Shown: one piece after another, positions 1-64,000 of the stretch | How the letters are laid out: every line of letters begins with the position of its first letter | Position numbering within the stretch: the stretch's first letter is position 1 | Notes under the pieces: model-generated | Database searches by the model: none | What the model saw: the letters and a program-made list of their open reading frames with translations, nothing else | What the model was told of the DNA's origin: nothing | Assembly: GCA_021849075.1 (NCBI GenBank) | Contig: JAJZTH010000002.1 | Coordinates: forward strand, 100,617-164,616 | Reading direction: 5' to 3' | Length of the DNA stretch: 64,000 nucleotides | Source: Pseudomonadota bacterium | GTDB lineage: Bacteria; Pseudomonadota; Alphaproteobacteria; Sphingomonadales; Sphingomonadaceae | Program-made: the position numbers and the translations under genes

Positions 1-16
1 CAACGGCGCCAGCTGA

Positions 17-754
17 TACTCGCATCTGCTCGACACGATCGGCATGCCCGAAAGCGAATATTCGGCCTTCCTCCAATATAAGGAGATGAAGGACAAGCAT
101 GACTATCTGGCCCAGTTCGGCGTCGACACGGACGAAGATATCGCCAAGACGCTGGCCATGTTCGGCGGCTTTACCGAAGGCTTGCAGCTCTTCGCCTCCT
201 TCGCGATGCTGATGAATTTCCCGCGCTTCAACAAGATGAAGGGCATGGGCCAGATCGTCACCTGGTCGGTCCGTGATGAAACGCTCCATTGCGAAGGCAT
301 CATCAAGCTGTTCCACAGCTTCGTGAAGGAACGCGACTGCCTGACCGCCTCGGTCAAGGACGACATCATGGACATGTGCCAGAAGACCGTCCGCATCGAG
401 GACGCCTTTGTCGATCTCGTCTTCGAAATGGGTCCGGTGCCCGGCATGACGCCCAAGGACATCAAGAAATATGTCCGCTACATCGCCGACTGGCGCCTTG
501 GCCAGCTGGGTTTGAAGCCGATCTACATGATCGACGAGCATCCGCTGCCCTGGCTGACCCCGCTGCTGAACGGCGTGGAGCATGCCAACTTCTTCGAAAC
601 CCGCGCGACCGAATATTCGAAGGGCGCGACGCGCGGCCAGTGGAACGACGTCTGGGACGCCTTCGACCGCCGCCAGAAGATCAAGGGCGGCGAACCGGCC
701 AACCTCGACGCCGATCCCGACATGTTCAAGGCGGCGGGGATCGCAGCGGAGTAA
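17..754 (+). CDS. nrdB: Ribonucleoside-diphosphate reductase beta subunit, C-terminal part
   Basis: Small (radical-generating) subunit of class I ribonucleotide reductase, which with NrdA makes deoxyribonucleotides in the cytoplasm. Only the C-terminal part lies in the window. The family-like sequence begins YSHLLDTIGMPESEY at position 17 and runs to TAA at 752-754. The helix EGLQLFASF and the motif DETLHCEGI carry carboxylate and histidine ligands of the di-metal site, and the C-terminal tail would contact NrdA. The first ATG in frame (44) is internal and is not a real start. Just upstream, at 14-16, there is an in-frame TGA, so the gene is either interrupted or the first 16 bases are a sequence-edge artefact. 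A strong hairpin follows the stop codon. Confidence 0.9.
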   Translation, partial: YSHLLDTIGMPESEYSAFLQYKEMKDKHDYLAQFGVDTDEDIAKTLAMFGGFTEGLQLFASFAMLMNFPRFNKMKGMGQIVTWSVRDETLHCEGIIKLFHSFVKERDCLTASVKDDIMDMCQKTVRIEDAFVDLVFEMGPVPGMTPKDIKKYVRYIADWRLGQLGLKPIYMIDEHPLPWLTPLLNGVEHANFFETRATEYSKGATRGQWNDVWDAFDRRQKIKGGEPANLDADPDMFKAAGIAAE

Positions 755-757
755 GAT

Positions 758-799
758 GGTAAAGGGAGCCACAGTTTCGCGATTGTGGCTCCCTTTACC
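758..799 (+). terminator. Hairpin terminator after nrdB
   Basis: A perfect 16-bp stem (758-773 with 784-799, arm GGTAAAGGGAGCCACA) and a 10-nt loop begin three bases after the nrdB stop. No long T tract follows, so it may act as a stability hairpin as well as a terminator. Confidence 0.7.
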
Positions 800-837
800 A
801 ATTTCGGCCGTGCAATGGCTCGAAATTAGGTCCGGCG

Positions 838-1080
838 ATGCCCAAGGTCTTCTCTCGGAATGGATATCGCTTCCATTTCTATGCGAACGAGGGTGAACCG
901 CGCGAACCTGTGCATATCCATGTCCGCAAGGGGCGTGACAACGCGAAATTCTGGCTTTGACCGGATGTCGTGGTCGCCGAAAGCAAGGGCTTTCCCGCCC
1001 ATGTGCTTTCTCAGCTTTCCCATGTTATAGAGGAACGCCGCGCCGAGATAGAAAGGGCATGGAATGACTTCTTCTCTTGA
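838..1080 (+). pseudogene. DUF4160 protein interrupted by one in-frame TGA
   Basis: Read from ATG 838, the frame gives MPKVFSRNGYRFHFYANEG, then VHIHVRKGRDNAKFWL, a TGA at 958-960, then PDVVVAESKGFPAHVLSQL and so on to TGA at 1078-1080. The two halves together are an ordinary DUF4160 protein of about 80 residues. Only codon 41 is wrong, directly after the conserved FWL. DUF4160 genes recur next to DUF2442 genes in a toxin-antitoxin-like arrangement, as here: the DUF2442 ATG lies inside the last codons of this frame. The best reading is a recent nonsense mutation. A sequencing error or readthrough cannot be excluded. Confidence 0.75.
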
Positions 1081-1318
1081 ACCCCTAGCCGTTCGTTTTG
1101 ATGACGACAGTTTCTGGGTCGATCTGGAAGATGGTCGCACGTTGGGGGTTCCGTTTGCTTGGTTCCCGCGTCTTCTTCATGCGACGCCCGATCAGCGCGC
1201 TCAGGTCGAACTCAGTCGTTCCGGCCTTCATTGGGACGAAATAGACGAGGATATCTCCGTTGCTGGTCTGCTCGCGGGCCGGGGCGACCAGACCCGTTCA
1301 CGCAAGGCCGCCGCCTGA
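1064..1318 (+). CDS. DUF2442 domain protein
   Basis: An 84-residue protein with the DUF2442 pattern: a strand pair ending SFWVDLEDGRTLGVPFAWFP, then a C-terminal helix with LHWDEIDEDISVAGLL. DUF2442 proteins are small and are commonly paired with DUF4160, where they are thought to be the partner or antitoxin-like component; the molecular role is not established. The ATG at 1064 overlaps the end of the broken DUF4160 gene by 17 bases, which implies translational coupling in the intact ancestor. The frame itself is intact, so the pair has lost one member only. Confidence 0.8.
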   Translation: MTSSLEPLAVRFDDDSFWVDLEDGRTLGVPFAWFPRLLHATPDQRAQVELSRSGLHWDEIDEDISVAGLLAGRGDQTRSRKAAA

Positions 1319-1375
1319 ACAGCGCGGCTCCCCCGGGGTGATCCTTCCTTAACCCCGCAGCCCTATCGTGCGGCC

Positions 1376-1567
1376 ATGCTCTTTGGCGTTCGTCTCCGCT
1401 CGCTTTTCACCAGTCGCTGGCTGGCGCTGCTCTGGGCGGTGCTGGTGATCCTGACCGCGATCCAGTTCGTCGGCCCGGGACAGGACAAGCCAGCCGACGC
1501 AGACAATGCAACGGCTGCCGACGGCCTCACCAACGACCAGCGCGACGCCGTAGCCAACGCGCTTTGA
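1376..1567 (+). CDS. Small single-pass membrane protein, unknown function
   Basis: A 63-residue protein that I do not recognise. Residues 1-13 are basic, residues about 14-33 form one hydrophobic segment (WLALLWAVLVILTAIQFVG), and the rest is a short acidic, alanine-rich tail. The shape is a bitopic inner-membrane protein with its N terminus in the cytoplasm. The start is ATG 1376, shortly after a TTAACC sequence near 1350. It could be a conserved sphingomonad membrane peptide; I cannot assign a partner from context. Confidence 0.5.
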   Translation: MLFGVRLRSLFTSRWLALLWAVLVILTAIQFVGPGQDKPADADNATAADGLTNDQRDAVANAL

Positions 1568-1647
1568 CCGGCTCGTGGTCTCTCATCTGTCCTATTTCCC
1601 GCGCACCGCTTATGCTCCATTTCAACGTCCCGCCGGCAGATTGCCGG

Positions 1648-1660
1648 GTAATAATATTAC
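1648..1660. promoter_or_regulatory. Perfect palindrome GTAATAATATTAC
   Basis: A 13-nt AT-rich perfect palindrome in a GC-rich genome, 15 bases before the conserved 37-nt element and about 200 bases before the glycine-zipper gene. It could be an operator. The bound regulator is unknown. Confidence 0.3.
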
Positions 1661-1674
1661 TCAAATAGGATATG

Positions 1675-1711
1675 AAATGTGCAATTTGGCGGGAAATATG
1701 CGAAGTTAAGC
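1675..1711 (+). repeat. Conserved 37-nt intergenic element, copy 1
   Basis: Positions 1675-1711 match 23282-23318 at 33 of 37 bases without gaps. The shared core includes AATT, GGCGGGAAA and TGCGAAGTTAAGC. This copy lies in the 292-base gap between the small membrane protein and the glycine-zipper gene (ATG 1860). I see no gene in the gap. The element could be a regulatory sequence, an RNA leader or the trace of a mobile element. Confidence 0.55.
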
Positions 1712-1859
1712 GGTGCGAATCCCGTTTTTAGCGCCGCTCGCGCTGCCCCTGTCGCCTGTCCCCGCGCTGAACAGGCGGTTTTGTTCCGTTCATGCAACAT
1801 TCTGTAATGCCGTGGGTTCTACCGCCAGCATCACAGTTCATGAGGGAAGGACCTCGATC

Positions 1860-2459
1860 ATGAAATTCGGTTTCAAACAGGCGATCATCGCCCTGTCGCT
1901 CGGCGCGATGAGCCTGACCGGCCTTACCGCCACGCCTGCCATGGCGCAGCCGGGACGCGACGCCCGTGAGCGTCAGCGCGACATTCGCGACGCCCGCAAG
2001 GATTATCGCCGCGACGTGCGCGACGCCCGTCAGGATTATCGCCGTGACGTGCGTCAGGCCAATCGCGACTATCGCAACGACCGGCGGGATGATCGCCGCG
2101 ACTGGCGTCAGGATCGCCGCGCCGACAATCGCCGTGCCGGCCGCCCGGTCTACAGCTATGACTGGAACCGCCCCGATCCGCGCTATGGCCGCACCTATCA
2201 GCCCAACCGCTATTATCGCGGCGGCTATGCCCCGATCCGGGTCGATCGCCGCACCCGCATCTATCGCGGCGGCGACAATCGTTATTATTGCCGCCGGTCG
2301 GACGGCACGACCGGCCTGATTGTCGGCGCGGCGCTGGGCGGCCTGCTCGGCAACCAGATCGCGCAGGGCCAGTCCAACCTGCTCGGCACGCTGATCGGCG
2401 GCGGCGCGGGCGCGCTGCTGGGTCGCGAAATCGATCGCGGCGGGGTCAGCTGCCGCTAA
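1860..2459 (+). CDS. Exported Arg/Asp-rich protein with glycine-zipper 2TM domain
   Basis: A 199-residue protein with a signal peptide (residues 1-29, ending ATPAMA). Next comes a strongly charged stretch of RD/RQDYRRD-type repeats (about 31-95), a Tyr/Arg/Gly region, and a C-terminal glycine zipper (about 155-195: GLIVGAALGGLLGNQIAQG and LLGTLIGGGAGALLGREID). This is the Rick_17kDa/glycine-zipper 2TM family of envelope proteins. Its charged N-terminal half resembles the exported proteins at 17195 and 18639. The ATG at 1860 is preceded by GAGGGAAGG and fits the signal peptide; upstream in-frame codons would spoil it. Function is probably envelope-related, with no specific role known. Confidence 0.75.
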   Translation: MKFGFKQAIIALSLGAMSLTGLTATPAMAQPGRDARERQRDIRDARKDYRRDVRDARQDYRRDVRQANRDYRNDRRDDRRDWRQDRRADNRRAGRPVYSYDWNRPDPRYGRTYQPNRYYRGGYAPIRVDRRTRIYRGGDNRYYCRRSDGTTGLIVGAALGGLLGNQIAQGQSNLLGTLIGGGAGALLGREIDRGGVSCR

Positions 2460-2471
2460 GAGGCTGTTTGG

Positions 2472-2490
2472 AAATGCGCCTCTGGCGCAT
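2472..2490. repeat. GCGC palindrome family, copy 1
   Basis: Between the convergent glycine-zipper and nuclease genes, GCTGTTTGGAAATGCGCC is followed after TCT by GGCGCATCTTCAAAA. The tight stem is 7 bp (2474-2480 with 2484-2490). The same design recurs at 7086, 14889 and 51776, and in a looser form at 17834. It probably acts as a terminator for one or both genes. Confidence 0.5.
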
Positions 2491-2500
2491 CTTCAAAAAA

Positions 2501-3019
2501 CTAACACCAGGGATGGCGCCTGCCATCCCATGCCCGGGCCAGTCCTTCGGCGACCAGTTGGTCCCCGATCGACTGGCCTTCGCGCGTCACGATGCGCAGC
2601 TTGCGGCCATAGCGGTCGGTATCGCGGTCGGCGCTTTCCAGAGAGAAAGCCCCCGCATTCATCAGCCCCTGCAATCGATCCGTGGCCTGCTTGCCCAATG
2701 CCCCTTCCGCCGCGCAGCGCGGCCCATGGGTTTCGGGCGTATCGATGTCGGCGATCCGGTATTTTTCACCCCGGAACCAGAATGTGTCGCCATCGACCAC
2801 GCAATTGGTCCCGCCGCCGCTATGGCAAAAGCCGAAATCGGCCGACAGCATATCGGCCGGGACGCTCTGTCGGGGCAGGTCGATGCGGGGCAGGCCGAAC
2901 CGCTCCATCCACGCTGGCCCATACCAGCCAACCAGCAGGCCGATGCACAAAGCATAGATCAGCGCCGGTCCGCTTAAGCCCGATCTTTTCCGCTGTCTGC
3001 CGTAAAATTGTCTCGCCAT
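2501..3019 (-). CDS. Membrane-anchored or exported thermonuclease-family (SNase) protein
   Basis: A 172-residue protein with a hydrophobic segment at about 15-36, after a basic start. This would anchor or export the C-terminal staphylococcal-nuclease domain (about 70-170). Family landmarks are VVDGDTFWFRG (74-84), IADIDTPE (89-96) and DRYGR (135-139), which match the calcium-binding and catalytic Arg/Glu positions of SNase. The enzyme would hydrolyse DNA or RNA phosphodiester bonds outside the cytoplasm. It is divergent from the truncated haemoglobin gene at 3172 and convergent with the gene at 1860. Confidence 0.85.
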   Translation of the reverse strand: MARQFYGRQRKRSGLSGPALIYALCIGLLVGWYGPAWMERFGLPRIDLPRQSVPADMLSADFGFCHSGGGTNCVVDGDTFWFRGEKYRIADIDTPETHGPRCAAEGALGKQATDRLQGLMNAGAFSLESADRDTDRYGRKLRIVTREGQSIGDQLVAEGLARAWDGRRHPWC

Positions 3020-3171
3020 CGCGCCGCTCTAGCGGCCCGTCGGCAAATAGCGGGTTAAAGCGCGTCCGCTCTCCCTCCGATCCGGTGCTTTTCCGATTTG
3101 ACGCAGGTCAATGCCGTGCCGCGCGGCTCTGCCATGCTGGGGCAGGACCATCCGAAACGGAGCCGATCGCC

Positions 3172-3588
3172 ATGAACGCCGTTGCGCCGCCCAGCCCCTA
3201 TGTCCGCATCGGCGGCGAACCGATGGTTCGGGCCATCGCCAATCGTTTCTACGATCTGATCGATCAGGACCCGGCCTATGCCGATCTGCGCGCCATCCAC
3301 GCTGCGGACCTCAGCGCCGTGCGCCACGGCCTCACCCGCTTCCTGTGCGGCTGGCTGGGCGGCCCGCGCGACTGGTTCGAACGCGGGCCGTGCATCATGT
3401 CGCTGCATCGCGCCTTCCCGATCACGCCGCTGCTGGCCGATCAATGGGCGACCGCCATGACCTGCGCGATCGCGGGGGAGGAGGATTTCGATCCCGCCAT
3501 TGGCGACGCCATGGCCCAGGCGCTGGGCCATATGGCGCGCGGCATGATCAATTTCGCGCTGGATGCGGGGAGCAGCGCGGCGGCTTAA
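3172..3588 (+). CDS. Group II truncated haemoglobin
   Basis: A 138-residue haem protein of the two-over-two globin fold. FYDL (residues 26-29) is the B-helix aromatic site, LHRAFPI (78-84) carries the proximal His79, and DQWATAM holds Trp92 at the G8 position typical of group II. GWLGGPRDWF (60-69) is a family signature. Such globins bind oxygen or nitric oxide; the physiological role here is not shown. The start ATG 3172 gives the usual family length. Its stop overlaps the last bases of the convergent acidic-protein gene. Confidence 0.88.
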   Translation: MNAVAPPSPYVRIGGEPMVRAIANRFYDLIDQDPAYADLRAIHAADLSAVRHGLTRFLCGWLGGPRDWFERGPCIMSLHRAFPITPLLADQWATAMTCAIAGEEDFDPAIGDAMAQALGHMARGMINFALDAGSSAAA

Positions 3589-3887
3589 TCATCCTCCTCC
3601 GCGTCAGTCGCGCCATAGCTGTCCTCCTCATCGTCCATTGACGGTTCGCCGGCATAGGCGTCCATGTCGATCCGGCCGGACCGGTTCATCGCCTCCATCT
3701 TCTCGACCAGATCCTCGGTGTCATCGGGCGTGATCTGCGCCACATTGCTGCGCCCGCCGCGTTCGCTGTCTTCCGCCAGATCGGTCGACCGGACCCGCGC
3801 ATCATCGGCTACATCCTGCGCCTGGCTGCCGGCTTCGGCCTGTTCGCTATTCTCTTCCAGTTCGCGGTCGGGGGTGGGGCGGTCCAT
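3585..3887 (-). CDS. Small acidic hypothetical protein
   Basis: A 100-residue, very acidic hydrophilic protein (many Asp/Glu, ending DAEEDD) without signal peptide or membrane segment. I recognise no domain. The ATG at 3887 opens MDRPTPDRELEENSEQ; codons further upstream give an arginine-rich sequence of random character. Its stop overlaps the stop of the truncated haemoglobin by four bases, so the two genes converge tail to tail. The low-complexity acidic composition suggests a disordered protein. Confidence 0.5.
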   Translation of the reverse strand: MDRPTPDRELEENSEQAEAGSQAQDVADDARVRSTDLAEDSERGGRSNVAQITPDDTEDLVEKMEAMNRSGRIDMDAYAGEPSMDDEEDSYGATDAEEDD

Positions 3888-4026
3888 TGCGCTTCTCCAA
3901 TGCTGGGCTGATCCTCCCTCAACGGCTGGCCTTACGCTGCTGTTCCGGGGAAAAGCGCTGGACAGGCCGCGCCGCAGGGGGCAAAGGCGCGGGCGATCCT
4001 TTCGCACTGCAACAGGAATCCCCCTC

Positions 4027-4407
4027 ATGTCCCGCCAGCTCATTTCCTCCGGCTCGCCTTTCGAGGCGCAGGTCGGCTATTCGCGCGCCGTCGTCCAGGG
4101 CGACTGGTGCTTCGTCGCCGGCACCACCGGCACCGATCCCGAAACCAAGATCATGCCCGACGATGTGGTCGAACAGGGCCGTAACGCGCTCAAGGTCATC
4201 GGCAAGGCGCTGGAAGACGCCGGCTTCTCCTTTGCCGATGTCGTTCGCGTCACCTATTACATCACGGACGTCGCCTATTGGGATGTGATGGGCGACATTG
4301 CCGGCCCGGTCTTCGGCGACATCCGCCCGGCCGCCAGCTGCGTCATCGCCGGCCTCGTCAAGCCGGAGATGAAGATCGAAATCGAAGTCACCGCCTTCAA
4401 AGGGTGA
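4027..4407 (+). CDS. RidA/YjgF family protein
   Basis: A 126-residue member of the Rid (YjgF/YER057c/UK114) family. RidA proteins hydrolyse reactive enamine and imine intermediates made by PLP enzymes to ketoacids; other subgroups have different substrates. Family features are WCFVAGTTGTDPET (27-40), the helix with RNALKVIGKALEDAGFSF, the conserved Arg100 in GDIRPAASCV, and the final strand KIEIEVTAF. The start ATG 4027 gives the normal family length. It lies 15 bases before the ArsC-like gene and is probably co-transcribed with it and the phosphodiesterase. Confidence 0.85.
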   Translation: MSRQLISSGSPFEAQVGYSRAVVQGDWCFVAGTTGTDPETKIMPDDVVEQGRNALKVIGKALEDAGFSFADVVRVTYYITDVAYWDVMGDIAGPVFGDIRPAASCVIAGLVKPEMKIEIEVTAFKG

Positions 4408-4422
4408 AGGGAGCCGCGCGTC

Positions 4423-4782
4423 ATGATCACCATGTATGGCATCAAGAATTGCGACACGATCAAGAAGGCCCGCAACTGGCTGGACAATGAGCGCGTCGCC
4501 TATAATTTCCACGATTATAAGGTCGCCGGCGTCGACAAGGCGAAGCTGGAGGAATGGGTGATGGAACATGGTTGGGAAACCATCCTCAACCGTTCCGGCA
4601 CCACCTTCAAGGCGCTGGACGCGGGCGACAAGGCGCATATCGATGCGGACAAGGCGATCCTGTTGATGATCACCAACCCCTCGATGATCAAGCGTCCCAT
4701 CCTCGACACCGGTCGGGGCGAAACCATTGTCGGCTTCAAGGCGACCACTTACGAAAACGCGCTGCAGGGCGTGAAGGCGTGA
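4423..4782 (+). CDS. ArsC-like (YffB/Spx-type) thioredoxin-fold protein
   Basis: A 119-residue protein of the ArsC/Spx superfamily. The N-terminal MYGIKNCDTIKKAR places a single Cys10 at the active-site position. The later ILNRSGTTFKAL and MIKRPIL segments match the family. The NCDT form and the lack of the full arsenate-binding arginine set point to the YffB branch, which behaves as a glutathione- or thiol-linked reductase of unknown substrate, rather than a true arsenate reductase. Its TGA overlaps the GTG start of the next gene (GTGA), indicating translational coupling. Confidence 0.8.
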   Translation: MITMYGIKNCDTIKKARNWLDNERVAYNFHDYKVAGVDKAKLEEWVMEHGWETILNRSGTTFKALDAGDKAHIDADKAILLMITNPSMIKRPILDTGRGETIVGFKATTYENALQGVKA

Positions 4783-5822
4783 TCGGGCGGGGGCTGGCGC
4801 GCATCGGGCTGTTCCTGCTGATGAGCCTCATCCCCCTTCAGATGGCCCGGGCCGAATCGATCCTGATCGCCCATCGCGGCGCCAGCGGCGAACGGCCCGA
4901 ACATACGCTCGCCAGCTATGAACGCGCGATCGATCAGGGCGCCGACTATATCGAACCGGATCTGGTCCTGACCAGGGACGGCGTCCTGGTCGCCCGGCAT
5001 GAAAATGAGATCAGCGGCACCACCGACGTCGCCGACCATCCTGAATTTGCCGATCGCAAGACGACGAAGCAGATTGACGGCGTGGAGATGGCCGGCTGGT
5101 TTACCGAGGACTTCACCCTCGCCGAACTGCGCACGCTGCGAGCGCGCGAACGCCTCCCCGACCTGCGCCCCGCCAACAAGCGCTTCAACGATCTCTATCT
5201 GATCCCGACCTTTGAAGAGATTTTGAAGCTGGTCCGCGCCAAGGAAGCGGAAACCGGCCGCCGCATCGGCATTTACCCCGAAACCAAGCATCCCAGTTAT
5301 TTCGCGAAGATCGGCCTGCCGCATCAGGCGGCGATGCTCGCGATGCTCAGCCAATATGGCTATGAAAATGCCGACGACCCGGTGTTCATCCAGTCGTTCG
5401 AGGTCGGTAATCTGAAAGCATTGCGCGCCGCCACCCGGCTGCGTCTCATCCAGCTGGTCGATGCGCAGGGCGGCCCCGCCGATCTGCCCGGCACAACCTA
5501 TGCCGACATGCTGACCGTACAGGGGCTGGGCGATATTGCCGGCTATGCCGACGGCATCGGCCCATCGGCGGCGCTGATCATCGCGCCCGAAGGCCCGACC
5601 GCGCTGGTCGGTCGCGCCCATGATGCCGGGTTACAGGTACATGTCTGGACGCTGCGGATGGAAAACAGCTTCCTTCCCGCCCAGTTTCAGCGGCCCGACG
5701 ACCCGCAGGGCCGCGGCGACTTCACCGGCTATGTTCAGGCGATCGCGGCCACCGGCGTCGATGGCGTCTTCAGCGACTTTCCCGGGCAGGCGCGCGCGGC
5801 GCTCTCCGCCACGGCGCCCTGA
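4779..5822 (+). CDS. glpQ: Periplasmic glycerophosphodiester phosphodiesterase
   Basis: A 347-residue GlpQ-like enzyme that cleaves glycerophosphodiesters to glycerol-3-phosphate and an alcohol. The GTG start at 4779 overlaps the previous stop and gives a clean signal peptide ending ARA (residue 25). HRGASGERPEHT (32-43), IEPDL with Glu59 and Asp61, and His74 in ARHENEISGTTD form the metal and catalytic site of the GDPD TIM barrel; EVGNLK and VFSDFPG belong to the C-terminal strands. Export implies scavenging of phospholipid breakdown products, which could feed glpD/glpK at 30.8-33.8 kb. The assignment to the family is firm; substrate range is inferred. Confidence 0.88.
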   Translation: MIGRGLARIGLFLLMSLIPLQMARAESILIAHRGASGERPEHTLASYERAIDQGADYIEPDLVLTRDGVLVARHENEISGTTDVADHPEFADRKTTKQIDGVEMAGWFTEDFTLAELRTLRARERLPDLRPANKRFNDLYLIPTFEEILKLVRAKEAETGRRIGIYPETKHPSYFAKIGLPHQAAMLAMLSQYGYENADDPVFIQSFEVGNLKALRAATRLRLIQLVDAQGGPADLPGTTYADMLTVQGLGDIAGYADGIGPSAALIIAPEGPTALVGRAHDAGLQVHVWTLRMENSFLPAQFQRPDDPQGRGDFTGYVQAIAATGVDGVFSDFPGQARAALSATAP

Positions 5823-5840
5823 AAAACTTCTCTCTCGATT

Positions 5841-5867
5841 CCCCTGCTTGACTTGCCAAAGCAGGGG
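5841..5867 (+). terminator. Weak hairpin after glpQ
   Basis: CCCCTGCTT (5841-5849) pairs with AAGCAGGGG (5859-5867) across a 9-nt loop. It lies between glpQ and the Rrf2 gene and has no T tract, so a terminator role is tentative. It could also be part of the rrf2 control region. Confidence 0.3.
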
Positions 5868-5887
5868 AGGGGGCGAATAACGGACCC

Positions 5888-6313
5888 ATGTTGTCCCAGA
5901 AGACCCGTTACGCCATCCGCGCCCTCCAGCATCTTGCAGACCGCTATCGACAGGGACCGGTGCCGCTCAATGAAATCGCCACGCGGCAGAATATTCCGTC
6001 CAAATTTCTGACGGTCATCCTGTCCGAATTGTCGCGCGAAGGGCTGGTCGCAACACAGCGGGGCCGGGACGGGGGATATTGGCTGGCGCTGGCGCCGGTC
6101 GACATCAGCTATGGCGACATCGTCCGCCTGACGCGCGGTTCGCTGGCGCTCACCCCCTGCGCCAGCCGCTTCGCCCATGAAAGCTGTACCAACTGCCTGC
6201 CCGAATCGGAATGTCGCCTGCACCGCGTCATGCTCCGTGTCCGCGACGAAACCGCCAAGGTGCTGGACAGCATCAGCCTGGCTGAACCTTTCGCGGCGAT
6301 GGACGAGGCTTAA
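5888..6313 (+). CDS. Rrf2-family transcriptional regulator
   Basis: A 141-residue Rrf2 protein: an N-terminal winged helix (MLSQKTRYAIRALQHLADRY, IPSKFLTVILSELSREGLV, then the wing QRGRDGGYWLA) followed by a dimerisation helix. Four cysteines (91, 100, 103, 109) lie in the region where IscR, NsrR and RirA bind an iron-sulfur cluster, so redox, nitric-oxide or iron sensing is likely, though the exact type cannot be told. It is separate from the suf regulator at 60780. The next gene on the same strand is a metallo-beta-lactamase-fold hydrolase 84 bases downstream, a possible target. Confidence 0.8.
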   Translation: MLSQKTRYAIRALQHLADRYRQGPVPLNEIATRQNIPSKFLTVILSELSREGLVATQRGRDGGYWLALAPVDISYGDIVRLTRGSLALTPCASRFAHESCTNCLPESECRLHRVMLRVRDETAKVLDSISLAEPFAAMDEA

Positions 6314-6397
6314 ACTTTTCCGTTCGAAACGAACGGCATTTGGGTGATGCCTACGCCCGCCCTTGCGTCCGTGCGTCCGCTTCGCCACATCGGGTCT

Positions 6398-7057
6398 ATG
6401 ACTACGCCGCCGCTCAAAGCCGTCCTGATCCCTGTCACCCCGCTCCAGCAGAATTGCACCCTCTTCTGGTGTACGGAAACGATGCGGGGCGCGTTCGTCG
6501 ATCCGGGCGGCGATCTGCCGGTGCTCAAGAAGGCGGCGGCCCAACATGGCGTCACGATCGAAAAGCTGCTCGTCACCCATGGCCATATCGACCATTGCGG
6601 GCAGGCGGGCGTGCTGGCGCGCGACCTCAATGTCCCGATCGAAGGGCCGCATGAGGATGATCGCTTCTGGATCGACCGGCTGCCAGAGGCAGGCAAGCGC
6701 TGGGGATTGCCGGGAGAGAGTTTTGAGCCGGATCGCTGGCTCAATGACGGCGATCAGGTCACAGTAGGCAATCTGACCTTCGACGTCATCCATTGCCCCG
6801 GTCATACGCCCGGCCATGTCGTCTTCCACCATGCTCCCAGCAAACTCGCCATTGTCGGCGATGTGCTGTTTCAGGGGTCGATCGGCCGCACCGATTTTCC
6901 GCGCGGCAATCATCAGGATTTGATCGACGCGATCACCGGCAAGCTCTGGCCGCTGGGCGGTGAGACGGCCTTCGTCCCCGGCCATGGCCAGATGAGCAAT
7001 TTCGCCCATGAGCGCCGCACCAATCCCTTCGTCGCCGATTCGGTGCTGGCGGGGTAA
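6398..7057 (+). CDS. Metallo-beta-lactamase-fold hydrolase, glyoxalase II-like (YcbL type)
   Basis: A 219-residue single-domain hydrolase. THGHIDHCG (60-68) supplies His61, His63, Asp65 and His66; His136 in CPGHTPGH, Asp155 in VGDVLF and a later VPGHG histidine complete the binuclear metal site. GSIGRTDFPRG is typical of the YcbL/glyoxalase II-like branch, which hydrolyses thioesters such as lactoylglutathione. The ATG at 6398 opens MTTPPLKAVLIPVTPLQQN as in homologues; the ATG at 6344 would add an atypical 18-residue leader. Substrate is inferred. Confidence 0.83.
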   Translation: MTTPPLKAVLIPVTPLQQNCTLFWCTETMRGAFVDPGGDLPVLKKAAAQHGVTIEKLLVTHGHIDHCGQAGVLARDLNVPIEGPHEDDRFWIDRLPEAGKRWGLPGESFEPDRWLNDGDQVTVGNLTFDVIHCPGHTPGHVVFHHAPSKLAIVGDVLFQGSIGRTDFPRGNHQDLIDAITGKLWPLGGETAFVPGHGQMSNFAHERRTNPFVADSVLAG

Positions 7058-7085
7058 TTTGTTTGGGAGAGGGCTGGTGCGGCCT

Positions 7086-7111
7086 AAAAATGCGCTCTTT
7101 CGCGCATTTTT
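7086..7111. repeat. GCGC palindrome family, copy 2 (bidirectional terminator)
   Basis: AAAAATGCGC (7086-7095) pairs perfectly with GCGCATTTTT (7102-7111) around TCTTTC. It lies between the convergent metallo-hydrolase and MAPEG genes, and each side has an A/T tract, as expected for a terminator working in both directions. Confidence 0.75.
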
Positions 7112-7115
7112 CAAA

Positions 7116-7544
7116 CTATCTTGCCGCCATCGCCGGCGGCACAGGCATCTCCCGCGTCGCGCCATAGGCGATGCTGAGCGCCGTTCCGGCCATCACGATC
7201 ATGATCGCCCATGTCAGCAGCGCGCCGCCCGCACGCAGCGCTGTGGGCTTGTCCGCATCCATGCCGAACGCATGGGCGATCCGCGCCGCCACATAGGCCA
7301 GCGCGCCGATCCACAGCCACAGCGATGCACCCACCGCCATCTCGACCAGCGCGAAGAGAATCAGCACGATCGGCGTATATTCGACATAATTGGCATGCGC
7401 CCGCATCCGCCGGCCCAGCAGGCCGTGCCCGGCGTCGCCATGCAATATCTTGTCCCGAATGCGGAACCGGGCGCAGCGAATCGCCAGCCAGAAGTTGAGC
7501 AGCGCACAGGCGGCGGCAAAGGTCAGCGTAATTGGCAGCAGCAT
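7116..7544 (-). CDS. MAPEG-family membrane protein
   Basis: A 142-residue integral membrane protein with four predicted helices (about 3-22, 55-75, 77-95 and 108-128). The loop after helix 1 carries RMRAHANYVEYTPIV, the RxHxNxxE(Y) signature of the MAPEG superfamily of glutathione-dependent membrane enzymes. Bacterial MAPEG members are poorly characterised; glutathione transferase or peroxidase activity is possible. The start ATG is at 7544. The 232 bases upstream carry only the divergent rpmF promoter region. Confidence 0.8.
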   Translation of the reverse strand: MLLPITLTFAAACALLNFWLAIRCARFRIRDKILHGDAGHGLLGRRMRAHANYVEYTPIVLILFALVEMAVGASLWLWIGALAYVAARIAHAFGMDADKPTALRAGGALLTWAIMIVMAGTALSIAYGATREMPVPPAMAAR

Positions 7545-7634
7545 GGGTCAAATCCCTGTTATCCGGTGCTGCGCACCGTAGAGCGCGGGGCGCAAGGGGC
7601 AAGGGGTGGGGGAAGGCCAAGGGGAAGGAAGGAC

Positions 7635-7662
7635 TTGCACCTCCGGCAAAAACCGCTATAGG
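7635..7662 (+). promoter_or_regulatory. Candidate sigma-70 promoter for rpmF-plsX-fabH
   Basis: TTGCAC (7635-7640) and TATAGG (7657-7662) are spaced by 16 bases, about 115 bases before the rpmF ATG. This is the best promoter-like match in the MAPEG-rpmF gap. Confidence 0.4.
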
Positions 7663-7776
7663 CGCAGGGCTTCGCGATCACCCGGGCCGCATGGGTCTGC
7701 GGCGCCGTTGGCGTCGGCATCCTGTTGGAACCGGCCAGTCGCACAACCTGATTGATATATGGAATAAGGTGCCGAC

Positions 7777-7956
7777 ATGGCTGTCCCCAAGCGCAAAACC
7801 TCCCCCTCCAAGCGCGGCATGCGTCGCAGCCACGACGCCCTGCGCGTGGAAGCGTTCAACGAATGCTCGAACTGCGGTGAACTGAAGCGTCCCCACAATC
7901 TGTGCGACGCCTGCGGTCACTATAACGGCCGCGAAATCGTCGCCGTCGGGGCGTAA
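7777..7956 (+). CDS. rpmF: 50S ribosomal protein L32
   Basis: A 59-residue ribosomal protein. It opens [20 protein letters not shown], the invariant L32 N terminus, and ends with a zinc-ribbon C-SNC ... C-DAC ([19 protein letters not shown]), so this is the zinc-binding form. It assembles into the large ribosomal subunit. plsX begins 35 bases downstream; rpmF-plsX-fabH is a widely conserved operon linking ribosome and lipid synthesis. Confidence 0.97.
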
Positions 7957-7991
7957 GCCCTTCTCTCTACTCCGCAAAGGGGTGAATAAAA

Positions 7992-9050
7992 GTGTCTAGC
8001 CAACCGCGAATCGCAATCGACGCGATGGGCGGGGACGAAGGCGTGCGCGTGATGATGGCGGGGGCCGCTTTGGCCCGTCGCCGTCATGACGGTCTGCGCT
8101 TCACCCTGTTCGGCGACGAGGAGCGGATCAAGGCGGCGCTCGACCATCACCCCAATTTGCGGGCGGCGTCGGACATCGTCCATGCCGATACGGTCGTCGA
8201 TGGATCGGACAAGCCGAGCGTCGCGATTCGCAAGAAGACCAGCTCCATGGCCATGGCCATCGCCGCTGTGAAGGCAGGGGATGCTGGCGCGGCCGTGTCC
8301 GCCGGCAATACCGGCGCGTTGATGGCGATGGCGAAAGTCGCCCTGCGCACGATGAAGGGCGTTGATCGTCCAGCATTGGCGGCGATGCTGCCGACGCTCG
8401 GCGACAATGACGTCATCATGCTGGATCTGGGCGCCAATACCGAATGCGACGCCCGCAACCTCGTCCAGTTCGCGGTGATGGGCGCGGCTTATGCCCGCAT
8501 CGCCTGCGATCTTGATCGCCCGCGCGTGCGCTTGCTCAACATCGGCACCGAAGAGCTGAAAGGCACGGACGAGATTCGCGACGCCGCCGCCGTGTTGCGC
8601 GCCGCCGATAATCTCTCACTCCAGTTTGACGGCTTTACCGAAGGCGACAAGATTGCGCGGGGCGACACCGACGTCATCGTGTGTGACGGCTTTTCCGGCA
8701 ACGTCGCCTTGAAGACGGCCGAAGGCACCGCCCGCTTCGTGACCGATGTGCTGCGCAAGGCGTTCACCAGTTCGATCCGTTCGAAGATCGGCTTTCTCAT
8801 CTCGAAGCCGGCCATGCATCTGCTCAAGCATCATCTCGACCCCAACAACCACAATGGCGCGGTCTTCCTGGGCCTGAATGGTGTGGTGGTGAAAAGCCAT
8901 GGCAGCGCGGATGAAAAGGGCGTGGCCAATGCCGTCCATGTCGCCGCCCGCTTGCTGGAAGAAGATATTACCCGGCGCATCGCAGCCGACATCGCCGATA
9001 TTCAGTCGCTGGCCGATGTAGCGTCAAAGCTGGAGCTGTCCGCCAAGTGA
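7992..9050 (+). CDS. plsX: Phosphate acyltransferase PlsX
   Basis: A 352-residue enzyme that transfers acyl groups from acyl-ACP to phosphate, making acyl-phosphate for PlsY in phospholipid synthesis. [11 protein letters not shown] near the N terminus, [12 protein letters not shown] and [15 protein letters not shown] are family signatures, and the length is normal. The start is GTG 7992 (gtgtctagccaaccg), 35 bases after rpmF. Its TGA overlaps the GTG start of fabH (GTGA), so the two are translationally coupled. Confidence 0.96.
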
Positions 9051-10015
9051 TTCGCCGGTCCATTTTGCTCGGCACGGGTTCGGCCCTGCCCGTTCGCACC
9101 GTCAGCAATGCCGAACTGGCGCAGACGGTCGACACCAGCGACGAATGGATCGTGGAGCGCACCGGCATCCGCAACCGCCATATTGCGGGTGAGGGCGAAA
9201 CCACCGCCAGCCTCGCCGCCGATGCCGCGCGCAACGCGCTCGACGCCGCCGGCCTCGCCGCGCAGGACATCGACCTCATCATTCTGGCGACGGCGACCCC
9301 GGACCAGACTTTCCCCGCCGCTGCGACCAAGGTTCAGGCTGCGCTCGGCATCGACGATTGCGTCGCGTTTGACGTCGCCGCCGTCTGTTCGGGCTTTCTT
9401 TATGCCGTGACCGTGGCCGACAGCATGATCCGGTCGGGCGCCGCCAACCGCGCGCTGGTGATCGGGTCGGAAACCTTCAGCCGCATCCTCGACTGGGAAG
9501 ACCGCGCGACCTGCGTCCTGTTCGGCGACGGCGCCGGTGCGATCGTGCTGGGCGCGCAGGACAGCGCTGACGGCGCTCGCGGCATTCTGGCGGCCAAACT
9601 CCATGCCGATGGCCGTCACAACCAGCTTCTCTATGTCGATGGCGGCCCGTCCACGACACAGACTGTGGGCAAACTGCGCATGAAGGGGCAGGAAGTGTTC
9701 CGCCATGCCGTGTCCAACCTGGCGTCGGTGCTGCGTGAAGTGCTGGACCTGGCGGATCTGACCCCGGCGGATATCGACTGGCTGGTCCCGCATCAGGCCA
9801 ATGCCCGCATCCTGGACGCCACCGCGCGCAAGCTGAAGCTTGACCCTGATCGCGTGGTCGTGACCGTCGACCAGCATGCCAACACGTCTGCGGCGTCGGT
9901 GCCGCTCGCGCTCGACCTCGCCGTGCGCGACGGGCGCATCAAGGCAGGCGATCTGGTCGTGCTGGAAGCGATGGGCGGTGGCTTCACCTGGGGCGCCTGC
10001 GTCCTGCGGGTTTGA
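9047..10015 (+). CDS. fabH: 3-oxoacyl-ACP synthase III
   Basis: KAS III starts fatty acid synthesis by condensing acetyl-CoA with malonyl-ACP. The 322-residue protein has the catalytic triad Cys114 ([11 protein letters not shown]), His249 ([10 protein letters not shown]) and Asn279 ([11 protein letters not shown]), plus the C-terminal GGGFTWG. The GTG start at 9047 overlaps the plsX stop. The gene lies in the lipid block rpmF-plsX-fabH and is followed by ihfA after 92 bases that include a short GCGCTT/AAGCGC hairpin. Confidence 0.96.
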
Positions 10016-10107
10016 TCTATAGCGCTTGCCAAAGCGCCGCGAATCAATCACATTTCGTTCAGATCATCCGGGGAGATGGTCGCTGGGCGATGAAATGGGG
10101 ATGATCG

Positions 10108-10404
10108 ATGAGCGGCAATGGAACCCTGACACGCGCGGACCTGGCCGAAAGTGTCAACCGGCATGTCGGTCTGTCGCGGGCGGAAGCGGCGGCGCTGGTC
10201 GAATCCATCCTTGAACATATGTCCTGCGCGCTGGAGCGCGGCGAAAATGTGAAGATTTCCAGCTTCGGCACCTTCGTTCTGCGTGACAAGACCGAACGGA
10301 TGGGCCGCAACCCCAAGACCGGCGTCGAAGTGCCGATCGAACCGCGCCGGGTGCTCACCTTCCGCGCCAGCCAGACGATGCGGGACCGCGTCGCGTCAAT
10401 TTGA
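10108..10404 (+). CDS. ihfA: Integration host factor alpha subunit
   Basis: A 98-residue HU/IHF-family DNA-bending protein. The N-terminal helices ([20 protein letters not shown]) form the dimer body, and the beta-arm segment with MGRNPKTG and the proline of VEVPIEPRR intercalates in the minor groove. The order plsX-fabH-ihfA-merR, usual in alphaproteobacteria, supports the alpha rather than beta subunit or HU. GGGGATG lies before the ATG. Confidence 0.92.
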
Positions 10405-10484
10405 GACGATTGGCCGCTTTTCCAATATTACCATTGCTTTACCATAGTTGACGTTGCCCCGGCTCCGGGTGCAACATCGCTGTC

Positions 10485-10838
10485 ATGGAAAAGGTAGAGG
10501 GTGCATTTCTGACCATCAGCGAGCTGGCCGGCGAGCTTGGTCTTCCCCAGCATATTTTGCGCTATTGGGAAACGCGCTTTCCCAAATTGCGGCCGCTTCA
10601 GCGATCGGGCAACCGGCGCTATTATCGCCCCGCCGATGTCGCGCTGGCGCGGCGCATCAACCAGCTGCTCAATGTCGAGGGCTTCACTGTCAAGGGCGCG
10701 CAAAAGGCGCTGGAGGAGCCGAATGGCGCCCCCGTCGTCGCGCCCCCCAAGCCGGCCGAACCCTGCATGGACGATGCGGCGCTGATCGAACGGCTGCAGG
10801 AAATCCGCACCACCCTGGCCGCCGCGATCGGCGACTAG
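10485..10838 (+). CDS. MerR-family transcriptional regulator downstream of ihfA
   Basis: A 117-residue regulator with an N-terminal MerR winged helix: FLTISELAGELGLPQHILRY, WETRFPKLRPLQRSGNRRYY, then RPADVALARRINQLLNVEG. The C-terminal effector part is very short (about 35 residues, ending LQEIRTTLAAAIGD), so it lacks a metal- or drug-binding domain. Proteins of this type sit after ihfA in many alphaproteobacteria; their targets are not established. The dispersed inverted repeat at 10863 follows. Confidence 0.85.
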   Translation: MEKVEGAFLTISELAGELGLPQHILRYWETRFPKLRPLQRSGNRRYYRPADVALARRINQLLNVEGFTVKGAQKALEEPNGAPVVAPPKPAEPCMDDAALIERLQEIRTTLAAAIGD

Positions 10839-10862
10839 TTAAAATCGAGATCACTTCTGTAT

Positions 10863-10939
10863 CCGTTCGCCCTGAGCTTGTCGAAGGGCTGTACTTTTTG
10901 AAGAACAAGGCTGGGCTTCGACAGGCTCAGCCCGAACGG
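10863..10939. repeat. Dispersed inverted repeat, CCGTTCGCCCTGAGC family, copy 1
   Basis: CCGTTCGCCCTGAGCTTGTC onward (10863-10886) pairs with 10916-10939 (CTTCGACAGGCTCAGCCCG onward), with a 29-nt AT-richer centre. A second copy is at 53522-53625. Repeats of this sequence are common between genes in sphingomonads and other Proteobacteria. Confidence 0.8.
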
Positions 10940-10995
10940 AGGTTGAGTGATCCAGATTTCACGCGCAATTCTCTGACTGCTGCTTTACGTCCGGG

Positions 10996-11514
10996 TCAGA
11001 GCGTCCGGGCGTAGATCAGGTCGCGAAACGGTACATCGCCGACCATGAAGGTCATTTCGCCAATCTGCGCAAAGCCATGCCGTGCATAGAAACGCCGCGC
11101 CCGGTCATTTTGCGGATATACCGCCAGCAGCAGCCGGCGCGCCCCGCGCCGCTGCGCCTCCTCCAGCACCAGCGCCATCAGCGCGTCGCCATTGCCCCCG
11201 CCCTGCCAGCCATGGAGCAGGTAGATGCGCTTCAGCTCGATATCCTGCGCGTCCGTCGCCACCGGCAAGGCGGGCGGGGTGATCAGCGCATAGCCCACCG
11301 GCGCGCCCAGCGGCGTTTCCCCGATCAGCGCGGTCTGCGCCGGATCGGCCAGCGCTGCCTGATAATAAGCAAGGCCATGGGCGCGCTCGATATGATCCAG
11401 CAATGCGCCGCCCGGATGATCATGGGCAAAGCTGGTGAGGAAAGTCGCGCCGCCCAGAGCCGACAGGGCGGCGGCATCGCGCATCTGCGCGCGGCGCCAG
11501 TGGATCGGCGTCAC
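10996..11514 (-). CDS. GNAT-family N-acetyltransferase
   Basis: A 172-residue single-domain GNAT protein. The acetyl-CoA pyrophosphate-binding loop is IYLLHGWQGGGNGDALM in the middle of the protein, and the C-terminal NDRARRFYARHGFAQIGEM is the typical final helix and strand. The acceptor substrate cannot be told from sequence. The gene is on the minus strand 13 bases downstream of the SixA-like gene and is probably transcribed with it and the helicase gene. Confidence 0.8.
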   Translation of the reverse strand: MTPIHWRRAQMRDAAALSALGGATFLTSFAHDHPGGALLDHIERAHGLAYYQAALADPAQTALIGETPLGAPVGYALITPPALPVATDAQDIELKRIYLLHGWQGGGNGDALMALVLEEAQRRGARRLLLAVYPQNDRARRFYARHGFAQIGEMTFMVGDVPFRDLIYARTL

Positions 11515-11527
11515 GCCCCCCCGCGCC

Positions 11528-12070
11528 TCAGCGCGTGCCCGGCCCGAGCGCAGGGTCCAGATCGCGCGGCCGGGTGAAGCTGACCAATGTGGCTTTATTC
11601 TCGCCCGCCTGCGCCCAATGATCGATCGCCAGATCCATCACCGCGATGCTGGCGGTGGGGAATTTGACCTCCACATCCTCGCGCAGCGGGCTGGCCCCAT
11701 CATCGGGCACCAGATCCAGAATCAGTTCTTCAAACCCCGGATTATGCCCGGCCATCAGCACATGGTCGGCGCTGTCGGGAAAATCGCGCACCACATCGAA
11801 CAAAGTGGGCGAGGAGGCCAGATAGATGCGCCGGTCCCAGCGCGCGTCCAGCGTTTCGCCATAGCCTTCGAAAAACGTCTCCAGCGTCTGCACCACGCGC
11901 ACCGCGGGGGATGCGACCAGCAGGTCGAACTGCATCTTCCGCTTGGCGGCAAATTGCCCCATCAGCAGCGCAGCCTTTTCGCCGCGCCGATTGAGGGGCC
12001 GATCGAAATCGCGCGCCACCGGATCGTCCCAGTCCGATTTGGCGTGGCGCAACAGGGTCAGGCGCTTCAT
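11528..12070 (-). CDS. SixA-like histidine phosphatase family protein
   Basis: A 180-residue histidine phosphatase-superfamily protein. The catalytic RHG-type motif is LLRHAKSDWDD (His9), the second part of the site is ASPAVRVVQT, and the proton donor region is HVLMAGHNPGFEEL. Members of this short branch dephosphorylate phosphohistidine on proteins (SixA) or small molecules; the target here is unknown. Its ATG overlaps the helicase stop (ATGA at 12067-12070). Confidence 0.83.
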   Translation of the reverse strand: MKRLTLLRHAKSDWDDPVARDFDRPLNRRGEKAALLMGQFAAKRKMQFDLLVASPAVRVVQTLETFFEGYGETLDARWDRRIYLASSPTLFDVVRDFPDSADHVLMAGHNPGFEELILDLVPDDGASPLREDVEVKFPTASIAVMDLAIDHWAQAGENKATLVSFTRPRDLDPALGPGTR

Positions 12071-14820
12071 TCTCTCTCCTGTTGGGGCGGGCCGGATTCT
12101 GACCCCTGATGCCCCAAAGCGGCTTCGAGGCCAAGGGGCTGTTCGCGCGCTTGCACGCTCACGGCGATGATCGCTTCGTCCAGAGTCAGCCGGCGGATCG
12201 GCGTTCCGGGCGGAAAAGCGCTCAGCAACCGGCTGGGCATGGCGGCGGACAGGATGACGAAACTGCCCCTGTCCTGCGCCCGGCGGATCAGCCGGCCGAA
12301 CGCCTGCGCCAGCCGCGCGCGGATCAGCCGGTCGTCATAGGCGCTGCCGCCGCCCGCCAGCCGCCGCGCGGCATGCAGCACCGTCGGCTTGGACCATGGC
12401 ACGCCCTCCATCACCACGAGCCGCAACGAATGGCCCGGCACATCGACACCGTCGCGCAACGCATCGGTGCCCAGCAGCGACGAGCGGGGATCGTCCCGGA
12501 AAATATCGACCAAAGTGCCCGTATCCATCGGATCGACATGCTGCGCGTACAGCGGCAGGCCGCCGCGCGCCAGCCGGTCGGCGATGCGGGCATGCACCCC
12601 GCGCAGCCGCCGGATTGCGGTGAACAGGCCCAGCGTGCCGCCCCCCGCCGCCTCGATCAGCCGGGCATAGGCGCCCGACATGGCGGCAATGTCGCCCTTC
12701 TTGATGTCGGTGACGATCAGCACTTCGGCCCGGCCCGGATAGTCGAACGGGCTGGCCGCCTCGAACCGTTCCGCGCCATGGGGCAGGTGGATCGCGCCGC
12801 TGCGCGCTTCGGCATTATTCCATTCGCCCCCGCCCTTCAGCGTCGCGGACGTCAGCAGCACGCCCTGCGCAGGCTTCAGCACTGTTTCGGCGAGCGGCCT
12901 TGTGGGGTCCAGCCAGTGGCGATGGATGCCGATATCATATTCGCGTCCCTCCACCCGGTCGACCGTCATCCAGTCGACATAGTCGGGGTCCGCCGGCCCG
13001 CCGATTCGCGCCAGCAGCGCCAGCCAGGCGGCAATCAGGTCGCGCCGCCAGCCCAGCGACGCCACCGCCCCCTCGATCCGCGCCCGCGCCGCGCCGTCCA
13101 GCCAGTCGGGCGCATCTTCGATCACCGCTTCCAGCCGCCGCGCCAGCCGCACCAGCGGCTTGATCAGCGCATCCAGCGCCAGTGCCGCCTCCTGCGCGGC
13201 CTCCACCAGCGGGCCGTCCGGTTCGGCCAGTTCGGTTTCCAGCCCATAGCCGGCATCCGCCTCGCCCGCCGCTTCGGCGCGGGTATAGACGGTGCCGCGC
13301 ACCGCCGCGAGCAGCGCTTCCAGCGGCCCGAACGGCTCGCCCGCTACCACGCGCTTGAGCCAGTCATCGGCCGGCAACGCCTGCGCCGCGTCCACCGCCG
13401 CGCGGATCGCCTGTCCGCCTTCCTCATCATAGCTCGCCATGTCGGACAGGCGCGCCGCCAGGCCACGTCGCCGCCCGCGCGATCCGCCCTCCGGCCCCAT
13501 GATCCAGCGGCGCAGCTCGATCGCCTCCTGCCCCGACAGGGCGACGGAGAAAGTCGAATCGGCGGCATCGAACAGATGATGGCCTTCGTCAAAGACGATG
13601 CGCTGCGGCCGCTGCCCCGTCTCGCGCCCGCGCGCCGCGTTGATCATCACCAGCGCATGGTTGGCGATCACGATGTCCGCGTCGGCGCTGGCCCGCGCCG
13701 ACCGCTCAATGAAGCATTTGCGATAATGCGGGCAGCCGGCATAAATGCATTCGCCCCGCCGGTCGGTCAGCGCGGTGGAGCCATTGCGCCGGAACAAAGT
13801 CGGCAACCATCCGGGCAGGTCGCCGCCCACCATGTCGCCATCCTTGGTGAAGGCCGCCCAGCGCGCGACCAGCTGCGCCAATATGGCGGCGCGTCCGGCA
13901 AAGCCGCCCTGCAACGCATCCTCCAGATTGAGCAGGCACAGATAATTTTCCCGCCCCTTGCGCACCACCACCCGCTGCGCCGCAACGCGCGGGTCGGGAA
14001 ACAGGCGTAAAGTTTCCCGGTCCAGCTGCCGTTGCAGCGCCTTGGTATAGGTGGACACCCACACCGTCCCTTGCGCTTCCGCTGCCCAGAGCGAGGCGGG
14101 GGCCAGATAGCCCAGCGTCTTGCCGATCCCAGTGCCCGCTTCGGCCAGCAGCATATTGGGCTGGTCGCGATGCTTGCGCGGGGTGAAGGCGATGCGGGCG
14201 GCGGCGGCATAGGCGCGCTGGCCGGGGCGTGGCTCCGCGCCGGTGCCGGTCAGCGCGTCGAGCCGGGCCAGCACCTGATCTTCAGACAGGCTGATGGTGC
14301 GCGGGGCGGGGCGGGGTTGCGCCTCCTCCCATTCGGGCAGCTTGGAAAAGAGCCAGCGTTCCGCCTCGCGCGGGCGGGGGATGCGTGGCGCCACCAATGG
14401 CGACCAGGGCCAGCGCATCCGGTGCAGCGATTGCGCCGCCGTCCAGCCGCCCTCGCGCTCGGGCCAGTCGGGCGAACTCAGGCGGTCGAGCAGTATCGCG
14501 GCGGCCCGCTGCAACAGGGCGGGAATGTCGCCTTCATTGGTCGGCGCGGGCAGGTCCAGCGCGTCCGCCAGCCCCTTGGGCGTAGGCACCAGAAAACGGG
14601 CGGGATGCAGGAAGGCCCACAGCTCCAGCAGGTCCAGACCATTAAGTTCAGGATAGCCCAGCCGTTGCCCGGTCAGCGGCGCATTCAGCAGCAGCACCGG
14701 CGTTTCGGCGGCGCGGGCAATCGCCTGTCCCTTGGCCAGCGCCTGGGTGCGGCCGTCTTCGCACAGCCATATGCCGCCATGGCTGGCGTGGAGCGCTGGC
14801 AATGTCGCTGGATCAATCAC
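12067..14820 (-). CDS. DinG-type ATP-dependent DNA helicase
   Basis: A 917-residue XPD/DinG-like superfamily 2 helicase. Residues about 225-240 hold the Walker A motif AEAGTGIGKT; IVFDEGHHLFDAAD is the DEAH-type Walker B. Cysteines in ENYLCLLNLE and GECIYAGCPHYRKCF match the four-Cys iron-sulfur site of DinG, and the C-terminal part carries LLGTDALRDGVDVPG and RRLAGGG. Family members unwind DNA 5' to 3', including R-loops and repair intermediates. The first about 170 residues lack helicase motifs and look like a degenerate exonuclease-type region (LDLLELWAFLHPARF), as in DnaQ-DinG fusions; that reading is inference. Confidence 0.88.
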   Translation of the reverse strand: MIDPATLPALHASHGGIWLCEDGRTQALAKGQAIARAAETPVLLLNAPLTGQRLGYPELNGLDLLELWAFLHPARFLVPTPKGLADALDLPAPTNEGDIPALLQRAAAILLDRLSSPDWPEREGGWTAAQSLHRMRWPWSPLVAPRIPRPREAERWLFSKLPEWEEAQPRPAPRTISLSEDQVLARLDALTGTGAEPRPGQRAYAAAARIAFTPRKHRDQPNMLLAEAGTGIGKTLGYLAPASLWAAEAQGTVWVSTYTKALQRQLDRETLRLFPDPRVAAQRVVVRKGRENYLCLLNLEDALQGGFAGRAAILAQLVARWAAFTKDGDMVGGDLPGWLPTLFRRNGSTALTDRRGECIYAGCPHYRKCFIERSARASADADIVIANHALVMINAARGRETGQRPQRIVFDEGHHLFDAADSTFSVALSGQEAIELRRWIMGPEGGSRGRRRGLAARLSDMASYDEEGGQAIRAAVDAAQALPADDWLKRVVAGEPFGPLEALLAAVRGTVYTRAEAAGEADAGYGLETELAEPDGPLVEAAQEAALALDALIKPLVRLARRLEAVIEDAPDWLDGAARARIEGAVASLGWRRDLIAAWLALLARIGGPADPDYVDWMTVDRVEGREYDIGIHRHWLDPTRPLAETVLKPAQGVLLTSATLKGGGEWNNAEARSGAIHLPHGAERFEAASPFDYPGRAEVLIVTDIKKGDIAAMSGAYARLIEAAGGGTLGLFTAIRRLRGVHARIADRLARGGLPLYAQHVDPMDTGTLVDIFRDDPRSSLLGTDALRDGVDVPGHSLRLVVMEGVPWSKPTVLHAARRLAGGGSAYDDRLIRARLAQAFGRLIRRAQDRGSFVILSAAMPSRLLSAFPPGTPIRRLTLDEAIIAVSVQAREQPLGLEAALGHQGSESGPPQQERE

Positions 14821-14888
14821 CTGCCCGGTCTAGGCGAACAGGAACAAAAGGGAAACCTGTTTCAGAGGGTGTTTTGGCTGGTGCGGCT

Positions 14889-14918
14889 CCTGAAATGCGC
14901 TCTTCCGCGTATTTCAGG
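14889..14918. repeat. GCGC palindrome family, copy 3 (terminator)
   Basis: CCTGAAATGCGC (14889-14900) pairs with GCGTATTTCAGG (14907-14918) around TCTTCC, with one G-T pair. It lies 13 bases downstream of the minus-strand PilZ gene and before the helicase start. Confidence 0.65.
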
Positions 14919-14930
14919 TAAAGACTCTCT

Positions 14931-15290
14931 TCAGACCGCCCGGCGGCCAAAACCGCCAGCCATCCCCTGCGCGGTAAAGCGCGGCTGGAACGGCACCGGC
15001 GAACGCCTGCCACCACGCGCCAGTTCCAGTTTGTCGAACAGCGGGCCATCGGCCAGCTCATAGGGAAAGCGGATGCCCATCCGGTCTTCTTCGGACCAGC
15101 GCACCGTGCCGAACACGACATGGCCGTCCAGATCGAGCTGGCATTGCGATCGGGGCGGCAGGGTGCAGCCGACCACTTGTGCGCCGCCTTCGCTCAGGTC
15201 GACGATGGTGCCTTCCAGGCTGTCGAGCACGGTCGTAACGACAATCGGGATGTCCACGACAATGCGTTCGCGGCTGCGCTTGATCTGCAT
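14931..15290 (-). CDS. PilZ-domain protein
   Basis: A 119-residue PilZ protein, likely a cyclic di-GMP receptor. The N-terminal KRSRERIVVDIPI gives the arginine-rich RxxxR motif, and IVDLSEGGAQV gives the D-x-S-x-x-G motif; both contact the ligand. The ATG at 15290 has GGAGGCG just upstream on the minus strand and is preferred over a TTG seven codons earlier. It is divergent from lysS. A second PilZ protein is at 43061 and a diguanylate cyclase at 33931. Confidence 0.82.
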   Translation of the reverse strand: MQIKRSRERIVVDIPIVVTTVLDSLEGTIVDLSEGGAQVVGCTLPPRSQCQLDLDGHVVFGTVRWSEEDRMGIRFPYELADGPLFDKLELARGGRRSPVPFQPRFTAQGMAGGFGRRAV

Positions 15291-15420
15291 TTCGCCTCCA
15301 TTCTTTCTCAATCTACGATACGCAAGGTAAACGAATCTTTAATTTGAGAACGATTCTTAACCGGATTTTGCCGCAAAAGCCCGTTTTCTTTCCCGCCGTC
15401 CGGGGGTAGGGGCTTGGGCC

Positions 15421-17001
15421 ATGACCGTGTCCGAACTTCTCCGCACCGCTGCGACCGCATCCAAGGCTTGGCCCTATGAAGAAGCGCGCAAGCTTCTGAA
15501 GCGTTATTCCAGTGGCGCGCCGGATAAAGGGCATATCCTGTTCGAAACCGGCTATGGCCCGTCGGGCCTGCCGCATATCGGCACCTTCAACGAAGTGCTG
15601 CGCACCACCATGGTCCGCAATGCCTTTCATTCCTTGTCAGACATTCCCACGCGACTGGTGGCGTTCAGCGACGATCTGGACGGATTCCGCAAGGTGCCCG
15701 ACAATGTCCCCAATCAGGCGATGCTGGCTGAATATCTCGGCAAGCCGCTGACGCAGGTGCCCGATCCGTTCGAAAAGTTCGAAAGCTTCGCCCATCATAA
15801 CAATGCGATGCTGCGCGATTTTCTCGACAGCTTCGGCTTCGACTATGAATTCGTGTCCGCGACGGAGCGTTATCAGGCCGGCGCCTTTGACGAAGCGCTG
15901 CGTCAGGTGCTGCGCCGTTATCAGGCGATCATGGACATCATGCTGCCGACCCTGCGCAAGGAACGGCAGGCCACCTATTCGCCTGTCCTGCCGATTTCGC
16001 CCAAAAGCGGCATCGTGCTGCAGGTGCCGGTCGAGGTGATCGACGCCGAAGCCGGGATCGTGCGTTTCGTCGATGAAGGCGAGACGATCGAACAATCGGT
16101 CCTGGGCGGCGCGGCCAAGCTGCAATGGAAGGTCGACTGGGCGATGCGCTGGTATGCGCTGGGCGTCGATTATGAAATGGCGGGCAAGGATCTGATCGAT
16201 TCGGTCACGCAATCGTCGAAAATCTGCCGCGCGCTCGGCGGCCGCCCCCCCGAAGGCTTTAATTACGAGATGTTCCTCGACGAAAAGGGCGAGAAAATCT
16301 CCAAGTCCAAGGGCAATGGTCTCAGCCTGGAACAATGGCTGACCTATGGTCCGCAGGAAAGCCTGGCTTTCTACGCTTATCGCGAACCGAAAAAGGCCAA
16401 GCAGCTGCACATGGGCGTCATCCCGCGCGCGGTGGACGAATATTGGCAGTTCCGCGGCAATTATCCCAAACAGGCGATCGAGCAGCAATTGGGCAATCCG
16501 GTCCATCATATCCATGATGGCAAGCTGCCCGACGGCGAACTGCCCGTGACCTTTGGCCTGCTGCTGAATCTCGTCGGGGTGATGGGCGACGCCAGCCGGG
16601 AGCAGGTTTGGAGCTACCTCCAAAATTATGTGCCCGGCGCAAGCGCGGAAACCTATCCCGAACTTGACGCGCTGATCGGCCATGCGCTTGCCTATCACCG
16701 CGATTTCGTCGCGCCCACGCTTCAGCGCCGCGCGCCTGAAGCCAATGAGGCCGCCGCCCTGCGCAAGCTGGACGAAGAACTGGCCGCACTGCCTGAAGGC
16801 GCGAGCGCCGAGGATATTCAGAATATCGTCTATGCCATCGGCAAGGATGAAGCGTTCGGCTTTGCCGAACTGCGCGACTGGTTCAAGGCGCTCTACCAGA
16901 CCCTGCTGGGCGCCGATCAGGGGCCACGCATGGGCAGCTTCATCGCGCTCTACGGCATCGCCAACAGCCGCAAGCTGATCGCACAAGCGCTCGCATCTTG
17001 A
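15421..17001 (+). CDS. lysS: Lysyl-tRNA synthetase, class I
   Basis: A 526-residue class I lysyl-tRNA synthetase that attaches lysine to tRNA-Lys. The HIGH-type motif is GLPHIGTF (49-56), the KMSKS-type motif is KISKSKG (292-298), and the C-terminal half is the helical anticodon-binding cage. The class I enzyme is typical of archaea and of alphaproteobacteria such as sphingomonads, in place of the usual class II enzyme. It is divergent from the PilZ gene; the 130-base gap holds two GANTC sites and a TTAACC sequence. Confidence 0.95.
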   Translation: MTVSELLRTAATASKAWPYEEARKLLKRYSSGAPDKGHILFETGYGPSGLPHIGTFNEVLRTTMVRNAFHSLSDIPTRLVAFSDDLDGFRKVPDNVPNQAMLAEYLGKPLTQVPDPFEKFESFAHHNNAMLRDFLDSFGFDYEFVSATERYQAGAFDEALRQVLRRYQAIMDIMLPTLRKERQATYSPVLPISPKSGIVLQVPVEVIDAEAGIVRFVDEGETIEQSVLGGAAKLQWKVDWAMRWYALGVDYEMAGKDLIDSVTQSSKICRALGGRPPEGFNYEMFLDEKGEKISKSKGNGLSLEQWLTYGPQESLAFYAYREPKKAKQLHMGVIPRAVDEYWQFRGNYPKQAIEQQLGNPVHHIHDGKLPDGELPVTFGLLLNLVGVMGDASREQVWSYLQNYVPGASAETYPELDALIGHALAYHRDFVAPTLQRRAPEANEAAALRKLDEELAALPEGASAEDIQNIVYAIGKDEAFGFAELRDWFKALYQTLLGADQGPRMGSFIALYGIANSRKLIAQALAS

Positions 17002-17145
17002 TCTGAATCAAACCGGCGGAACTTTCCGTCCGGTGGCTCGTTTTGGGCAACGGTCCACCCCCCTTTCGGACTGGTGGCGCGCCCAGAGCGCGTCATCGGC
17101 CGCGTGCGCCCGGAAACGGGCGGCGCGGCCAAGTGGGGAAAAGCG

Positions 17146-17187
17146 AAAAGGGCGGTTCCTGCCGGAAAGGCAGGAGCCGCCCTTTTT
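17146..17187. terminator. Bidirectional terminator between lysS and the RcnB-like gene
   Basis: An 18-bp stem (17146-17163 with 17169-17187, one G-T pair) and a 5-nt loop, flanked by AAAA on the left and TTTTT on the right, sit between two convergent genes. Confidence 0.88.
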
Positions 17188-17194
17188 CAATATC

Positions 17195-17665
17195 TTACCA
17201 GAAGAAGCTGCGGTGCGCCTCGACCACGCGACCGGTGCGGACATTCACCAGCAGCACGTCATTATAGTGGCGGACCCAGCGCAGATTGGCGCCCGGACGG
17301 GGCAGGCGATAGCGATAGGGATCGGCGATATAATAGCGCGAGCTGTAATAGGCCGGGCGAAGCTGCGATCCGCGGCTCCAGGCGGTGTAGCGGAAAGGCG
17401 CGCGCCAGTTGCCGCCGCGATAGACGTCGCGGTGCGAACGGCGATAATCCTGCCAGTCCTCGCGCGCTTCCTGGCGGGCGTCGCGCACGTCGCGGCGCGC
17501 CTCGCGCACATCGCGGCGGTCGCCATAGCGCTGGGCCTGGCGCAGGTCGCGCTGTTCCTCGCGCACGCGCTGTTCGCTGCGGCGCGCCTCGCCATAGGAC
17601 TGGGCCGAAGCGACGCTCGGCACGACGGTTGCGGCCAGCAGGCCCAGGATGATGAACTTACGCAT
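17195..17665 (-). CDS. Exported RcnB-like protein
   Basis: A 156-residue protein with a signal peptide (MRKFIILGLLAATVVPSVASA). A long charged helix rich in Arg, Asp, Glu and Gln (RREEQRDLRQAQ-like) follows, then a Tyr/Arg region ending LRWVRHYNDVLLVNVRTGRV and HRSFFW. The C-terminal pattern fits the RcnB family of periplasmic proteins, named from E. coli RcnB, which affects nickel and cobalt efflux; most members, including this one, have no proven role. The start at 17665 gives the signal peptide at the N terminus. A paralogue with the same ending is at 18639. Confidence 0.75.
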   Translation of the reverse strand: MRKFIILGLLAATVVPSVASAQSYGEARRSEQRVREEQRDLRQAQRYGDRRDVREARRDVRDARQEAREDWQDYRRSHRDVYRGGNWRAPFRYTAWSRGSQLRPAYYSSRYYIADPYRYRLPRPGANLRWVRHYNDVLLVNVRTGRVVEAHRSFFW

Positions 17666-17833
17666 AATCTGTCTCCCATTGGGTGGCGGCTGAACCCCGC
17701 ATTCGGGTTCGGGTTCCGCCGCCAACAAGGATGGATATGCCGCTCCCCGCCTGAACGGGCCGGGAATGATCCAGTCAGATTCCAGTCATTTATGTCGCAG
17801 TTTGTATCAGGCGGGGTTTGTTTGAAAATGCGC

Positions 17834-17853
17834 GAATGTGCGCAGGCACATTC
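17834..17853 (-). terminator. Hairpin after the oxygenase gene (loose member of the GCGC palindrome family)
   Basis: GAATGTGC (17834-17841) pairs with GCACATTC (17846-17853). The surrounding GTTTGAAAATGCGC resembles the other GCGC palindromes. It lies nine bases after the minus-strand oxygenase stop. Confidence 0.5.
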
Positions 17854-17862
17854 CCTGAAACC

Positions 17863-18537
17863 TCATTTCCACGGCCGCTCGCGAAACCATTTCGTCACGA
17901 CATATTTGGTCCCGCGCTCCACCGGCCGGGCGGCATGCAGGCTATAGCGGTTGGGCGCGCCGTCGCGGGCCATATTGTTCCAGATCAGGATCATCCCCTC
18001 GACCGGCGGCACCATGAATTCGCATTGCGGGAAATGCGTCTCTCCCCCGGCCTCGACCGGCGACAGATAGATCATCGCCGTCCAGGTGCGCTGCCCGCCC
18101 GATCCGCGCATCTGCTGCCAATAATCGGCCGTCACCGGGAAATAGTCGCAATGGACCTTATATTCCTGGCCCGCCGTATAGCGCTGCCCCTGCAACGTCT
18201 CGCCATGGGCGACGGGCAGGCCGGTCAGCGCGCAGATGCGGTTGGTGATCGCTTCGACCAGCGGGTTGAAGGGGCTGAGGTTGCCGCTATGGCTGGTGCG
18301 ATATTCCGCATTGGCGCTACCCGAAAAGAGCGAGGATGGCTTGGCGCTGGCGTCGATCAGCGCGCGCAGCTCCGCGCATTCCTCCCCGCTCAGGAAATTC
18401 TGTCGGCCGTAAATCTCCAGGTTCGCCGCGTCGATCCGGCTCACCATCGGGTTGCGGTCCAGCCGCGCGCGGACGCTGTCGCCAAATTGCGCGCGGATGG
18501 CTGAGGCGATGCCGCCATCGTCGATCGGATCTGTCAT
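17863..18537 (-). CDS. Prolyl 4-hydroxylase-like 2-oxoglutarate/Fe(II) oxygenase
   Basis: A 224-residue P4Hc-type oxygenase. Iron ligands are His129 and Asp131 (KVHCDYFP) and His201 (YSLHAARPV); Lys211 in RGTKYVVTKW would bind 2-oxoglutarate. GGETHFP (165-170) is the strand between them. The enzyme couples 2-oxoglutarate decarboxylation to hydroxylation of a protein, probably at proline; the target is unknown. It has no signal peptide. It lies between two RcnB-like genes on the same strand but is separated from each by a hairpin. Confidence 0.85.
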   Translation of the reverse strand: MTDPIDDGGIASAIRAQFGDSVRARLDRNPMVSRIDAANLEIYGRQNFLSGEECAELRALIDASAKPSSLFSGSANAEYRTSHSGNLSPFNPLVEAITNRICALTGLPVAHGETLQGQRYTAGQEYKVHCDYFPVTADYWQQMRGSGGQRTWTAMIYLSPVEAGGETHFPQCEFMVPPVEGMILIWNNMARDGAPNRYSLHAARPVERGTKYVVTKWFRERPWK

Positions 18538-18573
18538 GCCCGTCCTCTGCCACAGCCGCGCCCCACAAGAAAA

Positions 18574-18601
18574 GACCCCGGCATGTCGCCATGCCGGGGT
18601 C
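18574..18601 (-). terminator. Terminator after the long RcnB-like gene
   Basis: GACCCCGGCATG (18574-18585) pairs perfectly with CATGCCGGGGTC (18590-18601) around TCGC. On the minus strand it is followed by a TTTTCTTG tract, downstream of the gene ending at 18639. Confidence 0.85.
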
Positions 18602-18638
18602 AGTCGTTCCTGAAGGCCAGTTCAGGAAGCGGGGAAAC

Positions 18639-19610
18639 TCACCAGAAGAAATCGTGAATGACATCGACGACATAGCCATCGCGTATGTCGACCAGCAGCG
18701 CATCGTCATAATAGCGCACCCAGCGCAGCGTGCCGTAGGCCGGCGGCAGGCGATAGCTATAGGGATCGTCCAGCCAATAGCTGTTGGAATAGAGCATGTT
18801 GTTCAGGAAAATCCCGACCGAAAAGCGCCGATAACCATAGTCCCAGCCGCGCGGGGCATAATAGCGGCCCATGCGATAACGGTCGCCATAACGGTTGCGA
18901 TAGCTGTTCCAGTCATAGCGCCTGTCCTGCCGCCAGCCATTGTCCCAGCGCCGCTGGTTGCTCCAGCGGGTGCGATCGTCATAGCGCCGGCCATTATTCC
19001 AGCCGCCATTATTCCAGCCGCCATTGCGGTTGTCATTGTTCCACCGGCCATCATTGCGGTCGCGATCGCGGTTCCAGTCGCGATTGTCGTTGCCGCGCCG
19101 ATCGTCGTCGCGCCGGTTGCTGCGCCAGTCCTGCCGGTCGTCGCGGCGATCATTGCGCCAATCCTGTCGGTCATTGCGCTGATCGTTGCGCCAGTTCTGC
19201 TGCTGCTCGCGCTCGCGCCGTTCGCGCACCTGCCGCTCGACGTCGCGATTGGCGGGCAGGCTGGGGTCGCCACGCCAGCGCGCATCGGGGCGCGGCGGCG
19301 CCATCTGGCCGGCGGGCTGCTGCATCGCGGGTTGTTGATTGCCCGGTTGCGGCGCCGGGCGCTGCTGCCAGCGCTGTTGCTCACCAGCGTCGCCGCGCCG
19401 TTGCCAGCTTTGGCCCCTGTTCGCATTATCGCCTTGCGGCTGTGCCGTGCGATCGGGGCGCGTCCAGGCCATGTTGCCCTGCGGCCGCGCTGCGCGTTGT
19501 TCACGCCCGCCCCGGTTGCCACCGTCCTGCCACGCCTGAGCATAAGCAGGCGCAATCCCGCTCAACAGCGTCGCGCCCATCAGCCCCGCCAGCACCATCT
19601 TCCTCAACAT
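18639..19610 (-). CDS. Long exported RcnB-like protein with Arg/Asn/Asp-rich middle
   Basis: A 323-residue protein with a signal peptide (MLRKMVLAGLMGATLLSGIA, ending AYAQA). A long low-complexity region rich in Arg, Asp, Asn, Gln and Trp (RNDRRDDRQDWR-type repeats) follows, and the C terminus ends LRWVRYYDDALLVDIRDGYV ... DFFW, nearly the same as the protein at 17195. The middle is likely disordered. The ATG at 19610 has GAGGAAA ten bases upstream; ATG 19628 is an alternative. RcnB family; the role is unknown, but metal or envelope stress is possible. Confidence 0.72.
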   Translation of the reverse strand: MLRKMVLAGLMGATLLSGIAPAYAQAWQDGGNRGGREQRAARPQGNMAWTRPDRTAQPQGDNANRGQSWQRRGDAGEQQRWQQRPAPQPGNQQPAMQQPAGQMAPPRPDARWRGDPSLPANRDVERQVRERREREQQQNWRNDQRNDRQDWRNDRRDDRQDWRSNRRDDDRRGNDNRDWNRDRDRNDGRWNNDNRNGGWNNGGWNNGRRYDDRTRWSNQRRWDNGWRQDRRYDWNSYRNRYGDRYRMGRYYAPRGWDYGYRRFSVGIFLNNMLYSNSYWLDDPYSYRLPPAYGTLRWVRYYDDALLVDIRDGYVVDVIHDFFW

Positions 19611-19726
19611 CGTCCTGACTTTCCTCATGCGGGGACCAGATGTCCCCTGATGATCGGCTTCTAGACCCATGGTCGTGTCGCAAGGCTGAACCCGCCTGTC
19701 AGCGATCAGAAAGAATCGAAGGTACG

Positions 19727-19748
19727 AATATGGACATTGGGACATATT
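19727..19748. promoter_or_regulatory. Inverted repeat AATATG-N10-CATATT
   Basis: A 6-bp inverted repeat with a 10-base spacer in the intergenic region between the RcnB-like gene and bphO, which are divergent. It is a possible operator for either gene. Confidence 0.25.
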
Positions 19749-19854
19749 GCTCCCATGCTGATTTCGGCCCGGATCGAGGGCAAAACGCCCCGATTTCCCC
19801 AGAAATCTAATCCAGATCAATGCATTCTACGTGCATACTCCATAGGACTGCCGA

Positions 19855-20394
19855 GTGACGAAAACTCCCGATGCTGGCCGCACGCGGCAGGCCCTGCGCG
19901 CAGCGACGATGGACAGCCATCGCCGCGTCGATGATGCATTCGGCGATTTTTCGCTCGAGTCGCGCGATGACTATCGCGCTTTTCTGACCGCGCATGGCCG
20001 CGCGCTCGCAGCGATGGAACCCGTTGCGCGTCCGGTACGTTCTCGCCTGCCGTTGCTGGCGCAGGATCTGGCGGCGTTGGGGGATGCTATGCCGGAACCG
20101 TTGCCGATGCGGCAGAATATGAATGAAGGCGCGCGCTGGGGGCTGCTCTACACGCTGGAAGGATCGCGGCTGGGCGGCGCGATGTTGTCCCGTCAGGTCG
20201 GGGATGGCCTGCCCCGCGCCTATCTTTCCGCCGTGCATGACAAGGGCGAATGGATAGCCTTCCAGCGCGCGCTCGACGGCGCAGCGGCGGAAGGTGGCGA
20301 AGGCTGGCTGGAGGACGCCGTGCAGGGCGCTCTGGCCGCCTTCGCCCTGTTCGCCACGGCGGCGCAGGAACAGCGGGCGGTGCAGCATGGCTGA
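19855..20394 (+). CDS. bphO: Biliverdin-producing haem oxygenase
   Basis: A 179-residue bacterial haem oxygenase of the BphO branch. His22 in ATMDSHRRVDDAF is the likely proximal haem ligand, and RWGLLYTLEGSRLGGAM is the conserved distal helix with its glycine-rich kink. The enzyme opens haem to biliverdin, iron and CO. Its GTG start (19855) and its overlap of eight bases with bphP show it supplies the chromophore of the neighbouring bacteriophytochrome. Confidence 0.9.
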   Translation: MTKTPDAGRTRQALRAATMDSHRRVDDAFGDFSLESRDDYRAFLTAHGRALAAMEPVARPVRSRLPLLAQDLAALGDAMPEPLPMRQNMNEGARWGLLYTLEGSRLGGAMLSRQVGDGLPRAYLSAVHDKGEWIAFQRALDGAAAEGGEGWLEDAVQGALAAFALFATAAQEQRAVQHG

Positions 20395-22954
20395 CGGCAG
20401 CGATCCGACCGCCACCGATTTCGCGGTCGATCTCACCAATTGCGATCGGGAACCGATCCATGTGCTGGGCAAGGTTCAGTCCTTCGGTTTCCTGATGGCG
20501 CTCACGGCCGACTGGCTGGTGTCGCGGGTGTCGGCCAACAGCGCCGATTTCATCGGCCGCGCGCCCGAAGAGATGCTTGGCCAGCCGGTCAGCGCCATCT
20601 TCACCGGCGAAGCCATCCATACGCTGCGCAATCGCATCACCCTGCTGCGCGGCCCGGATTCGGTCGAGCGCGTCTTCTCGCTCCCGCTGATGGAGGGCGG
20701 CCCCGCCTTCGACGTCGCGGTCCATTTTTCCGGCCCGCTCGTGGTGATAGAGGCCGAACCCGCCAGCCATGACGAAATGGAGGCGAGCAGCACCGTGCGC
20801 TCCATGGTCGCCCGTCTGGCCCAGGCCGACGGCATGACCGCCTTCCTGCGCGATGGTGCGCGGCAGGTGCGGGCCTTGACCGGTTTCGACCGGGTGATGG
20901 TCTATCGCTTCGCCGACGCCGGCGATGGCGAGGTGGTCGCCGAAGCGTTCAAGCCCGGCGTCGACAGTTTCCTCGGCCTCCATTATCCCGCGTCCGATAT
21001 TCCGGCGCAGGCGCGCGCCCTCTATCTGCGCAACATCTTCCGCATCATCGCCGATGTGCAGGCGCAGCCGGTGCCGGTCGTGCCGGCGCTCGATCCCACC
21101 GGCGCGGCGCTTGACATGTCGCTCTGCCTGACCCGCGCCGTCTCGCCGATCCATATCGAATATCTCGGCAATATGGGCGTGGGGGCCTCGCTCTCCATCT
21201 CGATCATCGTAGAAGGCAAGCTGTGGGGCCTGTTCGCCTGCCACCATTACAGCCCGCGCCTGCCGACCTTTGCCCAGCGCAGCGCCGCCGAACTGTTCGG
21301 CCAGATATTCTCGATGATGCTCGAAAGCCGCGAGCGCGCCGAAACCGCCAGCTATGAAGGCAAGGCGCGGCAGGTGGCCGACCGGCTGCTGTCCGCCGTG
21401 GCGCAGGATCATGACCTGCTGTCCAATGCCCGCTGGCTGGGCGACATCATCTTCGACACCATCCCGGCCGATGGCGTCGGCGTCTATATTGACGGACAGA
21501 TGACCTTTTCGGGCCTTGCCCCGGACGAAGCGTCTTTCTCCGCCATCGTCACGATGCTGAACCGTGTCGCCGCCAGCCAGATTTACACGACTGACAGCCT
21601 GACGAAGGTGTTGCCCGAAGCGGCCGCCTATGCCGATCGCGCGTCGGGTATCCTGGCCATTCCCCTGTCACGCCGGCCGCGCGACTATGTCGTGCTGTTC
21701 CGCGCGGAACAGCTGCGCTCGGTGCGCTGGGCGGGCAAGCCGGAAAAGGACATCGAATATGGGCCGAACGGCCCGCGCCTGACCCCGCGCAAGAGCTTCG
21801 AACAATGGTCGCAACTGGTGCAGGGCGTGGCGCTGGCCTTTACGCCGGCTGAACTGCGCGTGGCCGAAGCGCTGCGCACCGCGCTGCTGGAGGTGATCCT
21901 GCGCCTGTCCGATTCCGCCGATGCGGAACGGCAGCGGGCGCATGAAAAGCAGGAATTGCTGATCGCGGAACTCAACCACCGCGTTCGCAACATTCTCTCG
22001 CTGATCCGTGGGCTATTGTCGCAGACCCGCGACAGCGCCCATTCGGTCGAGGAATTTATCGGCACACTGGAAAGCCGCGTCCATGCGCTGGCTCGCGCCC
22101 ATGACCAGATTACCGCCGACCGCTGGTCGCCCGCGCGCCTCTATGACCTCATAGAGGTGGAGGCGGGCGCTTATCTGGGCGAACGCAGCGATCGGGTGCG
22201 TCTGACCGGTCCCAATGTGCTGCTGACCCCAGGTTGCTTCACCGTGCTGGCGCTGGTGATCCATGAAATGCTGACCAACGCCGCCAAATATGGCGCGCTG
22301 TCGGACAATGGATCGGTGGCGATCGACTGGCGTGTGGATGAAGATGGCAGCCTGCTGCTCGACTGGACCGAAATCGGCGGCCCGCCGGTGGTGGCCCCCA
22401 CACGCCGGGGTTTTGGATCGACCGTGATCGAACGCTCCATTCCCTATGATCTGGGCGGCCAGGCCGAAATCAACTACAGGCTCGCCGGGATCGAAGCGCA
22501 TTTCTGCATCCCTTCGCGCCATGTCGTCTCGGTCCTGTCCGACAGCGCCGGGCGCGATCGCGCCAAGCAGGCCGCGCCTGTCACCCCGGGCCTGCTCCGG
22601 GGCCGCAACGTCCTGCTGGTCGAAGATAATATGATCATCGCCATGGATGGCGAGGATGCGCTGCGCGATCTGGGCGCGGAAGTGATGACGGCGGCCAGCG
22701 TCGGCCGCGCGCGCGAAGCGATCGCGATCCAGCCGGTGGACCTTGCCGTGCTGGACTTCAACCTTGGTCATGAAACCAGCCTGCCGGTCGCGGACCTTCT
22801 GGCCGAACGCGGCATCCCCTTCCTCTTCGCTACCGGCTATGGCGACGGGCTGGAACTGCCCGAACGGTTCGAAGCGGTGACTTTGGTCAAGAAACCCTAT
22901 TCGGGCGCCACCCTGGCCCAGGCGCTCGCGCCGGTGATCGACGCAGCGGGATAG
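20387..22954 (+). CDS. bphP: Bacteriophytochrome: PAS-GAF-PHY, HWE histidine kinase and receiver
   Basis: An 855-residue red/far-red photoreceptor. Cys19 in LTNCDREPIH is the biliverdin-binding cysteine at the start of the PAS domain. The GAF domain carries HYPASDIPAQARALY (Asp204 of the DIP motif), and the PHY tongue has PRKSF. The output is an HWE-type histidine kinase with His531 in ELNHRVRNILSL and the matching N box HEMLTNAAKYGAL, then a C-terminal receiver (about 735-850) with Asp790 in AVLDFNLG. It is therefore a hybrid kinase whose own receiver is the first phosphate acceptor. The ATG at 20387 overlaps bphO. No separate response regulator is adjacent. Confidence 0.94.
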   Translation: MADGSDPTATDFAVDLTNCDREPIHVLGKVQSFGFLMALTADWLVSRVSANSADFIGRAPEEMLGQPVSAIFTGEAIHTLRNRITLLRGPDSVERVFSLPLMEGGPAFDVAVHFSGPLVVIEAEPASHDEMEASSTVRSMVARLAQADGMTAFLRDGARQVRALTGFDRVMVYRFADAGDGEVVAEAFKPGVDSFLGLHYPASDIPAQARALYLRNIFRIIADVQAQPVPVVPALDPTGAALDMSLCLTRAVSPIHIEYLGNMGVGASLSISIIVEGKLWGLFACHHYSPRLPTFAQRSAAELFGQIFSMMLESRERAETASYEGKARQVADRLLSAVAQDHDLLSNARWLGDIIFDTIPADGVGVYIDGQMTFSGLAPDEASFSAIVTMLNRVAASQIYTTDSLTKVLPEAAAYADRASGILAIPLSRRPRDYVVLFRAEQLRSVRWAGKPEKDIEYGPNGPRLTPRKSFEQWSQLVQGVALAFTPAELRVAEALRTALLEVILRLSDSADAERQRAHEKQELLIAELNHRVRNILSLIRGLLSQTRDSAHSVEEFIGTLESRVHALARAHDQITADRWSPARLYDLIEVEAGAYLGERSDRVRLTGPNVLLTPGCFTVLALVIHEMLTNAAKYGALSDNGSVAIDWRVDEDGSLLLDWTEIGGPPVVAPTRRGFGSTVIERSIPYDLGGQAEINYRLAGIEAHFCIPSRHVVSVLSDSAGRDRAKQAAPVTPGLLRGRNVLLVEDNMIIAMDGEDALRDLGAEVMTAASVGRAREAIAIQPVDLAVLDFNLGHETSLPVADLLAERGIPFLFATGYGDGLELPERFEAVTLVKKPYSGATLAQALAPVIDAAG

Positions 22955-22968
22955 GATGCAGCAGACTT

Positions 22969-23039
22969 CGTCATTGCGAGCGCGGCGAAGCAATCCATTG
23001 TAGCGCAATATGGCTTGCTTCGCTGCGCTCGCAATGACG
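22969..23039. repeat. Dispersed inverted repeat, CGTCATTGCGAGCG family, copy 1
   Basis: CGTCATTGCGAGCGCGGCGA onward (22969-22997) and its inverse (23011-23039) form an almost perfect 28-bp stem with a 13-nt centre, just after bphP. A second copy is at 50423-50493. It probably also acts as a transcription terminator. Confidence 0.85.
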
Positions 23040-23281
23040 GAAAGGGGTCAGGCTGACGCCAGCCTGTTTGAGGGCGGACAGCGAAACAGTCAGTTTCCAC
23101 TTGCCCGATTGCGGGATGGCCGCCGCATGCCGATGTAGCGGCCATGCACGACGTATCTCTGCCTGTCCTATCCGGCGCGCCACTGGCAAGATTGCCGGCT
23201 ATGACCCACCTCGCTTCTTGTCGCCCTTGCACCCTTGGCAGCAGCGCATCGCCTTTCCGATAGGATCGCCGCCGCGTAACA
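23040..23281. other. Intergenic stretch without recognised gene
   Basis: Together with the flanking repeat and the 37-nt element this makes about 390 bases between bphP and the dioxygenase gene. Short frames are present on both strands but have random-looking composition, and part of one is only the translated repeat. I see no gene here. Confidence 0.5.
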
Positions 23282-23318
23282 AAATGTCCAATTCGGCGGG
23301 AAAAGTGCGAAGTTAAGC
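23282..23318 (+). repeat. Conserved 37-nt intergenic element, copy 2
   Basis: The second copy of the element at 1675-1711 (33 of 37 bases identical), on the same strand and 25 bases before the dioxygenase ATG. At this distance it could form the 5' leader or an operator of that gene. Confidence 0.55.
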
Positions 23319-23343
23319 CCGCATAGCTCTTATCGAGATGATC

Positions 23344-24153
23344 ATGAAACAGCCGACTTTCTTCCTTCCCCATGGCGGCGGCCCCTGCTTCTTCATGGAC
23401 CCGTCCGATCCCGACCGGCCGCACAGCGATCCGATGTGGCAACCGATGCAGGATCATCTGGCGGCGCTGATCGCCAACCTGCCGGAACGGCCGCGCGCCA
23501 TCCTGCTGATCTCGGGCCATTGGGAAGAGGCGAATTTCACCGTCCATATCGGTGAGAAACCGCCGCTCTTCTTCGATTATTATGGCTTTCCGCCGCACAC
23601 CTACGACCTGCGCTGGGATGCGCCGGGCGCGCCCGATCTGGCGCGCCGCGCGGCCGGCCTGCTGCGCGATGCCGGCTTCCCCACGGGGGAGGAGGCTGCG
23701 CGCGGCTGGGACCATGGCGTCTTCATCCCGATGAAGGTGGCGTTGCCCGATGCTGATATCCCGCTGGCCCAGCTTTCGCTGCGCCGCGATCTCGACCCGG
23801 CCGATCATATCGCGGCGGGCCGTGCGCTCGCCCCGCTGCGCGATGAAGGCGTGCTGATCGTCGGATCGGGCATGAGCTTCCACAATCTGCGCGTACGCGG
23901 GCCGCAGGCGATCGCCCCGTCGACCGCCTGGGACTATGCGCTGACCGCCGCCGTCACCGATCCCGATCCGCAGGCCCGCGCCACCCGTGTCGCCGCCTGG
24001 GACGCGCTGCCCCATGCCCATTTCGCTCATCCGCGCGAAGAACATCTGTTGCCGCTGATGGTGGCGCTGGGCGCGGGCGGCGATGACGCGGCGACCTGCA
24101 CCCATCGCAGCAATGTGATGGGCTGGACCGTGTCGGGCTATCGCTTCGGCTAA
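23344..24153 (+). CDS. LigB/DODA-type extradiol dioxygenase family protein
   Basis: A 269-residue YgiD/DODA-like protein of the LigB superfamily. Metal-site histidines are His10 (FFLPHGGGP), His59 (LLISGHWEE), His180 (GSGMSFHNL) and His234 (HPREEHLLPL); WDHGVFIP (122-129) is also conserved. Relatives open catechol rings; E. coli YgiD acts as DOPA dioxygenase in vitro. The natural substrate here is unknown. ATG 23344 is preferred over ATG 23338 because of GAG spacing. The next gene is convergent. Confidence 0.85.
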   Translation: MKQPTFFLPHGGGPCFFMDPSDPDRPHSDPMWQPMQDHLAALIANLPERPRAILLISGHWEEANFTVHIGEKPPLFFDYYGFPPHTYDLRWDAPGAPDLARRAAGLLRDAGFPTGEEAARGWDHGVFIPMKVALPDADIPLAQLSLRRDLDPADHIAAGRALAPLRDEGVLIVGSGMSFHNLRVRGPQAIAPSTAWDYALTAAVTDPDPQARATRVAAWDALPHAHFAHPREEHLLPLMVALGAGGDDAATCTHRSNVMGWTVSGYRFG

Positions 24154-24180
24154 ATCCTTAAGAAGCAACGGACAGGCGCG

Positions 24181-24744
24181 TCAGTCGGCGGGTTTGTCCG
24201 TCCGGGAAGAGGGGCGTCCCAAAGCCGGCACCGCCTTTGCCGCTTCCTCCGGCGCAATGCCCGGCGGCGGCGCGGCGGCGATCTGTTCCTCGCCGCGCAT
24301 GATGCTTCCGGCCCGCTTGATCGCCCCGCGCAGCCGGGGATAGATGCCGCAGCGGCAAATATTGGTGATCGCCGCGTCAATCTCCTCGTCGGACGGATCG
24401 TTGGTCCGGCGCAGCAGCACTGACGCCGCCATGATCATGCCGGGGATGCAGTAGCCGCATTGGGACACATTGTCGGCCGCGAACGCCTGTTGCAGCGGAT
24501 GGCCGCGATCGGGCGACAGCGCTTCGATCGTGGTGACGAACCGCCCCTCGGTCTTGCCGATCGTCACTTGACAGGATCGCACGGCTTCCCCGTCAATATC
24601 GACGGTGCACGCCCCGCAATCCCCCGTGCCGCAACCATATTTGGTGCCGGTCAGGTTGGATGCATCGCGCAGCGCCCACAGCAGCGGCGTTTCCGGGTCC
24701 ATGCGATATTGCACCGGCCGGTCGTTGACGGTGAAGCGGGTCAT
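24181..24744 (-). CDS. 2Fe-2S small subunit of a molybdenum hydroxylase-type enzyme
   Basis: A 187-residue xanthine-dehydrogenase-family small subunit (IorA/CoxS type). The N-terminal plant-type ferredoxin domain has Cys38, 43, 46 and 58 (KYGCGTGDCGACTVDIDG ... SC), and the helical domain has CGYCIPGM and NICRCGIYPR for the second cluster. It should pass electrons from a molybdopterin large subunit, such as IorB, but no large subunit gene is next to it. The C-terminal tail after ICRCGIYPRL is about 45 residues and unusually long. Its ATG overlaps the DUF2721 stop. Confidence 0.88.
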   Translation of the reverse strand: MTRFTVNDRPVQYRMDPETPLLWALRDASNLTGTKYGCGTGDCGACTVDIDGEAVRSCQVTIGKTEGRFVTTIEALSPDRGHPLQQAFAADNVSQCGYCIPGMIMAASVLLRRTNDPSDEEIDAAITNICRCGIYPRLRGAIKRAGSIMRGEEQIAAAPPPGIAPEEAAKAVPALGRPSSRTDKPAD

Positions 24745-25220
24745 GCCGCCTCCTCCTCGTCGGCCTTGTGATACAGCACTTCGTTGCGGATATGGATGAT
24801 CCGCGACGCCAGCCGGATTTCCTGGATGAAGGTGGCGAATCCTGCCGCCTGAAGCACCATCGCCAGGCTGAACAGAACGGCGACCGGCGTGCCCAGATGC
24901 GCGTTGAACAAATTGCCGGCAAACAGCAGGATGACGACCAGACAGACCGCGCAGGCGGACGCGACCGACAGGAAGATCGCGCTGTTGACCACGCTCATCC
25001 GCCGGTCGAGTACGCGGATTTCCGCCACGGCCCGGTCATGTTCCTTGCCCCGCGTCGTCAGCACCTTTTCTTCCACCGACCGCGCCCGGTCGATGATGCG
25101 CGCCAGCCGGCTGACGCACACGTTCAGGAATGCGCCGATGCCCGCCAGCAGGAAGACCGGGGCCAGCGCCAACTGGATCGTCTGGGCGACCTGGCTGACC
25201 TGGGGAAGGGGGATCATCAA
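24741..25220 (-). CDS. DUF2721 membrane protein
   Basis: A 159-residue inner-membrane protein with three hydrophobic segments (about 12-33, 80-105 and 108-130). The first loop is basic and helical (LARIIDRARSVEEKVL), typical of DUF2721. The family has no known function. The stop overlaps the start of the 2Fe-2S subunit gene (ATGA at 24741-24744), so the pair is translationally coupled, which is worth noting because the partner lacks its usual large subunit. Confidence 0.8.
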   Translation of the reverse strand: MMIPLPQVSQVAQTIQLALAPVFLLAGIGAFLNVCVSRLARIIDRARSVEEKVLTTRGKEHDRAVAEIRVLDRRMSVVNSAIFLSVASACAVCLVVILLFAGNLFNAHLGTPVAVLFSLAMVLQAAGFATFIQEIRLASRIIHIRNEVLYHKADEEEAA

Positions 25221-25321
25221 GCAGCACCTCTCATCAGGATGCAGCTATCCTTTATCGCGGAGCGGGGGGCAAGGGGTTGCGCCAAGGATAATAGGTGGCA
25301 AAGCGCCACCTTTCCGCGCAA

Positions 25322-25353
25322 AAACAGGCGCTCCCGCATCGGCAGGAGCGCCT
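25322..25353 (-). terminator. Intrinsic terminator after alaC
   Basis: On the minus strand AGGCGCTCC-type arms (25326-25334 with 25345-25353) form a hairpin followed by GTTTTTGCG, 11 bases after the alaC stop. Confidence 0.82.
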
Positions 25354-25363
25354 TGTTAAGAGG

Positions 25364-26575
25364 TCAGGCGGCGCCCTTGGTCGATGGCGTGTTGACGCCC
25401 ATGGACTTGAGATACTGCTTGATGTTGCGGGCGGCCTGCCGCAGTCGCTGTTCATTCTCGACCATGGCGATGCGTACGAAGCCTTCGCCATCTTCGCCAT
25501 AGCCCACGCCCGGCGCGACCGCGACCTTGGCATGGGTCAGCAACTGCTTGGAAAACTCCAGGCTCCCCATATCCTTGAGCGCAGGCGGCAGCGGCGCCCA
25601 GCAGAACATCGACGCGCGCGCCGCCGGAATGTCCCATCCGGCCCGGCCGAAGCTTTCGACCAGAACGTCGCGGCGCTTATGATAAAGTTCGCGGTTCTTC
25701 TGCACGATATCCTGTGGCCCGTTGAGCGCCGCGCAGGCCGCCGCCTGAATCGGCGTGAACGCGCCATAGTCCAGATAGGATTTGACCCGCGTCATCGCCG
25801 CGATCAGCTTGCGATTGCCCACGGCAAAGCCCATGCGCCAGCCGGCCATGCTATAGGTTTTGCTGAGCGACGTGAACTCGATCGCGACATCCTTCGCGCC
25901 CGGCACCTGAAGGATCGAAGGCGTCGGATTGCCGTCATAATATAGCTCGGAATAGGCAAGGTCGCTCAGCACCCAGACCTTATTCTCCTTCGCCCAGGCG
26001 ACCAGCCGCTCGTAGAAAGCCAGGTCCACCGTCTCGGCTGTCGGGTTGGACGGATAATTGACCACCAGGATCGACGGGCGCGGCACGGTGAAGGCCATGG
26101 CGCGGTCGAGCGAACGGAAATAATTTTCATCCGGCGTCGTCGGCACCGACCGGATCGTCGCCCCGGCGATGATGAAGCCGAACGTATGGATCGGATAGCT
26201 GGGATTGGGGGCCAGCACCACGTCGCCCGGCTCGGTGATCGCTGTGGCCAGGCTGGCGAGGCCCTCCTTCGACCCCATGGTCACGACCACTTCGGTTTCC
26301 GGGTCGATGTCCACGCCGAAGCGGCGGCCATAATAATTGGCCTGCGCCTTGCGAAGGCCCGGAATGCCGCGCGACTGGCTATAGCCATGGGCGCTCGGCT
26401 TCTGGGCGACTTCGATCAGCTTGGCGATGACATGGTCGGGCGGCGGCAGGTCGGGATTGCCCATGCCCAGATCGATAATGTCCTCTCCGCCGGCGCGCGC
26501 GGCGGCCCGCATCGCGTTCACTTCGGCGATGACATAGGGCGGCAGGCGCTTCATGCGGTAAAATTCTTCGGACAT
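25364..26575 (-). CDS. alaC: PLP-dependent aminotransferase, AlaC type
   Basis: A 403-residue fold-type I aminotransferase. The N terminus (FYRMKRLPPYVIAEVNAM, then GEDIIDLGMGNPD) and SRGIPGLRKA closely follow E. coli AlaC, which makes alanine from pyruvate and glutamate. The PLP lysine is in SLSKTYSMAGWRMG, and NYPSNPTAE is the PLP-binding Asn loop. LL-diaminopimelate aminotransferase is a related alternative. The ATG at 26575 matches homologues; upstream in-frame sequence is unrelated. Divergent from phaC. Confidence 0.88.
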   Translation of the reverse strand: MSEEFYRMKRLPPYVIAEVNAMRAAARAGGEDIIDLGMGNPDLPPPDHVIAKLIEVAQKPSAHGYSQSRGIPGLRKAQANYYGRRFGVDIDPETEVVVTMGSKEGLASLATAITEPGDVVLAPNPSYPIHTFGFIIAGATIRSVPTTPDENYFRSLDRAMAFTVPRPSILVVNYPSNPTAETVDLAFYERLVAWAKENKVWVLSDLAYSELYYDGNPTPSILQVPGAKDVAIEFTSLSKTYSMAGWRMGFAVGNRKLIAAMTRVKSYLDYGAFTPIQAAACAALNGPQDIVQKNRELYHKRRDVLVESFGRAGWDIPAARASMFCWAPLPPALKDMGSLEFSKQLLTHAKVAVAPGVGYGEDGEGFVRIAMVENEQRLRQAARNIKQYLKSMGVNTPSTKGAA

Positions 26576-26712
26576 TATTGGGGCTTTCCTGAAAGCTCGC
26601 TGTAGGGAATAGTGCGTGGCGCGCCGCTGGCGTGTCACAATCTGGCTATAACCGGCTGATAGGGGACATGCCAGCGAAAGCGGCGCAGACCGATAATGCC
26701 AGGAGGAGCAAG

Positions 26713-28458
26713 GTGGCCATGCACAATAGCGATGTCCTGGAACCACACCTGCCGACGCTGGCGGAAATGCAGCAATGGACGCAGGTGATCGGCCGCGCCC
26801 AGCAATTGATGCTGGAACAGGCGGCCGGCGCTACAGGCCAGGCATTGCCGTTCGATCCCGCCATCGTCGCGCGCATCCAGACCGGCTTCGCCGATGAAGG
26901 GCTGGCCCTGTGGCAGCGTTTTCTCGATTCGGGCGGCCTGTTGCGCAGCCAGCCCGAACCCGCGCCCGCGACCAGCCCGGCGGCGCGCAAGGACCGGCGC
27001 TTCGCCGATCCGGCCTGGACCGATCATCCCTTCTACGATCTGATCCGGCAGAGCTACCTCCTGCTCTCCGACTATATGCTCAAAATGGCCGATGCCGTCG
27101 ATGGCGTGGACCCGAAGCAGAAGGCGAAGCTGCGCTTTGCAACGACTGGTCTGCTCGACGCGATCGCGCCCAGCAACTTCCCCCTCACCAATCCGCAGGT
27201 GGTGCAAAAAACGATCGAGAGCGGCGGCGAGAATCTGGTCAAGGGCCTCAAGCATATGCTGGCCGATATGGAGAAGGGGCAGCTCACCCATACCGACGGC
27301 ACCCAGTTCGAACTGGGCCGCAACATCGCCGCGACTCCGGGCAAGGTGATCCACGAGACGGATCTTTATCAGCTGATCCATTATGCGCCCTCGACGGAAA
27401 CGGTGCTGGAAACGCCGCTCATCATCTTCCCGCCATGGATCAACCGTTTCTACATTCTCGACCTTTCGCCGGAAAAAAGCTTCGTCAAATGGGCGGTGGA
27501 TCAGGGGATCAGCGTGTTCCTCGTGTCCTGGAAATCGGCCGATGCGTCGATGAAGGACATGATCTGGGACGATTATATCCTCCGCGGCCAGATCGATGCG
27601 ATCGATACGGTGCGCGATCTGCTGAAGGTGAAGAGCGTCCATGCAATCGGCTATTGCGTCGCCGGCACGACCCTGGCCGCGACCCTGGCCCTGCTGACCG
27701 CGCGGGGCGAAGCGGATAAGGTGGCGAGCGCAACCTTCTTCACCGCGCAGGTCGATTTCAGCCAGGCGGGCGATCTGACCCTGTTCGTCGACGATGAGCA
27801 GATGAAGATGGTGGAGCGTCTCTCGTCCAAGGGGTTTCTGGACGGACGCTACATGGCCGCGACCTTCAACCTGTTGCGCGGGCGGGACCTGATCTGGAAC
27901 TATGTCGTCAACAATTATCTGCTGGGGCTGGATTATCCGCCGTTCGACCTGCTCTACTGGAATGGCGACACGACCAATTTGCCGGCACGCTGGCACCGGG
28001 ATTATCTGACCCAGCTTTATCGCGACAATCTGTTGGTGACGCCTGGCGCGATCAGCGTGGCGGGCACGCCCATCGACCTTGGGACGGTAAAGACGCCCGC
28101 TTATGTGCAGGCCGGCAAGGAAGATCATATCGCACCGCTGGAAAGCGTTTGGAAACTGACTGAGAATCTATCGGGACCCATCCGCTTCCTGCTGGCCGGA
28201 TCGGGGCATATTGCGGGCGTGGTCAATCCGCCGGCGGCGCAGAAATATCAATATTGGGCTTGCGACGACGCGCAGCCCACACTGGATGCTTTTCTGGAGG
28301 CGGCAACAGAAACCAAAGGCAGCTGGTGGCCGGACTGGCGTCGCTGGATAGAACGACTCGATTCGCGCACGGTGGCGGTGAAGGGCGCGCGCATTCCGGG
28401 CAAGGGCAAGTTCAAGGCGATCGAGGACGCGCCCGGGCGCTACGTCAAGGCAAGGTAA
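26713..28458 (+). CDS. phaC: Class I poly(3-hydroxyalkanoate) synthase
   Basis: A PHA synthase that polymerises hydroxyacyl-CoA on carbon-storage granules, about 580 residues as usual for class I. The alpha/beta-hydrolase core has the lipase-like box GYCVAGTT with catalytic Cys315; the Asp is in AGKEDHIAPLESVW and the His in GSGHIAGVVNPP. LIIFPPWINRFYILDL is the family signature. AGGAGG at 26701 is well placed for GTG 26713; ATG 26719 is an equally possible start. The phasin gene follows after 140 bases. Confidence 0.93.
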   Translation: MAMHNSDVLEPHLPTLAEMQQWTQVIGRAQQLMLEQAAGATGQALPFDPAIVARIQTGFADEGLALWQRFLDSGGLLRSQPEPAPATSPAARKDRRFADPAWTDHPFYDLIRQSYLLLSDYMLKMADAVDGVDPKQKAKLRFATTGLLDAIAPSNFPLTNPQVVQKTIESGGENLVKGLKHMLADMEKGQLTHTDGTQFELGRNIAATPGKVIHETDLYQLIHYAPSTETVLETPLIIFPPWINRFYILDLSPEKSFVKWAVDQGISVFLVSWKSADASMKDMIWDDYILRGQIDAIDTVRDLLKVKSVHAIGYCVAGTTLAATLALLTARGEADKVASATFFTAQVDFSQAGDLTLFVDDEQMKMVERLSSKGFLDGRYMAATFNLLRGRDLIWNYVVNNYLLGLDYPPFDLLYWNGDTTNLPARWHRDYLTQLYRDNLLVTPGAISVAGTPIDLGTVKTPAYVQAGKEDHIAPLESVWKLTENLSGPIRFLLAGSGHIAGVVNPPAAQKYQYWACDDAQPTLDAFLEAATETKGSWWPDWRRWIERLDSRTVAVKGARIPGKGKFKAIEDAPGRYVKAR

Positions 28459-28523
28459 AGCCAGGTTTTCCGGGCTTTGCGATCAGCCGGGATGCTTTTG
28501 CGGCAAGCTGTCCATGACAGTTT

Positions 28524-28584
28524 TGCTGCACTGCACAATAAGCCTTGCAATCAGTGTGCAAAAACCATATTGTGCAGTGCAACA
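28524..28584. promoter_or_regulatory. Double TGCA-rich palindrome before the phasin gene (PhaR-type operator)
   Basis: TGCTGCACTGCACAATA (28524-28540) and TATTGTGCAGTGCAACA (28568-28584) are inverted copies (16 of 17 positions). Between them is TTGCAATCAGTGTGCAA. PhaR repressors of PHA genes bind TGC/GCA-rich sites of this kind before phasin genes. The regulator gene is not in this window; the assignment is by motif and context. Confidence 0.55.
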
Positions 28585-28598
28585 AACGGAGGATGGTC

Positions 28599-29492
28599 AT
28601 GGCCGATACCCCGAAGACCCCGAGGAGCAAGCCGCGCAGCAAGGCCAGCACGTCGACCCTGTCGGCGAGTGAGGCGCTGAAGGCGGCGGAAGCCGCGATC
28701 GGGGATGCGCCTGCAAAACCCAAGCCTGTAGCGAAGAAAGTGGCGGTGGCCAGCGTCAAGCCGATCGACACCAATCCACAGGCCGCGCGGGTTAAACCGA
28801 TCGACACGAACCCGCAGGCCAGCGTCAAGCCGATTGATACCAATCCGCAGGCCGATGAGGTGAAGCCGATCGACACCAATCCGCAATCGGCGCCCGAACC
28901 GGAGCCGACGCCGGAGCCGGTCGAAGAGCCTGCCGCTCCCGAACCGGAACCCGAAGTCACAGAGAGCCTGTCGAAAAAGGCCGATCCTATCGCGACCACG
29001 CCGCTGCCCGCCACAGAAGGAACCAAGATCATGAACGACGTCATCGAAACCGGAAAGAAGTTCGCCGAAGAAACCAAGGCCAAGCTCGAAACCGCCTATG
29101 CCGACTTCAACGAGAAGACCAAGGCCAGCGTTGAAAAGTCGACCAAGGCGATCGAAGAGCTGAGCGACCTTGCCAAGGGCAATGTCGAAGCGCTGGTCGA
29201 ATCCGGCAAGATCGCCGCCAAGGGCATGGAAACCATGGGTCAGGAAGCGGTCGACTATAGCAAGAAGAGCTTCGAAAAGGCTACGGCGTCGTTCAAGAGC
29301 TTCTCGACCGTGAAGACCCCGACCGAATTCTTCCAGCTGCAGAGCCAGCTGCTGTCGAGCAGCTTTGACGAATTCACCAAGGAAGCCGCCAAGAGCAGCG
29401 AAGCCTTCATGAAGCTGGCTGGCGATGTCGCCCAGCCGCTGACCGCGCGCGTGACGCTGGTGACGGACAAGGTGAAGTCGCTGGCCGCCTGA
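28599..29492 (+). CDS. phaP: Phasin (PHA granule-associated protein) with repeat-bearing N-terminal extension
   Basis: A 297-residue protein. Residues about 145-297 form the helical phasin domain (MNDVIETGKKFAEETKAK ... FFQLQSQLLSSSFDEFTKE), which coats PHA granules. In front is a Lys/Ala/Pro/Glu-rich extension of about 140 residues with four copies of VKPIDTNPQ (53-96) and an EPEPTPEPVEEP stretch, probably disordered. Typical phasins lack such a repeat. GGAGG is six bases before ATG 28599. It lies after phaC and behind a PhaR-type palindrome. A terminator hairpin follows. Confidence 0.88.
   Translation: MADTPKTPRSKPRSKASTSTLSASEALKAAEAAIGDAPAKPKPVAKKVAVASVKPIDTNPQAARVKPIDTNPQASVKPIDTNPQADEVKPIDTNPQSAPEPEPTPEPVEEPAAPEPEPEVTESLSKKADPIATTPLPATEGTKIMNDVIETGKKFAEETKAKLETAYADFNEKTKASVEKSTKAIEELSDLAKGNVEALVESGKIAAKGMETMGQEAVDYSKKSFEKATASFKSFSTVKTPTEFFQLQSQLLSSSFDEFTKEAAKSSEAFMKLAGDVAQPLTARVTLVTDKVKSLAA
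28755..28886 (+). repeat. Four coding repeats of VKPIDTNPQ in the phasin
   Basis: The nonapeptide VKPIDTNPQ occurs four times, with spacers of two to five residues. Copies differ at several third positions (GTC/GTT/GTG, AAG/AAA, ATC/ATT, GAC/GAT, ACC/ACG, AAT/AAC, CCA/CCG, CAG/CAA), yet the peptide stays identical. Confidence 0.9.
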
Positions 29493-29526
29493 GTGCGCCT
29501 TCGATCCTGACTGATGCCAAACTATG

Positions 29527-29557
29527 AAGGGCATCCCTTTGTGAAAGGGATGCCCTT
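29527..29557 (+). terminator. Terminator after the phasin gene
   Basis: A 14-bp stem (29527-29540 with 29544-29557) around GTG, ending in a CCTTTAT tail, 34 bases after the phasin stop. Confidence 0.8.
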
Positions 29558-29647
29558 TATGTATCACGCAAATCCGTGCCCGCAGGGGACAGGTTGCTGC
29601 GCCGCCCCCTTGCCATGAGCGATCGAATCGCCATATCCTTGCCCATC

Positions 29648-30025
29648 ATGAACAGTGTCACCACCGCATCGGCGTGGTCCGTTACTATGGCGGGCCGGGA
29701 TCAGGACGATCAGGGCGAAGGCCCGGGCGGGCCGAATGTCGGCATCGCCACCCGCACGCGCACCCGCACCAAAAAGCCTTCGCTTTACAAGGTGCTGATG
29801 CTCAATGACGATTACACGCCGATGGAATTCGTCGTGCATGTGCTGCAAAGCTTCTTCCGCATGGATATGGAGGAAGCGACCCGCGTGATGTTGCATGTTC
29901 ATCAGCGTGGCGTCGGCGTGTGCGGCATCTTCAGCTATGAAGTGGCCGAGACGAAGGTGAACCAGGTGATGGATTTCGCCCGCCAGAATCAGCATCCGCT
30001 GCAATGCACGCTGGAAAAAGCCTGA
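29648..30025 (+). CDS. clpS: ATP-dependent Clp protease adaptor ClpS
   Basis: The adaptor that brings N-degron substrates to ClpAP. The core (about residues 35-125) has [20 protein letters not shown] with the conserved [10 protein letters not shown] loop, and [20 protein letters not shown], both part of the N-degron and ClpA contact surfaces. The N-terminal tail is variable and disordered, as in the family. The start is uncertain: ATG 29615, 29648 and 29687 are all in frame and none has a clear ribosome site; 29648 is a compromise. clpA is not in this window. Confidence 0.88.
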
Positions 30026-30043
30026 CGCCGATTTCGTGTAGCG

Positions 30044-30086
30044 CTTATATTTCAATAAATTACATCATTGAAATATAAGGTTTTTT
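30044..30086 (+). terminator. Intrinsic terminator after clpS
   Basis: CTTATATTTCAAT (30044-30056) pairs with ATTGAAATATAAG (30067-30079), followed by a run of six T (30081-30086). It is unusually AT-rich for this genome. Confidence 0.88.
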
Positions 30087-30137
30087 CAGACCTTTCGCGC
30101 ATGATGGCCCCGCTAATATGAAGTGGGGACTTCAACC

Positions 30138-30749
30138 ATGACAAGCATATCCAGTTACAATATGGCCATGCCGCCACCGGCACGCCAATCGCCACGCACA
30201 TCGATGGACGGCAAGATCAACGCCGCGGTCGAGGCGGGGGCCTTGTCGGAAATAGACGGCGACGCTTTGGAAACGGCGCTTGATTCGATCGACAGCGCGC
30301 TTTCCGCCTCGACCAGCGATGGCAGCTCACGGCTCGATCCTTCGGGCATGAAGGACCGGATCGATTCCCTGATCGACGAACAGGTGTCGGCTGGAACCCT
30401 GACTGAAGATCAGGCGGCCCAACTTCAGAGCCTTTTCGTCCAGGGGCCGGGCAATATGTCCAGCACCGACGGCGCCGATAGCGGCATGAACATGGAAGGC
30501 ATGGGCGGTGTCGGTGGTCCTGGAGCAATGCGCGGCCCACCCCCCGGGCCGCCGCCGGCAGGCGATAGCAGCAAAGATGACGACAGTATGATCGGCAGCG
30601 CCGACACGGCGAGCGCGACCGAACAACTGGATTCGATCATCGCCTTTCTGGAAAATCTGCGGTCGAACATGTCGCAGTCGCTTTATGGCGGCAGCATCAG
30701 CAGTACTGACAGCAGCAATAGCGGGCTGGTGGTCGACAGCCTGGCCTGA
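30138..30749 (+). CDS. Hypothetical protein, Ser/Asp/Gly-rich
   Basis: A 203-residue protein I do not recognise, with no signal peptide or membrane segment. Two similar helical blocks, INAAVEAGALSEIDGDALET and RIDSLIDEQVSAGTLTEDQA, have an EF-hand-like or repeat-helix rhythm (I-D-x-L-I-x-x-x-x-x-x-G-x-L-x-x-x-x-A). They are followed by a Met/Gly/Pro linker (GMNMEGMGGVGG, PPPGPPPAG) and a final helix EQLDSIIAFLENLRSNM. The ATG 30138 is preferred to the upstream GTG-type codon. It stands alone between two terminators, so it is its own transcription unit. Confidence 0.55.
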   Translation: MTSISSYNMAMPPPARQSPRTSMDGKINAAVEAGALSEIDGDALETALDSIDSALSASTSDGSSRLDPSGMKDRIDSLIDEQVSAGTLTEDQAAQLQSLFVQGPGNMSSTDGADSGMNMEGMGGVGGPGAMRGPPPGPPPAGDSSKDDDSMIGSADTASATEQLDSIIAFLENLRSNMSQSLYGGSISSTDSSNSGLVVDSLA

Positions 30750-30780
30750 ACCCTTTCGTCACCCGGGGACTGGTGACGGA

Positions 30781-30814
30781 ACCGGCGGAGGGCCTGTCGC
30801 TCCGCCGGTCTTTT
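30781..30814 (+). terminator. Intrinsic terminator before glpD
   Basis: ACCGGCGGAG (30781-30790) pairs with CTCCGCCGGT (30800-30809), followed by CTTTTCG. It ends the transcript of the hypothetical gene. Confidence 0.82.
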
Positions 30815-30859
30815 CGTTCCGCCTTTCCATGACTGGCGGGCCATCCTATCTCTCCTTCT

Positions 30860-32368
30860 GTGAGCGAGGAGAGCATAGTTTCGATCCATGATCTGGCCGT
30901 CATCGGCGGCGGGGTGAACGGGTGCGGCATTGCGCGCGATGCCGCCGGGCGCGGGGCCAGCGTGCTGCTGCTGGAACAGGGCGATCTGGCGCAGGGTACA
31001 TCGTCCGCTTCCACCAAGCTGATCCATGGCGGGCTGCGCTATCTGGAGCATCGCGAATTCGCGCTGGTGCGCGAATCCCTGCAAGAGCGCGAGCGACTAT
31101 GGGCGATCGCGCCTCATATCATTCATCCGATGCGCTTCGTTCTGCCTTGGGTTCCAGGGCTGCGACCGCGCTGGATGCTGCGCCTTGGCCTCTTCCTCTA
31201 TGATCATATTGGTGGCCGTCATGCCTTGCCCGCTACGCAGGCCATCGATCTGCGTCGCGATCCGGTCGGCGCGCCGATGAAGCCCGATTTCGGCCCGGCC
31301 TATTGCTATTCGGACGCCTGGGTCGACGACGCGCGGCTGGTGATGCTCAACGCCCGCGACGCGGCGGACAGGGGCGCGGCGGTCCATGTCCGGACACAGG
31401 TGACGCACCTCGCGCGCGCCGGCGATCACTGGCGCATCGAGGCCCGCGCAAATGACGGAGCAACCTTGCTGTTCCGCGCCCGCGCAGTGGTCAATGCGGC
31501 GGGGCCGGCGGTGCTCGACCTGTTGGCGCGCGCCAATCGCCCCGCGGACTGGAGCATCCGGCTGGTGCGCGGATCGCACATCGTCGTGCCACGCCTGTTT
31601 GAACATGACATGGCCTATTTCTTCCAATTGCCCGACGGACGCATCTTCTTCGCTATCCCCTATGAACGCGATTTCACCTTGATTGGCACCACCGATCGCG
31701 ATCATGACGGCGGGCTGGATCAGGTCGCCGCCAGCGCGGAGGAAATCGCCTATCTCTGCGCGGGGGTGAATCGCTATTTCGCGCGCGCCATTACGCCAGA
31801 CGATGTCGTCTGGTCCTATGCCGGCGTGCGACCGCTCATCGACGATGGATCGGACAGGCCGGAGGCGGCTACGCGCGGCTATCGGCTGGAACTGGACGGC
31901 GGCAATGGCGCGCCGCCCTTGCTCAGCATCTTCGGCGGCAAGATCACCACCTATCGCCATCTTGCCGCCGAAGCGGTCGATCGGCTCAAGCCCTTTCTTC
32001 CCCAGTTAAAAGGTGGCGACTGGACGGCGTCTGCACCCCTTCCAGGTGGTGATTTCCCGACGACCGGGCTGACGGCGCTGATGCAGCGGCTGGCGGCGGA
32101 CTATCCTTTTTTGGATGCCGCCACCATTGATCGCATCGCCCGCGCCTACGGCACACAGGCATGGGTGTGGCTCGGACCGGCCCGTGACAGGGCGGCGCTG
32201 GGCGAGGATTTCGGCTACGGCCTGACCGAAGCGGAGGTGCGCCACATGATGCATCGCGAATGGGCGCGAACCAGTGAAGATATTTTGTGGCGACGCAGCA
32301 AGCTGGGGTTGCGGTTGGACAAGGCGCAGGTCGCACGCCTCGATACATGGTTGGAGGAGTATCCGTGA
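30860..32368 (+). CDS. glpD: Aerobic glycerol-3-phosphate dehydrogenase
   Basis: A 502-residue FAD enzyme at the inner membrane that oxidises glycerol-3-phosphate to dihydroxyacetone phosphate and feeds electrons to quinone. The N-terminal LAVIGGGVNGCGIARDAAGR is the FAD Rossmann fingerprint; SSASTKLIHGGLRYLEH is a GlpD signature, and SYAGVRPLIDDG plus SIFGGKITTYRHLAAEA are the C-terminal FAD and substrate regions. The GTG start at 30860 fits homologues. Its TGA overlaps the glpK start (GTGA), so glpD-glpK is an operon. Confidence 0.94.
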   Translation: MSEESIVSIHDLAVIGGGVNGCGIARDAAGRGASVLLLEQGDLAQGTSSASTKLIHGGLRYLEHREFALVRESLQERERLWAIAPHIIHPMRFVLPWVPGLRPRWMLRLGLFLYDHIGGRHALPATQAIDLRRDPVGAPMKPDFGPAYCYSDAWVDDARLVMLNARDAADRGAAVHVRTQVTHLARAGDHWRIEARANDGATLLFRARAVVNAAGPAVLDLLARANRPADWSIRLVRGSHIVVPRLFEHDMAYFFQLPDGRIFFAIPYERDFTLIGTTDRDHDGGLDQVAASAEEIAYLCAGVNRYFARAITPDDVVWSYAGVRPLIDDGSDRPEAATRGYRLELDGGNGAPPLLSIFGGKITTYRHLAAEAVDRLKPFLPQLKGGDWTASAPLPGGDFPTTGLTALMQRLAADYPFLDAATIDRIARAYGTQAWVWLGPARDRAALGEDFGYGLTEAEVRHMMHREWARTSEDILWRRSKLGLRLDKAQVARLDTWLEEYP

Positions 32369-33837
32369 GCGAACGGCATCTGCTGGTTCTGGACGCCGGC
32401 ACCACATCGACGCGGGCGATGCTCTACGCCTCTGACGGCGCCCGCATCGCGATGGCGCAGGCGGACATCACTCAATTTTATCCCTGGCCCGGCTGGGTCG
32501 AACAGGATGCGGCGGAGATATGGGACCAGACGTTGGACTGCGCCCGCCAGATGGTGGCGCAGGCGGGTGGGGCGGACAGGATCGCCGCGATCGGCATCAC
32601 CAACCAGCGCGAAACGGTTGTTGCCTGGAGCCGGCGGACCGGCGCGCCGCTGGCCCGCGCGATCGTCTGGCAGGACCGGCGCACCGCTGATGTTTGCGAT
32701 CGGTTGCGGGAGGCCGGGCATGAATCGCTGATCCAGCAGCGCACCGGCCTGATCATCGATCCCTATTTTTCCGCGACCAAGATGCGCTGGCTGATCGATC
32801 ATGTCCCGGCAGTGGCGGAGGCGGGATCGGATTTGGCCCTGGGCACGGTGGAAAGCTGGCTGATGTGGAAGCTTTCCGGCGGTCTGCATGTCAGCGACGC
32901 CAGCAACGCCAGCCGAACACAATTGATGGCGCTCGATGGGGCAGCGTGGGACGGGGCGCTTTGTGCGCTCTTTGGCGTGCCGCTGCCGGCCCTGCCGGAA
33001 ATTGTCGACAATGCCGGCCGGTTCGGCGCGACCCTGCCCGATCTGATGGGCGGCGCGATTGCGCTTTGCTGCCTTGCCGGAGATCAGCAGGCGGCGACCA
33101 TCGGGCAGGGGTGCCTTGCCCCCGGGGCGGTGAAGGCGACATTGGGCACCGGCGCCTTCATCCTGGCGCCTACCGGTGATGCCTTGCCGCGTTCGACCCA
33201 TCGCCTGCTGGGTACGGTGCTGTGCCAGATCGGCGGTCAGCGTCATTATGCGCTGGAAGGATCGGTGTTCGTCGCCGGCAGCCTGATTCAGTGGCTGCGC
33301 GATCGGTTGAGCCTGATCGCGACGGCCGTCGATACGGATGCGATCGCCCGGTCGGTGCCCGACAATGGCGGCGTTTTCCTGTTACCGGCGCTGTCGGGAC
33401 TGGGCGCGCCGCACTGGCGGCCGGAAGCGACGGGCCGCATCACTGGCCTGACCCATGGTACGGGCCGGGCGCATATTGTGCGCGCCGCGCTCGAATCGAT
33501 CGCGCATCAGGTGCATGACCTCGCCATCGCTTTCGCTGCCGATGGTGCGTCATGGCATGGGCTGCGAATCGATGGCGGGATGAGCGCCAATGACTGGATC
33601 GCGCAGGATATGGCCGACATGCTGGATTTGCCGGTGGAGCGCCCTGCAGATGTGGAAACGACGGCGCGGGGTGCGGCGATGCTGGCGGGCGTCGGCGCGG
33701 GACTGTTCCCCACGCTGGAGGCGGCGACTATCCTGGCCCCGGGGCGCGTGCGCTTTGATCCGATGATGTCGCCGGCGATACGGACGCAGCGTCTGGCCGG
33801 GTGGCGGGCTTTACTGGGCGCTGGTGCCGCGACCTGA
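32365..33837 (+). CDS. glpK: Glycerol kinase
   Basis: A 490-residue FGGY-family kinase that phosphorylates glycerol with ATP. LVLDAGTTSTRAMLY is the N-terminal phosphate loop, NQRETVVAWSRRTG and ARAIVWQDRRTA bind glycerol, and RIDGGMSANDWIAQDMAD is the FGGY signature 2. Start GTG 32365 overlaps the glpD stop. No glpF facilitator or glpR repressor is adjacent; uptake may rely on other systems. Its product is the GlpD substrate. Confidence 0.93.
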   Translation: MSERHLLVLDAGTTSTRAMLYASDGARIAMAQADITQFYPWPGWVEQDAAEIWDQTLDCARQMVAQAGGADRIAAIGITNQRETVVAWSRRTGAPLARAIVWQDRRTADVCDRLREAGHESLIQQRTGLIIDPYFSATKMRWLIDHVPAVAEAGSDLALGTVESWLMWKLSGGLHVSDASNASRTQLMALDGAAWDGALCALFGVPLPALPEIVDNAGRFGATLPDLMGGAIALCCLAGDQQAATIGQGCLAPGAVKATLGTGAFILAPTGDALPRSTHRLLGTVLCQIGGQRHYALEGSVFVAGSLIQWLRDRLSLIATAVDTDAIARSVPDNGGVFLLPALSGLGAPHWRPEATGRITGLTHGTGRAHIVRAALESIAHQVHDLAIAFAADGASWHGLRIDGGMSANDWIAQDMADMLDLPVERPADVETTARGAAMLAGVGAGLFPTLEAATILAPGRVRFDPMMSPAIRTQRLAGWRALLGAGAAT

Positions 33838-33930
33838 TGGCTATACCATCTAATATTTTGCCAGCGACCAACGTCACCGACATGTAACGGCAATGTTTAT
33901 TAAGGTTGAGCCGTTAACGACGGTCGCATC

Positions 33931-35709
33931 ATGCCGCGGCCTGTCCTTCGAAATCCTTCTGCCCTAAGCCCGATCGTGACGGGCAGCGTCTATTTCGTGG
34001 TTGCGTCCATCGCCCTTGTCATTTCCCGCTTCGAAGGCGGTCTGGCCTTTTTGTGGGGGGCGAACGCCTTTCTGATGGCGGAATTGCTGACGTCGCGCAC
34101 GGCGCACTGGCCGCGCGCGATCATCGCCTGCGGCGTCGCCAGCGCAGCCGCGACCGCCATGTTCGGCATGGGACCAATGGCGGCGATCCCGATGGCGGCG
34201 ATCAACATCCTCGAATCGCTGATCGTGGCGATTCTCTGTCGTCGTTATGTGCATGACCATCGCGTCATCGGGGCGATCCGGCCGCTGGTGGTTTTCATTC
34301 TGGCGCTGACCGGCGTGGCCGACATCGTGACGGGGGTGCTGGCGGCCACCGTTGCTTCACAACTGACATCGGTGTCGTTCGGGGCGTCCTGGCTGCAATG
34401 GTATACCGGCCATGCGCTGGGCGGTCTGACCTGCGCGCCCATCCTGATCATGCTGTTGCAGGGCGAGCTTGGCCGCTGGGTGCGTGAAACCGCCAAGTCG
34501 GCGAAGGTGGAGGCGGCGATACTGCTTATCCTGTTCGCGCTGTGCACCGTTCATATCTTTTACTGGGCGCGCTATCCCATGTTGTTCGCGCCGCTGCTGC
34601 CGATGGTGTTGATCGCCTTTCGCATTGGCCAGATTGGGGCGGCCGCATCCATAATCCTGCTGGCGGCGATTGGCGGCACGGCGACAATGTCCGGGATCGG
34701 GCCTTTGACCATCATCCCGGCCAGCACCGGTGATCGGGTGCAGTTCTTCCAATTCTACCTTGCGCTCAGTTTCCTGCTTTGCATGCCGGTCGCGGCGGAA
34801 CTGCACGCGCGCCGCCGCCTGTTCCGCCTGCTGGCCGAGAGCGAACTACGCTTTCGCACCATTGCCGAACATAGCGGCGACGTTGTGCTCAACATCAGTG
34901 TCGAGGGCATGATCGAATATGCCTCGCCCTCTGCGCATCAGCAGATTGGCTGTGCGCCCGAATTGCTGGTTGGCCAGTCCGCCGCAAACTTGGTCGATCC
35001 GCAGGATCGGGCCATGGTGATCGCCGCGCATCGCGCCGCGCTGGCGCAACCGGGCAGCATCCATCAGGTCGAGTTTCGGCCGCTGGTCGCATCGACCGAT
35101 TTCGACTGGTGCGAAATGGTGCTGCGGGCGGTGATCGACGAACATGGCGAACCAGGTGGGGTGGTCAGCACCATTCGCGACATATCGCGACACAAGGCGC
35201 GTCAGCGGGCGTTGCAGCAGGTGGCGTCGCGCGATTCGCTGACCGGCGCCGACAGCCGCCGCGCCTTTCTGGATAAACTGGATGAGGAAATCGCCCGAGC
35301 GCAGATGGGCGCGCGATCCAGCCTGCTGCTGATCGACATCGATCATTTCAAGGCGGTCAACGACAGCTATGGTCATGGCGCCGGCGATCGGGTGCTCAGC
35401 GCCTTTGTCGAACGGCTGCGCCCCGCGCTACGGGGCATCGACAGCATCGGCCGGCTGGGCGGCGAGGAATTCGCCATTTTGCTGGTGGACAGCGATGTAG
35501 ACAGATCGAGCATGGTTTGCGAGCGGCTGCGGGCGGCGCTGGCCGATCCGATGATGATGGCGGGGGATCAGCCGATTCGCGTGACCTTCAGCGCGGGCCT
35601 GGTCGAACTGGATGGCCAGTCGGATCGATCGGTAATGTTGGAGGCAGCGGACAAGGCGCTCTATCGCGCCAAGCGCAGCGGCCGCAACTGTATGCGGCTG
35701 GCGGCCTGA
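33931..35709 (+). CDS. MASE1-PAS diguanylate cyclase
   Basis: A 592-residue membrane sensor. The first about 285 residues contain eight or so hydrophobic helices of the MASE1 type (GGLAFLWGANAFLMAELLTS near the start). A PAS domain follows (about 305-420, FRTIAEHSGDVVLNIS), then a GGDEF domain. GGEEF (510-514) is intact, and RGID five residues before it is an inhibitory I-site, so this should be an active, product-inhibited cyclic di-GMP synthase. No EAL domain is present. Two PilZ proteins in the window are possible receptors. Confidence 0.9.
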   Translation: MPRPVLRNPSALSPIVTGSVYFVVASIALVISRFEGGLAFLWGANAFLMAELLTSRTAHWPRAIIACGVASAAATAMFGMGPMAAIPMAAINILESLIVAILCRRYVHDHRVIGAIRPLVVFILALTGVADIVTGVLAATVASQLTSVSFGASWLQWYTGHALGGLTCAPILIMLLQGELGRWVRETAKSAKVEAAILLILFALCTVHIFYWARYPMLFAPLLPMVLIAFRIGQIGAAASIILLAAIGGTATMSGIGPLTIIPASTGDRVQFFQFYLALSFLLCMPVAAELHARRRLFRLLAESELRFRTIAEHSGDVVLNISVEGMIEYASPSAHQQIGCAPELLVGQSAANLVDPQDRAMVIAAHRAALAQPGSIHQVEFRPLVASTDFDWCEMVLRAVIDEHGEPGGVVSTIRDISRHKARQRALQQVASRDSLTGADSRRAFLDKLDEEIARAQMGARSSLLLIDIDHFKAVNDSYGHGAGDRVLSAFVERLRPALRGIDSIGRLGGEEFAILLVDSDVDRSSMVCERLRAALADPMMMAGDQPIRVTFSAGLVELDGQSDRSVMLEAADKALYRAKRSGRNCMRLAA

Positions 35710-35744
35710 CGCGCCTTGAAAACCGGCTTTCTTCAATAAAAGTC

Positions 35745-35762
35745 GTTATGTTATGTTGTAAC
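35745..35762. promoter_or_regulatory. GTTATG-rich imperfect palindrome before the MerC gene
   Basis: GTTATGTTATGTTGTAAC lies 31 bases before the MerC ATG. The GTTA/TAAC ends and the AT-rich centre resemble Zur-type boxes, but the symmetry is only 4 bp at each end. Confidence 0.3.
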
Positions 35763-35793
35763 TTATGCTGGTCTGTCCTATGTAGCGGCGACC

Positions 35794-36171
35794 ATGAAGC
35801 TGACTTTGCGCAATGCCCTGATGACCGGCCGGATCGATCGCATCGCGATCGCCCTGTCGGGTCTGTGCGTGGCTCATTGTTTCGCGACGGCGGTGATACT
35901 GGGCCTGCTGGCGTCGGCCGGCGGCATTTTCGAAAGTCCGATCTTTCATGAGGCCGGTCTGGTGCTGGCGATCCTGCTGGGTGCCGTTGCGCTGGGCCAT
36001 GGCGCGATCGTCCATGGCTATATGATGCCGTCCGCGATCGGGGCGCTGGGCCTTGGCGTGATGGCGGGAGCGCTGACCATGGATCATGGCATGCAGGAAG
36101 GCATCTACACGTTCATCGGCGTCGCCATATTGGCGCTGGGGCACGATCTCAATCATCGCGCCGGGCGATAG
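35794..36171 (+). CDS. MerC-domain membrane protein
   Basis: A 125-residue protein with four predicted membrane helices. Helix 1 has LSGLCVAHCF with Cys25 and Cys29 (a CxxxC metal-binding pair rather than the CC or CxC seen in some mercury carriers). MerC proteins transport mercuric ions in mer operons. Here there is no merA, merR or merT, so the protein is more likely a chromosomal member handling another metal such as zinc. The GTTATG-rich palindrome just upstream may be a Zur-type site. Confidence 0.78.
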   Translation: MKLTLRNALMTGRIDRIAIALSGLCVAHCFATAVILGLLASAGGIFESPIFHEAGLVLAILLGAVALGHGAIVHGYMMPSAIGALGLGVMAGALTMDHGMQEGIYTFIGVAILALGHDLNHRAGR

Positions 36172-36184
36172 GCCAAGTTAAAAA

Positions 36185-36208
36185 AAAGGGAGCCGGAACG
36201 CTCCCTTT
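36185..36208. terminator. Bidirectional terminator between MerC and glpX
   Basis: AAAGGGAGC (36185-36193) pairs with GCTCCCTTT (36200-36208). On the minus strand the following tract is eight T, serving glpX. Confidence 0.87.
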
Positions 36209-36217
36209 CCCTTTGTA

Positions 36218-37201
36218 TCAGAATCCTTTGTGATCCAGCCGGTGTTCGCCCTTCACCCATCGCACGGTGCCGGTGCTGGCGCGCATCACCACGCTTTGCG
36301 TCGTCAGCCGGCTGCCGGGCAGGCGCTTGACCCCGTCGAGCAGCGATCCGTCGGTCACGCCGGTCGCGGCAAAGATGCAGTCGCCCTTTGCCAATTCCTT
36401 CAGGTCGTAAATTTTGTCGAGATCGGTGATGCCCCATTTGCGCGCTCGCGCCCGTTCATCCTCGTTACGGAACAACAGCTTGCCCTTGAACTGCCCGCCG
36501 ACGCAGCGCAGCGCGGCGCAAGCCAGCACGCCCTCGGGCGCACCGCCCGACCCCATATAGATGTCGATCGTGGTTTCCGGGTCGCTGGTGGCGATCACCC
36601 CGGCGACATCGCCGTCCGGGATCAGCATGATGCCGCAGCCGATGGCGCGCAATTCGCCGATCAGCCGTTCATGACGCGGCCGGTCCAGCACGCAGACGAT
36701 CAGTTCGTGCGGCGCAACGCCCTTGGCGTTTGCCACCGCCTCCACATTGTCCCGGACCGACCGGTTGAGGTCGATCGTCCCGTCGGGATAGCCCGGCCCG
36801 ATCGCCAGCTTTTCCATATAGACGTCGGGGGCGTTCAGCAGGCCGCCTTCCTCTGAAATGGCGAGTACGGCCAACGCATTCGGCCCGGCCTTCGCGGTGA
36901 TGGTTGTCCCTTCCAGCGGATCGAGCGCAATGTCTATCTTCGGCCCGGTGCCGATCGCGTTGCCGACCTTCTCACCGATATAGAGCATGGGCGCTTCGTC
37001 CCGCTCGCCTTCGCCGATGACGACCGTGCCATCCATGTAGAGATCGTTGAAGGCCAGGCGCATTGCTTCTACGGCGGCGGCGTCGGCCGCTTTCTCGTCG
37101 CCCCGGCCGATCAGCTTCGATGCGGCGATCGCTGCTGATTCTGTGACGCGGACCATTTCGAGCACCAGCACGCGATCGAGAGTCGAGCTTGCCTGAACCA
37201 T
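36218..37201 (-). CDS. glpX: Class II fructose-1,6-bisphosphatase
   Basis: A 327-residue GlpX enzyme that converts fructose-1,6-bisphosphate to fructose-6-phosphate in gluconeogenesis. VIGEGERDEAPML (61-73) and IALDPLEGTT (91-100) are the metal-binding acid clusters; MGSGGAPEGVLACAALRC is a family signature. The ATG at 37201 (MVQASSTLDRVLVLEMVRVT) fits homologues; sequence further upstream is unrelated. It permits growth on glycerol, consistent with glpD-glpK nearby. hom lies upstream on the same strand, separated by an opposing small gene. Confidence 0.94.
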   Translation of the reverse strand: MVQASSTLDRVLVLEMVRVTESAAIAASKLIGRGDEKAADAAAVEAMRLAFNDLYMDGTVVIGEGERDEAPMLYIGEKVGNAIGTGPKIDIALDPLEGTTITAKAGPNALAVLAISEEGGLLNAPDVYMEKLAIGPGYPDGTIDLNRSVRDNVEAVANAKGVAPHELIVCVLDRPRHERLIGELRAIGCGIMLIPDGDVAGVIATSDPETTIDIYMGSGGAPEGVLACAALRCVGGQFKGKLLFRNEDERARARKWGITDLDKIYDLKELAKGDCIFAATGVTDGSLLDGVKRLPGSRLTTQSVVMRASTGTVRWVKGEHRLDHKGF

Positions 37202-37347
37202 GATTTCCTCTGCCTTTTTCCTTATGGCTCCAGCCGATAAGAGGTCGCCCGCTTCTTGTCGAGCGGGGACGTTGCGAAGTCGATTCCTTTCGCATTCGCC
37301 CGATCGCCGACATGATGCAGCCACGATTGGCTGATTTTCTTCATCCG

Positions 37348-37782
37348 ATGAAGCGCGCTCTTTTCCTGTTGCTTTGCATGGCGATGACGCGACCGGCCGT
37401 CGCGCAGGAAGCGGACGACCCGTTGATGGCCGCCTATCGTGACAAGACGCGGGTGGTGCGTCCCTGCGACCGCAGCGGCGACGCCATCGTCGTGTGCGGC
37501 ACCCGGGCGGAACGCAATGCGCGCGAGCGTCTGCCCCTGCCGCGCGAAACGGAGGGGGAGGGCACCGCCCGGGGAGAAGCGCCGCGCGCCTCGGCCGCAG
37601 CGCCACGTCAGGGCAGTTGCGGCGTCGTCGGCGGGCAGGCGGCGGGATGCGTTGGCGGCTGGAACGGCGCGAAGATGATCGATGGTCTCGTGAAGGGCAT
37701 CACCGCAATCGTCGATCCCGATGCCGATTTGGCGCCGCCGCCTCCGCTGCCCGACCGCTTCAGGGGCGTCGGGCGGCGTTAA
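37348..37782 (+). CDS. Exported small hypothetical protein
   Basis: A 144-residue protein with a signal peptide (MKRALFLLLCMAMTRPAVAQ). After it come ADDPLMAAYRDKTRVVRPCD and GDAIVVCGTRAERNA, which carry two cysteines, then SCGVVGGQAAGCVGG, which carries two more; the end is Pro/Asp-rich. The four cysteines suggest disulfide bonds in the periplasm. I recognise no family with certainty; a similar pattern is common among exported proteins of sphingomonads. The ATG 37348 starts the signal peptide directly. Confidence 0.6.
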   Translation: MKRALFLLLCMAMTRPAVAQEADDPLMAAYRDKTRVVRPCDRSGDAIVVCGTRAERNARERLPLPRETEGEGTARGEAPRASAAAPRQGSCGVVGGQAAGCVGGWNGAKMIDGLVKGITAIVDPDADLAPPPPLPDRFRGVGRR

Positions 37783-37800
37783 GGGAGCAGTCCGCGCGTT

Positions 37801-39105
37801 TTAATCCAAAATGTGCATGACCATGGGCGTATCGAGAAGGCTGTCGGAGCCGGCCAGACGATCCAGCGTATCGGCGATGCAGCGTTCTTCTCCCGCATGG
37901 GTGACGATGGCGACCAGCACACCGTCGGCCTGATTCGCGCCGCGCTGAATCATGCTTTCGATCGACACGCCCGCGTCGCGGGTCGCCGCCGCGATCTCCG
38001 CCAGCACGCCGGGGCGGTCCTGCACCTTGAAGCGCAGATAGGTGCGGCCGATGCGCGCGCCGGCGTCGGCCTTGTGCTGCGGTGTCAGCGCGGCGACCGG
38101 CATGGCGAAGGCGTCGCCATATTCGTCGCGCGCGACGTCGATCAGGTCGGCGACTACGGCCGATGCGGTCGGGCCATCGCCCGCGCCCCGGCCCTGGAAG
38201 AAGAGGCGGCCGACGAAATTCCCCTCCGCCACGACGGCATTGAGCGATCCATCGACATGGGCAAGGGGATGGTCGAGCGGCACCAGCATCGGATGAACGC
38301 GCTGGAACAATCCTTCCGGTCCATTCTGCGCCATACCGACCAGACGGATGCGATAGCCCAGCGCGGCGGCTTCGGCGATGTCGGCGGCGATGACATGGCG
38401 GATGCCGGTGGTGGCGACCGCGTCGAAATCCAGTTCGGTGCCAAAGGCCAGGCTGGCCAGGATGGTCAGCTTGTGCGCGGCATCCACACCGTCAATGTCG
38501 AAGCTGGGATCGGCCTCTGCGTAACCCAGCTCCTGTGCTTCCTTCAGCACCTCGTCAAAGCCGCGACCTTCCTTTTCCATGGTGGTCAGGATGTAATTGC
38601 AGGTGCCGTTCAGGATGCCGTAGACGCGGCTGATCTCATTGGCGGCGGCGCCTTCGCGCATGCCCTTGATCACCGGAATGCCGCCCGCGACGGCCGCTTC
38701 ATATTTCAGCGCAGTGCCGCCGGCTTCGGCCAGCCGGGCCAGGTCCAGACCATGATGGGCCAGCATCGCTTTGTTTGCGGTGACGAAGGGCTTGCCCACG
38801 GTCAGGCACTGGCGCGCGAGGGTAAGCGCCGGGCCATCCGACCCGCCGATCAGCTCCACCACCACATCAACATCGTCGCGGGTGGCCAGGCTGTTCATGT
38901 CGTCCACCCATTCATATGGGGACAGGTCGACGCCGCGATCCTTATTCTTGTCGCGCGCGGAAATGGCGACGACCTGGATCGGACAGCCGGCCCGCCGCGC
39001 AATCAGGTCGCCATTGGTCTCCAGCAGCCGAATGACCCCGCCGCCCACCGTGCCGAGGCCGACGAGCGCGACGCGCAGCGGGGCATGGCGGTGCAGATTG
39101 GTCAT
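37801..39105 (-). CDS. hom: Homoserine dehydrogenase
   Basis: A 434-residue enzyme that reduces aspartate semialdehyde to homoserine for threonine and methionine synthesis. VALVGLGTVGGGVIRLL is the NAD(P) fold, ANKAMLAHHG and YEAAVAGGIPVIKGMRE are catalytic-domain signatures, NGTCNYILTTM is the family motif, and the last about 85 residues (KVQDRPGVLAEIAAATRDAG) form an ACT domain for feedback control by threonine. Upstream of glpX on the same strand. Confidence 0.95.
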   Translation of the reverse strand: MTNLHRHAPLRVALVGLGTVGGGVIRLLETNGDLIARRAGCPIQVVAISARDKNKDRGVDLSPYEWVDDMNSLATRDDVDVVVELIGGSDGPALTLARQCLTVGKPFVTANKAMLAHHGLDLARLAEAGGTALKYEAAVAGGIPVIKGMREGAAANEISRVYGILNGTCNYILTTMEKEGRGFDEVLKEAQELGYAEADPSFDIDGVDAAHKLTILASLAFGTELDFDAVATTGIRHVIAADIAEAAALGYRIRLVGMAQNGPEGLFQRVHPMLVPLDHPLAHVDGSLNAVVAEGNFVGRLFFQGRGAGDGPTASAVVADLIDVARDEYGDAFAMPVAALTPQHKADAGARIGRTYLRFKVQDRPGVLAEIAAATRDAGVSIESMIQRGANQADGVLVAIVTHAGEERCIADTLDRLAGSDSLLDTPMVMHILD

Positions 39106-39182
39106 GGCGGCGTTTTCCCTTCCGACTTTTCAAGAGCCGCGCTGATAGCGGCCTCTGCGCGCCTGTCCAAGGAAAAGGCGTG

Positions 39183-40055
39183 TCAGCCCGTCTTGCGCGT
39201 GCGTCCGCACGGTCCAAGCGCGTCGATCACCAACTGATAGTCGGCGCGTGCCGCCTCCGCATCCTGCACCGCCAGACTGCGAACCGATCGGGCGGGCAGG
39301 GTGGCGGGCAGGCTGCAGGCGAGGCGATACCAGAGCAGACTGCCCGGTTCGGGCGGGCGCGCGGCTTCATCAACGATTTCGCCTAGCGCCACGGCCCAGT
39401 GCGGCGCCTGCCCCGGGCGGCGCAGGATGGACAGCGAGACCGGATCGCCATTTTCGGTGCGCAGAAAAATTTGCGTCTCGCCTTCGCCCGCAATCGTGCC
39501 GGCGACATGGAAGGCATCGCCTACGTCCAGGATTCGGGGGGGCGCGTCCGGGGCGACGAGGGCGGACAGGACGTTCTTGATGCGATCGACCTCCGCCGGG
39601 GTGGAAGGGATCTGCGAATCGGGCGCGGTCAGCTGGATTTCTCCGGGGCGGCCGCCAGGGCGCGCGAACAGGATCATCTGCGCCTTTTTGAGCTTTGGCA
39701 CCTTGCCGCGCGCGTCCAGCGGCGCGTCATACAGATAGGTGACAAGGGGGCTGATTCCCGATTCACCGCGAATCAAACCCGTCACATCCGCCTCTATGAA
39801 CAGCCTTTTGTGCCCCGCCGGCACGGTTCCGGCCTGCTCCGGCTTCAAAATGATGATGTTGCGAATACGCACATTGGCCACCAGCGGAGCCTTGTCCGCC
39901 AGGTCCACAATGTCCGCGTAGGACAGGCCCGGTCGTCCTGCGGATGGTTGCGTTACCACAGCCTCTTCGCGTGCAAAGGCCGGGAAAACCGCAGGATATG
40001 AGGCGGAAATGAGGCACGGCAATCCATATTTCAAGAGGTGGGTGGCGGATTTCAT
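39183..40055 (-). CDS. Exported hypothetical protein
   Basis: A 290-residue protein with a signal-peptide-like N terminus (to about residue 28). The body includes IVDLADKAPLVANVRIRNII, RLFIEADVTGLIRGE and KKAQMILFARPGG, a beta-rich pattern. I do not recognise a catalytic motif or a named family; it has the look of a periplasmic protein conserved in sphingomonads. The gene is on the minus strand, after a 253-base gap from tonB that holds promoter regions and no gene, and before hom. Confidence 0.6.
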   Translation of the reverse strand: MKSATHLLKYGLPCLISASYPAVFPAFAREEAVVTQPSAGRPGLSYADIVDLADKAPLVANVRIRNIIILKPEQAGTVPAGHKRLFIEADVTGLIRGESGISPLVTYLYDAPLDARGKVPKLKKAQMILFARPGGRPGEIQLTAPDSQIPSTPAEVDRIKNVLSALVAPDAPPRILDVGDAFHVAGTIAGEGETQIFLRTENGDPVSLSILRRPGQAPHWAVALGEIVDEAARPPEPGSLLWYRLACSLPATLPARSVRSLAVQDAEAARADYQLVIDALGPCGRTRKTG

Positions 40056-40308
40056 CGTTAACTTCGTCCTATGGTTTTGGCCCGTGGCAAGGATGTCACA
40101 GGCAAGTCATTCCGATATGAAATGGTAGTCGCAAATGATCATGTCGATAAAGCGTTTGCGTGCCACGATCCGCCGCGATAGGAGTTCGCTCGGTAGCAAA
40201 TATACGGTTAGGGGCCAAAGGCGATCGGGGTAGCCCGGTTGGCTGGGGTCGTTTTTGGCTGATTTGTATAAATCACTGGTAAGATGAGTTAAGGAGTGTC
40301 GTTGCCGA

Positions 40309-40971
40309 ATGGCCTATGCTGACCACTCGCAAGGATCGAGTCGGACCGTCTCGATCATCATCGTCGCCCTGATTCACGCTGTTCTTGGCTATGCCTTCGT
40401 CACCGGCCTTGGCATGAAATATGTCAAAAAGGCGGCAGAGCAGCTGAATGTTGTCGACGTGAAGGAGGAACCGCCGCCACCGGACGAGGAGCCGCCGCCG
40501 CCGCCGCCAGATCAGCCGATCGAGCCGCCGCCGGTTGTTGCGCCTCCGCCGATCGTCCAGACCCCGGCGCCTGCGCCGCCGATCCAGACCGTTCGGACGC
40601 CGCCTCCGGTGTTCAATCCGGTCCCGGTCGCTGCACCGCCGCCCCCGCCGCCGGCCCCGCCGCCGCCGCCCCAGGCCGCAACGCGCGCTTCGCCGCGTGG
40701 CGCACCGGGCAGCTGGCTCAGCGATGCCGACTATCCGAGCCGCGCGCAGCGCGAAGAGCGTTCGGGTACGGCTGGTTTCCGTCTGGAAATCGGCGCGGAT
40801 GGACGTGTCACCAACTGCACCATCACCCAGTCGACCGGTCATGCCGACCTCGACGAGGCGACCTGCCGCCTGCTTCCGCGCCGTGCGCGCTTCAAGCCGG
40901 CCAAGGGTTCCGATGGTCAGGACATGCCTGACACGTACAATGGCCGCATCACCTGGCGTCTGCCGGAATAA
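40309..40971 (+). CDS. tonB: Energy transducer TonB
   Basis: A 220-residue TonB. Residues about 13-35 are the membrane anchor (VSIIIVALIHAVLGYAFVTG), 54-125 form the Pro/Glu-rich spacer that spans the periplasm, and 130-220 are the TonB C-terminal domain (SDADYPSRAQREERSGTAGF, VTNCTITQSTGHADLDEAT) that touches outer-membrane receptors. It heads the tonB-exbB-exbD-exbD operon. A GATTTGTATAAATC palindrome and a TAAGAT sequence lie in the leader. Receptor clients include the protein at 48049. Confidence 0.92.
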   Translation: MAYADHSQGSSRTVSIIIVALIHAVLGYAFVTGLGMKYVKKAAEQLNVVDVKEEPPPPDEEPPPPPPDQPIEPPPVVAPPPIVQTPAPAPPIQTVRTPPPVFNPVPVAAPPPPPPAPPPPPQAATRASPRGAPGSWLSDADYPSRAQREERSGTAGFRLEIGADGRVTNCTITQSTGHADLDEATCRLLPRRARFKPAKGSDGQDMPDTYNGRITWRLPE

Positions 40972-41043
40972 TCCTACTCGGGTAGGCGAGCGCCCGGCGC
41001 CGCCTGTCCCACGCTTGATCTCATTGAGAGGGAAGTCTTGAAC

Positions 41044-41793
41044 ATGTTGATGTATCTCGCAGCTGCGGCTCCCAAGCCGGAAAACCCCTACGGCCTGCAG
41101 GAAGCCCTGCAGCAGGGCGGTCTGATCGCCCAGACCGTGTTTGCCATCATGTGCATCATGTCGGTTGGCACCTTCTATGTTCTGTTCACCAAGCTGATCG
41201 AACAGCAGAAGGTCATCAATCAGGGCAAGAAGGTTCGTGCGACCTTCTGGCGCTCGGCCAATCTGAAGGAAGCGTCGGCCAAGCTCGAAAAGAACTCGGC
41301 CTACAAGCAGATCGTCGACGACGGCATCAAGGCTCAGGAAGAGCATGGCAAGCTGAAGGATCCGGTCGAAGCGCATGACTGGCTGCACGGCTCGCTGGCC
41401 CGTTCGGAAGCTGGCATCAACTCGTCGCTGGGCGGCGGTCTGGCCTTCCTCGCGACCGTCGGTTCGACCTCGCCGTTCATCGGTCTGTTCGGTACGGTTA
41501 TCGGTATTTACCGCGCGCTCATCAAGATCGGCGCTGCCGGTCAGGCTTCGATCGACGCCGTCGCCGGCCCGGTCGGTGAAGCTCTGATCATGACCGCTCT
41601 GGGTCTGGCCGTCGCCGTTCCCGCGGTGCTCGCCTACAACTTCCTGCAGCGCCGTAACAAGACGATCGCCGAACAGCTGAACGGCTTCACTGTCGACCTG
41701 CTGGCCTATCTGGTTTCGGACGGCGCCGTGAAGCCTTCGGTCACTGCCGCTCCGGCCGCACCTGCTGCCAAGCCGGCTGCTGCCAAGGCCTGA
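41044..41793 (+). CDS. exbB: MotA/TolQ/ExbB proton channel protein
   Basis: A 249-residue ExbB that with ExbD forms the proton channel that powers TonB. Helix 1 is at about 23-46; helices 2 and 3 contain LAFLATVGSTSPFIGLFGTV and ALGLAVAVPAVLAYNFL, the conserved ExbB/TolQ core. The Ala/Pro/Lys-rich tail (APAAPAAKPAAAKA) is extra. ATG 41044 has AGGGAAG eight bases upstream and is preferred over TTG 41038. Confidence 0.93.
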   Translation: MLMYLAAAAPKPENPYGLQEALQQGGLIAQTVFAIMCIMSVGTFYVLFTKLIEQQKVINQGKKVRATFWRSANLKEASAKLEKNSAYKQIVDDGIKAQEEHGKLKDPVEAHDWLHGSLARSEAGINSSLGGGLAFLATVGSTSPFIGLFGTVIGIYRALIKIGAAGQASIDAVAGPVGEALIMTALGLAVAVPAVLAYNFLQRRNKTIAEQLNGFTVDLLAYLVSDGAVKPSVTAAPAAPAAKPAAAKA

Positions 41794-41918
41794 TCGGTCT
41801 CAAGACGCCGGTGGAAGGAACCGGGTGGCGGCTGCGACCGTCCGGTTCCCCACCGACCATGGCCCCCGCGATGCTCCATTGACGGGGCGCCATCGAAACC
41901 AAGGTTAGGATAGTATCA

Positions 41919-42407
41919 ATGGCAATGAGTGTTGGCTCTGGCGGCGGTGAAGAAAAGCCGTTGTCCGACATCAACACGACGCCGCTCGTCGACGTCATGT
42001 TGGTGCTGCTCATCATCTTTCTCATCGCGGTCCCGGTCGTCGTCCAGACGGTCGATCTGCAGCTTCCCAAGGTGGCGTTCGAGCCGACCACGACGAAGCC
42101 CGAAAATGTGTCCCTCTCGGTCACGACGGGTTCCGACGGCGCCTGTGCGGTGTTCTGGGGCATGACCCCGGTGAATTCGAGCGAACTGCTCGATCGCGCG
42201 GTCGCAAAGCTCGAAGCGGACATCAAGAAGGCTGGCGGCGTTGAAAATCTGACGCCCGAGGATTTGCCCGAAGTGCATATCCGCGGCGACATCAACACCC
42301 CCTATCGGTGCATCGGCGGCACCATCTATACGATGCAGCGCGCCGGCTTCCCGAAGGTGGGCTTCATCTCCGAACCGGAACCCGGTTCGAATCCGACCCG
42401 TCTCTGA
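41919..42407 (+). CDS. exbD: ExbD/TolR family biopolymer transporter, first copy
   Basis: A 162-residue ExbD with a single N-terminal membrane helix. NTTPLVDVMLVLLIIFLIAV includes the conserved channel aspartate, and the periplasmic part follows. Compared with the second copy it has about 20 extra residues, including a cysteine pair (GACAVFWG and YRCIGGT). Lies 125 bases after exbB in the same operon. Confidence 0.92.
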   Translation: MAMSVGSGGGEEKPLSDINTTPLVDVMLVLLIIFLIAVPVVVQTVDLQLPKVAFEPTTTKPENVSLSVTTGSDGACAVFWGMTPVNSSELLDRAVAKLEADIKKAGGVENLTPEDLPEVHIRGDINTPYRCIGGTIYTMQRAGFPKVGFISEPEPGSNPTRL

Positions 42408-42431
42408 CCGGTCGCTTAAGGAGAATTCGCC

Positions 42432-42854
42432 ATGGCTATGAGCATGGGTTCCGATGATGGTGAACCGATGATGGAAATGAACACGACGCCGTTGATCGAC
42501 GTCATGCTCGTTTTGCTCATCATGTTCATCATCACCATTCCGATCCAGACCCACGCGGTCAAGATCGACCTGCCGCAGAATGCGCCGCCCACGGACAGCG
42601 TGATCGACCCGGTCAAGAACAAGGTCGCGATTGACGGCGGTGGCGTCATCACCTGGAACGGTGCGCCGATCGACCTGCTGACCCTGCGTCAGTATCTGCA
42701 GCAATCGCTGCGTCTGCCCGTCGAACCGGAACTGCAGTTCCAGCCGAACGCGCAGACCCGCTATGTCGTCGTTGACGAAGTGCTGGCGGAGATCAAGCGT
42801 GCGGGCGTGACGAAGCTGGGCTTCGTCGGCAATGAACAATATGGCAATTTCTGA
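42432..42854 (+). CDS. exbD: ExbD/TolR family biopolymer transporter, second copy
   Basis: A 140-residue ExbD with the membrane helix NTTPLIDVMLVLLIMFIITI and its channel aspartate, then a periplasmic domain (RYVVVDEVLAEIKRAGVTKL). It starts 24 bases after the first exbD with a strong AAGGAG site. Two ExbD proteins behind one ExbB also occur in xanthomonads and other sphingomonads, where the second can be receptor-specific. An intrinsic terminator ends the operon. Confidence 0.93.
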   Translation: MAMSMGSDDGEPMMEMNTTPLIDVMLVLLIMFIITIPIQTHAVKIDLPQNAPPTDSVIDPVKNKVAIDGGGVITWNGAPIDLLTLRQYLQQSLRLPVEPELQFQPNAQTRYVVVDEVLAEIKRAGVTKLGFVGNEQYGNF

Positions 42855-42947
42855 TCGCTGAACCGGCTTCTTCCGTTCCGTTGCAAGACTTCCCGGTTTG
42901 TCGGGATGGTTGCCGGGCCGGTCGGTGACAGGAATGCAGAAACAGAC

Positions 42948-42975
42948 AAGGGTCGCCTTAGGGCGGCCCTTTTTT
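42948..42975 (+). terminator. Intrinsic terminator of the tonB operon
   Basis: AAGGGTCGCC (42948-42957) pairs with GGCGGCCCTT (42962-42971, one G-T pair), followed by a run of T to 42975. Confidence 0.9.
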
Positions 42976-43019
42976 GTTGCATGCGACACACCGGCATTTT
43001 TGGAAAAATAGTCCGGGAT

Positions 43020-43027
43020 TTAACCAT
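43020..43027 (+). promoter_or_regulatory. CtrA-type half site TTAACCAT before the PilZ gene
   Basis: TTAACCAT followed after TTG by CTTA, about 35 bases before the PilZ start. This resembles the CtrA half-site of alphaproteobacteria. It is a short motif and could be chance. Confidence 0.25.
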
Positions 43028-43060
43028 TTGCTTACGTCGCTGGGCGATGATCCGGTCATC

Positions 43061-43384
43061 ATGGCTGCGGAACGACAGACAGATTATGACCGGAAGGGTC
43101 GCGTAGCCGAGCGGCGCCATGTGCAGATCGCCGTTAAGGTTCGGCGTCCGGGCGAAACCTGGTTCAGCAGCCGCATCACCGATGTTTCCGTCAGCGGCTT
43201 TCGCCTGCAAAGCTTCATGAAGCTGACCATCGGCAATGATATCTGGATCATGCTGCCCGGCTTTGAAGGGCGCCGTGCGCGCGTCACCTGGACCCATGCG
43301 CATGAATCGGGCTGCGCCTTCGAACGGCCGCTCCATCCCGCGATCCTCGACCATGTCGTGCGGCTAAGTTTGCAGGCTGGCTAA
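43061..43384 (+). CDS. PilZ-domain protein, second copy
   Basis: A 107-residue single-domain PilZ protein. DRKGRVAERRHVQIAV holds the RxxxR motif and ITDVSVSGFRLQSF holds D-x-S-x-x-G (41-46), so it should bind cyclic di-GMP. ATG 43061 gives a compact domain; upstream in-frame sequence is not domain-like. It has no fused output domain, so it would act by binding a partner. A TTAACCAT sequence lies just upstream. Confidence 0.83.
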   Translation: MAAERQTDYDRKGRVAERRHVQIAVKVRRPGETWFSSRITDVSVSGFRLQSFMKLTIGNDIWIMLPGFEGRRARVTWTHAHESGCAFERPLHPAILDHVVRLSLQAG

Positions 43385-43467
43385 CCCGATTTATCGGATT
43401 GCCTATGCAAGGCGCGCCATAGGCCGACCCTGTAACAGGGTAGCTGTGCAATCATCCCCCGGAACAG

Positions 43468-45258
43468 TCAGACGGCGGGGGCATCCTGAAACTGAAGGCT
43501 GGCAAGACGGGCATAGAGACCGCCTTGCGCCACCAGAGCGGCATGATCGCCCTGCTCCACGATCCGGCCGTCATCCATCACGATGATCCGGTCGGCGGCG
43601 CGCACGGTCGCCAGACGATGGGCGATGACGATCGTCGTCCGCCCCCGCATCAACGTGGCGAGCGCATCCTGCACCAACCGTTCCGATTCCGCGTCCAGTG
43701 CGGAGGTCGCTTCATCGAGCAGCAGGATCGGGGCGTCGCGGAGCAAAGCGCGGGCGATCGACAGGCGCTGACGCTGCCCGCCAGACAGGCGCGCGCCACC
43801 TTCACCCAGGAAAGTGTCCAGCCCCTGTGGCAAAGCGCGCAGGAAGCTTTCTGCATTGGCGGCGCGGGCCGCCTGCCAGATTTGGTCGTCGCTGGCGTCC
43901 CACAAGCCATAGCGCAGATTGTCGCGGGCCGAGGCGGCAAAGATCACGCTGTCCTGCGGCACCATGGCGATCATCGCGCGCAGGGCGGCCGGATCCGCAT
44001 CGGGCAAGGCTACGCCGTTGATCGTGATGCGGCCGGAATCAGGATCATAGAAACGCAGCGCCAGCTGGATCAGCGTCGATTTGCCCGCGCCCGAAGGGCC
44101 GACCACCGCCACCGTTTCCCCCGGCGCGGCATCGATCGACACGCCATGCAGAGCGGCCTGATCGGGACGGGTGGGATAATGGAAATGGACGGCGTCAAAA
44201 CATAGGCGCGCGCCTCTGTCCGTCGCTGGGATCGGCTGTGGTTGGGCCGGAGCTTGAATGTCCGGTACGGCGGTCATCAATTCTTCCAGCCGGCTGGCTG
44301 CGCCCGCGCCGCGCAACAAGTCACCCCAGCTTTCGGACAGCGATCCGAAAGCGCCGGCCACCAGGCCGCCGGTCAGCACGAAAGCGGCGATGCTGCCGCC
44401 CGACAGCCGCCCGGCCGCAACGTCGAGCGCGCCTTGCCACATGACGGCGGTGATCGATCCGAACACCAGCCCGATGACCACCGCGGTCATGATCGCCCGC
44501 AGGCCGATGCGCTTGCGCGCGGTGGCGAAGCCCGCTTCTACCGTGGCGTCGAAGCGGGCGGCTTCGCGCGTCTGTTGCCCGAAAGCCTGAACGATCTTCA
44601 TCGCGCCCAGCACTTCGCTCGTCACGCTGCCGACATCGGCCAGTCGGTCCTGACTGGCGCGGGACAGGCCACGCACCCGACGGCCAAGGCCGATCAGCAC
44701 CAGCAGGATCAGCGGAATGCCCAGCAGCAACAGCGCCGCCAGCTTGGGCGCGAGGACGAAAAGATAGATGAGGCCGCCAATCCCGGTAACAAGATTGCGC
44801 AACGCGACTGATACGGTCGATCCGACCACCTGTTCGACGATGGCCGTGTCGGCCGTCATGCGCGACGCGATTTCGGACGGGCGGTTCTCCTCGAAGAAAC
44901 GAGGCGCCTGTCGCAACAAATTGGCCTGGGTCGCGCTGCGAATGTCGGCGACCACGCGCTCGCCCAGCCAGGACACGAAATAGAATCGCAGGGCCGATGC
45001 GATTGCCAGCACGACGACGATCAGCAGCAGATATTCGAACCAGCGGCTGATGTCCCCGCCGCCCATGAAGCCCCGGTCGATCACCAGCCGGAAGCCGCTG
45101 GGAATGCCCAGCGTTGCGGCTGATGAAACGATCAGCGCCAGCAATGCGCCGGCGATGCGGCCGGGATAGCGGCGCGCGGCGCGCCACAGCATCGACAGGC
45201 TGCCTAGGGCGGGCCGCCTGGATGCAGGCGGCGGCGAAGCGGGGGCGATATCCTCCAT
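43468..45258 (-). CDS. ABC exporter, MsbA-like fused permease and ATPase
   Basis: A 596-residue half-transporter that would work as a homodimer in the inner membrane. Residues about 35-310 hold six helices; the ATPase follows with Walker A GPSGAGKST, Q-loop MVPQDSVIF, signature LSGGQRQRL, Walker B ILLLDEATSALD and the H-loop IVIAHRLATV. It is the MsbA/lipid-A and multidrug exporter type, but the substrate cannot be read from sequence. It follows the methyltransferase-anti-sigma fusion gene by 43 bases on the same strand, so the two are probably co-transcribed. Confidence 0.9.
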   Translation of the reverse strand: MEDIAPASPPPASRRPALGSLSMLWRAARRYPGRIAGALLALIVSSAATLGIPSGFRLVIDRGFMGGGDISRWFEYLLLIVVVLAIASALRFYFVSWLGERVVADIRSATQANLLRQAPRFFEENRPSEIASRMTADTAIVEQVVGSTVSVALRNLVTGIGGLIYLFVLAPKLAALLLLGIPLILLVLIGLGRRVRGLSRASQDRLADVGSVTSEVLGAMKIVQAFGQQTREAARFDATVEAGFATARKRIGLRAIMTAVVIGLVFGSITAVMWQGALDVAAGRLSGGSIAAFVLTGGLVAGAFGSLSESWGDLLRGAGAASRLEELMTAVPDIQAPAQPQPIPATDRGARLCFDAVHFHYPTRPDQAALHGVSIDAAPGETVAVVGPSGAGKSTLIQLALRFYDPDSGRITINGVALPDADPAALRAMIAMVPQDSVIFAASARDNLRYGLWDASDDQIWQAARAANAESFLRALPQGLDTFLGEGGARLSGGQRQRLSIARALLRDAPILLLDEATSALDAESERLVQDALATLMRGRTTIVIAHRLATVRAADRIIVMDDGRIVEQGDHAALVAQGGLYARLASLQFQDAPAV

Positions 45259-45301
45259 GGCCGGCGCTTAGCAGCCCGCCAACGCCGCCTCAATGGGACA
45301 T

Positions 45302-46594
45302 TCAGCCCGCGGGCGCGATGCTGCCCGCCAATTCCATGATCCGGCGCGGCGCCGCCTGCCCGGTCAGCGCATAGGCCATGTCGCCCGCCTCCCAATAGGC
45401 GCTGACGTCGCCGGCCCGTTCGGCCAGCAGCGGTTTGCCCTCCGCCGGCGTTTCTGCGCGGTCGGCGAAGAAGGACAGATGCTCGCCCCGCCCGGTCTCC
45501 AGCGACATGGCGATGGCCGGGCTGTCGGGCGTGGGGAAAAGCTGAACGTCGGTAACGCGCCAGTCGGCGGGCATGTGGGGCAGGACGATGCCGGTCGCGC
45601 GCTCGATCTCTTGCGGGTTGAGCGTGGCGCTTTCCACCTGAGAGGCCATGGCCTGCCGCAACAGGCCGGCCCGGCGGGACGCGGCGGCTTCATCCAGAAA
45701 GCTGCTGGCCTGCGCCGCCTGCGGAAATTCGCCCAGTTCGCCGCGTGCTATCCAACCCGTGGCGATCAGCGCGGCGATGGCGGCGGCGCGACCCATATGG
45801 CGCAGGGTGCGGCCGGCTTCATTATCGTTGGCGACAGGCATGCTGGTGTCGCGGCGTCGACCGAGCAGCGTGCCCTTGGTGCCATCCTTCATCAGGCGAA
45901 AGTCGATATGCGGCCAGCGCTGTCGCCAGCGGCGGGCCACCAGTCGTTCCCCGGGGCGGGCGGCGTCGTCCAGCAACACCACGCCGTTGGGAGAGAGGCG
46001 CGCGAACAGGCTGTCGGCCGCGCCGCGCACCAGCGGATGCACGCTCCAGGGCGGGCCGTCGATGATGATGAGGTCGATCTGATCAGGCAGCCGATCGATC
46101 GCATACCAGCGACCGGGCCAGTCGGCGCTTTCGTATGTCAGCGGGGCGTGGCGGATATCGACATCGAGCGCATGGTCGGCCAGCCACTGGCGCGTCGCGT
46201 CGACAAAGCCGCCATGCTGATCGAAACTGTGCAGCCGGCCGCCGCCATGAAGCTGCAGCGCCCGCGCCGCGATCAGGGAGGATGCGCCAGCGCCCAGTTC
46301 CACGACATGGGCAGGGCGCAGCCGGGCGATTTCCCGGACGATATGGCGCAGAAAGCCGACATCGGCCTTCCAGCTGCCCAGATGGGGCAGGGCGTCATGC
46401 GCCAGCCCCAGCTCGTCGAGCAGCGCGCGCTTGTCCGCCGGTCGCCCGCCCGACAGGCTGGCGAGCAGCCAGGGCCAGCCGATTGCGCCGAAACCGATGC
46501 GCCAGGCCATGTCCGACAGGCGACGGGGCAGATCATCCGGCTGCGCCCGCGTCTCGCTCAAGGGAAGAAGCCCGGTCAATTCGCGCGATGTCAC
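45302..46594 (-). CDS. Class I methyltransferase fused through a membrane helix to an anti-sigma-like domain
   Basis: A 430-residue protein with three parts. Residues about 60-248 form a Rossmann-fold SAM methyltransferase: motif I VVELGAGASSLIAA (97-110), LHSFDQHGGF (121-130), and LIIIDGPPWSVHP (175-187). A linker (MPVANDNEA, 252-260) leads to a membrane helix (about 267-283). The rest (291-430) resembles the periplasmic half of transmembrane anti-sigma factors: FLDEAAASRRAGLLRQAMAS, LPHMPADWRVTDVQLFP and SAYWEAGDMAYALTG. The zinc-binding or cytoplasmic anti-sigma domain normally in front of such a helix is missing; the methyltransferase is in its place. No sigma factor gene is adjacent. The C-terminal call is by pattern, not by search. 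Confidence 0.75.
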   Translation of the reverse strand: MTSRELTGLLPLSETRAQPDDLPRRLSDMAWRIGFGAIGWPWLLASLSGGRPADKRALLDELGLAHDALPHLGSWKADVGFLRHIVREIARLRPAHVVELGAGASSLIAARALQLHGGGRLHSFDQHGGFVDATRQWLADHALDVDIRHAPLTYESADWPGRWYAIDRLPDQIDLIIIDGPPWSVHPLVRGAADSLFARLSPNGVVLLDDAARPGERLVARRWRQRWPHIDFRLMKDGTKGTLLGRRRDTSMPVANDNEAGRTLRHMGRAAAIAALIATGWIARGELGEFPQAAQASSFLDEAAASRRAGLLRQAMASQVESATLNPQEIERATGIVLPHMPADWRVTDVQLFPTPDSPAIAMSLETGRGEHLSFFADRAETPAEGKPLLAERAGDVSAYWEAGDMAYALTGQAAPRRIMELAGSIAPAG

Positions 46595-46763
46595 AGGAAA
46601 ACAAGCTCCTTCATGAGAAAGGCGGCCTTATGCCGGGCAGGGTGTGACAGGCATATGACGGCCCGGTCGATCCTCATATAGCTAACGCCGGGAACGCCGA
46701 TCTTCCGTATAATGTCCATGATCATCGCCCAGCGCCTGATCACACAGGAGCCGGTCACGGCGT

Positions 46764-47168
46764 TCAATAGCCCAGCGTCAGGCCGACCGCATAATATTTG
46801 GGACCGACATTGGCCTTGGCGCGCAGCTTGGGAATGATCGGCATGGCCAGCGTGGCATAGGGCCGTGTATTGTCGCCGCTGAAGCGCACGCCCGCGCCGA
46901 TCGTGGCGGATAGCGGGATATGATAGGCGGCCTCGACCCGGCCATAGAGTTTCGTGTCGCCATCGCGCAGATAGACGCCCCCGCCCGGCGTCAGGCTGAA
47001 GCCTGCCATGTCGAGCGCATAGCCAGCGCCGATTTCTGTGCCCCAATGGCCGTCCGCCCGGCCGTAATTGATTTCCCCGCCTAATCCTTCGGCATAAGCG
47101 GTGGCGGGCGCGATCGCGGACAGGGCGGCGATTGCAAGGGCGGCGAGGGGGAGGCGCGACTTTATCAT
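46764..47168 (-). CDS. Small exported beta-rich (outer-membrane-like) protein
   Basis: A 134-residue protein with a signal peptide (MIKSRLPLAALAIAALSAIA, ending AYA). The rest is alternating glycine-rich short strands (GGEINYGRADGHWGTEIG, LTPGGGVYLRDGD, YHIPLSATIGAGVRF, PYATLAMPII) and ends in an aromatic-type GLTLGY terminus, the style of a small outer-membrane beta barrel. I do not know a function. A 168-base gap without a gene separates it from the fusion gene. Confidence 0.65.
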   Translation of the reverse strand: MIKSRLPLAALAIAALSAIAPATAYAEGLGGEINYGRADGHWGTEIGAGYALDMAGFSLTPGGGVYLRDGDTKLYGRVEAAYHIPLSATIGAGVRFSGDNTRPYATLAMPIIPKLRAKANVGPKYYAVGLTLGY

Positions 47169-47275
47169 AATAAGAGCGGCTAGGCGCGGCGTCCAAAGCC
47201 GACAAGGGGAGCAGGGATAAGGCGAGTCGCTGGTGCGGCAGGGCGCGGCCAGCGCCCGCCCTTCACACTCGTAAC

Positions 47276-47887
47276 TTATGACTGCCGCCCGATCCCCTTT
47301 TCCACTAGCGCATTGGCGATGGCGGCAATCTCTTCGGCCGGGCGGCTGTCATCCCACACGCCATAGCGCAGCCCCAGAAAGACGTTCATCCCCATGATCG
47401 CCCAGGCATGCACCTCCTCCACATCCGGGCGCACATCGCCTTTCTCGGCGGCCTTGGTCAGGCGCGCAGCCATGCGGCTGGCGGTATTTTCATAATGGGC
47501 GCGATAGGCGGCCTGATCGACGAACTCCGCCTCGTCGATGATGCGGTAGATTTCCTTGTGGGTGCGCGCAAACTCCAGAAAGCTCAGCAGGCCGAGCCGT
47601 TCGGCGTCGATGCCGTCGCGCGCCTGCGCGATGCGGGGGGATACATAGTCGCGCACCTGGCCCGACATGTCGTTCACCAGCGCGCGGAAAATATCGTCCT
47701 TGCTGTCGAAATAGGTGTAGAAACTGCCCAGCGCGCAGCCCGCCCGGCGGGTGATGCCGCTGATCGATCCTTCATGAAATCCCTTTTCGCCAAATTCCTC
47801 CGCGGCCGCTGACAGCAGGGCGCGGCGGGTGCGTTCACCCCGTGCGGTGCGCGGAGTCTTGTCCTCCCGTGCGGCCTCTTCGCTCAT
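47276..47887 (-). CDS. TetR-family regulator divergent from the TonB receptor
   Basis: A 203-residue TetR regulator. The N-terminal helix-turn-helix is ALLSAAAEEFGEKGFHEGSI and CALGSFYTYFDSKDDIFRAL; the C-terminal part is the ligand and dimer domain. The ATG at 47887 has GAGAGGATT upstream; the upstream GTG-type start would add 14 atypical residues. It is divergent from the TonB-dependent receptor at 48049, and the AGTTGAA-N6-TTCAACT palindrome between them is its likely operator. The ligand is unknown. Confidence 0.87.
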   Translation of the reverse strand: MSEEAAREDKTPRTARGERTRRALLSAAAEEFGEKGFHEGSISGITRRAGCALGSFYTYFDSKDDIFRALVNDMSGQVRDYVSPRIAQARDGIDAERLGLLSFLEFARTHKEIYRIIDEAEFVDQAAYRAHYENTASRMAARLTKAAEKGDVRPDVEEVHAWAIMGMNVFLGLRYGVWDDSRPAEEIAAIANALVEKGIGRQS

Positions 47888-47955
47888 CAATCCTCTCAAA
47901 ATCCTGTTGTCTTTTTGCCGCAGCGCCACGCTCTCGTCCCCCGCCTCTTATTTCA

Positions 47956-47975
47956 AGTTGAAAGCTGGTTCAACT
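47956..47975. promoter_or_regulatory. Candidate TetR operator AGTTGAA-N6-TTCAACT
   Basis: A 7-bp perfect inverted repeat with a 6-base spacer, 69 bases upstream of the TetR start and 74 before the receptor start. Position and symmetry fit an operator that controls both genes. Confidence 0.6.
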
Positions 47976-48048
47976 TTCATTATCGAATCAGGCAACGCAG
48001 GCGATCCGGCAAACCGGGCGCCGCCAATTTCAGGAGAGGACTGACCCG

Positions 48049-50412
48049 ATGAAGGCTCATCAGACCATTCGTGCCCTTGCCCTCGCGTCCGCCGCTTGGG
48101 GCGGCCTGGCGACGCTGCCCGCATGGGCGCAGGACAGCGCGCCGCAGGCATCCGCCGCCGATGACGACAGCGCGGCGATCGTCGTCACCGCCCGCCGGCG
48201 CGAGGAAACTCTGGTCAGCGTGCCGATCGCGGTCAGCGCTTTCTCCGGCGAAGCGCTGGAACGGGGTGGGGCGATCGACATCAGCGACCTTGCCAACGTC
48301 ACCCCCAACACCACGCTGGAGGCGTCGCGCGGCACCAATTCGACGCTGACCGCCTTCATCCGCGGCGTGGGCCAGCAGGACCCGGTGTCGGGCTTCGAAC
48401 AGGGCGTGGGCATCTATCTGGACGATGTCTATCTCAACCGGCCGCAGGGCGCGCTGCTTGATATCTATGACGTGGAGCGGATCGAAGTGCTGCGTGGGCC
48501 GCAGGGGACGCTCTATGGCCGCAACACCATCGGCGGCGCGGTCAAATATGTGACGCGGATGCTGCCGCAGGATTTCTCGCTCAAGCTCAAGGGCACGTTC
48601 GGCAGCTATGATCAGGCCGACGGCATCATCAGCGCATCCGCCCCGATCGGCGATCTGGTGCGCGTGGGCGGTGCGGTGGCGCGGTTGTCGCGCGGCGGCT
48701 TCGGCAAGAATCTGACCACCGGCGAGGATAATTATAACAAGGATATCTGGGCCGGGCGCGCCACATTCGAAATGGGCGGCTATGGGGAACCGGTGCTGGT
48801 GCGGATTACCGGCGATTACACCAAGGACAAGAGCAACCCGCGCGGCGGCCATCGCCTGATCCCTGGTCAGGCATCGGGCGCGCCGGTACTGAACAATGTG
48901 TTCGACACGCGCGGCGGCCTGGTCGATCCCCGGCAGGAGGTGAAATCCTATGGCCTGTCGATGAATGTTTCAGCGGAATTGAACGACATGTTCACGCTGA
49001 AATCGATCAGCGCCTGGCGCAAGGATGACAGCGCATCGCCGATTGATTTCGATGCGCTGCCCGCCGTGGACGTCGATGTGCCGGCCTTTTATCGCAACGA
49101 ACAACTGAGCCAGGAAGTGCAGTTGCAGGTCGATGCCGGGCCGCTGAAGGGCATGATCGGCTTCTATTATCTGGATGCGCGCGCCGATACGCAGTTCGAT
49201 ACGCGCATCTTCACTACGCTGGCGGGGTTGACCGCCTTCACGCAGGCGAACGTCGATACCGAAACCTATGCGATTTTCGGCGACTTCACCTATGATTTCA
49301 GCCCACAGTTCAGCGTATCGGCCGGCGGCCGCTATACTTGGGACGAGCGGCATGCCGAGATTTTGCGGCAGAGCTATCTGGGCGGCGGATCGCCGGTGTT
49401 CGACGGCGCAGGCATCCCCTTTGGCGCACCCAGCACCAATTTCCGCGGGTCGGCCCAATATAAGAAATTCACGCCGCGCTTCTCGGTCAGTTACAAGCCG
49501 ACGCAGGACCACAATATCTACGCCAGCTATTCCAAGGGGTTCAAGGGCGGCGGCTTCGACCCGCGCGGCGTTGGCACCAATGCGCCGGACCTGAATGGCG
49601 ACGGCATCCGGCAGGACAGCGAAGTCGCTTCCTTCCTCAGCTTCCGTCCCGAACAGGTCGACAGCTATGAGGTCGGCTATAAGGGCAATTTGATGGACGG
49701 CGCGCTCTATGTCGCGATCGCCGGCTTCTATGCCGATTATAAGGATGTGCAGATTCCCGGCTCCGTCGCCTGCACCGTCAGCGTGGGTGGGGTGGCGACG
49801 CCATCCTTCTGCGGCGTCGTGTCGAACGCGGGCAAGGCGCGGTTCAAGGGGCTGGAATTTGAAAGCAATGCGCGGCTGGGTCGCGATATGCTGGCGGGCG
49901 GCGACCGGCTGAACCTTCAGACCGCAATCGGCTATATCGATGCGGAATATCGCGAATATATCGCCAATATCGCCAGCGTGCCGACCGATGTGGCGCAATA
50001 TCGCCGGGTGCAGAATACGCCCAAATGGACAGCCAGCGGCACGCTCAGCTACACGGTTCCGGTGGGCGATGGCAGCCTTTATGCCGGCAGCACCCTGTCC
50101 TGGCGGTCGAAGACCTATCAGTTCGAGATTCCCAACCCCTATATCGACCAGAAAGGCTATGCCCTGTGGGACGCCAGCCTGGTCTATACCGCGCCCGACG
50201 ATCGCTGGACTATCGGCGTCCACGGCAAAAATCTGCTCGACAAGGAATATAAGACGTCGGGCTATACCTTCGTCGCCGCTAATCCAGTGACGGGCGCCAT
50301 CATCAACAATGCGGCCGGCTATCCCACGCCCTCGCTGGGACGGGAAGGCACGTTGACCGCCTTTTACGGCAATCCCCGGCAGGTGTTTGTGACGGGTTCG
50401 GTGAAATTCTGA
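48049..50412 (+). CDS. TonB-dependent outer-membrane receptor
   Basis: A 787-residue receptor. Signal peptide to about residue 25 (ending PAWAQ), then a TonB-box-like IVVTARRREETLVSVPIAV, a plug domain (about 60-170, with LLDIYDVERIEVLRGPQGTL and YGRNTIGGAVKYVT) and a 22-strand barrel ending GNPRQVFVTGSVKF, with a terminal aromatic. It imports a substrate across the outer membrane using TonB. The plug type is common in sphingomonads for plant or aromatic compounds, but the substrate is unknown. The MFS transporter gene 106 bases downstream may move the same compound across the inner membrane. Confidence 0.92.
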   Translation: MKAHQTIRALALASAAWGGLATLPAWAQDSAPQASAADDDSAAIVVTARRREETLVSVPIAVSAFSGEALERGGAIDISDLANVTPNTTLEASRGTNSTLTAFIRGVGQQDPVSGFEQGVGIYLDDVYLNRPQGALLDIYDVERIEVLRGPQGTLYGRNTIGGAVKYVTRMLPQDFSLKLKGTFGSYDQADGIISASAPIGDLVRVGGAVARLSRGGFGKNLTTGEDNYNKDIWAGRATFEMGGYGEPVLVRITGDYTKDKSNPRGGHRLIPGQASGAPVLNNVFDTRGGLVDPRQEVKSYGLSMNVSAELNDMFTLKSISAWRKDDSASPIDFDALPAVDVDVPAFYRNEQLSQEVQLQVDAGPLKGMIGFYYLDARADTQFDTRIFTTLAGLTAFTQANVDTETYAIFGDFTYDFSPQFSVSAGGRYTWDERHAEILRQSYLGGGSPVFDGAGIPFGAPSTNFRGSAQYKKFTPRFSVSYKPTQDHNIYASYSKGFKGGGFDPRGVGTNAPDLNGDGIRQDSEVASFLSFRPEQVDSYEVGYKGNLMDGALYVAIAGFYADYKDVQIPGSVACTVSVGGVATPSFCGVVSNAGKARFKGLEFESNARLGRDMLAGGDRLNLQTAIGYIDAEYREYIANIASVPTDVAQYRRVQNTPKWTASGTLSYTVPVGDGSLYAGSTLSWRSKTYQFEIPNPYIDQKGYALWDASLVYTAPDDRWTIGVHGKNLLDKEYKTSGYTFVAANPVTGAIINNAAGYPTPSLGREGTLTAFYGNPRQVFVTGSVKF

Positions 50413-50422
50413 TTTTCAACCT

Positions 50423-50493
50423 CGTCATTGCGAGCGGAGCGAAGCAATCCATATGGCGCGCTCATGGATTGCTTCGCTCCGCTCGCAATGACG
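50423..50493. repeat. Dispersed inverted repeat, CGTCATTGCGAGCG family, copy 2
   Basis: A perfect 30-bp stem (50423-50452 with 50464-50493) with an 11-nt centre, between the receptor and the MFS gene. The same sequence family is at 22969-23039. Confidence 0.88.
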
Positions 50494-50518
50494 CAGGAAA
50501 TCAGTTTAGGACGCAGGC

Positions 50519-51769
50519 ATGACCGACCGAACCTCTTCCCCCGCCTATCGTGGCGTCGTGCTGGCGATGATGCTGCTGGTTTATACGTTCAACTTCCTCG
50601 ACCGGCAGATCCTCGGCATCCTGGCCGGGCCGATCAAGGCGGAATTGCAACTGACCGACACGCAATTGGGCGCGCTGGGCGGCATCGCCTTTGCGCTGCT
50701 CTATTCGACGCTGGCGATCCCGCTGGCGCTGCTGGCCGATCGCACCAGCCGCACCTGGGTCATCACCGTCAGCCTCGCCATCTGGAGCGGCTTTACCGCG
50801 CTGTGCGGCGTGGCGGGGAATTTTACCCAGATGTTCCTGTTCCGCATCGGCGTGGGCGTGGGGGAGGCCGGCGGCGTCGCGCCATCCTATGCGGTGATTT
50901 CCGATTATTTTCCGCAGCATCAGCGGGCGCGGGCGCTGTCCATCTATTCGCTTGGCATTCCGCTGGGTTCTGCGGGCGGCGTGCTGCTGGGCGGCTATAT
51001 CGCGCAGACGGTGGAATGGCGCACCGCCTTCATCGCCGTCGGCGTGCTGGGCATAGTGATCGCGCCGATCTTTCGCCTGGTGGTGCGCGAACCCGCGCGG
51101 CCGATCCAGACGGGCGATGTCGTGCCGGTCAGCGCCGTGTTCGGCATTCTGGCGGCCAAGCGCAGTTTCTGGATGCTGGCGCTGGGCGCGGCGTGCAGTT
51201 CGATGTGCGGCTATGGCGTGGCTTTCTGGCTACCCAGCCTGCTGATGCGCAGCTTTGGCCTCGACCTGCTGGGCGCGGGCCAGTTTCTGGGCGGACTGCT
51301 ACTGATCGGCGGAGTGGCCGGCGTGCTGCTGGGCGGATTTCTGGGCGATGCGATGGGCGGCCGGGACAAGGCGTGGTTCGCCTGGGTGCCCGCGATCAGC
51401 TATGTCATTGGCATGCCGCTGTTCGTGATCGGCGTGCTGTCGAGCAGCGTGACCTTCGCCTTTGCGCTGTTCCTTATCCCGCAGGCGCTGGTCTATGTCT
51501 GGCTGGGTCCGGTGCTGACCGCCGTGCAGCATCTGGTGCCGCCGCAGATGCGGGCCAGCGCTTCGGCGACCTTTCTGCTGATCAACAATCTGGTGGGGCT
51601 TGGCCTTGGCAGCTGGAGCGTCGGCGCATTGTCCGATGCTTTGACCCCGACCTATGGGGTGGAGGCGCTGCGTTATGCGATCGTCGCGGCGCTGGGATTC
51701 TACCTGCTTGCCGGGCTGTTCATGGCGCTGGCGGGCAAGGCGCTGCGCAAGGATTGGGTCGCGGCCTGA
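50519..51769 (+). CDS. MFS transporter, spinster-like
   Basis: A 416-residue 12-helix major facilitator. NFLDRQILGILAGPIKAEL near the start, LADRTSRTWVITVSLAIWSG and RIGVGVGEAGGVAPSYAVIS are typical of the spinster-like subgroup found beside TonB receptors in sphingomonads. The substrate is unknown, but the context with TetR and the receptor suggests one uptake route. A dispersed repeat separates it from the receptor gene, so co-transcription is uncertain. Confidence 0.88.
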   Translation: MTDRTSSPAYRGVVLAMMLLVYTFNFLDRQILGILAGPIKAELQLTDTQLGALGGIAFALLYSTLAIPLALLADRTSRTWVITVSLAIWSGFTALCGVAGNFTQMFLFRIGVGVGEAGGVAPSYAVISDYFPQHQRARALSIYSLGIPLGSAGGVLLGGYIAQTVEWRTAFIAVGVLGIVIAPIFRLVVREPARPIQTGDVVPVSAVFGILAAKRSFWMLALGAACSSMCGYGVAFWLPSLLMRSFGLDLLGAGQFLGGLLLIGGVAGVLLGGFLGDAMGGRDKAWFAWVPAISYVIGMPLFVIGVLSSSVTFAFALFLIPQALVYVWLGPVLTAVQHLVPPQMRASASATFLLINNLVGLGLGSWSVGALSDALTPTYGVEALRYAIVAALGFYLLAGLFMALAGKALRKDWVAA

Positions 51770-51775
51770 GAGCTG

Positions 51776-51817
51776 TTTGGAAATGCGCCAAAGGCGCTCT
51801 TCCGCGCATTTTCCAAA
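51776..51817 (+). repeat. GCGC palindrome family, copy 5 (terminator)
   Basis: TTTGGAAATGCGC (51776-51788) pairs with GCGCATTTTCCAAA (51804-51817; one extra T) across a 15-nt loop, seven bases after the MFS stop. It lies between convergent MFS and prfC genes. Confidence 0.7.
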
Positions 51818-51921
51818 TAGTCCCTGAGACAAGAGACAAGGAACGAGACAGTTTAAGCGCTATCCGATTTAGTCGTGAATGAGCGGACGCAATCCGCCCA
51901 TTCGTGATTTTAAATCGCCGA

Positions 51922-53499
51922 TTACCGTTCCTTGGTCGCGCTGAACTTCACCTTGGGGTGGCGTTCCTGCTGATAGCCGATGTCCCAGGCGCTGCGCGCC
52001 ATGAAGACGAGGTTGCCGTCGCGATCCTTGGCCATGTTGGCGCCATTATAGGACACCAGTTCCTTGACGGCTGCGTCGTCGCCGCTGATCCAGCGCGCGG
52101 TGTCGAAGGGGGAGGGTTCCAGCCCCGCCGCCACCTTATATTCCGCCTCCAGCCGCGAAATCAGCACTTCGAGCTGAAGCTGGCCGACGACGCCGACGAT
52201 CCAGTTGCTGCCGATTTCGGGATAGAAGACCTGAATGACGCCCTCTTCGGACAGATCGTCCAGCGCCTTGCGCAGCTGCTTGGTCTTGGTCGGATCTTTC
52301 AGCTGCACGCGGCGCAATATTTCCGGCGCGAAATTGGGCAGGCCGGTAAAACGCAGGCCAGGCTTTTCGCTGAGCGTATCGCCCACGCGCAACGCGCCAT
52401 GGTTGGGAATGCCGATGATGTCGCCGGGGAAGGCTTCGTCCGCCAGTTCGCGGTCCTGTGCGAAGAAGAGGATCGGCGAATGGACGGCGAGCGCCTTGCC
52501 GCTGCCCGAGGGCGTCAGCTTCATGCCGCGGCGGAACTTGCCCGAAACGAGGCGCATGAAGGCGATGCGGTCCCGGTGCATCGGGTCCATATTGGCCTGC
52601 ACCTTGAAGATGAAGCCGGTGACTTCGCTCTGATCGGGTTCGACGGCGGCCGGTTCGGCCGGCTGCGCGCGCGGCGCGGGCGCATGGGCGGACAAAGCGT
52701 CAATCAGTTCGGTGACGCCGAACAGCTTCAGCGCAGACCCGAAATAGACCGGCGTCAGGTCGCCGGCGCGATAGCGGTCATGGTCGAATGCGCCATAGCC
52801 GCCCTGCGCCAGTTCGGCCTCTTCGCGCAGCTTGTCGAGCGCGCGGTCGGACAGATGGTCGGCCAGCTTCGGATCGTCGAGGCCCGTAAACTGGTGGCGG
52901 GTGCCGTCAAATTCGCGGCTGGGTCCGGTCGGCTGCATCAGCCGGTTGGTCGCGAAGTCGTAAATGCCCTCAAATTCGCCGCCCATGCCGGCGGGCCAGC
53001 TCATCGGGCAGACGTCCAGTTGCAGCTGGTCGGCGACTTCATCGAGCAGGCCGAAGGTTTCGCGCCCTTCCCGATCGACCTTGTTGACGAAGGTGATGAT
53101 CGGCAGGTTGCGCAGGCGGCACACTTCGAACAGCTTGCGCGTCTGCGGCTCGATGCCCTTGGCCGCGTCGATCACCATGACGGCCGAATCGACGGCGGTC
53201 AGCGTGCGATAGGTGTCTTCGCTGAAATCTTCGTGGCCCGGCGTGTCGAGCAGGTTGAAGGTGATGGTTTCGCCATCGCGCGTCCGCTCAAACGTCATGA
53301 CCGAGGAGGTGACGGAAATGCCGCGCTGCTGTTCGATCTTCATCCAGTCGGACCGGGCGCGGCGGTTCGCGCCGCGCGCCTTGACTTCGCCCGCCAGATG
53401 GATGGCGCCGCCTTCCAGCAGCAGCTTTTCCGTCAGCGTGGTCTTGCCGGCGTCCGGGTGGGAAATGATCGCGAAGGTGCGGCGGGATGGGATGGTCAT
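51922..53499 (-). CDS. prfC: Peptide chain release factor 3
   Basis: A 525-residue GTPase that recycles RF1/RF2 from the ribosome after termination. G1 IISHPDAGKTTLTEK, G2 region QQRGISVTSSVM, G3 LLDTPGHEDFSEDTY, and G4 FVNKVDREGR are intact; the C-terminal part has the RF3 domain (EVLISRLEAEYKV). ATG 53499 (MTIPSRRTFAIISHP) fits homologues; upstream in-frame sequence is the start of a dispersed repeat. Confidence 0.95.
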   Translation of the reverse strand: MTIPSRRTFAIISHPDAGKTTLTEKLLLEGGAIHLAGEVKARGANRRARSDWMKIEQQRGISVTSSVMTFERTRDGETITFNLLDTPGHEDFSEDTYRTLTAVDSAVMVIDAAKGIEPQTRKLFEVCRLRNLPIITFVNKVDREGRETFGLLDEVADQLQLDVCPMSWPAGMGGEFEGIYDFATNRLMQPTGPSREFDGTRHQFTGLDDPKLADHLSDRALDKLREEAELAQGGYGAFDHDRYRAGDLTPVYFGSALKLFGVTELIDALSAHAPAPRAQPAEPAAVEPDQSEVTGFIFKVQANMDPMHRDRIAFMRLVSGKFRRGMKLTPSGSGKALAVHSPILFFAQDRELADEAFPGDIIGIPNHGALRVGDTLSEKPGLRFTGLPNFAPEILRRVQLKDPTKTKQLRKALDDLSEEGVIQVFYPEIGSNWIVGVVGQLQLEVLISRLEAEYKVAAGLEPSPFDTARWISGDDAAVKELVSYNGANMAKDRDGNLVFMARSAWDIGYQQERHPKVKFSATKER

Positions 53500-53521
53500 G
53501 TCTGGCGGCTCTTGAAAACGG

Positions 53522-53625
53522 CCGTTCGCCCTGAGCCTGTCGAAGGACTGCACTTTTCTTGCGGAAGAGAAGAACAGGGGTTAGCCTTGCGGCTGCCTTC
53601 GGCCCGACAGGCTCAGCCCGAACGG
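53522..53625. repeat. Dispersed inverted repeat, CCGTTCGCCCTGAGC family, copy 2
   Basis: Left arm 53522-53546, right arm 53596-53625 with a few extra bases, and a 49-nt centre. It fills the gap between the prfC start and the epimerase end. Same family as 10863-10939. Confidence 0.8.
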
Positions 53626-53643
53626 AATCTTTAAGCGCGCCCG

Positions 53644-54534
53644 TTACACGCCCATGAGGCTGACGTCCATGCGGAAGCTGCGGCTGTCCCCCGGCAGCAG
53701 CGCCATGATGCCCTGTTTGGCCCAGACATCGCCGTTAAAGCCGACCAGATCGGCCATGCCGGCCCAGGGTTCGACACACAGATAATGAGCGCCAGGCTTT
53801 TGCCACAGGCCCAGCCAGGGCGTATCGGGGAAATCGATCTTCAGATGCGGATGGCCGGGCGCCCCCCAGGTCAGCGATCGGCTGTTCAGATCGTCCCAGA
53901 TCAGTGCGTCGCCTTCGAACATTTCATGGGTCGGGACCAGCGTGTCGCCTTCCACCGGAGAGGGGATGGATTCGCGCGCGATCAGGCCCGGTTCGTCGCC
54001 TACCTTGCGGATGGCTGCGGGTTCGGGCTGGTCGAAGAGGATGCGATGGTCCTCCGCCGCGCCGCCATAGGGCAGCGGCCAGGCGAAGGCGGGGTGATAG
54101 CCGAACGAGAAGGGCATCGCCGCTTCGCCCCGGTTGGCGACGGTGGCGGTCATGCGCAACGTCGCGCCCTCCAGCACGAAGCCCATGTCGAGCCGGAAGT
54201 CGAAGGGATAGGCGGCGCGCGTCTCCTCATCCGCTTCCAGCCGCAGCAGCAGACTGTCGTCGCTCTGCGCCACGACCGCGAAGGGCTTGCGCCGGGCAAA
54301 GCCATGCTGGGGCATCGGATAGTCCTGTCCGTCGAGCCGATAGATGTCGCCGCGCGACCGGCCGACGAAGGGGAAGAGCAAGGGCGCATGGCCGGTCCAC
54401 CAGCGCGGATCGGCGTCGGTCATCAGTTCGCGTCCCTGCGCATCGGTCAGCGACCAGAGTTCCGCGCCCAGCGGATCGATGCGGGCGGACAAAGCGGGCG
54501 AAGCTATGGTGAAACGGGCGTCGGACTGGGACAA
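53644..54534 (-). CDS. Aldose 1-epimerase family protein
   Basis: A 296-residue galactose-mutarotase-fold protein. ARIDPLGAELWSLTDAQGRE begins the barrel, FPFVGRSRGDIYRLDG and YPMPQHGFARRKPFAV include the substrate His, and FGYHPAFAWPLPYGG holds the second conserved His/Pro region. It interconverts alpha and beta sugar anomers; this branch (LacX/YeaD-like) may act on a phosphorylated or modified sugar. It stands alone. Confidence 0.85.
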   Translation of the reverse strand: MSQSDARFTIASPALSARIDPLGAELWSLTDAQGRELMTDADPRWWTGHAPLLFPFVGRSRGDIYRLDGQDYPMPQHGFARRKPFAVVAQSDDSLLLRLEADEETRAAYPFDFRLDMGFVLEGATLRMTATVANRGEAAMPFSFGYHPAFAWPLPYGGAAEDHRILFDQPEPAAIRKVGDEPGLIARESIPSPVEGDTLVPTHEMFEGDALIWDDLNSRSLTWGAPGHPHLKIDFPDTPWLGLWQKPGAHYLCVEPWAGMADLVGFNGDVWAKQGIMALLPGDSRSFRMDVSLMGV

Positions 54535-54661
54535 GATGATCGGCCTTCCTGCGGGACAGGGTCAATCGCATAGCGCGGACGTTGCGGGCTGTCGCCTGTG
54601 CTGATCGTTTCGCCCGGGAACCGACCGCCCTGTCGCTGGTTTGATCGGGCGGAGGAACCAG

Positions 54662-55183
54662 ATGAAATCACCCGCAATCGCAATGGCGCTGACTTTGACC
54701 CTGATGCTGCCGGGGGCGGCCCTGGCGCAGAAAAATCAGGACAAGCCCAAACAGGAAGAAGCCGCCCGGAAGGACGGCACGTTCGACAGGGCGGGCAAGA
54801 TCGCGACCCAGCCGGCGCGCGACGTGGGGCTGGACAAGGATGAGATCCCCCCGGTGCTGGTGAAGGCGGTGGAAAATCCCTATGCCGCGCCCCCGTCGCG
54901 CAGTTGCAAGGGGTTGAAGGCGTCGCTGTCCGAACTCAACGCCGTGCTGGGAGACGATTTCACCGTCGGGGCCAAGGCGAACGAAAATCGCACCGGCAAG
55001 ATTGCCGAGGCGGTCGGCAAGACGGTGGTCAATTCGCTGATCCCCTTCCGCGGGCTGGTGCGCGAAATCAGCGGCGCGGCCCCGGCCGAACGGCGTTTGC
55101 AGGCGGCGGTGACGGCCGGCATCGCCCGGCGCGGCTATCTGCGCGGCATCGCGTCGGCCAAGGGATGCAAGGTGGTCAGTTAG
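54662..55183 (+). CDS. Exported hypothetical protein
   Basis: A 173-residue protein with a signal peptide (MKSPAIAMALTLTLMLPGAA, ending ALA). A Lys/Asp/Glu-rich stretch follows, then VKAVENPYAAPPSRSCKGLK and a helical domain with EAVGKTVVNSLIPFRGLVRE and RGYLRGIASAKGCK; two cysteines may pair. I do not recognise a function. GGAGG precedes the ATG. The repeat hairpin at 55204 follows. Confidence 0.62.
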   Translation: MKSPAIAMALTLTLMLPGAALAQKNQDKPKQEEAARKDGTFDRAGKIATQPARDVGLDKDEIPPVLVKAVENPYAAPPSRSCKGLKASLSELNAVLGDDFTVGAKANENRTGKIAEAVGKTVVNSLIPFRGLVREISGAAPAERRLQAAVTAGIARRGYLRGIASAKGCKVVS

Positions 55184-55203
55184 GTCCGATTCCCTCACTC
55201 CTG

Positions 55204-55234
55204 ACGTCATGCTGAACTTGGTTCAGCATGACGT
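55204..55234 (+). repeat. ACGTCATGCTGAAC inverted repeat, probable terminator
   Basis: ACGTCATGCTGAAC (55204-55217) and GTTCAGCATGACGT (55221-55234) form a perfect 14-bp hairpin with a TTG loop and a TTTATA tail. The sequence is another frequent intergenic repeat of sphingomonads. Confidence 0.8.
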
Positions 55235-55318
55235 TTTATATGGAGGGCGAGGTTGCGGGCGGAGCAGGCGTTGTCAAAACACGCTTCCGCCCACGCCATT
55301 TGCCCCTATATGGCGGGC

Positions 55319-55747
55319 ATGACTGACTTGCCCGCTCCCATGCCCGCTCTGGCCGATCTTCAGGACGAATATGAATTTCTGGATGCGGACGATCGCTATC
55401 GGCTGCTGATCGATCTGGGGCGCGGGCTGGAAGAGATGCCCGATCCGCTCAAGACCGACGCGACTCTGGTGCGTGGCTGTTCGGCGGCGGTGTGGGTCTA
55501 TCCCACGGTCTTGGACGATGGGCGGCTGCATTTTCTGGCGGACAGCAATGCGGCGATTACCAAGGGGATCATCGCGCTGGTGCTGCTGACCGTGCAGGAT
55601 CGCAGCCCGGCGGAAATCACGGCGGCCGATATCGAAGGCGCGCTGGCCCCCTTCGACCTTAAGAACCAGCTTAGTTCCAACCGCACGCAGGGCATTCCCA
55701 ACATGATCGCCCTGATCCGCGAAACCGCCGGGCGCTATCAGGGATAG
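55319..55747 (+). CDS. sufE: SufE family sulfur-transfer protein
   Basis: A 142-residue SufE-like protein that accepts sulfur from the cysteine desulfurase SufS and passes it to SufBCD. The acceptor cysteine is in LVRGCSAAVWVYP; LADSNAAITKGIIALVLLTV and LKNQLSSNRTQGIPNMIALI are family blocks. ATG 55319 gives the normal length. It lies about 5.5 kb before the suf operon, as a separate transcription unit. Confidence 0.92.
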   Translation: MTDLPAPMPALADLQDEYEFLDADDRYRLLIDLGRGLEEMPDPLKTDATLVRGCSAAVWVYPTVLDDGRLHFLADSNAAITKGIIALVLLTVQDRSPAEITAADIEGALAPFDLKNQLSSNRTQGIPNMIALIRETAGRYQG

Positions 55748-55796
55748 GACGATCGGACCGGCGGACGCCGGCTTTCGAGCAGAAGCGGACGCTCTT

Positions 55797-55900
55797 AGCC
55801 CCTCCCCTTCAGGGAGGGGTTGGGGTGGGGGTGCGCCGAAAAGCGCTGCGTCAGGCGGATAGCCCCCACCCCCGTCCCCTCCCCTGAAGGGGAGGGGCTT
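55797..55900. repeat. GC-rich inverted repeat pair, short gene-less element (MITE-like)
   Basis: The left arm 55797-55832 (AGCCCCTCCCCTTCAGGGAG onward) and the right arm 55861-55900 are inverted copies that enclose 28 bases. The same arms enclose the DUF559 gene at 62711-63144. Each arm holds its own CCCCTCCCCTTCAGGGGAGG palindrome. The rest of the 266-base gap between sufE and the lipoprotein gene has nothing recognisable. Confidence 0.75.
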
Positions 55901-56013
55901 ATAGCAGGAAACCTCCCAGCCCGGTCGGTCCCTGCGCCTCCCATCCCCCCACCACGCAACTTCATCGCCGCCCAGACATTGTCCTTGCGTAACCATATGC
56001 AAGGAGAAGGGCG

Positions 56014-56505
56014 ATGCGCGCCATCCTGATGATTGCGGCGGTGGCTGGCCTGTCCGCCTGCGCCGAAAAACCCAAGGAGCCGACCCAGCGCGAGCAGATC
56101 GGCCAATCGTGGAAATATGAGAATGGGGACGGCAAGGCCGTGAAGGTCGCCTATATCGGCAGCAAGAACAGCGTCGTCACCATGACCGCGCCCGATACTT
56201 TCTCTGTCCTGCTGGTCCAGCCGCTCAAGGAAGGCGGGGCGGATGTGACGGTGAAGCTGGTCGGCGCGCCCTTCACCTGCGACATGTCCGATTGCCGGGT
56301 CACGGCCACCACCGATGACGGCAAGGCGCATGAATGGAAGGGACGGATGGCCACCAATGACGACGGCATCGCCATCGCCCCGTCGCAGGGCGCCTATGAC
56401 GTCATCCGCAAGGCGAAGAGCGTGAAGGTCGATCTGGTGGTCGACGGCAAGGAAAAGACTGCGCCGTTCACCTTCGACGTTGCGGGGCTGAAGCTGAAGG
56501 GCTGA
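56014..56505 (+). CDS. Putative lipoprotein, unknown function
   Basis: A 163-residue protein with a lipoprotein signal peptide: MRAILMIAAVAGLSAC, lipobox LSAC with Cys16, so probably membrane-anchored. The body is a beta-rich domain (SKNSVVTMTAPDTFSVLLVQ and KLVGAPFTCDMSDCRVTATT, with a CDMSDC pair). No family is recognised. It is convergent with ggt, whose stop lies 27 bases away. Confidence 0.65.
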   Translation: MRAILMIAAVAGLSACAEKPKEPTQREQIGQSWKYENGDGKAVKVAYIGSKNSVVTMTAPDTFSVLLVQPLKEGGADVTVKLVGAPFTCDMSDCRVTATTDDGKAHEWKGRMATNDDGIAIAPSQGAYDVIRKAKSVKVDLVVDGKEKTAPFTFDVAGLKLKG

Positions 56506-56531
56506 ACGTCAGCCCTTCAGGTGGCGTGCGT

Positions 56532-58232
56532 TTATTCCTGCAACGACACGCCGGGACTGCGCGGATCGGCAGCGCCCTGCCAGCGGCCGTCGGGCAGGCG
56601 TTCGGCGGCATTGGCCTTCAGCCCCATGCGGTTGACGCTGACCCGGTGGCCCAGCTTCTCCAGCGGCGCCTTCATCGCTTCCACCGATGTTCCCTGTTCC
56701 AGCACCAGCCCGTCGCCGTTGAAGAAGACAAGGCCCTGCGCGATCGATTCTTGCGCGGACAGGCCCCAGTCGAAATGGGCGATCAGCGCCTTGGCGACCT
56801 GCATGATGATGGTCTTGCCGCCGGCCGCGCCGACGGTGAAGACGGGCGTGCCCTTCTCATCATAGACGATGGTGGGGGACATGGAAGATAGCGGGCGCTT
56901 GCCCGGCTCCACCCGGTTGGCGACCGGCTTTCCATCCTTTTCGGGCGAGAAGCTGAAATCGGTCAGCTCATTGTTCAGGATCACGCCATTGGCGATCAGC
57001 TGGCTGCCGAAGAAGCTTTCGATCGTGGAGGTCCAGGCGGCGATGTCGCCATCATGGTCGACCGCGACGAAATGGCTGGTGCCGCTTTCGGGCTGGGGCA
57101 GGGAGGCCGTGCGCGGCTGCGCGCCGGGCGGGGTGCCGGGCTTGTAGACATTGAGCGCCTTGTTGAGGCGGATCAGCGAAGAACGCTGTTTGAGGTAAGC
57201 GGGGTCGATCATGCCGCTGATCGGCACCGATACGAAGGCGGGATCGCCCAGCCAAGTGTCGCGATCGGCATAAGCGAGCTGCATCGCTTCGCCGATGACA
57301 TGCCAGGAGCGGGGGTCATCCTTGCCCCATTGCGCCAGCGGGAAGCGCTCCACCATGCCGAGAATTTCCAGCACGGTGATGCCGCCGGCCGACACCGGAC
57401 CCATGCCGCACACGGTATAGGCGCGATAGGGACCGCAAATGGGCTTGCGCGGTTCCGCCTTGTAGGCGGCGATGTCCGCCTCCGTCATGGGCACCGGGTT
57501 TTTGGGGGCGTTGGTGACGGCCTGACTGATCAGGCGGGCATTTTCGCCGGTGTAGAAGGCGTCCGGTCCCTCCGCCGCGATCCGCTTGTACAGGGCGGCG
57601 AGCGGCGGGTTCTTCAGCAGCGTGCCGACCGGCGGCGGCGCGCCGTCGATCCAGAACATCTTCTGGATTTCCGGGAAGTCGGCCCAGATAGCCTGCGTCG
57701 CGCGCAGCGCCGTGGCGGTGCGCTCGCCCAGTTGGAAGCCATCCTGCGCATAGCGGATCGCCGGCTGGAACAGATCGGCCCAAGGCAGCTTACCCCATTT
57801 TTTGTGCGCGTCCCACGCCATGCGCAAATTGCCCGGCACGCCGGCGGAATAGCCGCCCGGCCAGGCTTGCATGAAGGGCAGGGGCTTGCCGTCGGCGCCC
57901 AGAAAACGATCGGGCCGGGCGGCGGCCGGCGCGGTTTCGCGGCCGTCGATCGACTCCAGCACGCCGGTCTTGCCGTCATGATGCATCAGGAAGCCGCCGC
58001 CGCCGATGCCGCTATTATGCGGTTCGACCACGCCCAGCGTCAGCATCATGGCGATGGCGGCGTCGGTGGCGCTGCCGCCCTTGCGCAATATTTCCTGCCC
58101 CGCCTGCGCGGCGCGGGGGTCGGCGGCGGACACGGTGGCGTTGGTCGATACCGGCTCGCGCGCATAGGCGGGGGCGGGGATCAGGGAGAGGAGGGCGAGG
58201 GGGGCCAGCAGGCCGGTCAGGCGGGACGTCAT
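56532..58232 (-). CDS. ggt: Gamma-glutamyltransferase
   Basis: A 566-residue periplasmic enzyme that cleaves or transfers the gamma-glutamyl group of glutathione. Signal peptide to about residue 24. The autocatalytic site is ESGTSHFVAVDHDGD, where cleavage before the Thr would give large and small subunits; GIGGGGFLMHHDGKT and SSMSPTIVYDE are family signatures. ATG 58232 is preferred over a GTG three codons upstream. Confidence 0.92.
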   Translation of the reverse strand: MTSRLTGLLAPLALLSLIPAPAYAREPVSTNATVSAADPRAAQAGQEILRKGGSATDAAIAMMLTLGVVEPHNSGIGGGGFLMHHDGKTGVLESIDGRETAPAAARPDRFLGADGKPLPFMQAWPGGYSAGVPGNLRMAWDAHKKWGKLPWADLFQPAIRYAQDGFQLGERTATALRATQAIWADFPEIQKMFWIDGAPPPVGTLLKNPPLAALYKRIAAEGPDAFYTGENARLISQAVTNAPKNPVPMTEADIAAYKAEPRKPICGPYRAYTVCGMGPVSAGGITVLEILGMVERFPLAQWGKDDPRSWHVIGEAMQLAYADRDTWLGDPAFVSVPISGMIDPAYLKQRSSLIRLNKALNVYKPGTPPGAQPRTASLPQPESGTSHFVAVDHDGDIAAWTSTIESFFGSQLIANGVILNNELTDFSFSPEKDGKPVANRVEPGKRPLSSMSPTIVYDEKGTPVFTVGAAGGKTIIMQVAKALIAHFDWGLSAQESIAQGLVFFNGDGLVLEQGTSVEAMKAPLEKLGHRVSVNRMGLKANAAERLPDGRWQGAADPRSPGVSLQE

Positions 58233-58304
58233 GCCCGGCACCCTATCGCCCCGACGCCGCTTCGCAACCCCATGATAGACCGGGGTTATGGCGCGGCGAA
58301 CCGA

Positions 58305-59357
58305 TCAGGCGTCGATGCCGACGATCTCCGCTACAGTCTTCACCCCGTCGCGCGCCATCAGCGCCTTGAGGCCGGCATTGATCCGGCGGGCGAGATAGGG
58401 GCCTTCATAGACCAGCGCGCTGTAAAGCTGGACCAGCGACGCGCCGGCGCGGATGCGGGCATAAGCCTGTTCCGCATTGGCGATGCCGCCCACGCCGATC
58501 AGCGGCAGGCGATTGCCCAGCAGACGGCGGAAATCCAGCAGCCGCGCTTGCGACAGGTCGGTCAGCGGCGCGCCGGACAGGCCGCCCGTCTCACCGGCAT
58601 GGGCCGATCGCAGCGCCGGGCGGGTGATGGTGGTGTTGGACACGATCAGCGCGTCGACCCGGTGGTCGATGCAGGCGGCGGCGATATCCTCCACATCGGC
58701 CGGCTCCAGATCGGGCGCGACTTTCAAGAAGATCGGCGGTCCGTCCTGCGGCCGGGCGGCCATTACGGCGCCGAGCAGATCGTCCAGCGCCGCCCGCCCC
58801 TGCAAGGCGCGCAGGCCGGGCGTGTTGGGGGAAGAGATGTTGACGGTCAGATAATCGGCCAGCGGCGCCATGCAGGTCACGCCGGTCGCATAATCGGCGT
58901 TGGCGCGGCCGGCGGCGGTCGCCTCCTTATTGGCGCCGATGTTGATGCCGATGATCGCGCCCTGCCCATGCGGACGGCGATAGCGCGCGATGCGGTCGGC
59001 CGCTGCGCCCTGTCCGCCATTGTTGAAGCCGAAGCGGTTGATGACGGCGCGATCCTCGACCAGGCGGAACAGGCGCGGCTGGGGATTGCCCGGCTGGGCG
59101 AGCGGGGTCAGCGTCCCCAGTTCGGCAAAGCCGAAGCCCAGCCCATGCATCTTGTGCGCGACCCGGCCATCCTTGTCATAACCCGCCGCCAGCCCGACCG
59201 GGTTGGGAAAGCGGATGCCCGCCACGGTCGTCGCCAGCATCGGGTCATCGCCAAGAGGCTTTGCCGTGGGCATCATCCGCAGCGCGGCGATGGACAGATT
59301 ATGGGCGCGCTCGGCATCGAGCGTGAAGAGGAGCGGGCGGATCAGGCGATAGGACAT
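58305..59357 (-). CDS. pyrD: Dihydroorotate dehydrogenase, class 2 (quinone)
   Basis: A 350-residue membrane-associated FMN enzyme of pyrimidine synthesis that oxidises dihydroorotate with quinone. The N-terminal amphipathic part (MSYRLIRPLLFTLDAERAHN) marks class 2; TVNISSPNTPGLRALQG carries the catalytic serine; FLKVAPDL and VSNTTITRP are FMN-site motifs, and LIGVGGIANAEQAY is the phosphate loop. Gene stands alone, divergent from the region at 59425-59606. Confidence 0.94.
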   Translation of the reverse strand: MSYRLIRPLLFTLDAERAHNLSIAALRMMPTAKPLGDDPMLATTVAGIRFPNPVGLAAGYDKDGRVAHKMHGLGFGFAELGTLTPLAQPGNPQPRLFRLVEDRAVINRFGFNNGGQGAAADRIARYRRPHGQGAIIGINIGANKEATAAGRANADYATGVTCMAPLADYLTVNISSPNTPGLRALQGRAALDDLLGAVMAARPQDGPPIFLKVAPDLEPADVEDIAAACIDHRVDALIVSNTTITRPALRSAHAGETGGLSGAPLTDLSQARLLDFRRLLGNRLPLIGVGGIANAEQAYARIRAGASLVQLYSALVYEGPYLARRINAGLKALMARDGVKTVAEIVGIDA

Positions 59358-59424
59358 GGGCGCGCTATGCCAGCGTCGCGCGCAGGCGTCGAGTCACTGT
59401 GGCGGATCGGTCACATCGCTTCGG

Positions 59425-59442
59425 TCATGACATTTCATGACA
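59425..59442. promoter_or_regulatory. Tandem direct repeat TCATGACA with 10-base period
   Basis: TCATGACA at 59425-59432 and 59435-59442, spaced one helical turn, 68 bases upstream of the pyrD start on the other strand. Direct repeats with this period are typical of AraC-type or activator binding sites. Confidence 0.3.
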
Positions 59443-59469
59443 GAAAACGTAATGAATGAGACCGTTTGC

Positions 59470-59606
59470 AATCGCGAAATGTCCGATCCATCCAATAAAA
59501 TTTCACTGATTCCGGCGTAAAGCCAGCTTGCGACCCGAAGGCTCTTAGGCCCATGGCCGATGAGACCTTTTCCTGACCCGGCGGTGAAAACCGCCGGGTC
59601 ATTTTT
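59470..59606 (+). ncRNA. Candidate small RNA ending at an orphan intrinsic terminator
   Basis: GACCCGGCGGT (59575-59585) and ACCGCCGGGTC (59590-59600) form a perfect hairpin with a GAAA loop, followed by ATTTTTTG, a textbook terminator on the plus strand. No plus-strand gene ends upstream within reach: pyrD is on the other strand and the previous plus-strand gene is at 56 kb. A second hairpin, AAGGCTC (59538-59544) with GAGACCTT (59562-59569), lies just before it. The 5' end is unknown; 59470 is a guess. Together with the tandem repeats this accounts for the 362-base gap before the AraC gene. Confidence 0.45.
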
Positions 59607-59719
59607 TGGGATCGCAGCCTGCGTCAGGCTTTCAGCGACATAAAAGTTACAGTGAATTAGCCATATTGCTTGCGCGCCCATGCCATTGGCGCATAGTGTT
59701 TTTCCTTGGGGTGAAGAAC

Positions 59720-60661
59720 ATGGGGCCGCATCTGGCAGAAACAGGCGGTGGCGCAGTCGCGCTGCCGGATGATCGCGGGCCGCTATCCTACACGGTGGCG
59801 GCGGCGCAGGGACCTGTCCGTCTCCGTTACCTTGCGCCCCCGCCGAATCTGCGCGCCTATTTCGGCTCTCTCTATCTCTTTTCCGTCTCTGCCGATCGTT
59901 TCGCAGACGCAACACGCGCCGATGTGCCGCAATTGCGCTTCATGCTGGATGGTGGTGGCGACTATCATTTTCAGGATGGCGCGGTGATGCCCACGCCCGA
60001 CATCTGCCTGCTCGGGCCGACCATGGGGGCAACCCGCTTTCAGGTCACAGGGCCGCTTCGGGTGTTGGGCATTTCCCTGCTGCCGGCGGGCTGGATGGCG
60101 CTGCATGGCGGGGACGCGAGCCTGCTGGCCGACCGGCTATGCGATCTGGCGGCGGAAAAGGGCGATGTCTATCGCGCGCTGCTGAACCGCCTGCGCGGGC
60201 TGGATGACGATGTCGACGCGATGGCCGCCCTGTGCTGGTCGGAACTGGGCAAGCTGGTCAGGCCGCTGCGTCCAGCGATCTGGGACTTGCTGGGGGCAGT
60301 CGACGCCTGGCTGATGGGGGAAGGGTCGCCGCGTATCGAATCGCTGGCGGAAACCACGGACCTGTCCCCGCGTCAGCTCGCGCGCCTCACCAATAAATAT
60401 TATGGCGCCCCGCCCAAGCTGCTGGCCCGCAAATACCGGGCGCTGCGCTGTTCGGCGCGGATCGCACTGGATGGGGACAGCTGGCAGCTATTATGTGAGG
60501 AGGCCGGTTTCTACGACCAGTCTCATTTCATCCGGGAGATCAAGCATTTCATCGGCCTGACCCCGCACCAGTTGCAGACCGAGCCGTCCGCCGTCGCGCA
60601 ACTGACCCTGCTGCGCCGTTCGCTGGGTGGGGACGTGGCCGTTCTCAACCGTTTGAGTTGA
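59720..60661 (+). CDS. AraC-family transcriptional regulator
   Basis: A 313-residue regulator. The C-terminal AraC helix-turn-helix pair runs from about 215 to 300 (RIESLAETTDLSPRQLARLT, EEAGFYDQSHFIREIKHFIG, LTPHQLQTEPSA). The N-terminal about 190 residues form a sensor of unknown ligand (FMLDGGGDYHFQDGAVMPTP, then LLGPTMGATRFQVTGPLRVL), similar to the DUF6597-type domain in this subgroup. ATG 59720 has a GGGGTGAAG site upstream. No obvious target beside it. Confidence 0.85.
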   Translation: MGPHLAETGGGAVALPDDRGPLSYTVAAAQGPVRLRYLAPPPNLRAYFGSLYLFSVSADRFADATRADVPQLRFMLDGGGDYHFQDGAVMPTPDICLLGPTMGATRFQVTGPLRVLGISLLPAGWMALHGGDASLLADRLCDLAAEKGDVYRALLNRLRGLDDDVDAMAALCWSELGKLVRPLRPAIWDLLGAVDAWLMGEGSPRIESLAETTDLSPRQLARLTNKYYGAPPKLLARKYRALRCSARIALDGDSWQLLCEEAGFYDQSHFIREIKHFIGLTPHQLQTEPSAVAQLTLLRRSLGGDVAVLNRLS

Positions 60662-60695
60662 CCGCATCCAAACAAAATTTCCTTGATTAAACGCC

Positions 60696-60739
60696 CATGT
60701 GCGACCACATGCGCCCAATCGGATGGAATCAGTCCGATT
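60696..60739. promoter_or_regulatory. Two palindromes before the suf operon
   Basis: CATGTG-CGAC-CACATG (60696-60711) and AATCGGA-N9-TCCGATT (60717-60739) lie in tandem within 85 bases of the rrf2 start. They are likely control sites for the suf operon, perhaps bound by the Rrf2 protein itself. Confidence 0.45.
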
Positions 60740-60779
60740 TGAGAATGGTTCGCAACTTGTAAAGGGCGCGTGACACGAC

Positions 60780-61190
60780 ATGAAATTGTCGAGCTTCGCT
60801 GACTATGCGGTCGTGATGATGTCCGCCGCCGCGCGCCATTGCGGCGCGGCGAAGATGAACGCGACCACGCTGAGCGCCGAAACCGGCATTCCGCTGCCCA
60901 CCGCGCAGAAGCTGGTGAGCCGCCTGTCGGCCGCCGGCCTGCTCGAATCGAGCCGGGGCACCGGCGGCGGCGTGCGCCTGTCGCGTCCGCCGGCCGCCAT
61001 CACCCTGGCCGATGTGGTGGAGGCGGTCGAAGGGCCGATCGCCATGACCGCATGCAGCGAACAGGGCGCGCATGACTGCAATCTGGAACAGGATTGCCGC
61101 ATCCGCCCGCACATGAATGTGGCGAACAATGCGATCCGTCAGGCGCTTGCGGGCGTCACGATCGCCAGCCTTACCAGAGAAATGGCATGA
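60780..61190 (+). CDS. Rrf2-family regulator of the SUF system
   Basis: A 136-residue Rrf2 regulator, the usual first gene of suf operons in sphingomonads. The winged helix is [20 protein letters not shown] and [20 protein letters not shown] with the wing [12 protein letters not shown]. Cys92, Cys100 and Cys106 match the three iron-sulfur ligands of IscR (92, 98, 104), so it should sense cluster status and repress or activate suf genes. Its TGA overlaps the sufB start (ATGA). Confidence 0.92.
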
Positions 61191-62671
61191 CCGAACAAAC
61201 GACCACGATCCGCAATCAGGAAGCGCAGGAGGCCGCAGACCGCGCCTCCACCTACGAACATGGCTGGTCTTCGGCCATCGAACAGGATTTCGCGCCCAAG
61301 GGGCTGAACGAGGATACGGTCCGCTTCATTTCCGCCAAGAAGAAGGAGCCGCAATGGCTGCTCGACTGGCGGCTGAAGGCGTTCGCCATGTGGCAGAAGA
61401 TGGACGCGCCGGACTGGGCGAAGCTGAACGTCCCGCCGATCGACTATCAGGACGCCTATTATTACGCCGAGCCGAAGAAGAAGGTGGAGCTGGATTCGCT
61501 GGATCAGGTCGATCCCGAAATCCTGGCGACCTATCAGAAGCTGGGTATCCCCATCGCCGAGCAGGAAATGCTGGCCGGCGTGAAGGGCAGCCGCAAGGTC
61601 GCGGTCGACGCCGTGTTCGACAGCGTCAGCGTCGCCACCACCTTCCGCAAGGAGTTGGAGGAAGCGGGGGTCATCTTCCGTTCGATCAGCGAAGCGGTGC
61701 GCGAATTCCCCGATCTGGTAAAGAAGTGGCTGGGCAAGGTCGTGCCGATGCACGACAATTATTTCGCGACATTGAACTGCGCGGTCTTTTCCGACGGCAC
61801 TTTCGTCTACATTCCCAAGGGCGTGCGCTGCCCGATGGAGCTGTCCACCTATTTCCGCATCAATGCGGAAAATACCGGTCAGTTCGAACGCACGCTGATC
61901 GTCGCGGACGAGGGCGCTTATGTCTCCTATCTGGAAGGCTGCACCGCGCCGATGCGCGATGAAAATCAGCTGCACGCCGCAGTCGTGGAACTGGTCGCGC
62001 TGGACGATGCGGAGATCAAGTATAGCACCGTCCAGAACTGGTATCCCGGTGATGAGAATGGCAAGGGCGGCATCTATAATTTCGTGACCAAGCGGGCGCT
62101 GTGTCAGGGCCGCAACTCCAAGGTCAGCTGGACGCAGGTGGAAACCGGCTCCGCGATTACGTGGAAATATCCGTCCTGCGTGCTGAATGGCGAGAATAGC
62201 GTCGGCGAATTTTATTCGGTCGCGCTGACCAACAATCTGCAACAGGCCGACACCGGCACCAAGATGATCCACAATGGCAAGGGGTCGCGTTCGACCATCT
62301 TGTCCAAGGGGATCAGTGCGGGCCGGTCGAACAACACCTATCGCGGGCTGGTGCGCGTGGCGCCGGGCGCGGAAGGCGTGCGCAATTTCACCCAGTGCGA
62401 TAGCCTGCTGCTGGGCGACCAGTGCGGCGCGCATACCGTGCCCTATATCGAAGTGCGCAATCCCAGCGCCCAGATCGAGCATGAGGCGACGACGTCGAAG
62501 ATTTCCGACGATCAGCTGTTCTACGCGATGCAGCGTGGGCTGGATCAGGAAAGCGCGGTCAGCCTGATCGTGAATGGGTTCGCCAAGGAAGTGCTGCAAC
62601 AGCTGCCGATGGAGTTCGCGGTGGAAGCGCAGAAGCTGCTGGGCATTTCGCTGGAGGGATCGGTCGGTTGA
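61187..62671 (+). CDS. sufB: Fe-S cluster assembly protein SufB
   Basis: A 494-residue SufB, part of the SufBC2D scaffold on which clusters are built. [40 protein letters not shown] and the C-terminal [20 protein letters not shown] hold the conserved Cys/beta-helix core; [20 protein letters not shown] is the C-terminal signature. ATG 61187 overlaps rrf2. Its stop meets the first possible codon of the DUF559 frame. sufC follows only after two extra genes. Confidence 0.96.
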
Positions 62672-63159
62672 TCGACCAGACACCTCTGGATCAGGCACGC
62701 CGCCTAAATTCCCCTCCCCTTCAGGGGAGGGGCCGGGGGTGGGGGCTATCGGCTGGGCGCCTTGACCAATTGGCGGGCTTTGCTCGCGAAATGCGTTGCG
62801 AACCGACCGAGCCGGAAAAGCGCCTGTGGGCGAGATTGTCCCGCTCCCAGATCGGTGGCCATAAATTCCGCCGCCAATCGGTGATCGGGCCTTTCATTGT
62901 CGACTTCCTCTGTCCGCAAAAGGCGCTAATCGTGGAAGTCGACGGCGATACCCATGTTGCTGGCTCCGACGCGAGCCGCGACCAGGCGCTGCAACAACAA
63001 GGCTATCAGGTCATCCGGATCGCCAATCATGAAGTGATGCAGAATATTGACGGGGTTTGTGCCGCGATCCTCGGCGCGCTTGGACAGGCGCCGCATCGTT
63101 GGGCCAGCCCCCACCCCAACCCCTCCCCTGAAGGGGAGGGGCTTAATGAGGATCAGTAA
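62668..63159 (+). CDS. DUF559 nuclease-like protein inserted in the suf operon
   Basis: A DUF559 protein of up to 163 residues, a Vsr/PD-(D/E)xK-like endonuclease family. The domain runs from about [20 protein letters not shown] through [20 protein letters not shown] and [20 protein letters not shown] to [13 protein letters not shown], with the Asp/Glu/Asp residues of the nuclease core. The first about 28 and last about 20 residues are only the translated GC-rich repeats ([23 protein letters not shown]). The start is uncertain: TTG 62668 overlaps sufB, ATG 62791 would cut the first helix. Activity is unproven in this family. Confidence 0.85.
62711..63144. mobile_element. DUF559 cassette flanked by GC-rich inverted repeats
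   Basis: Left end 62711-62747 (CCCCTCCCCTTCAGGGGAGG, then CCGGGGGTGGGGGCT) and right end 63106-63144 are near-perfect inverted copies of about 36 bp around the DUF559 domain. The same arms form the gene-less element at 55797-55900. There is no transposase and I see no clear target-site duplication. Confidence 0.6.
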
Positions 63160-63616
63160 ATTGAGCGACGAAGACGATATCCAGGATGCCCTCGCCGATT
63201 TCGCGGAAGATGTCGGCAATGGTCAGGCATGGACCGCCGCGATTCGCATCCTGACCGAGGATTATGAGCTGGAGGAAGGCGAGTTGCAGGCCCGCGCCGT
63301 CAAGGATTTCGGCGATCTCGACGCCTATGAGGCGGAAAGCCGCGCCGCGCTGGAGAAGGGCGACGTCGCCTTCACCGAGAAGCTGCGCACCGACAAGGCG
63401 TTCCACAAGGCGAAGGCGCCCAATCTGGCCCGCATGGGTCCGGTCAGCGAATTCGTCGTCGCGCTGCTGGAAAAGGGTGCGCCGGAGCCGGATGCCGACT
63501 GGTGGCCCTATATGCCGATCAAGCGCCATATCGACACGCTGTTCCCTGCGCCGGGCGATGTGCGCGACATGGCTTTCTGGACCGCGCGGACGCTGCAGCG
63601 CGCGCATAAGGGTTAA
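63146..63616 (+). CDS. Hypothetical protein between sufB and sufC
   Basis: A 156-residue, highly charged soluble protein with no signal peptide. ALADFAEDVGNGQAWTAAIR, DEDDIQDALADF, and later KAKAPNLARMGPVSEFVVAL and DTLFPAPGDVRDMAFWTART suggest an all-helical fold. I do not recognise it. The ATG lies one base after the right repeat of the DUF559 cassette, and that repeat's GGGGAGGGG is the only ribosome site, so the original 5' end may have been altered. sufC starts 6 bases after its stop. Confidence 0.6.
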   Translation: MRISKLSDEDDIQDALADFAEDVGNGQAWTAAIRILTEDYELEEGELQARAVKDFGDLDAYEAESRAALEKGDVAFTEKLRTDKAFHKAKAPNLARMGPVSEFVVALLEKGAPEPDADWWPYMPIKRHIDTLFPAPGDVRDMAFWTARTLQRAHKG

Positions 63617-63622
63617 ACTGAC

Positions 63623-64000
63623 ATGCTGACGATCGACACTCTCACCAACGAAATCGACGGCAAGGCGATCCTGAAGGGCCTGTCGCTTCAGATCAACGCG
63701 GGCGAAATCCACGCGATCATGGGGCCGAACGGCGCGGGTAAGTCGACGCTGGCCTACACATTGGGCGGCCGCCCGAATTACGAAGTGACCGGCGGCAGCG
63801 CGACCTTCGAAGGGGCCGACCTGTTCGATATGGAGCCGCATGAGCGGGCTGCGGCCGGCCTGTTTCTGGGCTTCCAGTACCCGGTCGAAATTCCCGGCGT
63901 GTCCAACCTGCAGTTTCTGCGCGAAAGCCTGAACAGCCAGCGCCGCGCGCGCGGCGAGAAGGAACTGAACGGCGGCGAGTTCATCCGTCTGGCCAAGGAA
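63623..64000 (+). CDS. sufC: Fe-S cluster assembly ATPase SufC, N-terminal part
   Basis: The first 126 residues of the SufC ATPase, cut by the window edge. MLTIDTLTNEIDGKAILKGL is the usual start, Walker A is IMGPNGAGKSTLAYTLGG, and FLGFQYPVEIPGVSNLQFLR is the SufC-specific Q-loop region. It powers the SufBCD scaffold. Starts 6 bases after the hypothetical gene. Confidence 0.96.
   Translation, partial: MLTIDTLTNEIDGKAILKGLSLQINAGEIHAIMGPNGAGKSTLAYTLGGRPNYEVTGGSATFEGADLFDMEPHERAAAGLFLGFQYPVEIPGVSNLQFLRESLNSQRRARGEKELNGGEFIRLAKE

Follow-up and report, generated by a model that had tools for sequence, protein, structure and literature searches.

The protein encoded by the fusion gene in the window (the whole 64,000-nucleotide stretch of DNA analyzed here) joins a class I SAM methyltransferase to a predicted membrane helix and a periplasmic domain. 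Homology shows that this transmembrane and periplasmic tail is derived from an ECF anti-sigma factor, and the range of proteins that carry it shows it to be a portable module attached to several enzymes. The reading we prefer, with a probability of roughly 45%, is that the protein is a single-pass membrane methyltransferase whose anti-sigma-derived tail gates proteolysis in response to an envelope signal. The features on which the argument draws are as follows, in window coordinates.

45302..46594, minus strand: fusion gene, 430 amino acids, GTG start (open reading frame and near full-length homologs)
45845..46474, minus strand: class I SAM methyltransferase, predicted cytoplasmic, residues 41-250, with the Methyltransf_24 match at 98-210
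45797..45844, minus strand: juxtamembrane linker, residues 251-266, sharing an NDN motif with both sulfotransferase fusions
45746..45796, minus strand: predicted membrane helix, residues 267-283 (marginal hydrophobicity and side-by-side sequences)
45707..45715, minus strand: A294-Q-A296, an AxA motif, weak candidate for a signal-peptidase-type or site-1 cleavage site
45650..45700, minus strand: first periplasmic helix, residues 299-315, or 293-315 in the domain-alone model (AlphaFold2 models)
45317..45574, minus strand: fold like the RseB/MucB C-terminal domain, residues 341-426 (Foldseek, VIA, hhalign)
43468..45258, minus strand: MsbA-like ABC exporter, 43 bp downstream of the fusion gene, not a conserved part of the system

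Architecture and integrity of the fusion gene

By its profile match and conserved residues the N-terminal half belongs to the class I SAM methyltransferases, just as the original prediction had it, and more precisely to the Methyltransf_24 type; methyl transfer is its predicted activity. Pfam Methyltransf_24 matches residues 98-210 at E 1.9e-9, with 38.8 bits against a cut-off of 26.3, and the whole protein has no NCBIfam match at E<=1. Residues E99, G101, G103, D125, D179-G-P181 and D209-D210 are invariant in alignments of 20 and 13 rows, and all of them apart from D209-D210 are what we take to be the conserved cofactor-site motifs. When the whole-protein model was searched against PDB folds, the top 50 were methyltransferases by title, except for Rv0187 rows with uninformative titles.

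Near full-length matches with 69-93% identity, from which internal stops are absent, were found in 26 of the 36 other Sphingobium genomes searched, and the fusion is likewise intact at 28 of 32 loci taken from genome contig records. The four loci that are not intact comprise two broken frames (L059 and L060), a contig end (L061) and a methyltransferase alone (L062); the broken frames are those of Sphingobium sp. 15-1 and chungbukense DJ77 (L059:5001-6279 and L060:5001-6253). The stop-codon loss or sequence error that the prediction had named as its own undoing is thus not what the genus presents. Across seven comparisons dN/dS was 0.035-0.20 for the methyltransferase and 0.07-0.28 for the C-terminal domain, and purifying selection acts on both halves of the fusion. 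A pair of adjacent separate genes was not seen, since the 8-11 kb around 20 stand-alone methyltransferases hold no gene for the C-terminal domain. An antisense open frame of 462 amino acids (45293-46681, plus strand) spans the whole fusion gene and is taken as spurious because the homologs and the conservation are on the minus strand.

Origin of the membrane and periplasmic tail

The C-terminal half aligns with a 268-codon frame on contig 3 of the same genome (E 9.9e-28) and with frames of 242-294 codons in relatives of the genus (E 3e-21 to 8e-30, 34-46% identity). In the seven relatives read first, with lengths of 242-280 amino acids, a membrane helix separates a short N-terminal domain from the C-terminal domain. 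The anti-sigma relatives are preceded by an ECF sigma gene, which in most cases they overlap; the one sigma gene that was checked matches Pfam Sigma70_r2 and r4_2. These homologs, encoded directly after ECF sigma genes, bear out the proposal that the half resembles transmembrane anti-sigma factors. Searched alone against Pfam, FecR models included, the C-terminal half matched 0 families at E<=1. When the linker and helix region of an anti-sigma factor, RAAAVVALLSIGWAAH, is set beside that of the window, RAAAIAALIATGWIAR, and that of a sulfotransferase fusion, RMAAAIALFASGWIAN, the homologous part that they share takes in, on this alignment, the predicted membrane helix and some of the linker. 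The RxAAx..GWxA pattern of the helix is common to anti-sigma factors of other families.

A profile search with the C-terminal domain across 397 Sphingomonadaceae genomes, scoring 10 candidates per genome, found the domain in at least 52. Among the loci fetched, 106 distinct rows of the domain were classified: 39 have an anti-sigma N-terminus, 56 Methyltransf_24, 6 FkbM and 3 a glycerophosphotransferase-like protein, and 2 are unassigned (one of these is the tail part of a broken frame). Because rows were made distinct by the sequence of the C-terminal domain only, some species occur twice, and the numbers should not be read as those of independent events. Of the 39 anti-sigma-type proteins 38 have a sigma gene upstream, and of the 65 enzyme fusions none has, as judged with one sigma query over flanks that ranged from 32 bases (L084, at a contig end) to several kb and were mostly longer than 1 kb. 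Similarly, none of the 65 fusions, the one in the window among them, matches a profile of the sigma-binding domain of the 39 anti-sigma relatives at E<=0.01. With neither that domain nor an adjoining sigma gene, the enzyme does stand where the sigma-binding domain would be, as had been proposed. The same proposal had made this a zinc domain in the related anti-sigma factors, and here it fails: none of the 39 related domains has the HxxxCxxC motif, and Pfam zf-HC2 turns up in a single paralogue, at no better than E 0.2. A cysteine of any kind is found in the N-terminal region of 19 of the 39, a count that was discarded as evidence because the frame starts are uncertain. Two anti-sigma-type frames, L139:1736-2464 and L261:1589-2458, have no detectable upstream sigma gene, and the similar L262 has one.

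The anti-sigma setting of the domain extends beyond the family. In a search of the Alphaproteobacteria, 50 of 289 genomes contained a C-terminal domain match. Thirty of the frames were read, namely the strong matches and part of the weak ones, with two repeats within the set and two that had been read previously, and a sigma-like frame was present in the fetched stretch for 29. We take these 29 to be anti-sigma factors; the sole exception, L141, is itself a methyltransferase fusion from Sphingomonadaceae. The anti-sigma setting is therefore widespread, and enzyme fusions are, among the frames read, confined to Sphingomonadaceae.

Since a fold search with the whole model returned methyltransferases in its top 50, the C-terminal domain was modeled alone (28-row alignment, pLDDT 76.9), which gave a helix, a second helix, six strands and a final helix. 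Both AlphaFold2 models come from shallow alignments, with pLDDT of 64 for one and 77 for the other. Foldseek with the domain model returned RseB/MucB chains for all of its top 10 hits, the best at E 2.4e-4 and three at E<=0.001. In VIA the first six rows were RseB or MucB, and the comparison with RseB 211-314 gave Z 7.6 and an rmsd of 3.9 over 96 residues; the next row, however, was the unrelated-looking 1vr8 at Z 6.7, and the tool warns that a Z below 8 can reflect a common arrangement. In an independent profile-profile test with hhalign, a set of 24 RseB-family proteins aligned with the deepened profile at E 5.2e-5 over 85 columns of the C-terminal domain of RseB; the score was 36.0, and none of 50 column shuffles exceeded 21.0. 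The first profile had given E 0.0015 and a score of 27.8, with 18.1 the highest value among 30 shuffles. The C-terminal domain profile did not find RseB among PDB sequences at E<=10, and this genome contains nothing that Pfam MucB_RseB_C matches at E<=0.01, so that the link to RseB rests on the fold and the profile-profile evidence. The modeled periplasmic fold thus resembles the C-terminal domain of RseB/MucB. Structure prediction and profile search have in this way given this half a fold which the original proposal did not name.

Distribution of the tail and the genes around it

The window's protein does not stand by itself. Four enzyme types carry the same tail, namely Methyltransf_24, FkbM methyltransferases, sulfotransferases and a glycerophosphotransferase-like type. 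For the FkbM fusions the Pfam match is to Methyltransf_21 (E 4e-11 and 6e-12). Three fusions of 576-584 amino acids (L108, L109 and L115) have an N-terminus like Glyphos_transf, a sub-threshold assignment with E 0.004 in one of the three. The sulfotransferase fusion is present in 2 of 60 genomes, all of a single genus (L249:4983-6485, minus strand, and L266:421-1914, plus strand), one assigned by Sulfotransfer_1 at E 4e-22 and the other by similarity.

In a tree of the C-terminal domain rooted on the class-level anti-sigma sequences, the tails of the methyltransferase, sulfotransferase and glycerophosphotransferase-like fusions group in a single clade (100/99), and the FkbM tails lie elsewhere. 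Those of the sulfotransferases, on a long branch, arise from within those of the methyltransferases (96/94), so the module has apparently passed from one enzyme to another. A single origin of all enzyme tails is not rejected by the AU test, with p 0.12 without the sulfotransferase rows and p 0.37 with them. An earlier tree used 78 of the 106 rows, leaving aside two partial rows and 26 from Sphingobium that were nearly identical; from the later tree L123, L129, L130 and L131 were dropped as long or odd, and seven rows were added.

Within Sphingobium the C-terminal domain is present in 64 of 94 genomes at E<=1e-8, with up to 44 candidates scored per genome. A methyltransferase-type frame of 431-513 codons occurs in 54 genomes and the FkbM type in 8, all but one of which were read; these type counts were made by hand from tables, and N-termini were read for the fetched loci only. 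Methyltransferase fusions read in other genera are L106, L107, L110-L114, L116-L120, L122, L124 and L130. The survey thus bears out a recurrent fusion, and one peculiar to a strain is ruled out by its occurrence throughout Sphingobium and other Sphingomonadaceae genera. Among the 397 family genomes the methyltransferase carries the tail in 20, including one where it is divided between two contig ends, and stands alone in 88, counts made by hand with 4 candidates scored per genome, so that absences are soft; two genomes have both forms. The stand-alone Methyltransf_24 proteins of the family share the enzyme half, are about 250 amino acids long and end where the linker starts. In a midpoint-rooted tree of the methyltransferase, 24 fused and 2 unfused rows form one clade (100/96) with 20 unfused rows outside it, which fits one fusion followed by two later losses, a history that needs three changes. 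On these comparisons the fused form arose inside the Methyltransf_24 enzymes of the same family. Within 6 kb of 20 stand-alone methyltransferases in other genera (L226:5146-7275, minus strand, and similar loci) lie genes that are presumably purA-like (6 cases), hisZ-like (6) and serA-like (9), names given by eye from the sequences.

The original prediction also took the gene to be probably in one operon with the exporter, and derived from this envelope or lipid stress as a possible signal. The exporter scores 769.9 bits with TIGR02204, just under the cut-off of 780.4, and 439 against 602 with MsbA TIGR02203. No terminator-like site was found between it and the fusion gene, and in 37 of 41 Sphingobium rows it lies directly downstream, no more than about 200 nt away; in two of the four exceptions it is one or three genes away in larger stretches. 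In Sphingobium the two genes are therefore probably co-transcribed, and this part of the claim stands. Outside the genus it does not: none of 15 methyltransferase-fusion rows has the exporter directly downstream, which rules out the operon as a general feature. Two of the 15 (L114 and L116) have a weak ABC-type-scoring frame some 600-700 nt downstream. Being conserved in Sphingobium only, the exporter is weak evidence for what the signal might be.

Other neighbors point, loosely, to surface glycans. The FkbM fusions of three Sphingobium genomes (L066, L182 and L183) are near sulfotransferase-like and glycosyltransferase-like genes, and that of L182 (9573-15785) adjoins a sulfotransferase gene followed by glycosyltransferase and bacterial sugar transferase genes by Pfam, as in a surface-polysaccharide locus. 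Near the methyltransferase fusions outside Sphingobium no glycan genes were recognized. Sigma/anti-sigma pairs with the homologous tail are found beside a glycosyltransferase-like gene in L065, L072 and L073, the gene of L072 being identified by Pfam.

Proposed mechanism and relation to known systems

According to the preferred reading, the methyltransferase would lie in the cytoplasm, with the membrane helix, a periplasmic helix and the RseB/MucB-C-terminal-like domain as its tail. The RseB-like domain would pack on its own membrane-proximal helix, as RseB/MucB does in trans on RseA/MucA, and would thereby hide a protease site. An envelope signal, perhaps a misassembled glycolipid or polysaccharide, would open the domain, after which site-1 cleavage followed by RseP would cut the tail and the enzyme would be released or destabilized. 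In this manner the state of the envelope would, with no sigma factor involved, turn the modification of a surface glycan or lipid either on or off. The tail, as a portable envelope-sensing or anchoring part, thus probably controls release or stability of the enzyme through regulated proteolysis.

Several precedents, together with the one M50 (RseP-type) protease match in the genome, favor such a self-folding, proteolysis-gating tail. Excerpts of a report on RseP describe it as cleaving type II single-pass proteins and FecR as still processed with MBP as its cytoplasmic domain (PMC8144685), so an unrelated cytoplasmic domain need not block this route. IutY, in the portions of its description consulted, is made as one protein of sigma factor and anti-sigma tail, from which Prc and RseP set the sigma factor free (PMC8999054). 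For RseA/MucA, excerpts of PMC7400510 identify the C-terminal domain of MucB/RseB as the main binding site for helix I of MucA/RseA and have MucB protecting MucA from site-1 cleavage by AlgW. The same excerpts place lipid A, as is thought, in the N-terminal domain of MucB (PMC7400510). What precedes the RseB-like domain in the fusion is the methyltransferase, the linker and the helices; since the lipid-binding N-terminal domain of RseB/MucB is absent, lipid sensing does not follow.

For enzymes like the four types found here, glycans or lipids are common substrates, and such enzymes gain from placement at the membrane. The main rival builds on this: the tail would be a constitutive anchor or docking arm at the inner membrane that binds an envelope-glycan partner, without signal-dependent proteolysis. 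We regard it as a serious contender, although we lean somewhat against it. The glycan-type neighbors of the FkbM fusions in three Sphingobium genomes suit it, but L181, the one FkbM fusion read outside Sphingobium, has no recognized neighbors of this type. A related methyltransferase from another family of the order (L071:4210-4977, minus strand) has an N-terminal hydrophobic helix of its own, so membrane placement may have arisen in another way; and since the stand-alone methyltransferase is commoner than the fused one (88 genomes against 20 of the 397), the tail is evidently optional. A plain anchor would, however, have no need of a folded domain that is under purifying selection and homologous to a regulator of sigma signaling.

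It is improbable that one gene makes two proteins, an internal signal sequence being cut after A-x-A to give a periplasmic RseB-like protein and a membrane-bound methyltransferase. In 52 of the 56 methyltransferase fusions AxA stands a little way ahead of the first periplasmic motif, and A296 is invariant across 13 diverse fusions, but among the 39 anti-sigma relatives only 9 have the strict motif, and a looser cleavage motif, present in 55 of the 56, occurs in 56% of random windows of the C-terminal domain as well. Signal-peptidase cleavage at AxA is thus a weak case, the motif being barely above background. The distance from the hydrophobic core to AxA, about 13 residues, further argues against cleavage there, since it is longer than is usual for a signal peptidase site. 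A precedent exists in RsiV, whose site-1 protease is signal peptidase according to excerpts of PMC6066255.

Very unlikely, in turn, is a helix that is not inserted in the membrane, with the C-terminal half an extra domain of a soluble methyltransferase. The most hydrophobic 17-residue stretch within residues 256-301 is exactly 267-283, where the helix had been placed at the outset, but the stretch is short and marginal, with a mean Kyte-Doolittle value of 1.46 (against a mean of 2.01 in the 39 anti-sigma relatives) and only about 14 clearly apolar residues. In position and pattern it nevertheless corresponds to the membrane helix of anti-sigma factors linked to a sigma gene, and other fusions have more hydrophobic helices at the matching position. 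In 39 of the 56 methyltransferase fusions, with 14 ties, the N-terminal flank of the helix has more basic residues than the other flank, as it does in all 9 of the FkbM and glycerophosphotransferase-like fusions. A sequencing or annotation artefact, to which only the broken frames at 2 of the 32 contig loci would lend color, is already refuted by intact copies in tens of genomes, at identities down to 52% and with low dN/dS.

A functional role for the fusion, by whatever mechanism, is likely because the fusion recurs across genera. A broader thesis, that in Sphingomonadaceae the sensory half of an anti-sigma factor has become a transferable tail shuffled among at least four enzyme families and couples the state of the envelope directly to surface-modifying enzymes, is plausible but tentative. 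ECF signaling as taught runs from an envelope signal through an anti-sigma factor and a sigma factor to genes. If the thesis is true, there is an ECF-type branch whose output is envelope glycan or lipid chemistry at the protein level and not transcription, and such a family would connect the state of the envelope to its chemistry by a shorter route. For specialists the surprise would be a portable anti-sigma tail on several enzyme types. The natural domain swaps make the sensor part of anti-sigma factors testable, and an RseB-like domain built in cis may simplify the RseA-RseB switch. The original prediction knew of no described protein with this architecture, and in agreement with it no published description of such a fusion is among the literature matches listed, which are mostly from outside subscription journals.

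Among known systems, the ECF anti-sigma factors of Alphaproteobacteria, single-pass proteins with RseA-like logic, have the same membrane helix and the whole periplasmic half in common with the fusion, which differs in carrying an enzyme in place of a sigma-binding domain and in having no adjoining sigma gene. To the C-terminal domain of RseB/MucB the tail is related by predicted fold and profile match over some 85-96 residues. The domain of the fusion is, in contrast, covalently attached to the membrane helix and lacks the lipid-binding N-terminal domain, whereas RseB/MucB is a free periplasmic protein. The Bacillus lysozyme receptor RsiV, in which ligand-gated site-1 cleavage takes place by the membrane helix according to excerpts of PMC6066255, is a possible model for the fusion, though its output is sigma V and the fusion tail, having no Pfam match, is likened to it by description only. 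Another comparison is with IutY of Pseudomonas putida and FecR, in which, as far as the consulted parts of PMC8999054 and PMC8144685 describe them, a cytoplasmic effector on an anti-sigma-type tail is released by RseP. Their output is a sigma factor or its activator, whereas that of the fusion, whose tail has no Pfam FecR match, would be an enzyme.
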